Below are positions 1 to 35,244 of a DNA stretch of 35,244 nt, piece by piece. Under the pieces are notes generated by a model, which did not search any database, was not told where the DNA came from, and saw only the letters and a program-made list of their open reading frames with translations. This stretch comes from Armatimonadota bacterium (GTDB lineage Bacteria; Vulcanimicrobiota; Xenobia; RGZZ01): positions 1 to 35,244 of the forward strand of contig VGFD01000005.1 of the NCBI GenBank assembly GCA_016868975.1, in the 5' to 3' direction. Both the position numbers and the translations under genes were made by a program. Each line of letters opens with the position of its first letter. Position 1 is the stretch's first letter.

Positions 1-276
1 GTCGATCCCGCTGATGAGGATGGCGTTGGCCTCCTGCCGGCGAAGCGCGATGACGCTGCCGCGAATCTGTACCGCGATGGGGTCTTTGCCGACCGGGCCC
101 TCGTGCACCAGCTCCACGGGCGCGCCTTCGACGAAGCCCATGTCCACGATGCGGCTCTCCAGCTCACTGGGGGAGAGGGTTGAGCCAGGGGCGGGAACGA
201 TGGCGTGCACGACGCCGCGCTGGCCCTTTCGCAGGCGTCCCAGCGGCCTGGTTTCCACCGGCACCATCTCGAGCAT
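1..276 (-). CDS. feoA: FeoA-domain protein (3' end truncated by window edge)
   Basis: Reverse-strand reading from ATG at 276: MLEMVPVETRPLGRLRKGQRGVVHAIVPAPGSTLSPSELESRIVDMGFVEGAPVELVHEGPVGKDPIAVQIRGSVIALRRQEANAILISGID. SH3-like FeoA pattern (RIVDMGFVEGAPVELVHEGPVGKDPIAVQIRGSVIALRR); 5 nt downstream of the DtxR-family ORF. Not in the supplied ORF track. Confidence 0.85.
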   Translation of the reverse strand, partial: MLEMVPVETRPLGRLRKGQRGVVHAIVPAPGSTLSPSELESRIVDMGFVEGAPVELVHEGPVGKDPIAVQIRGSVIALRRQEANAILISGID

Positions 277-281
277 CGCTT

Positions 282-953
282 CTAGTCCTCCAACTTTTCC
301 GCGCGGACGCCGCGCGCCACCTCGGATCCCACCGCCACGCTGCCGCGCGGGGTGCGCAGCAGCAGCGTGCCGCGCGGATCCACCTGCTCGACCTGCACCG
401 GGGTCGAGGGCACGAGACCGACCTGCTCCAGCCAGAGGAGCACGTCCATGGACTCGTCGTCGACGCTGCGCACCATGGCCCGATCGCCGATTCCGAGATC
501 CGAGAGGAGGACGTGGTTGCACACCGGCACGCGGCCCTCCGGGTCGGGGATGGGGTTCCCGTGCGGGCAGGTCTCGGGATGGCCCAGAAAGCGCTCGAGC
601 GCGTCCGTCACTTCGGCCGAGAGCGCGTGCTCAAAGCGGTGCGCCTCCACATGGGCCATCCCCCAGTTGAGCCCCAGCTTGTCGACCAGAAAGCGCTCCG
701 CAAGCCGGTGGCGGCGGAGCACTTCGAGCGCGCGGCACTCGCCGTCGGTGGAGAGAACCACCCCGTGCCCGTTGTCCTTCAGCACCAGCCCCTGCTCGGA
801 GAGGCGGCGCACCATCAGCGTGATGGAGGGGGCGGACAGGCCCATGAACTCGGCAAGACGCGTGGGTCCGACCGCCTTGCCGGCCGGGGTCAGCCGGTAG
901 ATGGCGGTCAGGTAGTCTTCGACACTGGCCGAGATGGTGGGAGTTGACTTCAA
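282..953 (-). CDS. DtxR/MntR-family metal-dependent transcriptional regulator
   Basis: N-terminal wHTH (SVEDYLTAIYRL...LAEFMGLSAPSITLMVRRLSEQGLV), metal-binding dimerisation region (HRLAERFLVDKLGLNW..AHVEAHRFEHALSAEVTDALERFLGHPETCPHGNPIP) and C-terminal SH3-like region. Confidence 0.93.
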   Translation of the reverse strand: MKSTPTISASVEDYLTAIYRLTPAGKAVGPTRLAEFMGLSAPSITLMVRRLSEQGLVLKDNGHGVVLSTDGECRALEVLRRHRLAERFLVDKLGLNWGMAHVEAHRFEHALSAEVTDALERFLGHPETCPHGNPIPDPEGRVPVCNHVLLSDLGIGDRAMVRSVDDESMDVLLWLEQVGLVPSTPVQVEQVDPRGTLLLRTPRGSVAVGSEVARGVRAEKLED

Positions 954-978
954 CGGTTAGTCTCGCTTACGCGCCCGA

Positions 979-1025
979 CTTAGGCGGGACTAAGCAATGC
1001 TAGCAGAGGAGGCTAACCCTGTCAA
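979..1025 (-). promoter_or_regulatory. Sigma70-type promoter with palindromic operator for the DtxR-feoA operon
   Basis: Minus strand: TTGACA (1025-1020), 17 nt spacer, TAGCAT (1002-997). Palindrome CTTAG-N6-CTAAG at 979-994 covers the predicted +1 (about 990). Confidence 0.65.
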
Positions 1026-1035
1026 CGGGGCTTTT

Positions 1036-2924
1036 TTACTCTCGCTGCAGGGAGAAGCTGTTGACGCGTACCTTGTAGCGCCCCAGGCGGATGATGTCGC
1101 CGTCGTAGAGCCGCTCATCGGAAACGGGTGATTCCTTGCGGTCCGTCACGCGCCGCAGGTAGACCTCTCCGGCAACCACCTTCAAGCGCAGGCCGGGCAC
1201 CCGACCCTCGACGACGACGCTCAGCTCGATCTTGTCCTCGGAGTCGCTGAAGTGCTCGGCCCCTCGCCCCAGGGTCATATTTTCCATGGTGGACAGGTCG
1301 ATCTCCTGACCTCGCCGCTCTCGCGGCTCCATGACCTCCAGGGCGGTGTCCTTGGGTTTCGGCTTTGCCACCCCTGCGGAGAGCATCCACGCGTGCCACA
1401 TCTCGGGGACGCTTTCCCCGCGGAACGCCGCCAGTCCGAACAGCACCCCGATGGGGACGGCGAGGACCACGGTGCCGATGAGCGACCAGCGCACCCAGGC
1501 CGGCCAGGGCGGCTTTCCGACGGTGAACTGCCAGGGGAGCACCAGCGCGCCGGGATAGTCGGGGTCCGGGTTGAGTCCGACGCCGCTGACGGTCAAGTCG
1601 TCGCTCTGGAAGATCAGCTTGCCGCGAAAGGTGCCGGGCTTCAGGTCGCGGCCCGCTCGGATGGTCACCTCGAGGGCGGAAGCCGGCGGCTTCACCACGG
1701 CGCTCATGCTGGGACGGTTGTTGATCAGGAAGTTTTTTCCGGGCGCGAGCTTCGTCGGATTGGCCTTGTCGGCGTCAATGCGCACCTGGAGCATGCCGCC
1801 CTTCTTGCGGGCGCGCTCGTTGTACTGCATCACGATGGACTGCAGCGACTCCACCGGCAGATCCTGCGACCAGACGTCCATCGTGCCCAGTTCCAGGGGC
1901 CAGGGATTGTTGCCGGGCAGCAGGGCCACGGTGCGTTCCGGCTCCGCGGAGAAGCGGATCGCGATGCTGTCCGGGGAGATGATGACCAGTGGATCCGAGC
2001 CGCTCAGAAGCAGGTGTCCGCTGTACTCGCCGTCGCGGATATTGTCCTTGTTCAACAAGGTCATGGTAAACACCACCCGCTCCTCCGCCGGGAATTTCAG
2101 CGGCGTCAGCTTGATGGCGCCTCCCGCCTGCTCCACGCCGCGGAAGCGCGGTTTTGCGGTAATTCGGAAATTCTTCGGCAGCTTGTCCCGAAAGTGGACG
2201 CCAAACAACTCCAGGCGCTCCGCCGTGCCGCTCATTTTCAAATTTCCGAAATCGAGGAACGGGATGCGCGTCTCGATGATGAAGATCGGGTGGAGCTCGC
2301 CGGCCTTTTCGGAAATGTAGCGGATGCGCTTGCCCTTCTTGAGGTCGCGACCTGGGCCGGCTTGAGACGCAACCCCAGGTTGACGAAGAACAGCCAGTCT
2401 TTCTTGCCGCGCATCCTGCGGTATTTGTCCATGACGGACTTGAGCGAGGGTCCGCCCCGCTGATTGTCCTCGCCATCGGTATAGACGTAGTAAAGCACCA
2501 GGTGATCCACGTCGCGGTGCTTGCGGCGGTAGGCGGCCATCTGGTCGATGACCTTCGAGAGCGAAGAATACAGCCAGGTGTTGTTGCCGTTGAATTTGAG
2601 CGCGCCGATGTAGCCCTGCACCCGGGGGATGTCTTCCTCCCCGTTGATGCGAAAAAGCCGAGTTTTCTTTACCCCGCTGTCGAAATTGTTGATAAAGATG
2701 TTGGAGCCCTCGCCCACGTCGGCCACGAAATCCTTGAGCAGCGCCACCAGCTTCGGATAGATGATGTTGTTTCCGCTGCCGCGCGGAAGGCCGGCCATCG
2801 AGCCGGAGGTGTCGATGAGAAATACGTAGTCGATTACCTGCCGCTTGGGGCGGGGCGCGGCGGCGGACGTGGGGAGCGCCGAGAAGAGCAAGAGGGCCAG
2901 GGCCAGCCATACGGAAATGCGCAT
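1036..2924 (-). CDS. Secreted/periplasmic VWA domain, single TM, cytoplasmic FHA domain protein, split by a frameshift near 2341-2370
   Basis: N-terminal part (ORF 2238..3035, likely ATG at 2924): signal peptide MRISVWLALALLLFSALPTSAAA then VWA motif IDYVFLIDTSGSMAG. C-terminal part (ORF 1036..2910): TM WSLIGTVVLAVPIGVLFGLAAF, then FHA-like LGRGAEHFSDSEDKIEL...YDGDIIRLGRYKVRVNSF. The two frames join at about ...LRLKPAQ/GRDLKKGKRIRYIS. Confidence 0.8.
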
Positions 2925-3088
2925 AGAATGAACGATACGTATTGTATCACACGGGCAACCTTGCAGGCAATTCAAGGGTCTTTCTTGAGGGGGACTGCGT
3001 CGGTGCGCCGTAACTGGTGACGCCATTGCGCGCATCGAGAGGGTCGCCCGGGAGCGGCGATCACCGCGAATATCGAGCAGGTGCTCGA

Positions 3089-4528
3089 TCAGCTCGAGTG
3101 CGAGATCCCGGATCTGCCGGACTCTCGCCAGTAGCGCTGACCCGCCTCTGGCAGCGTGTACACCGGATCGTAGTACTCGTAGGTGCGGAGCAGCGCGTCC
3201 GGGTCGTCTTTCTCAATGCCGGTGCGATAGTTCTTGGTCCAGTGGGTGATGCCGCGCTCGCGGTCGTAGGACTGCACCTGGTGCACCCAGCGCTTGCCGA
3301 CGTATGGAACGTCGCACACGATGCGCGGCGTCGCGAAGCCAGGCAGGTAGCCCATGATGTCGTGCTGCAATTCCTGGGCCTCCCAGACCGCCATGCGCCA
3401 GTGCTCGGAGTTCGGGATCATGTCGCACATGTAGAAGTAGTACGGCATGATCTTGGCATGATCGAGGAGGGCGAAGCAGAGGTCCAGGAGGTCGGTCGCG
3501 GTCGCGTTGGTCCCCCGAAGCAGCACGCCTTGATTGCGCACGTCGCGGAAGCCCAGCTCGAGCAGTTTGCGCGAGGCCCTGGCCAGGAGCGGCACTACCT
3601 GCTGGGCGTGGTTGACGTGGGTGTGCACGGCGATGTCCACGCCGCGCTCGCGCGCCTTCCTGGCGAGGCGCTCCAGGCCTTGCAGGACGCTGTCCTGCAG
3701 AAAGTGCTGGGGAAGGCCCTGGAGGCCCTTGGTGGCCAGCCGGATGTCGCGGATGTTCTCGATGTCGAGCAGCTGGCTCACGAAGCTCTCCAGCACCTGG
3801 ATGGGCGCGTTGGCGATGTCCCCGCCGGACACCACGACGTCGCGCACGCTCGGCGTGCGGCGCAGGTAGTCGAGGATCTGCTGGTAGCGCTCCTTCTGGG
3901 GGATGGCGAACCTGTGCTTCTCGACCTGGGGGACGTCGTTGCCGACCAGGTCCATGCGCGTGCAGTGCCCGCAATACTGCGGGCAGGTGCTGAGCAGCTC
4001 GGCGAGCACCTTGGTGGGATAGCGGTGGGTGAGGCCCTCGACCGCCCACATGTCGGCCTCGTGCAGGCTGTCCCGCTGGGAGAGCGGATGGCTGTGCCAG
4101 TCGTCGCGCCGATCCTCGAAGGCGGGCAGCATGTAGCGCCGCACCGGATCGCTCCACAGGTCCTTCTCGTCCATGGTGTTGAGCATGTGGGGCGGCACCA
4201 GGATGGACATGGTGGCCCGCTCGGCCTGGTCGCGCTCGATCCCCCGCACCAGCGCCTCGGGGATGAGCGGGCCGAACACTTCAACCAGCTCTTTGAGGTT
4301 CTTGACGGTGTTCTTGCGCTGCCAGAGCGCGCTCTCCCACTCCGCCACGGTGACCTCCCGATAGCCGGGAAGCCGCGTCCAGTCGGGCTCGACGAACGGC
4401 CGGGGCGACGGATAGGCGTAGGGCTGCGGCGCGGGACCCACGCGGGGACGAGTCTCGTTACCGGTAGGAGCGTCTTTGGACAGCATGAGATACAATTGCA
4501 CGAGGGCACCGGGAGGCCCTTCTGACAT
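3089..4528 (-). CDS. kamA: KamA-family radical SAM aminomutase (lysine 2,3-aminomutase-like)
   Basis: CxxxCxxC radical-SAM motif in CPQYCGHCTRMDLVGN; VVVSGGDIANAPIQVLE; HTHVNHAQQVVPLLARA; RDVRNQGVLLRGTNATATDLLDLCFALLDHAKIMPYYFYMCDMIP. Confidence 0.9.
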   Translation of the reverse strand: MSEGPPGALVQLYLMLSKDAPTGNETRPRVGPAPQPYAYPSPRPFVEPDWTRLPGYREVTVAEWESALWQRKNTVKNLKELVEVFGPLIPEALVRGIERDQAERATMSILVPPHMLNTMDEKDLWSDPVRRYMLPAFEDRRDDWHSHPLSQRDSLHEADMWAVEGLTHRYPTKVLAELLSTCPQYCGHCTRMDLVGNDVPQVEKHRFAIPQKERYQQILDYLRRTPSVRDVVVSGGDIANAPIQVLESFVSQLLDIENIRDIRLATKGLQGLPQHFLQDSVLQGLERLARKARERGVDIAVHTHVNHAQQVVPLLARASRKLLELGFRDVRNQGVLLRGTNATATDLLDLCFALLDHAKIMPYYFYMCDMIPNSEHWRMAVWEAQELQHDIMGYLPGFATPRIVCDVPYVGKRWVHQVQSYDRERGITHWTKNYRTGIEKDDPDALLRTYEYYDPVYTLPEAGQRYWRESGRSGISHSS

Positions 4529-4568
4529 TGTAAGATGGCAAATGGCATGCTATCATGGCAGAATGGCG
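4528..4568 (+). promoter_or_regulatory. Candidate promoter/operator of the toxin-antitoxin pair
   Basis: TTGTAA (4528-4533), 17 nt spacer, TATCAT (4551-4556). ATGGCA at 4535, 4542 and 4555, plus ATGGCG at 4563 (the start codon). Confidence 0.5.
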
Positions 4569-4832
4569 ACAAGAGTCTCGATAGACGCGGCCGGCCGCGT
4601 CGTCATTCCGAAGGCGGTTCGTGAACGTCTTCATCTGACGCCTGGACGGATGCTGGACCTCGATGTCGACGACGATGGCGTCGTTCTGAGGCCGGTATCA
4701 GAGGCCGAGAGCAGCCTCGCATGGCGGGATGGCGTTCTGATGGCGGTGGGCGAGTGTGTCGGGCCGATCCCCACCGTTGCCGACGTTCGACAGAATCGAA
4801 GTCGAAGCATCTGGCGCGCCGGGAACGATTGA
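4563..4832 (+). CDS. AbrB/SpoVT-family antitoxin (VapB-like)
   Basis: MATRVSIDAAGRVVIPKAVRERLHLTPGRMLDLDVDDDGVVLRPV is a typical swapped-hairpin AbrB pattern. Start at internal ATG 4563 of ORF 4476..4832. Confidence 0.9.
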   Translation: MATRVSIDAAGRVVIPKAVRERLHLTPGRMLDLDVDDDGVVLRPVSEAESSLAWRDGVLMAVGECVGPIPTVADVRQNRSRSIWRAGND

Positions 4833-5296
4833 GGCTCGCCTTCGACACGTCGGTCCTTATTGCGAGCCTGGTGGAAGATCACGCCGAGCACGCGGTCTGT
4901 TTTCCGTGGTATCGCACCGTTGTTGACGGAGGGGACGAAGGCTGGATCAGCACCCATGCGCTGGCGGAATTCTACGCCACGATGTCGGTGCTCCCACTTC
5001 GAAGGAAGCTGACTCCGGCCGATACGCTGCTGCTTGTGAATGAGTCTGTATTGAATCGATTCTCAGTTATGGATCTCGACGTCAACGATTACCACCGAGC
5101 CCTTGCGCTGGTCGTCCGCCGCGGCTTGCGAAGCGGGGGCATTTTCGACGCGCTTACAGAAACCGCCGCGCGCAAGGCCGACGCGCGGCAACTGATCACC
5201 CTCAACACCCGGGATTTTGCGCGCTTGTGTGACGACGCCGATACCTGGCTGATAGATCCTCGCAAGAAAAACCCTGGCCAGTTCGAGCGGAGTTAG
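4829..5296 (+). CDS. PIN-domain toxin (VapC-like)
   Basis: Likely TTG start at 4829 overlapping the antitoxin stop: LRLAFDTSVLIASLVEDHAEH...WISTHALAEFYATMSVLP...GIFDALTETAARKADARQLITLNTRDFARL; acidic PIN residues present. Confidence 0.88.
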   Translation: MRLAFDTSVLIASLVEDHAEHAVCFPWYRTVVDGGDEGWISTHALAEFYATMSVLPLRRKLTPADTLLLVNESVLNRFSVMDLDVNDYHRALALVVRRGLRSGGIFDALTETAARKADARQLITLNTRDFARLCDDADTWLIDPRKKNPGQFERS

Positions 5297-5297
5297 A

Positions 5298-6107
5298 TCA
5301 CGCCACTCCCCAGAACCACCACAGGATGAACGCGCCGGCCAGCACGCGGTAGATGGCGAACACGCGGAACGAGTGGGACGCGAGGTAGCGCAGCAGCCAG
5401 CCCATGACCACCAGGCTCACCACGAACGAGACCGCAGTGCCGACGGCGAACGGCATGGCGTTGGCCGCCGTGAGGATGACCTCGCGCTCCTTGATGAATT
5501 CATACAGCGTGGCGGCGCCCAGCGTGGGAATGGCCAGGAAGAACGAGAACGCAGTGGCCGTCTGGCGGTCCAGGCCTCTCAACATGCCGCCGACGATGGA
5601 CGATCCCGAGCGTGACACGCCCGGGACGAGGGAGAGCACCTGCGCGACGCCGATCCACAGCGCGTGGCCCGGCATGATCTCGTAGATGCCCAGCGGCTCG
5701 CCTTCCTCTTCTCCAGGCTGATCCACCAGCCACAAGACGAGGCCCCCTATTATCAACGAAGTGGCCACTGTCATGGGCGAAAACAAGAAGAACTTGATTT
5801 TCTTGTGAAAAAGAAATCCAATGCCCGCGGCCGGCAGGAACGCGATGGCGATATTGAGCCAGAAGCGGCGGACGCGCGGCTCGCTGGCCACCATGCGGAT
5901 CTGCTCCATAAGCTCGCTGCGGTAGAACCAGATCACCGCCAGCACCGCGCCGAGCTGGATGACCACGTCGAATGCGTCCGCCGTATCCGACTGCTCGATG
6001 CCCAGCGCGCGGGTTGCCACAATGAGGTGGCCGGTTGATGAAATGGGAAGATATTCGGTAATTCCTTCCACGATGCCTAATATGATCGCTTGCAGCGCGG
6101 TAATCAC
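5298..6107 (-). CDS. uppP: Undecaprenyl-diphosphatase (BacA/UppP family)
   Basis: MITALQAIILGIVEGITEYLPISSTGHLIV and LVPGVSRSGSSIVGGMLRGLDR motifs; multi-TM. Confidence 0.96.
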   Translation of the reverse strand: MITALQAIILGIVEGITEYLPISSTGHLIVATRALGIEQSDTADAFDVVIQLGAVLAVIWFYRSELMEQIRMVASEPRVRRFWLNIAIAFLPAAGIGFLFHKKIKFFLFSPMTVATSLIIGGLVLWLVDQPGEEEGEPLGIYEIMPGHALWIGVAQVLSLVPGVSRSGSSIVGGMLRGLDRQTATAFSFFLAIPTLGAATLYEFIKEREVILTAANAMPFAVGTAVSFVVSLVVMGWLLRYLASHSFRVFAIYRVLAGAFILWWFWGVA

Positions 6108-6116
6108 GTGAACCTC

Positions 6117-7457
6117 TCAGTGTACGATTTTCGACAGGAGCATCGTGCCCAGGCCGAGCAGCATGAAAAATCCGCAGATGTCGGTAAAAGTGGTGAGCCA
6201 GATGGACGACGCCAGGGCCGGGTCCATGTTGAGACGGCGAAATGCCAGCGGGATGAGCGCCCCGGCCAGCGCGGCGATGAGCAGATTGCCCACCATGGCC
6301 ACGAAAACGATCAACGCCAGCCACACGTTGTGCGAGAGCAGGTACGCCAGACCCGCGGTGAGCGTGCCGGAGATGGCCCCTTGCAGGGCGCCGAAGGTCA
6401 CCGACTTGAGCGCGATGCGTGAAGCCTCGCGCAGGGACAGTTCGCCGAGGGCCAGCCCGCGCACCACGAGCGTGGCGGCCTGGGTGCCGGTATTTCCGGC
6501 GTGTCCGGCCACGATGGGCATGAACGCCGCCAGCAGCGCCACCCGCGCGATGGTTGATTCGAAGGCGCTCACCAGGAGACCGGCGCAGCACGCGGTCACC
6601 AGGTTCAACAAGAGCCACGGAGTGCGGTTGCGCACCGAGGTGAGCAGGGGATTGAGCGCGGACTCGTCCGCGTCCATGCCTTCCTGCAAATACATGTCCT
6701 CGGTGGCTTCCTCGACCTGCACGTCGAGGATGTCGTCCGCCGTCACCATGCCCTGCAGGCGGCCTTGTGCGTCCACCACCGGCATGGCCAGGAAATTGTA
6801 GTGGCGCATTTTTTCCGCGACCTGCTCCTGGTCGGCGTCGATCTGCACCGACTTGACGTCGCGGATCATGATGTCCTTGAGCTTCGTGTCCGGATTCGCC
6901 GTGATGAGGTGGCGCAGGCTTACCACGCCAAGCAGCCGCTCCTCTTCGTCGACCACATATAAATAATAAGGCTGCTCGCCGGGCAATTGCTGGCTGCGCA
7001 GGAATTCGATGGTGAAGCCCACCGTCCAGTCCGCCTGGAGCGCCATGACGTCCGGGGTCATGCGGCCGCCGGCGCTCTCCTCGGGATATTGCAGCAGCTC
7101 TTCGACGTCCTCGCGGTTGCCCATGAGCTTGAGCACTTGCGGCAGCGAGTCGACCGGCAATTCCTGGATGATGTCGGCGGCCACGTCGTCCTGGAGTCGG
7201 TCCAGAATGGCTGCCAGATCGGCTGGATCCAGGCGCTTGACGAAGCGGGTGCGGTCCTCCTCGTCCATGTAGTTGAGCGCCTGGGCCAGGGCGTCGCGGC
7301 TCAGGCGGGACAACAGCGTGGTGGCGTCGTCCTCGTCGAGGGCGCAGAGGATTTCCGCCTGGTCGGCGGGGTGGAGCGTGGCCAGGCGGTCGAGGGCCAG
7401 CGCAGGGTCGCCCGCCTCGATCAGGGCGACGATGTCGTCGACGTCAGGCGGCGTCAC
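6117..7457 (-). CDS. mgtE: MgtE-family magnesium transporter
   Basis: N-terminal helical repeats (LHPADQAEIL), two CBS domains (LLGVVSLRHLI..., LAMPVVDAQGRLQGMVTADDIL), C-terminal TM domain with VAGHAGNTGTQAATLVVRGLALGE. Confidence 0.96.
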   Translation of the reverse strand: MTPPDVDDIVALIEAGDPALALDRLATLHPADQAEILCALDEDDATTLLSRLSRDALAQALNYMDEEDRTRFVKRLDPADLAAILDRLQDDVAADIIQELPVDSLPQVLKLMGNREDVEELLQYPEESAGGRMTPDVMALQADWTVGFTIEFLRSQQLPGEQPYYLYVVDEEERLLGVVSLRHLITANPDTKLKDIMIRDVKSVQIDADQEQVAEKMRHYNFLAMPVVDAQGRLQGMVTADDILDVQVEEATEDMYLQEGMDADESALNPLLTSVRNRTPWLLLNLVTACCAGLLVSAFESTIARVALLAAFMPIVAGHAGNTGTQAATLVVRGLALGELSLREASRIALKSVTFGALQGAISGTLTAGLAYLLSHNVWLALIVFVAMVGNLLIAALAGALIPLAFRRLNMDPALASSIWLTTFTDICGFFMLLGLGTMLLSKIVH

Positions 7458-7660
7458 AGATCGAGAACCAGGTTACAGGTGAACAACCGGGGGCGCAGCA
7501 TCAATGCCGGATTGGCGCCTTTCGCGTTGAGCCCTGCCGCCGGCGCCGTATGGCAGATGGTGCATCCGCGTTGGCCACGTGCGGGCTTGGGGGACGGAAC
7601 GAAATTCAAGGTGGGGCCCATCCATCCCTGCGTTAACATTCCATCTATGTGCAACTCCAT
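7454..7660 (-). CDS. Small ORF with a single CXXCH motif
   Basis: 68 aa ORF containing GQRGCTICHTAPAAG. Its TGA overlaps the mgtE GTG start by 4 nt (GTGA), a translational-coupling arrangement. No signal peptide and no clear RBS. Confidence 0.45.
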   Translation of the reverse strand: MELHIDGMLTQGWMGPTLNFVPSPKPARGQRGCTICHTAPAAGLNAKGANPALMLRPRLFTCNLVLDL

Positions 7661-7705
7661 TCGCCTGCGGTATCCTATGCGGTATCTAGAAGGTTGGAGA
7701 ATGCG

Positions 7706-10700
7706 ATGTCCTGGGTGAGCCTAACCTCGCCTCTCGGAGTGAAGCCGCAGCCGGTGCCCCGTGCGGCGCTAACCTCCGCGCCTCAAGCGATCGCCTCGCG
7801 GGACGCGGTTTCCCTGTCGGCGGCCGCGCTGGCCACGGCGCCGCTTTCCCTGCCGGCCGGAGCGCCGCCCGCGGTGCCCGCCGCGGGAGCCGTTCCCGCC
7901 GCCACCGCGCTGCGCGTGCTCACCGACCTCGAGTCGAAGGGCTGCCGGCTCACCCGCAAGCGCCTGTTCTGGATTCCCGGCTTGATGAGCCGACGCGTGA
8001 AGGTGACGCCCGATGAGTTCCTCAAGCAGCTTAACGAAGGGTCCAACCGCCTTGAAGTGGCCGCCGGCTCCTTCAAGCCCGCGGCGGTACGCGACAGCGA
8101 GGACGTCGCCGCGCTGGACCTGCTGTATCTGGGCGGGACGCCGGGCGCCATTTCCAACGCGCCTGTCCTGGCCGCGCTGCACGCGCTGTATCTTGACGGC
8201 TACGCCTTCTCCCGCGGAAACACCGCGATTGGTCCTTACGGCGCCTGGCGCGGCCTGCGCGACGGGGATGCGAAGGGCGTGGCCCGCAAGCACGGCGAGC
8301 ACGACGTTCCGCTGGCGGCTCCCGAAGATGCCTATCGCGCCGAATTCTTCCGCCTGGGAATCGTGAACCCGGCCTTCGCGAGCGGCGCCGAGGCGCAGAC
8401 CTTGAAGGCGTTGGACGCCCGGCAGGCGGTTTTCTGGAAGAAGCCGGAGGCCGGCGCCCGCCAGGATGCCGAGGCCACCCACAAGCGCCTGTTTGGTGGA
8501 CAAACGTCGTGGATGCCCTCGAGCACGCCGAGCACCGACGTGTGGCTGGGCACGCGCGAGGCGCCGCTCATTCGCATGGATGCCGCCCGGCTGGCCGACA
8601 GCGCGTCGTGCCAGAATGAGTTCGACGCGGCCATGCTGGATTATTCGAGCCTGCTCGCCTGCGGTATCCCGAAGGCGGCAGGTCACGCCGCCTGGGAGGC
8701 CGTGAAGGCTCCGGTCGCTGGCGAGCCGTTCCGCGACCGCGTGCAAGCCATGCGCGGCATTTTTGCGGCCGAGTTCAACGAGGCCGACGACGCGATCGCA
8801 TCGTTTGAGTTTCTGCGCAAGCACATGGCGCCCGGCCAGTCGCTTTCCGACGCCGCGAAGCAGTTCGTGGAAGTGCGCGACGCGCTGGGGCGCAACGGCC
8901 AGACCGTTGCCCGCGACACTTACCTGCGCCTGCGCGACCACCTCGACAAGGCGGTGCCGGGCCCCGAGCCTGCCGCCGACCGCCGCGGCTGGTATTTGCA
9001 GTTGCTCAAGGCCACCGGCGCGCCGAAGGCTTCGGAGCTGGCGTGGAAGGCGCTTGACGGCGCGGCGCCGCGCATCGAGCGGGTGTCGGTTTTCATGGGG
9101 CTGCTGGCCCAGGAAAACAACGCCGTCGACTCGGCTATCAACGATTATCAAACCGTGGCGGCATTGCAGCGTCCCGGCGAGGGTCTCGCCGCCGCGGCCA
9201 CCGCGTTCCGCACCGTGCGCGGCTTTCTGGGCCAGTACGCGAGCGACGATGCGTGCGCCGCGTTCAAGTTCATCCGCACGAAACTTGACAGCAGCCTGCC
9301 GGGCGCGTGGACCACGGCCGAGCGGGAGGAGATGTTCACCCGGCTCCTGCAGACGGTTGGAAAATTTCAGACTGCGCAGGAAACCTGGAAATTCCTGACC
9401 GGCGAGGGCGTGTTCTCCAGCCCGAATCCCCCGACCGATTTCAAGGAGCGGCTGGACGCGCTTCTCTCGCTGTATCGTCTGGAACAGAATAATTTCGAGG
9501 CGGCGCGGGCAGATTACAATTGCGCGCTCAACGCGCGACGCCCAGGCGAGACGGTGGCCGACGTGGTCGCGGAATTCGGCGCGGTGCGCGGCCGCCTGAA
9601 GGCAAATGGCGCGGAGAATGCGCGCGAGGCGTTCGCGTTCTTGCGCGGGGATATCGACGGCACGCTGAGCGGCGCGTTCAAGCCGGAAGAAAAGCGGCGG
9701 ATGTACCTGAAGCTGCTGGGCGCGGTGGAAAATCACGGCCTGTCGGTCAAATACTGGTCGCGTCTTGAGGAGTCCGGTCCGGCCGCGGAATTTCCGCAGC
9801 GCCTGGACACCTTCCTCGAATTGTGCAGCCTCGAGCATCTGGTATTCGAGGAGGCGTGGCTGGCCATGAGCACCCTTGTGGAATTGCGCGCGCCCGGAGA
9901 GAAGCTAGACGACGCGCTGAAGTCCTTCGCCGGCGTGCGCGCGAAAGTGCAGCGGCTGGACGCGGCCGGCGCGCGGGACGCGTTCCGCTACGTCCGCACC
10001 GACCTGCACAAGACGCTGCCCGGCGCGACTGACGCCGAGCGCGAGACGATGTACGGAAAGCTTCTCGGCGCGGTCGGAGATCAGTCGGTTGCGAAAACCG
10101 AGTGGAAGCATCTGGTGGACGCAAGCGCAAAAAATCCCCAGCCGCCGATCGGTGAAGTCGTCGAGGCTTTTGCGAGAGTGTACGTTCTCGATGACAGCAT
10201 TGAGGTCGCCAATAAAGCCGTCGAGGCGATTTCTTCGGTGGCGCGCACCCAGAAGCAGCCGGTCGCCGCGCTGGTGAGCGACTATGTCGCGCTGCGCAAG
10301 CTGGTCAGCCCGTACAACGGCTTCCACGGCGTGTCGCTGTTCAAGTTCGTGCATGAGCAGGTTCCCGCGCCGCAGCGCCAGATTTACGTGCGGCTGCAAG
10401 AGGCCTGTCTTGACTTCACGGTTGCGCAGTCGCTGTGGGAAACCCTTAACGAAACTCCCACGGATCTCTTTGAGCGCACTGACGTTCTCGTCGATTGCCT
10501 GAAAAAAGAACATCGCCGCGTGGACGTGGCCCGCTTCCAGCTTGACGCGGTGCTCTCGCACCGCCACTCCGGCGAGACCATCACCGCGGCTGCCCGCGCG
10601 CTCGACAACCTGCGCAACGCGCTGCCGTTGTGGGACGGTCTTTTGGTGGCTTCCGCCTTCAAGTTCGTGCGGGAGCGCGCATCGGCCACGCAAGAGGCGA

Positions 10701-11587
10701 TGTGCGTAAATCTCCTCAAAACCACGCAGTCGCTGGAGTGGGCGACGTCCGTGTGGGATTCAGTCGAGGCCGCCGGCCCGGATACCCAGTTCGATCTCCG
10801 CATGGGCACGCTGCTCAAGCAGCCGGTCGAAAAGTGGGAAGCCATCGTGAGCCGTATGAAAAGCCTGCCCAAATCCGTCCCTAAAGGCGTGGACGCGGAT
10901 CGGGGCGTGCGGGCGCTCTTCCGCCTGGTGACGGTGGACGATTCCGGCGCGCTCAGCGCTGTGCTGGCGCGGCTGGACGCCACGCCCGGCCTGGACCGGA
11001 CGCTGGCCATCGAGTGGCTGTGCGCGATGATGGAGCAGGCCGGCTCGGTGGAAGCCTTCGAACAGGGCTGGCGCGACGTGCACCGTCCGGGTGCTTCGGG
11101 CACGGTGGCCGAGCGGCAGCTGCTGATGGCCAACCTGGTGGAAGCCACCCGGCGCTCGCCCGGCGGCTACACTTCGTCGGTGGAGATTCTGCGGCGCCTG
11201 GACCGCCTGCCGGCGGCGGAATTCATGCCGGCGGCGCAGCAGGCGGTGGCGCTGACTTCCGCGATGCAGGGGCGGGCCGCGGATGCCTCGCAGGCCCTCG
11301 TCTACATTCTCGACGCGCGCGAGCAGGGCCGCTTCAGCACCGAGACGCTGGAAGACACGGTGAACCGCTTTGCCACGCTGTACGCGACGACGAATTCCCT
11401 GGAGATGGCGCTGGCCCGCCTGGAGCAGGGGACCGCCCCGTCCAACGGCGGCATCCAGGACAAAGACGGCGACCTCATTATCGGCGGGATCCGCGTCCCG
11501 CGCGGCCAGAAAAAGCCGCCGCCGGCCCCGCCGAGCTTCATCATGAAGGCATGGGAAGAGCTTCGCAAGCGCTTCTGGATGGAGTGA
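7706..11587 (+). CDS. Large uncharacterised protein with about six degenerate ~115 aa tandem repeats
   Basis: ORF 7649..11587, likely ATG at 7706 after GGAGA (about 1293 aa). Recurrent block: F..RLD.L..L..LE...FE.A...........PGE....A...F..VR..L...GA..AF.F.R..LD..LPGA..AER..MY..LL.AVG....A...W..L. Confidence 0.9.
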   Translation: MSWVSLTSPLGVKPQPVPRAALTSAPQAIASRDAVSLSAAALATAPLSLPAGAPPAVPAAGAVPAATALRVLTDLESKGCRLTRKRLFWIPGLMSRRVKVTPDEFLKQLNEGSNRLEVAAGSFKPAAVRDSEDVAALDLLYLGGTPGAISNAPVLAALHALYLDGYAFSRGNTAIGPYGAWRGLRDGDAKGVARKHGEHDVPLAAPEDAYRAEFFRLGIVNPAFASGAEAQTLKALDARQAVFWKKPEAGARQDAEATHKRLFGGQTSWMPSSTPSTDVWLGTREAPLIRMDAARLADSASCQNEFDAAMLDYSSLLACGIPKAAGHAAWEAVKAPVAGEPFRDRVQAMRGIFAAEFNEADDAIASFEFLRKHMAPGQSLSDAAKQFVEVRDALGRNGQTVARDTYLRLRDHLDKAVPGPEPAADRRGWYLQLLKATGAPKASELAWKALDGAAPRIERVSVFMGLLAQENNAVDSAINDYQTVAALQRPGEGLAAAATAFRTVRGFLGQYASDDACAAFKFIRTKLDSSLPGAWTTAEREEMFTRLLQTVGKFQTAQETWKFLTGEGVFSSPNPPTDFKERLDALLSLYRLEQNNFEAARADYNCALNARRPGETVADVVAEFGAVRGRLKANGAENAREAFAFLRGDIDGTLSGAFKPEEKRRMYLKLLGAVENHGLSVKYWSRLEESGPAAEFPQRLDTFLELCSLEHLVFEEAWLAMSTLVELRAPGEKLDDALKSFAGVRAKVQRLDAAGARDAFRYVRTDLHKTLPGATDAERETMYGKLLGAVGDQSVAKTEWKHLVDASAKNPQPPIGEVVEAFARVYVLDDSIEVANKAVEAISSVARTQKQPVAALVSDYVALRKLVSPYNGFHGVSLFKFVHEQVPAPQRQIYVRLQEACLDFTVAQSLWETLNETPTDLFERTDVLVDCLKKEHRRVDVARFQLDAVLSHRHSGETITAAARALDNLRNALPLWDGLLVASAFKFVRERASATQEAMCVNLLKTTQSLEWATSVWDSVEAAGPDTQFDLRMGTLLKQPVEKWEAIVSRMKSLPKSVPKGVDADRGVRALFRLVTVDDSGALSAVLARLDATPGLDRTLAIEWLCAMMEQAGSVEAFEQGWRDVHRPGASGTVAERQLLMANLVEATRRSPGGYTSSVEILRRLDRLPAAEFMPAAQQAVALTSAMQGRAADASQALVYILDAREQGRFSTETLEDTVNRFATLYATTNSLEMALARLEQGTAPSNGGIQDKDGDLIIGGIRVPRGQKKPPPAPPSFIMKAWEELRKRFWME

Positions 11588-11653
11588 AGGATCCGCGGCA
11601 CCCCGAGAGTAAGTAAGCAAAGAGTTACCTATCAATGGAGGCAAACCCGGAGC

Positions 11654-11806
11654 ATGGCGGAAACGACTACCAACCAGCGCGACTTCAATGCGTTCTTGAT
11701 CATGGGGGCAGGGCTGTTCAGCACCATCCTCGGCATCGTCGTTGTCGGAGAAATCGTAAGCGCCATCTTCCACGCTTTCCAGGGGGGCGGAACACCGGCG
11801 CACTAG
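11654..11806 (+). CDS. Small single-pass membrane protein (50 aa)
   Basis: MAETTTNQRDFNAFLIMGAGLFSTILGIVVVGEIVSAIFHAFQGGGTPAH*; upstream GGAGG at 11637-11641. Below the length threshold of the ORF track. Confidence 0.6.
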   Translation: MAETTTNQRDFNAFLIMGAGLFSTILGIVVVGEIVSAIFHAFQGGGTPAH

Positions 11807-11812
11807 CCTGCG

Positions 11813-11933
11813 CTGTGGATAACTCAGCGGCCCACTCGACGAGCCCGCTTCACCGGTCCCGACAGGAGTTCTGACACGCGGACCGACTTCCACCCGGTGA
11901 CAGACTGTGGATAACATGCCAGGTTATCCACAG
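11813..11933. promoter_or_regulatory. Cluster of three perfect DnaA-box sequences
   Basis: TGTGGATAA at 11814-11822 and 11906-11914; TTATCCACA at 11924-11932. The last two form an 11 bp inverted repeat, CTGTGGATAAC-ATGCCAG-GTTATCCACAG. Confidence 0.6.
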
Positions 11934-11954
11934 CTTTTGCGTTCCGTGGAGAAC

Positions 11955-11980
11955 GAAAAAGAAGACCCCTGGGGGTCTTC
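11955..11980 (-). terminator. Intrinsic terminator of the clostripain-like gene
   Basis: Hairpin with 9 bp arms GAAGACCCC..GGGGTCTTC (11961-11980), followed on the minus strand by TTTTTC. Confidence 0.85.
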
Positions 11981-11997
11981 CTTCGGCAGGCCCAAAC

Positions 11998-13983
11998 CTA
12001 CTTGTCCCAGACCTGGTTCTTGCCGATCATCTGCTGAACCGCCAGCACCGCCGCGTCGCCCTTCGTGCCCTCGTTGAGCGCGATGGAGTCGCGGATGGCC
12101 TTGTACTGCATGAAGTACTCGTAGGCGTTCTTGATCCACGGCTTGGCGAAGCCGAAGATACCCGCGGCGTACGCAAAGGGCACCAGCTGCGGCTGGACCA
12201 GCGCGACGCACGCGGCGGCCTTGGCGGCGCCGCCGATGACGTCGAGCCCGTTGTAGATGATCGCGTCGTAGGATTTGGAATCCTTGAACTGCGCGGTGGC
12301 GGCCTTCACGCCGTTGTACATGTCGTAGAGGCCGCCGTAGGCGCCCACGTAGGCGGCCGCGGTCGCAGGCAGGAAGAGGAAGCGGCCCGGACGCCCGCTC
12401 TGCAGGACGTTGAACGACTCCCACCAGCCGATGGTGGAGGCCCACCCGGAGTACGACCGCACCGTCGGATCCAGCGAGCGCTTGAAGCCCACCAGGCCGT
12501 CGACCGTCTTCTGGCCGAGAACCTTGTTGGCCATGCCGCCGGAGAAGGAGTCCTCGGACACCGACTCCAGGAACTTCGACCAGGAGTTGTTCTGGTTGAA
12601 GGACAGCTTCTCGTAGCCGAACTTGTGGTCCCACTTGTTGTCCACCGGGAACGAGTCGGGGCGGATGAAGCCGTAGTTGTCCGGCAGGAACATGGAAATG
12701 CCGTTGGCGTTTCGGTACGGTCCACCGCGGTGCGCCTCGCCGACCATCGCGCCCTCGACTGAGTCCATCACCTTCTGCGCGGCGGTCTTGACGGCCGCGT
12801 CGGTGATGTCCTTGTCGCGCGAGATCAGCTTTGCGAAGTGGAACACGTCGCGGACGCCCTCATACGCGCGGGTGACGCCCGGCATGGCGACTTCCTGGGT
12901 GTTGGCCATCAGCTCGCGCAGGTGCGCCTTGTCTATCTTGGCCTTGAGCAGCGCCTCGCCGAGGTCGTTGATGGAATCCTTGATTGCGCCCACCTTCGAC
13001 ATGTCGACCGCCGAGATGGTGGGCGCGAAGCCCTGGGCGGACACCGCCATGGAGCCGACCATGGTGAAGGTCTGGGCGACCTCTTCGGGCGTGCGCACCA
13101 CGTCGAGGTTGCTCTTCTTCAGCTCGTACACCACGCTGGGCACCGACATGCCGGCGCCGGCCACGAGGCCCTCGCTGCCGACCACGTAGTTCACGTGATC
13201 CTTGATCTCGTGGAGCAGCTCGATCTGGGTCGAGTTGGAAGCGTCAAAGGCCAGGACGTCGACTTTCTTGCCGGTGTCTTTCTCCACGGTCGCCAGCGCG
13301 CTGGCGAGCTGCTGTGGGGACATCTGCTTGCCGCTGGTGTCGTCCTTCATGATGCCGTTCATGCCCTGGGACGGGCCGAGCATCACGACGCAGTAGTGCT
13401 CCGCGGGGTACTTGTTCATGCCCCACTTCACGAAGTCGGACAGGGTGCGGGGATTGGCCATGTCGGCCTCGCCCAGGTCCTGCTTCATCTCCGACTTGAT
13501 GCCGCGGGTGTAGGGCGGCACGAGCTGGCGGAAGATCTCGCCGATGAGCTCGCCCTGGCTCAATTCCTTGTCGGTCTCGGGGACTTCGTAGCGGCGCACG
13601 CCCGACCAGTCGCGGGTGATCATGTCCAGGGTGCCCTTCTGGCGGGCGACCTGGGCCGCGATGTTGATGTTGTCGTCGGAGCCGGCGAACTCCAGCATGC
13701 GGAGCTGGCTGGGGGCCTGCTTGGCCAGAAAGTTGTTGCCGTTGATGTAGAAGAGGAAGGTCCACTTCTTCGGCTGCGCGGGATTGGTGGCCGTTGCAGG
13801 GGTAACGGCGGTCTGCGCAGCCGGCTGCTGCGGCGCCGGCCTGGGCTTCTCCGTCCCGGCGATGTCCGCGCGGTCCACAATCGTGGGGGCGGCGTTCGAG
13901 GGCGTGGTGAGGACCACGTCTCCAGCGAGATCTTTGACCGAGCGGCCAAACTTGATGCCGGTGAGTCCTGCGACCGAATCCAT
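11998..13983 (-). CDS. Clostripain-like (peptidase C11 fold) protein, predicted catalytically inactive
   Basis: KKWTFLFYINGNNFL...MLEFAGSDDNINIAAQVARQKG...LSDFVKWGMNKYPAEHYCVVMLGPSQGMNG...VDVLAFDASNSTQIELLHEI matches the C11 scaffold. Expected His (wgHGgG) reads GPSQG and expected Cys (fDaClM) reads FDASNS. C-terminal hydrophobic segments. Alternative in-frame start at 14022. Confidence 0.75.
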   Translation of the reverse strand: MDSVAGLTGIKFGRSVKDLAGDVVLTTPSNAAPTIVDRADIAGTEKPRPAPQQPAAQTAVTPATATNPAQPKKWTFLFYINGNNFLAKQAPSQLRMLEFAGSDDNINIAAQVARQKGTLDMITRDWSGVRRYEVPETDKELSQGELIGEIFRQLVPPYTRGIKSEMKQDLGEADMANPRTLSDFVKWGMNKYPAEHYCVVMLGPSQGMNGIMKDDTSGKQMSPQQLASALATVEKDTGKKVDVLAFDASNSTQIELLHEIKDHVNYVVGSEGLVAGAGMSVPSVVYELKKSNLDVVRTPEEVAQTFTMVGSMAVSAQGFAPTISAVDMSKVGAIKDSINDLGEALLKAKIDKAHLRELMANTQEVAMPGVTRAYEGVRDVFHFAKLISRDKDITDAAVKTAAQKVMDSVEGAMVGEAHRGGPYRNANGISMFLPDNYGFIRPDSFPVDNKWDHKFGYEKLSFNQNNSWSKFLESVSEDSFSGGMANKVLGQKTVDGLVGFKRSLDPTVRSYSGWASTIGWWESFNVLQSGRPGRFLFLPATAAAYVGAYGGLYDMYNGVKAATAQFKDSKSYDAIIYNGLDVIGGAAKAAACVALVQPQLVPFAYAAGIFGFAKPWIKNAYEYFMQYKAIRDSIALNEGTKGDAAVLAVQQMIGKNQVWDK

Positions 13984-14047
13984 GAGACACACTCTCCTGG
14001 GCCGATTAGTCCCGCAGGGCATGAGACACCCTCTCGGACTTTCCACT

Positions 14048-14077
14048 AGTGTAGTGCCCGCGCGTCCGGCCAATCAA
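14048..14077 (-). promoter_or_regulatory. Candidate promoter of the clostripain-like gene
   Basis: Minus strand TTGATT (14077-14072), 18 nt spacer, TACACT (14053-14048), about 30 nt upstream of the first of two in-frame starts. Confidence 0.5.
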
Positions 14078-14113
14078 GTAGAAAACGTTGCCTACATGTT
14101 AACAGGCCACTGT

Positions 14114-14188
14114 GGGGTGCTTTAGAATGGGGTGCTTTAGAATGGGGTGCTTTAGAATGGGGTGCTTTAGAATGGGGTGCTTTAGAGT
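14114..14188 (+). repeat. 15 bp tandem repeat, 5 copies
   Basis: (GGGGTGCTTTAGAAT)x5, last copy ending AGAGT. Confidence 0.97.
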
Positions 14189-14320
14189 GCGCCGGCGTGT
14201 GGGGCCGTGAAGAAGCGATACAAGACCTCACGAACGGCGGGTCCGCCGACACCGCCGGTTTCCCAATCGTTAACATATTGGATCGCCGGGCGCCCTGTCC
14301 GAGCGGATAGAATCTGCTGC

Positions 14321-14860
14321 ATGAATGACGCTTCAAAACAGCGGATCACGCCGGCGGCGGCTTTCGGCATTGTGGTCGGCATCTGGGTTGTGCTTGCCGT
14401 GTTGATTTTCGGATTCGCGCGGGCCGGCGGTAAGAAGACTGTCCCGGGAAAGCGGCCGTCCAAGAAGGCGGTGGCCGCATCGCCCTCTCCCAGCCCGGTC
14501 GCTTCTCCGGATCCGGAAGACGCCCCCATCCCGCCAGACGATTCGCCCGCTGCGCTGGACGAGTCCCCGACGCCGGTCCCCGTCGAGACTGGCGAGCCCC
14601 CGTCCGACGCGGCGCAGCAACGGGTGTTGCTCGTCGAGGATCCGGTGTGCAAGCAGCCGGTCGATCCCGTCCGCGCACAGTTCGTGATCGAGTATGGCTC
14701 GACGTCTATCTACTTTGACACGCTCGAGTGTCTGACGCGGTTCAGAGAGAATCCCAATGCGTATGCGCCGGCCGGAACGCCGGCCGTGCGCGACCCGGTC
14801 CCGGCCCCCGTCGGCGACAGTCCGCAGCCCCTTGACGACAGTCCCTCGCCGTTGCCGTAG
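14321..14860 (+). CDS. Membrane-anchored, Pro/Asp-rich linker, YHS-domain protein
   Basis: ATG 14321: MNDASKQRITPAAAFGIVVGIWVVLAVLIFGFARAGG (TM), PSPSP..DDSPAALDESP linker, then DPVCKQPVDPVRAQFVIEYGSTSIYFDTLECLTRFRENPNAYAP (YHS-like). Confidence 0.75.
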   Translation: MNDASKQRITPAAAFGIVVGIWVVLAVLIFGFARAGGKKTVPGKRPSKKAVAASPSPSPVASPDPEDAPIPPDDSPAALDESPTPVPVETGEPPSDAAQQRVLLVEDPVCKQPVDPVRAQFVIEYGSTSIYFDTLECLTRFRENPNAYAPAGTPAVRDPVPAPVGDSPQPLDDSPSPLP

Positions 14861-14898
14861 GGCATCCCGGGCCGCGCGGGGAACATGTTCGCGAAAGG

Positions 14899-15414
14899 AT
14901 GTTTTTCGTGGACGCTCTCGATCTGGCCCGCAAGTTTCTTCAGGAGGCGGTGTTTGCGTCACGCGAGCTGCAGCACCGCGGACAATCTGGGATAGGCGCT
15001 GGTGGGATAGGCGCTGGTGGGATAGGCGCTGGCGCGCCGGCGGATACGTCAGGCTGCGGCCTGGGCCCCAAAGCCGCCGTCCCTGAGTCGTTCTCGGGCA
15101 AGCAGACGGAGCTGCTCGGGCAAATGGTGCAGGCGCTCGGCGTGACGGATCCGCCCATGGATCAAGTGGAAGCCGTGACTGCGCAGTGGATCAAGGTCCA
15201 GGACGGGCTGGACCGCAAGCGCAACCACTTTTTGAAGGATTTCCGCAACCTGCACGGATTTGATCGCAAGGCCTATGCGCCAGACGTCGAGGCGGAGTTC
15301 AAGGCGGGTCTTGAGGAGATCAACCGCGATAACAACGACCGCTTGCACAGGCAGGCGGAGGCGCTGGTGGAGTCAGTTCGACGATCTGTCGATCCGTTCA
15401 CATCCCGGATATAG
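14899..15414 (+). CDS. Hypothetical protein with N-terminal GIGAG repeat
   Basis: 171 aa ORF co-directional between the YHS and coiled-coil genes; GIGAGGIGAGGIGAG near the N-terminus, then helical region. A GTG start at 14908 is also possible. Confidence 0.7.
   Translation: MFFVDALDLARKFLQEAVFASRELQHRGQSGIGAGGIGAGGIGAGAPADTSGCGLGPKAAVPESFSGKQTELLGQMVQALGVTDPPMDQVEAVTAQWIKVQDGLDRKRNHFLKDFRNLHGFDRKAYAPDVEAEFKAGLEEINRDNNDRLHRQAEALVESVRRSVDPFTSRI
14989..15033 (+). repeat. 15 bp in-frame tandem repeat, 3 copies
   Basis: (GGGATAGGCGCTGGT)x3, last copy ending GGC; encodes the repeated GIGAG segment. Confidence 0.95.
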
Positions 15415-15488
15415 CAATTCGACCGTCGGTCCTCTAGTATTCTGGTAACGCCATTGACGCTCGCCGTCTGGAGAGGTGTCCGACTTTC

Positions 15489-16682
15489 ATGCTTATCGCA
15501 ACCGCGCTTACGGCTCCGATCGCGCCCCCTCAGGTCGCTACTCCGTACGCGCCTGCCGCCCCCGACCAGAGCGCGCCCGCGCAGGGCGACGCGGTTACGG
15601 TCAGCGGCCAGGCTCCGCCTTCGCCGGCCCCGGTTGCCCTGCCTGAGGCTGAGGTCGAAGGCAAGTCGGGCCTTGGCAAAAAGGTCGCCATTGGAATTTC
15701 CCTGGCCCTGGCCGGCGCGACGCTGGCCGGCGTGGTCGCTCCGGCGATCACCGCGTACGTCAATCCCCCGCAGATTTCCACGAGCGTGCAGTCGCTCGGT
15801 CAGGGGATCAACATTTCCACCCAGCTCCAGGCGCAGGTTGAAGCCGGCCAGGCCGCCGTCGCCCAGGACGGGCAGGAAGCGCCGACCCAGCCGACCCAGC
15901 AGGACCCGGTGCAACTGGTCACCCTGATGGCGGTGCTCTCGGAGGCGTCCTCCCAGCAGCTGCTTGAGGTGAATGCGGTGCAGGCCCAGTGGGGCACCGA
16001 CGTGGCCGCGATGAAAGCGACCACGCACGAAGTGTTCACCCACGTCGACAGCCTGATCCGCAATCCCGGCGTCAATGAGGCCGAGCATCGCCAGGCCATC
16101 GACGCAGGCATCGCGCGCCTCGACCAGCAGCTCGCGGATTTTTCCACGCGGCTTGCCGCGGAGGGCAAGACGGTCGACGAGTTCCTCGGACAGAACCGCG
16201 ACAACCTCAACCAGATCGGCGTGCTGTCCTACAATTTCAAAGCCAACGTGGACGACGCGGCCGGCCAGTACGGCTGGTTCACCCCGCAGCGCAAAGCGCT
16301 CAACGGTCTGTCGACTTCCTTCTACGAGGCTTCCAAGGAACTGGCGATGTCCACCGAGCGCACCACCGCCTCGCGCGCGGAGCAGCAGATACTGGGGCAG
16401 AATATCCAGCAGATCGATCAATTCCTGGATCAAATTCGCCAGATCAACGAGGCGTCCAAGAAGGATCCCAAAGCGTTTGCCCAGGTCGACCAGGGAATTC
16501 AAGTGCTGGAGAAGGTCTTTGACCAGACCGGCCAGCTGGTCGCCCTTCAGCAAAAAGACGTTCAGGAAGCCAGCGCGCGCGCTCACCAGGGCGCGGAGCA
16601 CCTGACTCAGGGGCTGCAGCAGCTGATCAATCTGACCGGCGGCGGGCAGCAGCAAGCCCCTTCGGAGGCGCCCCCAGGATAA
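15489..16682 (+). CDS. Single-TM, coiled-coil-rich hypothetical protein
   Basis: Pro/Ala-rich N-terminus, TM KKVAIGISLALAGATLAGVVAPAITAYV, then long Gln/Ala-rich heptad-like helices (QQILGQNIQQIDQFLDQIRQINEASKK). Confidence 0.8.
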   Translation: MLIATALTAPIAPPQVATPYAPAAPDQSAPAQGDAVTVSGQAPPSPAPVALPEAEVEGKSGLGKKVAIGISLALAGATLAGVVAPAITAYVNPPQISTSVQSLGQGINISTQLQAQVEAGQAAVAQDGQEAPTQPTQQDPVQLVTLMAVLSEASSQQLLEVNAVQAQWGTDVAAMKATTHEVFTHVDSLIRNPGVNEAEHRQAIDAGIARLDQQLADFSTRLAAEGKTVDEFLGQNRDNLNQIGVLSYNFKANVDDAAGQYGWFTPQRKALNGLSTSFYEASKELAMSTERTTASRAEQQILGQNIQQIDQFLDQIRQINEASKKDPKAFAQVDQGIQVLEKVFDQTGQLVALQQKDVQEASARAHQGAEHLTQGLQQLINLTGGGQQQAPSEAPPG

Positions 16683-16740
16683 ACCTTTGTGCCGGGTAAC
16701 CGGCATGACGACACAACCCACACCTACTTCAGCTCTTCTT

Positions 16741-16768
16741 GCCGGCCCGAGGGTCGGCTTTTCATTTT
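16741..16768 (+). terminator. Intrinsic terminator downstream of the coiled-coil gene
   Basis: GCCGGCCC-GA-GGGTCGGC (8 bp, one G.T) followed by TTTTCATTTT. Confidence 0.8.
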
Positions 16769-16865
16769 ACGTGGATTTTGACGCGCGTCTAACGAAAAAA
16801 ATGAGGCTCGCTTCACGGCGGGTATCTATCATGGGGGCCTGGTGAGGAGAGATCGACGGGCGTTC

Positions 16866-17684
16866 ATGAACGGCATTTCCAGTCTCCGTCTTCGCTTTGC
16901 CGCGAAGATGGCGGCGCCCGCACTTGCGCCCTGTAAACCCGGGCGCGTCACTTACACGCCTCCCGAGGGCCCCATTGTGGGCTTGACCGTGGGCGATCCC
17001 AGCAAGGCGCCCAACTACGCGAAGGCACTGGAGGCGGCCGGCCTGCGCGTCAAGTTGCTCGATTACCGCGCATTTTCGGTATTTCCGGTGCAGGAGCACG
17101 TGGAGGCGGCCATGCACGGCCTCACCGGCCTCGTGTTGACCGGCGGCGGCGACATCGACCCGGCCCTGCAGGGTATCGAGAATCCCTCCAACACCATCCT
17201 CGGCGTCTGTCCCGAGCGGGATCATTTCGAGCGCGCCGCGTTCCAAATGGCGTGGAAACAGGACCTCCCGGTGCTGGGGATTTGCCGCGGCATGCAGGTG
17301 ATGAACTGGGCGCTGGGCGGCACGCTCCACCAGGATCTCGACACCGCGTTCGGGGCGTTGCTGGGACATCGGCAGACTGACCGTGGCCTTCCCAAAGACG
17401 TCCCCGCCGAGGCCATCGACATCGCGCCCGGCTCGAAGGTGGCGAAAATGTTCGGCGCCATCCGCGTCGCCGTCAATCACGATCACCACCAGGGAATCGA
17501 GCGGCCCGCGCCCGGCCTGGAGGTCACTGCTCGCGCCGGGGACGGCGTGGTCGAAGCGGTCGAAGCGCCCGGAAAAACCTTCGCGGTGGGCTTGCAGTTC
17601 CATCCGGAGCTGCTCTGGCGGGACAACCCGCTCTACCTCGCGCCGTTCCAGGCGTTTGCTGGCAGCGTTCACGCGCTGAAGTAA
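16866..17684 (+). CDS. Peptidase C26 / gamma-glutamyl-gamma-aminobutyrate hydrolase-like (class I GATase fold)
   Basis: LVLTGGGDIDP, LPVLGICRGMQVMNWALGGTLHQDL, VNHDHHQGIE, VGLQFHPE; catalytic Cys and His motifs intact. Confidence 0.88.
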   Translation: MNGISSLRLRFAAKMAAPALAPCKPGRVTYTPPEGPIVGLTVGDPSKAPNYAKALEAAGLRVKLLDYRAFSVFPVQEHVEAAMHGLTGLVLTGGGDIDPALQGIENPSNTILGVCPERDHFERAAFQMAWKQDLPVLGICRGMQVMNWALGGTLHQDLDTAFGALLGHRQTDRGLPKDVPAEAIDIAPGSKVAKMFGAIRVAVNHDHHQGIERPAPGLEVTARAGDGVVEAVEAPGKTFAVGLQFHPELLWRDNPLYLAPFQAFAGSVHALK

Positions 17685-17736
17685 TGCCCCGTCGTCCGGG
17701 GATGACGTCGACTCCGGGACGAAATGGGGGGCATGA

Positions 17737-18675
17737 GAGCTGGCGGAGACGCTCGGCGGGCACGCCGAATTCGGCGGCATGCTGATTAATTATTCGGATT
17801 ACAAGCGCGGCTGGCCGATGACGCGCATGTCGATACATCACAACATGTGGAATCGAATCTTTGGCCGCATGCCCGAAATCTCCCGCGAAAACGTGCCGGA
17901 CTCGTTTATCATGGAGCTGGAGGTGTCGAACAACGTGTGGTGGGATGCGGAGCGACCGGTTTACCTGGCCTCCGCAAATCCGTAAACCGGTGCTCCTCTG
18001 CACTACCGGTTGAACATGGTTGGCAACTATTCCGTGCAAGATCCGATGATGGCGCAGTCCTACCCGATCCTGGCGGTGGAGGGTGGCCCGGACCCGTCGC
18101 GCCCTTCGTTTACGGCAAAAAGCACCGCCTACCTTTCCGGCAACCGCATCAACCGGTCGACGACACTGGCGGACTGGTCGCTGGTGTACAACGCCAACGA
18201 CCTGCTGGAAGCCGCCCGCGACGGTGGATTGCCGTACGGAGCGGGGAGACGCCCACGCCAGGCGGTTGCCACCCGCCATGACTTTCCGCCCATCACGTAC
18301 GCCGCGTCGGTTGATGCACTTACCGACGATCTCGCCCGAAGTGCCGGCGCGTTCCCGCGCGACCCCATGGATCGCCGGCTGATGTCGTTTCCTCTGACGC
18401 GAAAATTCTCGCCTGCGCCAATTTCGGAAAACCCGGCCGGCGACACCCTCGCCCTCGCATTCAAGTCCCCGCCGACCGCGCAGACCGACAGCGACGGAGA
18501 TGGCATGCCGGACCTGTGGGAACGCGCGAGCGGATTGAATCCATCCGACGCGAGGGACGGAAACGCGACGGGATTGTCTCAGAGCAAGATGGGCATCGCG
18601 GGATACACCAACCTGGAGGTCTACCTCCACCAGTTGCACGTCAGGCGCGTGACTGATCCGACCGCTACGCGCTGA
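17737..18675 (+). pseudogene. 5'-truncated pectate-lyase-like remnant with an in-frame stop
   Basis: ELAETLGGHAEFGGMLINYSDYKRGWPMTRMSIHHNMWNRIFGRMPEISRENVPDSFIMELEVSNNVWWDAERPVYLASANP-TAA(17983-17985)-TGAPLHYRLNMVGNYSVQDP...DSDGDGMPDLWERASGLNPSDARDGN. Both halves share one frame; no N-terminal portion. Confidence 0.7.
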
Positions 18676-18906
18676 AGCAATTGCACATACGAGAAGCGTG
18701 GCGCGATTGATACGGCCCAGGGGATGGCGCCCAGCAAGCAGGCGACCTCGTTTTCGGTGATGGCTGCTTCGGATTCGGCCGCAAGCAACCACCCTTTGCA
18801 CGTGGAACCTCATTCGCCCGCGGAGAGACCCGTGCCAGGCTGGAGTGGACGAGGCGACAGGAGAGCGGCCCGAATTGGGGGCTCGTCCCGGGCTGAAGCG
18901 AGCGCG

Positions 18907-18949
18907 CGAGGCGGAGCGTCAGGCTCCACGAGCGTGACGCTCCGCCTCG
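18907..18949. repeat. 15 bp perfect inverted repeat at the 3' end of the HNH remnant
   Basis: CGAGGCGGAGCGTCA-N13-TGACGCTCCGCCTCG; overlaps the HNH stop codon (18919-18921). Confidence 0.9.
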
Positions 18950-20963
18950 GCCACCCGCAGGAGATGGCGGCCGGCAACGACGAGGTGGGGGCCGCCGCCC
19001 AGGCGCGCGCCGAGGACCCAGGTTAATCCGTCGGGCGCATTTCCGGCAACCGTGATCCAGCCTTCGTGAACGCCGCGCAAGTGGCAGCCGCGGCACAGAT
19101 ATACGATGTTTTCCTCTCCGTCCCCGCCACCGCGCGAGCGGAATATGACGTGATGACCATGCAGGTTTGCTCTCTGGGAGCAAGTCGGATTTGCGCAGCG
19201 GTGTCCGCGGCGGTCAAGCAGCGGGTGGCGACGGATGAATTCGAGCGCCTCGCGGAGGTGTTCACTCAGGAAGGCGTCGACGACAGCTTCCATCACGTCG
19301 TCATATCCAGCCATGCAGCCCATCAAATGGCTCACCGCGCGCCAGGCGTCTTCCCACAGTGCGGAAACCTCGGGCGACAGCTTGAAGCGGATGTGTTCGG
19401 AGCACTTGCCGAGATATGTGTCGTCGTTGCGCCCGCGCAGCATGCGTTGGATCTGCTCGCGAAGCGGGAGAAGCTCGGGAACGAACGGTGCGGGCGTTTC
19501 GATCTCCGATGCGCGAGATGCGGATGGCACGGAAATCGTCTGGAGGTCGCCGGCATCCGCTCGGGCGGTGCCCACGGAGAACGTCTGGAGGTCGCCGGCA
19601 TCCGCTCGGGTGGTGCCCACGGAGAACGTCTGGAGGCCGGCGGCATCCGATTGTGAGCCGCTTGCCGGGAAACCGCCGGTTCGCTGGAAACCCTCCGGGT
19701 CTCGCGTTTGCATCCGCTCGGCAATGCGGACGTCCTCGCGAAGAAAGCGCACGGTAGTGGCGGAGGCGTGCGCGATCCAGCGGTCCACGGTGCCCCGGGT
19801 CGCGACCCGGGCGATCAGTTCCGCATGTGACCGATTGACGCGCCCGGCCTGAAGGGCGGCAGCAAGCGTGGGCAGGCGCCGCAAATTTCGGCTGAGCGCC
19901 ACCAGGCTGCAACCGAGCGACGGGGAAATGCCCAGCCTGTTCTCGCAGTAGTGTTGAAACGTTGGATACTCCAGTGTCAAATAAAATGAGCAGCGTTTAA
20001 ATCGCTCCAGCATCCGCAGAAAATGGTGCTCGAAGCGCCGCTCTACGTTCAGGATTCCCTGGAGATGCGCGTCGATGGCCTCGGGCGTGCGGTGAACGCA
20101 CGGTTTGTTGACTTCCTCCAGGTGGACGCGGGGCAGTTTCCAATCGAGACGCGACCAGTGCTCGGAGAATTGCGCGCAGTCGCTTTCGAACTCACGCATT
20201 TCGCGTGCCTCGCGCTCGGCCGACTTGCGGCGCCACCAGCGGCGGTGGGCAGGCGCTTGCGGTCCTCTTCGTCGAGGCTGACGGACTCGTGAATCGTGCA
20301 TGCGGCCAGGGCCGGCCCGCCCTCACCGCTCATGAATTCGCCGATGAGATATTCCAGGCACTTTCCGGCCGGTAGATCCGCGCCCAGCATGCGGCGCAGG
20401 ATCTCGAGCGCCACGTCATACTTCGCGGCCAGCATTGGAGTGGCGACGAATTGGACCCAGCGGGCCGGCTCGCACTCGTCTTCCTCTGCGGGGAGCGGCA
20501 ACGGGTACGCGCCGCCCGGCTCGTACCCGTCGGTGCGGGGCAGCGCGCGGTGCGCGTCCAGCGTGCGTTTCTACGCCTGCAACCCCTCTTTCAGCTCGGT
20601 GAGGGTGAGTCCTTCGGCGAGGACTGCCCAGTCGGCGTCGTCGATGGGCTCGATATAACGGAGCATTTCCTGCACCTGGCTGAAATTGAGGCGGCCTTCC
20701 TGGTAGGCGCGATCGATGCGGGGAAATCCGGGCAGGCGGCGCTCGATGGCGGCCAGGGCGCGCGCGTGGCGTCCGGTCATGCCAAGCCGTTGCGCGGCGT
20801 AGGCGTCGAGGGTAGAGTATCCCATGGCCTGAAAACCGTTTACCTCCGCGAGCAGCACGAGGGCCTTCCCGATGGCGCGCTGCACCAGCGAGCTGGCACG
20901 GGCAAGCACCCGCAGCCGGCGGTCGAGCATGTGGGCGACAACTTCTTCGTACATGTCTGCCAT
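18919..20963 (-). pseudogene. HNH endonuclease gene disrupted by an in-frame TAG and a frameshift
   Basis: C-terminal HNH: RCANPTCSQRANLHGHHVIFRSRGGGDGEENIVYLCRGCHLRGVHEG. N-terminal ORF (MADMYEEVVAHMLDRRLRVLARAS..) ends at TAG 20571-20573, same frame as ORF 20049..20501; a -1 shift at about 20230-20262 leads into ORF 18919..20301. Confidence 0.75.
19537..19650 (-). repeat. 45 bp in-frame tandem repeat (about 2.5 copies) in the HNH ORF
   Basis: Copies start at 19537, 19582 and 19627; encode ...DAAGLQTFSVGTTRADAGDLQTFSVGTARADAGDLQTISV. Confidence 0.92.
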
Positions 20964-21606
20964 GCCACTATTATACCGTGTTTGAGCGAGCACTTGCAAA
21001 TTGGCGACTGCATTAAAACCGCACCGTTATGAGGATCTGGTGACGCTCAGAAAGTGGCCTGGAAGACGTGAAATCGCTGCGAGTGGAGTTTGATCTCGGT
21101 TTGCCGTGATGGTGGCCGCCCAGAGGGCGCCTGCGCGCCGATTTGTGGGTGCGAGGCATCGAGTCTCGGCGGGTGAGGCTTGGATTGCGAATCGGAAAAT
21201 ATTTTCGCACAGTCAGCACGCAGGGCTTGCCGGCAGCGACGATTCCTCGGGGAGGACGTGTAAATGGGCTGAAGTCGCGCCCAGGCAGTGTGTCACAGCC
21301 CGTGACACCACCCGGGACGGGCGTCACGGCCCGACACGGCGCGTGCGTGAGCAGCGACGGACTCAAACTGAATGTGGCGCTGCTCTTTGCAGACGTGGAC
21401 CTCGAGCTGCAGTCGCCGTGGGGGGGAGAGACGCACACGGAGTTGCGACGACGTCAACATCGGCGACCTTGTGCAGGTGAGCCACCAGTGTGTTCTTCGT
21501 GGGTGACGGCTGCTGCGCCCGTAGGTGGAGAGGGCGCACGACGCGCCGAATCGGCTGCGGCTAAAGCGCCGGAAAGGCCGACCAAGGAGGGGAGGCCTCT
21601 GCCGAT

Positions 21607-22035
21607 CTAATGAGATGTTGAAATGCGACTAAGCAGCCGCTCACAACCGCTAGCCAAGAGTCCTAAGACTAATCCAAGCAGTAGAGAGCGTACGACGAGA
21701 CCGGCCTGATTAAGAGGTTCGCCGTTTTCGTGAAACGTAGCGACAAAAACAATAGACGCGGCAAGTTGTCCGCCGACACCGGCCAAGCTGGCTCTGAAAG
21801 CGTTGGGCGCTTTCGTGAGCAACAACGCGAATGCTGAAGCTGCGCCGGCCGCCACCCAGAACGATGAACGCCAAGCCTCAAGAGAAATCTCATCGTGAAC
21901 GCTAACTGCCCACGTCGGCAAGACAAGCACCCGCACAAGATATGAAACAACAAACAATCCGGTGTAACAGCAGCCAAAAACAACTGCGCCTTTCATCCTT
22001 AAAACAGGCGCGGTCCTCATAAGTGAGTTCGTCAT
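21607..22035 (-). CDS. Putative small multi-pass membrane protein in an AT-richer patch
   Basis: Hydrophobic stretches GAVVFGCCYTGLFVVSYLVRVLVL, SSFWVAAGAASAFALLL, LAASIVFVATF, VVRSLLLGLVLGLLASG; composition differs from flanks. No clear RBS. Confidence 0.5.
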   Translation of the reverse strand: MTNSLMRTAPVLRMKGAVVFGCCYTGLFVVSYLVRVLVLPTWAVSVHDEISLEAWRSSFWVAAGAASAFALLLTKAPNAFRASLAGVGGQLAASIVFVATFHENGEPLNQAGLVVRSLLLGLVLGLLASGCERLLSRISTSH

Positions 22036-22039
22036 TATG

Positions 22040-23590
22040 CTAGCCGCCGCCCCCCGGTATAGCGCGCCATTCTTCATCTAGCCTCACCTCGAAAACGAGC
22101 ACCGTCGTGCCCGTCGCCGAGGCTGAGGCGATGTTGCTCACCCTGAAGCTGGTGGATCCGACGCTGGAGACCATCGTACCGGGCGCGAACGCAGCATGGC
22201 GAACATCGTCGCCCGCGCTGACCCGCGCGATGTTACCCGCCGACACGTTGCTCACCACATCACTTCCATTGCTCACGTCCCCGGTGATCGGCGCCCACAG
22301 CGTTTTTGAGGTCATGTTCCCGGAGGCGTCCTTGGCACGATACCACGAAGTCAGCACCGTGCCAACCGTCACGTCGTTGCGGATGATCTGGTTGAGCGCG
22401 TTGATGCGGTCCTCGGAGGGCCAGGAATCGTCGTCGCGGACCTCCGTAATGGTGTTCTCGCCCGCCGTTTCCGCCGTGCGGCTGATCATGTTTCCCGACC
22501 CATCGTACGAAAATCCGCGGGTGGACGAGGGATTGTCGCCACTGAACGAGAGCGTCAGATACGCACAATGGCGTCCTTCGAAGTCCGGGACGTCTTCACC
22601 GGTGGCCGTGCTGAACCAGGTGTCCCCGGTCTCGTCCGGTCCCAGAAACTCCAGGGTGGCCAGCGGATTGTCGGTCGTGGCAATCTGAAACTCGACGTCG
22701 GTTCCGCTGGGAGTCGTCTCGTCCCAGGGATGCGCGTCCAGGTCACCAATCGGCCGGCATCGTAAAGTCCGGATGTGAACGTGCCCTCCTGCGGATACGT
22801 TTCCTCTGGAACCGTAACGGTCAGGTTTTGGAGGCGAATCGTGCCCATGCACATGTTATTGTCCAGGAGCAACCCAAGGTGCATGTCGTCGCTACCGAAG
22901 CTGGCGTACTCGGTGACAAGCTCCCAGTCCGAGCCGTCCCAGTAGTATGTGCTGATTGCGCTGCCGGAGGGCACGAAGCGAAGCTTTCCCGAGGTGTCGG
23001 TCGTGCCTGGCCCGCCGGCCATAACGACGCTCCCGCTCACGTAAGTCTCGATACTGTACGTCGAGTAATAGTTGCCGCTGTTGTCGCCGCCCGACTTGTG
23101 GCTGAAGATGGCCCGAGTGCCTGGGCTGGCCATCGCATTCTCAACGGCGGCATTCGCGACCACCAGACCACACTGAATGAAACTGCCAAAGGAAGTGCTC
23201 TGCACCCCCTGATAGTCGTCGAATTCAACCTCCACGTCGAAGTCGCGCACCAGCAGGGTACGGTGCTCCACCGCTCCCCAGATGCGATCCCCCACAATGC
23301 CGTAGTTGTCGTCGACCGGTGGAAACGCCGAGGAGAGTCGATCGGCATATCCTCGCGGATAGGTGATATGGAGACCGTCGTTCTACCGAATCTCCAGACC
23401 GAGCAGATCCCTTGAGACATAGGCCGGACGCCAGCGATCCAGATTCAGGAAAGCGCCTGCGAAGGTGTAGGCGCGTTCGAGGAGGACTACCGAGCCTTCC
23501 TCGGTCAACGTTGTTGCGCTCATCGCGCCGCGCTGAAACGAGGGCAGGTCGTCGTCTTCGAATCGGTTGATGCGATCCGTGCGGCGTAAT
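22040..23590 (-). pseudogene. Degraded gene with a beta-sandwich-like region and YD-repeat-like motifs
   Basis: Upstream reading ...RTDRINRFEDDDLPSFQRGAMSATTLTEEGSVVLLERAYTFAGAFLNLDRWRPAYVSRDLLGLEIR then TAG (23385-23383), NDGLHITYPRGYADRL...GDRIWGAVEHRTLLVRDFDVEVEFDDYQG; a frameshift near 22715-22745 into WDETTPSGTDVEFQIATTDNP...FSYDGSGNMISRT...WYRAKDASGNMTSKT. Confidence 0.65.
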
Positions 23591-23618
23591 CACCCCCTCG
23601 TCGGAGAACCGCCAGCAT

Positions 23619-24656
23619 CTACGCGCTGAAATAATTCTCCAGCGTCCGCGGAATGACGTCGCCCCCCACGCTCCACACCGAGAAGAACGCGGCCTCCCGA
23701 TACAGGCGGTTGGACGTGCCGCCCTCGCGGAAGCCGGTGCCCCCGCACGCGATCAGAGCGAGATAGGCGGCGCGCATGGCGAGCACGTTGCCGCGCCCCC
23801 GCAAGGGCGGCACCCGCGCGCGATCTTGCGCTTCAAGGGCCTCCTCGAAATCGCGCTCGAAAACGTGCAGATCCTGGCGAAGCGCGTCCACGCGGGCCGC
23901 GATGGCGGGTGCTTTTGTCGCCGAGGCCAGGCGAATCGAGCGCCGGGCGTGGCCCAGCGTGACCGCCGTGGCCACGAAGGTGGTCGGTCCCAGGTGCGTC
24001 TTGAGGATTTCCGTGGCGGGCCCCAGCAGCACGCTGGCGTCCGGCACGAAAACCTCGTCGAAGTGCACCGACGTGGTTTCGCTCGCGGTCAGCGCGGCCA
24101 GCCGCATCGGGGGATCGATGGCGACCCCGGCCGTATTCCGCATGGGCACGGCGCAAACCATTTGCAGACCGTCCTCGTTCACCGCGCCTGCCGCCAGCAG
24201 GTCGCTGTGCGCCGCGGCCGTCGTCCAGGGCAGCGTCCCGCTGTAGCGCCAGCCGCCCTCCACTTTCCGCGCCCGCATCGGCGCGCGCTCCGGCGGCAGG
24301 TGTAAAAAATTGATCCCGTTGGCGCCGTGGATTTCCGCGCGGGCCAGTCCGGGAAGCAGCTTTTTTCGTAAAGCGTTGTCCTCCGCGGCGGTTACCATCG
24401 CGCAAAATACGTGGTGTTGGGAAAAAACGAAGGCGGTAGTGAGGCATCCTTCAGCGAGGATGGCGAAAATGCGCGCCTGATCCCGGTACGGCAGCTCCAT
24501 CCCCCCGAAGTCGCGCGGGACCGCCATGGCGAACAGCCCGGAAGCGGACAGCGCCTGCATTTGCGGCGCCGGATAAGGCAATTCCTCAACCCCGTCAGAG
24601 GCGGCCTCCAGCACGTCTCGCGACAGCGCGCGCGCAAGGCCGAGCGCATCCTGCAT
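23619..24656 (-). CDS. Acyl-CoA dehydrogenase-like flavoprotein
   Basis: GLFAMAVPRDFGGMELPYRDQARIFAILAEGCLTTAFVFSQHH...GTLPWTTAAAHSDLLAAGAV...VHFDEVFVPDASVL layout. Confidence 0.8.
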   Translation of the reverse strand: MQDALGLARALSRDVLEAASDGVEELPYPAPQMQALSASGLFAMAVPRDFGGMELPYRDQARIFAILAEGCLTTAFVFSQHHVFCAMVTAAEDNALRKKLLPGLARAEIHGANGINFLHLPPERAPMRARKVEGGWRYSGTLPWTTAAAHSDLLAAGAVNEDGLQMVCAVPMRNTAGVAIDPPMRLAALTASETTSVHFDEVFVPDASVLLGPATEILKTHLGPTTFVATAVTLGHARRSIRLASATKAPAIAARVDALRQDLHVFERDFEEALEAQDRARVPPLRGRGNVLAMRAAYLALIACGGTGFREGGTSNRLYREAAFFSVWSVGGDVIPRTLENYFSA

Positions 24657-24661
24657 CGCTG

Positions 24662-25030
24662 CTACTCGATGCTGAGCGCCTGGAGCAGGGTTTGCAGGAG
24701 CAGGTGCGGCTGGAATGGTTTCTTCACGAACGGGATTCCGCGGCTTTCCAACTCACTCGCCCGCTCGCCGTCGATGTACGCGGAGAGCACCACCGGGCGG
24801 ATGTCGGGCTGAAGCGCGGTGCCTCGCCTGATCACCTCGTCGCCGTCGAGGTCGGGCATCCGCATGTCAACAAGCAGGCAGTCGTAGGGCTCGTCGGCCA
24901 GGAGCTTGAGCGCATCCGTGCCGGAGCCGATGACGGTCACCTGAAATGCCCCTTTCAGCGTGAGCTCGACTACCTTCCGCTCGATAACGTCGTCGTCAAC
25001 GAAAAGCACGCGCGGCTTGCGCCCGTCCAT
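24662..25030 (-). CDS. Stand-alone response regulator receiver domain protein
   Basis: VLFVDDDVIERKVVE, phosphoacceptor in CLLVDMRMPDLDGDEV, VVLSAY, PFVKKPF. Confidence 0.93.
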   Translation of the reverse strand: MDGRKPRVLFVDDDVIERKVVELTLKGAFQVTVIGSGTDALKLLADEPYDCLLVDMRMPDLDGDEVIRRGTALQPDIRPVVLSAYIDGERASELESRGIPFVKKPFQPHLLLQTLLQALSIE

Positions 25031-25084
25031 GCCGTCGCCTCCCTGGCCTTGGCTCCTTGTCGTCAGGTCGCATTCGCGTAATGG

Positions 25085-26173
25085 TCAGCGGATTCCCACC
25101 AGCGCGCGCACGAGTTCGTGGTAGGCGCGGAGACCGTCGAGGTCGAGCCATTCGTGGTCCGCATGCATTCCGCCGCCGGACGGGCCCCAGCAGACGGCGG
25201 GTACCCCGCGCGCCCCCCAGTAGCGCGCGTCCGACGCGAAGTGCGCGCCCACGAAGCTCGGCGCGCGGCCCAGGCGATCCTCCTGGATCGCGGCCAGGCG
25301 TTGCACGGCCGGATGATCGGGCGGCGTGTCCAGCGCCGGGGCAAGCTGCACGATCTCCACGGCGGCACCGGGGAAGCATCTCCGCACGAAGTCAAGGATG
25401 GCCTCGGGGTCGTCCTCGGCCACCCAGCGCACATCGATGCCCAGGTGCGCCTCCTCGGGCACGCGGTTGTGCGCCTCGCCGGCCCGCAGCACGGTGGGCG
25501 TCGCGGTGGTGCGCCAGACCTCGTCCTCGGCCAGGGGATAGCATTCAAGCACGCGTGCCAGGCCGGCGCTGAGCACGGGAATGGGATTTTGCGCTTGCCA
25601 CGGCATGGCGGCGTGCCCCGGCCGGCCCGGCAGGCGGACGGTCAGCCACAGCACTCCCTTGGCGCGATTGCAGACGTCAAGGTTGGTGGGCTCGCCGGCC
25701 ACGAAAAAATCCCCGCTGAACCCTTCCTGGACCAGTGTGCCGGCGCCGCAGTGCCCGCCAATCTCCTCATCGGTGACAAATTGCACCTGGAGGTCTGGCT
25801 TGTCGGTGAGCCTCGCCACCTCGCGCAGGATCTCGACATACACCGCCGCGGCACCCTTCATGTCGTACACCCCGCGCCCACTGATGCGCGCGCCTTCGCG
25901 GCGCACCGCGAATTGCCCGGGGCGGGCGGGCACCACGTCGAGGTGCGCGTTCAACACCAGCGCCGCTTCACGCCGGCTGCTGGTGGAAATCACCAGGTGA
26001 TGGGACCCGCGCGTGCGGTGCAGGCCCTCCTGGGGCACCAGGGCGTCCACCAGATCCATCACCCGCGCGCACGCGGCGGCGTCGGACGACACGGACGGAA
26101 CGGCCACCAGGCGCTCAACGACGTCCAGCAGTGGATCCATCAAGGCAGGGGCCGCCACAGCCGGCGCCTCCAT
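25085..26173 (-). CDS. M20-family peptidase/deacylase (ArgE/DapE-like)
   Basis: LNAHLDVVPA, GRGVYDMKGAAAVY, FVTDEEIGGHCGAGTLV, FVAGEPTNLDVC metal-site motifs. Confidence 0.9.
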   Translation of the reverse strand: MEAPAVAAPALMDPLLDVVERLVAVPSVSSDAAACARVMDLVDALVPQEGLHRTRGSHHLVISTSSRREAALVLNAHLDVVPARPGQFAVRREGARISGRGVYDMKGAAAVYVEILREVARLTDKPDLQVQFVTDEEIGGHCGAGTLVQEGFSGDFFVAGEPTNLDVCNRAKGVLWLTVRLPGRPGHAAMPWQAQNPIPVLSAGLARVLECYPLAEDEVWRTTATPTVLRAGEAHNRVPEEAHLGIDVRWVAEDDPEAILDFVRRCFPGAAVEIVQLAPALDTPPDHPAVQRLAAIQEDRLGRAPSFVGAHFASDARYWGARGVPAVCWGPSGGGMHADHEWLDLDGLRAYHELVRALVGIR

Positions 26174-26234
26174 GGTTTTACGGCCGGCTTCGCGGCCCGT
26201 TCCCAGCGCGTGAGCGCCCGTGTGTTCACGGGCG

Positions 26235-27320
26235 TCACGAAACGTCCAGCGGATGGAACCCGCGCCCGTGAATTTCCGAGGCGCCCAGCACCACCACGAA
26301 GGCCTGCGCGTCCACTTCGCGCACGAGGTGCTTGAGGCGCGGCAGATCGGCCGGCGACATGGCGCACATCAACATCGGGCGCTCGGCGCCGGTGTACAGC
26401 CCGCGCGCGGAAATCGCGGTGACGCCGCGGTCCATGTCGCTGAGGATGCGGGCGCCGATGTCGTTGCTCTTTTCGGAAATGATGTAGACGAGGTGCTGCT
26501 TGCGCCGCATCCAGGGCAGCGTGAGGTCGCGGCCCAGCACTTCCGACAACTGGGCCGCCAGCCCGCCCTGGCCCAGCGTGTAGCGGGGCAGGACCTCGCC
26601 GGGCGCCTCCTGCAAGCTCATGGTGGCAAACGCAACGATAATGATGCACACGTAAAAAATAACGCCGCAGGAGATGATCACCGAGCCGGGCACCGGCCCG
26701 GCCGCCGCGCGCGCCACGAACTCGCCCCACGAGCTGACGTTGGTGGGCTGGGAGGCCACTTTGAAAACCCAGGTCACCGCCAGGATGAGAAAAATCATCA
26801 AATAATTTTGCCGCAGGCGACGGCCCACGGCCTCCGCCATGCTGATGGGAAACTGCGGATTGAGCAGGCTGGAGGTCAGTGCTTCCGCCCACGCCTCGGA
26901 GGGGGTGAACGGGGGCAGCAGCATGGCCGCGAAAAAATCAGTCTCCATGAGGCGGACGCGCGCGGTCCACAACTCGTAGTAGCGATAGCGGCGTGCTTCC
27001 ACGAAGAGGAACATGACAATCAGGAGCGAGCCGATGGGGATGACGATGTGCGTCTTGCCGATGTCCCCCAGCGCGAAGGTGAGCAGCGCGCCGGCGGTGA
27101 CCACCGCCCAGTTGGTGGTGGCGTCCAGCCGCTGGCGCCAGGTAGTGGAGCGGTTCACCTCGCCGCGGTAGAAGTGGGACATCGCGGCGTTGAACTCGGA
27201 CGGGCCCAGGCGGTATCCCTTGAACGACCAGAGGTCGTGCATGGTTCGCGGGTTCGCGCGGCGCTCCTCGGGGGCGTTCTCTTCGCCGCGACTGCCCGCG
27301 GTGGCGTCGCCTTCGGACAT
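26235..27320 (-). CDS. DUF2270-like integral membrane protein with a C-terminal YitT/DUF2179-like domain
   Basis: Start ATG 27320 preceded by GGAGGTAACG. FYRGEVNRSTTWRQRLDATTNWAVVTAGALLTFALG, several TMs, then HLVYIISEKSNDIGARILSDMDRGVTAISARGLYTGAERPMLMCAMSPADLPRLKHLVREVDAQAFVVVLGASEIHGRGF. Confidence 0.75.
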   Translation of the reverse strand: MSEGDATAGSRGEENAPEERRANPRTMHDLWSFKGYRLGPSEFNAAMSHFYRGEVNRSTTWRQRLDATTNWAVVTAGALLTFALGDIGKTHIVIPIGSLLIVMFLFVEARRYRYYELWTARVRLMETDFFAAMLLPPFTPSEAWAEALTSSLLNPQFPISMAEAVGRRLRQNYLMIFLILAVTWVFKVASQPTNVSSWGEFVARAAAGPVPGSVIISCGVIFYVCIIIVAFATMSLQEAPGEVLPRYTLGQGGLAAQLSEVLGRDLTLPWMRRKQHLVYIISEKSNDIGARILSDMDRGVTAISARGLYTGAERPMLMCAMSPADLPRLKHLVREVDAQAFVVVLGASEIHGRGFHPLDVS

Positions 27321-27468
27321 CGTTACCTCCTGGGTTTGGCGCCGGGATTCGGTTCGAGAACCGGCCGCTCCTTCAACCCGTTTTCGGCGGATCATCTTCT
27401 ATTGCGGCGAAGGGGATCCGTCCGCATCGCCGAAGTCGGGCGGCTCGATATCACGCTGCGGGGGATTT

Positions 27469-28647
27469 GTGAAGCCTGCAACCGCTCAAAAGCTTGTTCC
27501 CTTCGGGGTTTCCATTTTCAGCGAGATGACCGCGCTCGCCAACCAGCACAAGGCCATCAACCTGTCCCAGGGCTTCCCCGATTTCGACGGCCCGGACTGG
27601 CTGAAGGACGCCGCCCGCCAGGCCGTCATCGACGGCCCCAACCAGTATGCGCCCTCCCACGGGCTGCCGGTGCTGCGCCAGGCCATCGCGGACACCACCC
27701 GCCGGCTGTACGGGCTCGATTACGACGTCGACACCGAGATCACCGTATATTCCGGGGGCACCGAGGCGATTTTCTCCACGCTGACCGGCCTGCTGGATCC
27801 GGGCGACGAAGTGATTCTTCTTGAGCCTTTCTACGACTCGTACCCGGCCTGCGTCGCCATGGCGGGCGCGGTGGCGCGCTACGTTCCGCTCCGCTGGCCA
27901 AACTTCGAATTTGATCAGATAGAGCTGGCGGCGGCGTTCAACGCGCGCACGAAAGTGCTGGTGCTCAACACCCCCAACAATCCTTCCGGGAAAGTGTTTT
28001 CGCGCTCTGAGATGGAGGTCATTGCGGAGCTCGTGCGACGCCACGACGTGTACGTGATGACCGACGAGGTGTATGAGCACATCACCTTTGACGGCGCGCA
28101 ACACGTGCCGTTCGCGACCCTGCCGGGGATGCGCGAGCGCACCATCACCGTGTCTTCGACGGCCAAGACCTTCAGCATGACAGGCTGGAAGATCGGCTAC
28201 ACCCTGGGCCCTCCGGCGCTCTCCAAGGCCGCGCGCAGCGCGCACCAGTTCGTCACGTTCTGCACCTCGACCCCGCTCCAGGTGGCCATGGCGGAAGCCA
28301 TCCGCCGCCTGGAAGAGTACAAGCCGGTGCTGGATGCGGAATATCGGGAGCGCCGCGACGTGCTGCTGAACGTGCTGCAAGAGGTGGGGTTTGAGGTGCG
28401 CCCGCCGCGGGGCACCTATTTCGTGCTGGCCGACTTCCGACGCTTCGGATTCGAAGACGACGTGGCGTTCTGCAAATATCTGACCACCGAGGTTGGAGTC
28501 GCGGCGATTCCTCCCAGCGCATTTTATTTTCACAAGGAGGAAGGCCGCCACCTGGTGCGTTTCGCGTTCTGCAAGAACGTGGCCACCCTGCGTGCCGCCG
28601 GCGAGCGCCTGCAGACGCTCCGCGCGCGCGCCGCGGCCGCCGGATAA
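27469..28647 (+). CDS. PLP-dependent class I/II aminotransferase (glutamine/methionine-type, YbdL/KAT-like)
   Basis: Likely GTG start 27469: INLSQGFPDFDGPDWLKDAARQAV, GPNQYAPSHGLPVLRQAIA, VLNTPNNPSGKVFS, MTDEVYEHITFDG, SSTAKTFSMTGWKIGY. Confidence 0.92.
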   Translation: MKPATAQKLVPFGVSIFSEMTALANQHKAINLSQGFPDFDGPDWLKDAARQAVIDGPNQYAPSHGLPVLRQAIADTTRRLYGLDYDVDTEITVYSGGTEAIFSTLTGLLDPGDEVILLEPFYDSYPACVAMAGAVARYVPLRWPNFEFDQIELAAAFNARTKVLVLNTPNNPSGKVFSRSEMEVIAELVRRHDVYVMTDEVYEHITFDGAQHVPFATLPGMRERTITVSSTAKTFSMTGWKIGYTLGPPALSKAARSAHQFVTFCTSTPLQVAMAEAIRRLEEYKPVLDAEYRERRDVLLNVLQEVGFEVRPPRGTYFVLADFRRFGFEDDVAFCKYLTTEVGVAAIPPSAFYFHKEEGRHLVRFAFCKNVATLRAAGERLQTLRARAAAAG

Positions 28648-28651
28648 ACCA

Positions 28652-29473
28652 ATGCGCACCGCGATTTTACAGCACGACACCGCCTGGGAAGATCGGCCGG
28701 AGAATTTCCGCAAGATCGAACGTCTGCTGGACTCGGTCATGGATCAGAAGCCCGAGCTGGCCTGCATGCCGGAAATGTTTGCGAGCGGATTTTCCCTGAA
28801 TGTGGCCGGCGTGGCGGAAGAACCCGAGGGGCCTACCTTCCATTTCTTGCGTGAGCTGGCACGCAGCCGTGGTGTCGCGGTGCAGGGAACGTTTCCGGAA
28901 AAAGTTCCCGGGGACGACAAGGGTCTGAACACTTGCGTGACATTTGACGCCCGCGGGCGACTGCTCTGCCGCTACCACAAGATCCACCCGTTCTCGTACG
29001 GCGGGGAGGACCGGCACTACCGCAAGGGTTCGATGTTGCCCGTCTTTTCGCTGGGGCCGTTTTCCGCGGCGACGCCGATATGCTACGACCTGCGCTTTCC
29101 GGAGATTTTCCGCCACGCGATGCGTCGAGGCGCCAACCTCTTCATCGTGCCGGCCAACTGGCCCGAAGTGCGTCAGCACCACTGGCGGGCCCTGTCCATC
29201 GCGCGGGCCATCGAGAACCTCTCGTGGGTTGTCGCCATCAACCGCACCGGCCAGGGCGGCAATCTGGTCTACGCCGGTGGCTCGCTGGTGATCGCGCCAA
29301 CCGGCGAGGTCGTGCTGGAAATGGACGCCGGCGAGCAGGCGGCGGTGGTGGACGTCGATCCGGCGGCGATGCTGGCCGCCCGAGACCGCTTCCGATTTCT
29401 CGACGACGTGCGGCACGACCTGATGCCCGACCTGTTCGGGGTGCTTGAAAAAACCGCCACGCCGCCGATATAA
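28652..29473 (+). CDS. Carbon-nitrogen hydrolase, omega-amidase-like
   Basis: Nitrilase-fold triad: ACMPEMFASGF (Glu), YHKIHPFSYGGE (Lys), ATPICYDLRFPEIFR (Cys). 4 nt after the aminotransferase stop. Confidence 0.92.
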   Translation: MRTAILQHDTAWEDRPENFRKIERLLDSVMDQKPELACMPEMFASGFSLNVAGVAEEPEGPTFHFLRELARSRGVAVQGTFPEKVPGDDKGLNTCVTFDARGRLLCRYHKIHPFSYGGEDRHYRKGSMLPVFSLGPFSAATPICYDLRFPEIFRHAMRRGANLFIVPANWPEVRQHHWRALSIARAIENLSWVVAINRTGQGGNLVYAGGSLVIAPTGEVVLEMDAGEQAAVVDVDPAAMLAARDRFRFLDDVRHDLMPDLFGVLEKTATPPI

Positions 29474-29517
29474 TCAAGGCACCCGGTCTCTTTGAAAATA
29501 GTGATGGAGGGTCCGCC

Positions 29518-29733
29518 GTGGGCAAACTTGCCACCACTGCCATAGGAGGCCTCGCCGCACTGGCCGGCCTGCTCATCCTGCGTGAAGCGCGCCGCCCGCG
29601 GAAAAGAGAGCCCGATGACGAGATCCTGTACATCCACGCCGAGCCGCGCTACGACTCGCCACGTCCGCAGGCCATCCCCCGTAACAAGATGGTCGTCGTG
29701 CCGATGAAGGCGTTCGAGGACGCCCAGCAATAG
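29518..29733 (+). CDS. Small membrane-anchored hypothetical protein
   Basis: GTG start after GGAGGG: MGKLATTAIGGLAALAGLLILREARRPRKREPDDEILYIHAEPRYD...; convergent with the next gene (7 nt between stops). Confidence 0.6.
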   Translation: MGKLATTAIGGLAALAGLLILREARRPRKREPDDEILYIHAEPRYDSPRPQAIPRNKMVVVPMKAFEDAQQ

Positions 29734-29740
29734 ATTTTAG

Positions 29741-31501
29741 TTACAGACGGGCGTTCTCGGGGATGTCCTCGGCCACTCCGCCTTTGCCGAAGCGGCGATG
29801 AACCACCTGGAACAGCCACTGGTTCATCGACTCCTTGAGGAACGGCCCGATCACGTTGGCCAGCTCGGGCGCGCTGGTCGAGCGGTTCGCCTCCCTGGCC
29901 CAGCGGAAGCTGTCGTCGAGCATTGCCAGCATGACGTTGCGGAACTTGCTCGGGTCCTGCAGCACGTAGTAGGAGACGTAGCGCATGTCTTCGAGCGCCT
30001 GCGCGGCCAGGCGGCTGTCCGGGTGCTCGCGCACGAAGGCCGCCATCTCGACGAGCGTGCGATTCGGATCGAGGGCGGCTCGCGACATGTAACGCTCGCG
30101 CGGCCAGCCGAGGGCGTGCTGCTTGAGCTTCCAGTTGGTCATCATGTAGGCCAGCCGCGCGCGGCGGTCGGTCGGCTTCACCACGTCGATGACGACCGGG
30201 TTATCGTTGCGGACCGCGGCGATGAACAGCGTCTGCTCGAGCTGCTCGGCCTTGATGCGGGCCAGTCGCTGCGCCTCGGCGAGATCCTTTGCCATCAGCG
30301 CGTCGAGGATGAGCGCGGTGGACAGGGCTCCCTCGCCGTCCTGTCCCACGACGACGTAGTTGCCCTCCTTCATCTGGGCCATCAGCTTTTCGTCAACCCC
30401 ATTGGCGAAAAGGCGCGAGTGCGGCGCCTGCGCCGTCGGGGCCGGCTGCGGCTGCACCGCGACTTTCGGGGCCTGCTGCGTGCGGGCGAACACCAGCACC
30501 ACCACGCCCACCAGCAGCGCCAGCAGGAGCATGCTGCTCATGTCGCGGCGCGGAGCGGGTCTGCTTTGTCGGGCGTTGGCGTGAGTCGGTGCGGGCGGCG
30601 CCGCGGATTTCGGAACGGCCGGGCCGGGCGCCGGAACCACCAGCGGCTCCGAGGTCTCGACCATGTCGCGCGGCGTCGGATCGGCCACCATGCGCTCGCT
30701 GCGCGGCGCCGGGAGGGCGGCCAGCACGGGCGCGGCGGCGGCGGCCGGAGCGTCCACGATCTCAGGGCCGAGCGGCGTGGTGTCCTGCCACTGCGCGTCC
30801 ACCGGGGTACCGGTGGAAACGACGGAGGACAGCACTCTCGGGTCGGCGAGCGTGGGCGCGGACACCACCAGCGGTCCACCCGCGCGCGATGGAGCGATGG
30901 GCTCTTCCTCAACGGTGGGCTCAGGTCGCGGCGCGGGGACAATTTTCGCTGGCGCGATTTCCGGGGCCGCCTGGGGACGCGCTGCCACGGTCTCGGCGCG
31001 CACTTCCGGCGCGGCGGGCCGCGGAGTGTCGCCGCGACGCGCGGACTCCCACTCCTTGCGCTTGTTCTTGCTCATCGGGCGCTTCCCGCGGCCGGCCTTG
31101 CCCGCGGCGGGCGTCTCGACCGTCTCGCCGGCGCGCCCCTCGAGAATGTCCCGGACCGGAGGCGGCGTCAGCGGGCGGGCGAGGTCTTCTTCTTCCCGAG
31201 CCGGCGGCGTCACGGCCTCGCGCGGAAGCATTGCGGCGGTCACCGCGGTGGAAAGGTAGATCTCCATCGAGTCCACCTCACCAGGACGGGCGGCCACTTC
31301 CACTTTCTCGGCGAGCGGTTCGCGCGCCGGCGAGGGCGGCGAGGCCGGTGGGCGCACCTCGGCGAGCGGAGCCGCTTCAGTGGCCCCTGCCAGGGTGGCC
31401 GGGCTCTCGGTCGCGTCCGTGGGCTCCCCGACCAGCACGAAACGCGGCCCGTTGTTCGTGACCTCAAGCTTGAACTGCGATTTCTTATCGGTGTGTTTCA
31501 C
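29741..31501 (-). CDS. Pro/Ala-rich single-TM hypothetical protein
   Basis: Likely GTG start 31501 (GGAGGT upstream). Long low-complexity linker, TM MSSMLLLALLVGVVVLVFA, folded C-terminal domain DEKLMAQMKEGNYVVVGQDGEGALSTALILDALMAKDLAEAQRLARIKAEQLEQTLFIAAVRNDNPVVIDVVKPTDRRARLAYMMTNWKLKQ. Confidence 0.8.
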   Translation of the reverse strand: MKHTDKKSQFKLEVTNNGPRFVLVGEPTDATESPATLAGATEAAPLAEVRPPASPPSPAREPLAEKVEVAARPGEVDSMEIYLSTAVTAAMLPREAVTPPAREEEDLARPLTPPPVRDILEGRAGETVETPAAGKAGRGKRPMSKNKRKEWESARRGDTPRPAAPEVRAETVAARPQAAPEIAPAKIVPAPRPEPTVEEEPIAPSRAGGPLVVSAPTLADPRVLSSVVSTGTPVDAQWQDTTPLGPEIVDAPAAAAAPVLAALPAPRSERMVADPTPRDMVETSEPLVVPAPGPAVPKSAAPPAPTHANARQSRPAPRRDMSSMLLLALLVGVVVLVFARTQQAPKVAVQPQPAPTAQAPHSRLFANGVDEKLMAQMKEGNYVVVGQDGEGALSTALILDALMAKDLAEAQRLARIKAEQLEQTLFIAAVRNDNPVVIDVVKPTDRRARLAYMMTNWKLKQHALGWPRERYMSRAALDPNRTLVEMAAFVREHPDSRLAAQALEDMRYVSYYVLQDPSKFRNVMLAMLDDSFRWAREANRSTSAPELANVIGPFLKESMNQWLFQVVHRRFGKGGVAEDIPENARL

Positions 31502-31671
31502 CGTGCTTACCTCCCGCCGTCCTGCGTCCAGGAGCACTCAACGCCACTCCGGAACGCCCGAAAACCTGACATCCCTCATGAAACCGACTCATACTAGCAC
31601 GCGGCCCCGGAAGGGTCAATCAAAAATGGCGGGGTTGCGGGCACCGTTTGTAAACAAACCGGCAACATGCA

Positions 31672-31705
31672 ACGAAGCCGACGCCCATGCGGGTGCCGGC
31701 TTCGT
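31672..31705 (-). terminator. Hairpin downstream of the pseudokinase gene
   Basis: ACGAAGCCG...CGGCTTCGT 9 bp arms plus inner GCCC/GGGT pairing; weak T-run, so intrinsic termination is not certain. Confidence 0.5.
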
Positions 31706-31724
31706 CCCAGGGGATTCGGCGGTG

Positions 31725-32771
31725 TCAGCTCACCGATTCAGACTCGTTGGACACCTGGATGGTGGACAGCTCGGTGAGGAACGCGCCCGCGGAGTGCGGG
31801 CGTTTGCTCGGGTCCTTCTCCATCAAGCGGGCCACGAGACTGTCGAGCTCAGTGGGGATGCCGGCCTGCACCAGTCCGGGGTGCGGCGCGTCCTCGGTCA
31901 TCTTCTTGACGGCCAGTTCCCCGAACGTGCTGCCCGCGTGCGGCGGGCGCCCGGTAAGCATCTCGAAGGCCACCACCCCGAGCGAATAGAGGTCCGACCG
32001 AGGATCCAGCGGCTTGCCCATAATGGCTTCCGGCGAGAGGTATAGCGCGGTTCCCAGCACGTCGCCCCGCTGGGTCACGGCTTGCTCGTCCTCGGCCTGC
32101 GCCACGCCGAAATTATAGAGGATCGCGCGGCCGTTCTCCTGGACCTTTACCGAGCCGGGCTTCACGTTGCGGTGCACGACCTCGTTGCGGTGCACCGCGG
32201 CCAGTCCGCCGGCCAGGTGCTCAAGCAGGGGCACCACGCGTGACGGCGGCATGGGGGCCTCGCGGCGGATGACTTCGGTCAGATCCTCGCCGTACAGTGG
32301 CTCGGTGGCCAGGATAGGCACGGTGCGCCCGCGGTCCTTGATCTTCTCAAAGGCGCGGAAGCCGACCACGTGCGGATTCTCGATCCCCTCGAGGACTTTG
32401 GCCTCACGCTCGAAGCGGGCCATCGCCATCTTGTCCTCGAGGCACTTGGTGGTGGGGATCTTCAGGTCGCACGCCTGGTCTTGGGCGTCTTTCGCGCGAT
32501 AGTTCACGAAGCCCACGTTCTCGGAGAGCTTCTCCTCGAGCTTGTATCCCCCAACCTCGTTGCGGCTGATGGGGAGGTTGGACAGGCTCATCATCTCGTC
32601 GGTCATCGAGACGACCCGGGCCGCTGCCTGCTCCGTCCGTCGCTTCAGCCCCGCCGTGCGGATGAGCAGAAAGACGATGACGACCAGCACCACGGAAAGT
32701 GCGAGGATGAGCTTCTCACTGGAACCCAGCTTCGCGAGCGAAACGGCGATCCAACCCGCCGTCAGGTACAT
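31725..32771 (-). CDS. Membrane-anchored Ser/Thr protein kinase homologue, predicted pseudokinase
   Basis: N-terminal TM LILALSVVLVVIVFLLI; kinase fold with ACDLKI, FEREAKVLEGIENPHVVGF, GTALYLSPEAIMGKPLDPRSDLYSLGVVAFEMLTGRPP; catalytic loop VVHRNVKPGSVKV (HRN) and YNFGVAQ (NFG). Confidence 0.88.
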   Translation of the reverse strand: MYLTAGWIAVSLAKLGSSEKLILALSVVLVVIVFLLIRTAGLKRRTEQAAARVVSMTDEMMSLSNLPISRNEVGGYKLEEKLSENVGFVNYRAKDAQDQACDLKIPTTKCLEDKMAMARFEREAKVLEGIENPHVVGFRAFEKIKDRGRTVPILATEPLYGEDLTEVIRREAPMPPSRVVPLLEHLAGGLAAVHRNEVVHRNVKPGSVKVQENGRAILYNFGVAQAEDEQAVTQRGDVLGTALYLSPEAIMGKPLDPRSDLYSLGVVAFEMLTGRPPHAGSTFGELAVKKMTEDAPHPGLVQAGIPTELDSLVARLMEKDPSKRPHSAGAFLTELSTIQVSNESESVS

Positions 32772-33064
32772 AGTGCGCTCCTTTGATTAAGCCCAAATCG
32801 GTGTGATCGTGTCGCGCGGCACGCCCGGGGTCAGCGGCTTCCGTGCTGCGCGACACTAAGGGGTTCGCCTTGCGCCAGGGGTTCCTCCCCCCGCAAACCG
32901 CAACCATTGTAGCACGATATTCAACAACCGACAAGCCGCGGACCGCGCAACGGCGCGGACCGGCGTTGCAGACCGCTGGCCGCGCCAGGAATGTGCGGTT
33001 TACAAGAGGAGAGGCCACCTGCAACGCGAAGTCCAGCGCAGGCTCACCCGGAGGAGGCGGTTTC

Positions 33065-33580
33065 ATGCTGCGTCGTCGCGATCCCATGAAAGTTACGCTC
33101 AGCGACCTGAGAAAAATCACCGTTCTCGGAGTACTCTCCGACCGCCGCCTGCGCAAGTTTCTCCCTTATTGCCGCAAGCGGATGCTGCCCAAGAACACGG
33201 TGGTGTTCCTGGCCGACGAGCCGGCCGCCCACCTTTATTTCGTCCTCGACGGCGCCGCCGCCATGGTGGTCACCGGCGGCGGGGAGGTCCGCGCCACGGT
33301 TCACACCGCGCAGGCTGGCCAGTGCTTCGGCTGGTCGTCCCTGGTGCCGCCGTACATGTTCTCGGCTACCGCCCAGTGCATCGAGCCGACGCTGGTGGTC
33401 GAGGTCGACGCCGAGGGCCTGCGCCGGCTGTTCGCCAAGGACTACAAGGTCGGTTTCGCCATGATGTCCATCGTGGCGTGCCTCGCCACCCAGCGCCTGC
33501 ACGAGACCCACCAGACGCTCATCGAGACGCTGGGCAACCGCCGCGCCCTGGAGTCCCGGGAGCCGGTGCTGGCCGGCTGA
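33065..33580 (+). CDS. Cyclic-nucleotide-binding (Crp-like sensor) domain protein without HTH
   Basis: Start ATG 33065 after GGAGGAGG: ITVLGVLSDRRLRKFLPYCRKRMLPKNTVVFLADEPAAHLYFVLDGAAAMVV...AQAGQCFGWSSLVPPYMFSATAQCIEPTLVVEVDAEGLRRLF. Confidence 0.82.
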   Translation: MLRRRDPMKVTLSDLRKITVLGVLSDRRLRKFLPYCRKRMLPKNTVVFLADEPAAHLYFVLDGAAAMVVTGGGEVRATVHTAQAGQCFGWSSLVPPYMFSATAQCIEPTLVVEVDAEGLRRLFAKDYKVGFAMMSIVACLATQRLHETHQTLIETLGNRRALESREPVLAG

Positions 33581-33669
33581 GCGGATCAGGCAGCCAGCAC
33601 GAGCTTCTGATCGAGCCCAGCGCAAGGTCCGCTGGGAAAAACGACCTCGATTGAGACGCAAGAAATGCG

Positions 33670-33693
33670 AAAGCCTCGCAGATGCGAGGCTTT
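33670..33693 (-). terminator. Terminator hairpin at the end of the tRNA cluster
   Basis: AAAGCCTCGC-AGAT-GCGAGGCTTT, 10 bp perfect arms, 4 nt past the tRNA-Lys CCA. Confidence 0.7.
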
Positions 33694-33697
33694 CGGC

Positions 33698-33772
33698 TGG
33701 TAGGCCGCCCAGGTATCGAACCTGGGACACCCTGATTAAAAGTCAGGTGCTCTACCACTGAGCTAGCGGCCC
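33698..33772 (-). tRNA. tRNA-Lys(TTT), CCA encoded
   Basis: GGGCCGC...CTGACTTTTAATCAG...CCAGGTTCGATACCTGG GCGGCCT A CCA; full cloverleaf. Confidence 0.95.
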
Positions 33773-33789
33773 GTTTATGAGGTTCTGGT

Positions 33790-33862
33790 CGCGCCCAGAG
33801 GGACTCGAACCCCCAACACCCAGCTCCGAAGGCTGGTGCTCTATCCATTGAGCTATGGGCGC
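33790..33862 (-). tRNA. tRNA-Arg(TCG)
   Basis: GCGCCCA...CCAGC CTTCGGA GCTGG...GGGGGTTCGAGTCCCTC TGGGCGC G. Confidence 0.93.
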
Positions 33863-33892
33863 ATGTGCCCGGTCCAGCCGAGCCCATTTGTT

Positions 33893-33931
33893 AAAACGGG
33901 ACTGCCGTTGCCTGCAGTCCCGCACGTTTTT
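33893..33931. terminator. Terminator-like hairpin inside the tRNA cluster
   Basis: CGGGACTGC-N8-GCAGTCCCG (33897-33922); TTTT follows on the minus strand and CACGTTTTT on the plus strand. Confidence 0.6.
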
Positions 33932-33936
33932 GGTGG

Positions 33937-34010
33937 GGTGAGTGAGGGGACTTGAACCCCCGACCCCTGGTTCCACAGACCAGTGCTCTAACCACTGAGC
34001 TACACTCACC
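33937..34010 (-). tRNA. tRNA-His(GTG)
   Basis: G(-1) GTGAGTG...CTGGT CTGTGGA ACCAG...GGGGGTTCAAGTCCCCT CACTCAC C. Confidence 0.94.
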
Positions 34011-34047
34011 ATGTTCCCGTCGCAGCGCGGGCGTGACGGGGAGTTGG

Positions 34048-34120
34048 CACGCCCGAAGGGAATCGAACCCCCAACCCTCGGCTTAGAAGGCCGATGCTCT
34101 GTCCGTTGAGCTACGGGCGC
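34048..34120 (-). tRNA. tRNA-Arg(TCT)
   Basis: GCGCCCG...TCGGC CTTCTAA GCCGA...GGGGGTTCGATTCCCTT CGGGCGT G. Confidence 0.93.
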
Positions 34121-34161
34121 ACGTAAGATTCGATTCTCTTCGACGATGACGCCGAGGATCA

Positions 34162-34238
<77 letters not shown>

Positions 34239-34261
34239 ATATGGCCATGATTGAGAGCCTT

Positions 34262-34290
34262 AGTATATCCAATGCCTGCCGGCTTGTCAA
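34262..34290 (-). promoter_or_regulatory. Near-consensus sigma70 promoter of the tRNA cluster
   Basis: Minus strand TTGACA (34290-34285), 17 nt, TATACT (34267-34262), about 24 nt upstream of tRNA-Pro. Confidence 0.85.
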
Positions 34291-34367
34291 ACAAATACTG
34301 GCCGCGTTGGGGCGCGCGCGGGGACTCCGTCGAGATCACGGAATATCGGCGGGGGACCCCGTCGATA

Positions 34368-34982
34368 TCACGGAGTGGACGGTGGGGACGCAGCGCGGAT
34401 CCGCGCGGCAATCGCCTGCATGGCGCGTGCCCGGTGGCTCACCTGGTTCTTGCGCTCGGCAGGGATCTCGGCGAACGTCGCGCCCTCGCTCACCGAAAAG
34501 AAGACGGGATCGTAACCGAAGCCGCCGATGCCGCGGATCTCGTGGGCAATGCGGCCCTCGTGCGTGCCCCGCGCGGACTCCACGACACCTCCCGGAGTCG
34601 CGTACGCGGCCACGCACACGAAGCGCGCGGCGCGCCGCTCGTCGGGAACGTCGCGCAGCAGATCCAGCAGGTGCGCGTTCTTCACCGGATACGGAGTCGT
34701 CTCGCCGTGCCAGCGCGCCGAGTGCACGCCCGGCTTGCCATCGAGTGCGTCAACCTCGATCCCAGAATCGTCGGCCAGGGTGGGCAGTCCGCTGCGCTCG
34801 GCGTAAAACACTGCCTTCTTGCGGGCGTTTGCCTCGAAGGTATCCCCGTCTTCCGGGCACGTTTCAATGCGATCGCCAAACACCTCAGACAGGGTGACGG
34901 TTTCGAGTTGAGGGAGGATGGCTGCGATTTCTTCGGCCTTGTGCGGATTGGTGGTGGCGATCAGCAGCCGGCTAGGTGTCAT
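34368..34982 (-). CDS. rdgB: RdgB/HAM1-family non-canonical purine NTP pyrophosphatase
   Basis: LLIATTNPHKAEEIAAIL, LADDSGIEVDALDGKPGVHSARW, IGGFGYDPVFF, KNQVSHRARA. Start ATG 34982 overlaps the upstream ORF. Confidence 0.95.
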   Translation of the reverse strand: MTPSRLLIATTNPHKAEEIAAILPQLETVTLSEVFGDRIETCPEDGDTFEANARKKAVFYAERSGLPTLADDSGIEVDALDGKPGVHSARWHGETTPYPVKNAHLLDLLRDVPDERRAARFVCVAAYATPGGVVESARGTHEGRIAHEIRGIGGFGYDPVFFSVSEGATFAEIPAERKNQVSHRARAMQAIAARIRAASPPSTP

Positions 34983-35244
34983 TCTTGAAGTGGTCGATCT
35001 CCGTCCAGCGCTCATCGATCTGCCACTGCAGCGTTTTCAGCTCCTGGCAGAAGTTGATGAGCTCGGTCTCTTTCAGCTCGTTCTTGGTGTAGAGCTCGTA
35101 AACCTTGCGGGCCAGGGCCTTCATGCGGGCGTCCTTCATCTTGCGGAGATCGTTGATCTCCATCTTGAGGCGCTCGACGCGCAGCATCTTTTCGGAGCGT
35201 CGAATGGCCGCTTCCTTGCCCTGCTGGACAAGCTCCTTGCCTTT
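34972..35244 (-). CDS. Coiled-coil hypothetical protein, 5' end outside the window
   Basis: Reading frame is open to the edge: KGKELVQQGKEAAIRRSEKMLRVERLKMEINDLRKMKDARMKALARKVYELYTKNELKETELINFCQELKTLQWQIDERWTEIDHFKNDT. Confidence 0.7.
   Translation of the reverse strand, partial: KGKELVQQGKEAAIRRSEKMLRVERLKMEINDLRKMKDARMKALARKVYELYTKNELKETELINFCQELKTLQWQIDERWTEIDHFKNDT

Follow-up and report, generated by a model that had tools for sequence, protein, structure and literature searches.

DnaA is the initiator protein of chromosome replication. DnaA-box groups away from the origin include the extra-oriC DnaA-box clusters (DBCs) of Bacillus subtilis, which have been proposed to hold free DnaA (PMC5295017). 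In Escherichia coli, the datA core is located downstream of its neighbouring genes, and the cores of DARS1 and DARS2 contain three boxes, one of which is oriented opposite to the other two (PMC5742627). The E. coli DnaA protein binds mainly to box pairs spaced 2-3 bp apart, and a double box is a far better predictor of binding than a single box (PMC11317965). DnaA roadblock termination has also been described for E. coli (PMC11317965), and the asnC terminator is cited in the same paper as a case in which DnaA boxes at a gene end can stop transcription.

Here, we describe three perfect DnaA boxes in the gap between the ends of two genes of an uncultured bacterium. The gap is part of contig C5 of a draft genome (6.1 Mb in 956 contigs, 93% completeness, 8.4% contamination), and the full 35,244 nucleotides of this contig are referred to as the window. 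We estimate a probability of about 0.5 that these boxes represent an extra-oriC DnaA-box cluster whose role is that of a passive sink for DnaA and perhaps also of a transcription block.

Results

The perfect DnaA box TTATCCACA occurs in the window at positions 11814..11822 (-), 11906..11914 (-) and 11924..11932 (+), and these are the only perfect matches to TTATNCACA in the window. Rechecking of the positions confirmed the three exact copies listed in the first-pass annotation, as well as the 11-mer CTGTGGATAAC that encloses each of them; the box at 11814 is located within the 12-mer GTTATCCACAGC. The boxes at 11906 and 11924 form the left and right arms of an inverted pair with a gap of 9 bp, as previously noted, but the pair had been called convergent, whereas it is the 5' ends that face each other and the boxes that read outward. 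Being a perfect inverted repeat, the pair may contain two copies that did not arise independently. The distance from the second box to the copy at 11814 is 83 bp.

The first-pass annotation assumed a chance rate of one site per 130 kb, which presumes a GC content of 50% and is too high for a GC-rich genome. Its conclusion that the cluster is not due to chance nevertheless holds. In random-placement trials, 29 sites placed in the intergenic space produced a triple as tight as this one in about 1 in 20,000 trials. Perfect boxes are nowhere denser in the 6.1-Mb draft genome than here, and no second spot has three perfect copies so close together. A common interspersed repeat had been named as a finding that would overturn the interpretation; CTGTGGATAAC is not such a repeat, because it is present in only seven copies in the genome, three of which are located here. 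No second copy of the 196-bp stretch was found in a search of this genome and four relatives. We also considered a mobile element with 12-bp ends (11812-11823 / 11923-11934), which was rejected since no second copy was identified in the five genomes and no target duplication was evident by eye.

The cluster is flanked by converging gene ends. To the left is a gene for a predicted membrane peptide of 50 amino acids (11654..11806, +), preceded by a gene for a protein of 1293 amino acids (7706..11587, +), neither of which has a Pfam match, and to the right is a gene for a Clostripain-family (Peptidase_C11) protein (11998..14073, -). Clostripain-like proteins are numerous, with 15 matches in this genome and up to 22 in a relative. 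A cluster of five tRNA genes (Lys, Arg, His, Arg, Pro) was observed elsewhere in the window, at 33698-34238 (-). The inverted pair is part of an inverted repeat (11905..11933, +) with an 11-bp stem and a 7-nt loop followed by CTTTTG, which could form a terminator-like fold, and a separate hairpin with a T-run (11958..11985, -) is located just beyond the end of the protease gene.

A scan identified no promoter-like site at the cluster, and the flanking genes are convergent, which speaks against the DnaA-controlled promoter suggested in the first-pass annotation. Potential tandem partners of the three boxes do not rise above background (3-4 of 8 matches at best), and no match to the IHF consensus WATCAANNNNTTR was found in 11701-12050. 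The boxes begin 65 bp past the protease stop codon; the protease has a single close orthologue, in a sister genus (63-65% identity), and this one reaches the contig edge 68 bp past its stop codon. No box was found within 700 bp past the stop codon of the orthologues in class-level relatives (34-39% identity).

The perfect boxes in the cluster belong to a larger set. The genome contains 32 copies of TTATCCACA, as compared to 13 of the reversed pattern and about 10 expected per 6.1 Mb from composition-matched 9-mers. With genes called by a simple codon-usage gene finder written for the analysis, 29 of the 32 boxes are intergenic, whereas copies of composition-matched 9-mers in these loci are mostly (70%) located within genes (binomial P ~1e-12). 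Half of the boxes (16/32) have a tandem partner on the same strand (6/8 matches or more, at a distance of 1-4 bp), versus 2.7% in shuffled flanks, a layout that resembles the 2-3 bp pairs preferred by the E. coli DnaA protein (PMC11317965). The identification of TTATCCACA as a DnaA box is thus backed by intergenic placement, tandem architecture and a DnaA protein with the box-reading motif DHTTVIHA. Judging from these sequence patterns, we regard the perfect boxes of this genome as real sites and the 9-mer as strongly selected between genes.

According to the NCBIfam gene names, perfect boxes are located upstream of ftsZ (between ftsA and ftsZ), a second ftsZ gene, uvrA (between uvrB and uvrA), a parE-like gene and rplI, the latter followed by a gene that we take to be DnaB-like from its sequence start. 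Other boxes are found upstream of a ThiS-family gene that precedes a gene judged by eye to be dcd-like, next to a dnaA paralogue, at the loci of the RNA family described below, and upstream of HNH genes. The ftsZ gene is present twice in the genome (contigs C4 and C13), each copy preceded by a box, and two HNH-domain genes, L025:3904-5364(-) and L042:1-1296(-), which appear related by eye, each have a perfect box upstream. The sister genus G002 carries the boxes at oriC, rplI and the RNA promoters, and its inverted perfect-box pairs are located in the dnaA-rpmH region and before rplI. Nothing comparable to the ftsZ boxes (two sister genera) and the uvrA box (one genus) was found except for a single weak 6/8 match, and part of the box set is therefore lineage-specific.

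Three DnaA-like genes were identified per genome, on C237/C558, C136 and C13 in this genome (G000) and on C11, C44 and C233 in G002. In two of the three, the box-reading motif is altered (GGKDYSSVRHA and GANPNQVRYA are examples). Contamination is an unlikely source of the extra genes because the sister genus likewise carries three.

A multicopy family of structured non-coding RNAs with no match in Rfam was also observed. Its members measure about 350-420 nt, have a 3' end that resembles a terminator and show compensatory changes by eye. The model of this family, R1, identified five copies in this genome (L021:8975-9383(+), L022:3264-3674(-), L027:6727-7196(-), L030:892-1308(+), L036:5729-6192(+)) and three in the sister genus (L078:1763-2169(+), L202, L207), with no convincing match elsewhere among the 58 genomes. 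In both genera, the promoters of the family have a perfect DnaA box 31 bp upstream of a TTGAC -35 motif, and the interval contains weaker repeats that resemble the box, spaced by about 10 bp, which suggests that the family may be under DnaA control. The cluster in the window was also considered as a remnant of this family and rejected, as the -35 motif is missing and R1 matches nothing in the window.

Discussion

We favor the hypothesis that the three boxes form an extra-oriC DnaA-box cluster, that is, several close consensus boxes located outside oriC. This interpretation builds on the intergenic bias and the tandem layout of the perfect boxes in the genome, their location before ftsZ, uvrA, the parE-like gene and rplI-dnaB, the inverted pairs in the sister genus, and the finding that this is the densest set. 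Precedents from E. coli, namely the downstream position of the datA core and the roadblock termination by DnaA, also speak for it. Against it are the absence of tandem partners at all three boxes, the absence of an IHF consensus and the lack of boxes in the 700 bp in class-level relatives. The cluster is also unlike the boxes upstream of genes in that it is located between convergent genes and has neither a promoter nor tandem partners. According to the proposed mechanism, DnaA would bind to the three high-affinity boxes and the site would therefore act as a passive sink that retains a small number of DnaA molecules at a distance from oriC; located just beyond two gene ends, it may also halt RNA polymerase leaving either gene. 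A role in DnaA titration or reactivation is possible.

The main rival, and a live one although we hold it to be unlikely, is that the inverted pair is a plain intrinsic terminator of the plus-strand genes, a caveat raised already in the first-pass annotation, with a stem whose match to the DnaA box is due to chance or descent, DnaA having no part in it. The stem is perfect over 11 bp, its folding energy is beyond that of shuffled sequences (z -3.2), and it is the sole terminator-like site in the region in a consensus scan, for which 0.7 sites were expected by chance; moreover, the plus-strand gene has no better hairpin, while the minus-strand gene has its own. By the criteria of our analysis, T-tailed hairpins are present at just 10 of the 84 convergent gene ends, which speaks against this reading, but a terminator role is possible since both ends at this locus are among the ten. 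However, the T-run is short (CTTTTG), only 5/11 stem positions are GC, and a terminator explains neither the identity of the stem to a 9-mer strongly selected between genes nor, as previously pointed out, the perfect copy at 11814, which is outside the stem. The inverted perfect-box pairs in the origin region and before rplI in the sister genus favor binding by DnaA, and neither reading excludes the other. We think it rather improbable that a regulatory site once existed here and that the boxes are its neutral relic, without function today. Boxes do turn over, as indicated by the sister genera, which lack those at ftsZ and uvrA, and by the total of only nine perfect boxes in G002, and the cluster lacks a promoter and tandem partners, but all three boxes are perfect and no decayed near-miss boxes were seen around them.

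Slightly less probable still is that a different protein, such as a DnaA paralogue, reads the 9-mer at this site. Two additional DnaA-like genes with altered box-reading motifs are indeed present, also in the sister genus, but the 9-mer occurs in the dnaA-rpmH origin region as well and the main DnaA protein retains DHTTVIHA. The first-pass annotation also listed oriC as an option, and three perfect boxes within 120 bp would be in line with an origin. We reject this reading as hardly credible, because an origin region with dnaA, dnaN, rpmH, six boxes and an AT-rich stretch was found elsewhere, and the first-pass annotation was right to place the cluster away from dnaA and dnaN. Contig C237 contains the start of dnaA, an intergenic region with six boxes (at least 7/8 matches) and the AT-rich stretch, followed by rpmH, rnpA, yidD and yidC, while C558 contains the 3' part of a dnaA gene (with DHTTVIHA) and dnaN. 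The two contigs would join in the order dnaN-dnaA/boxes/rpmH-rnpA-yidD-yidC, with a piece of dnaA missing between them; we take these gene names from matches to the DnaA family and our reading of the translations. In the sister genus, dnaN, dnaA, the boxes and rpmH are all located on a single contig. Nor is there a GC-skew switch at the cluster, the skew being positive from 1 to about 15 kb in the 35-kb window, and there is no AT-rich unwinding stretch beside the boxes: the intergenic GC content is 60% and the nearest AT-rich 30-mer is found some 200 bp off, on the far side of the small ORF.

If DnaA binds to the cluster, the concept of extra-oriC DnaA clusters would reach a phylum of which hardly any members have been cultured. 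The box map also represents a candidate DnaA regulon that is open to testing and contains an RNA family with boxes adjoining the -35 motif. More speculatively, and in our view doubtful, DnaA could be a broad cell-cycle regulator in this lineage, with boxes at oriC, rplI-dnaB, ftsZ, uvrA and the parE-like gene and a new RNA family under its drive, for which the cluster described here would be a dedicated non-promoter sink.

The comparison with known systems reveals partial similarities to several of them. Like datA in E. coli, the cluster comprises several boxes of high affinity that are located between genes, downstream of the neighbouring ones (PMC5742627), but datA requires an IHF site between the boxes, to which no consensus match was found here. 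DARS sites are characterised by ADP release from DnaA and by a core of three boxes at conserved spacing, with box I opposite to II and III. The orientation fits the core of DARS1 and DARS2, with one of three boxes opposite to the others, although the IHF consensus is again missing and the third box is 83 bp from the second. As at asnC, DnaA boxes are located at a gene end, but here an intrinsic hairpin overlaps with the boxes and termination is putative. Six clusters act jointly in B. subtilis; what they share with the putative cluster described here is the grouping of boxes away from oriC. In a genome with further boxes at genes for division, repair and RNA, the most likely reading of the locus is that of an additional DnaA-binding site of the ordinary type, a probable cluster of a known kind.
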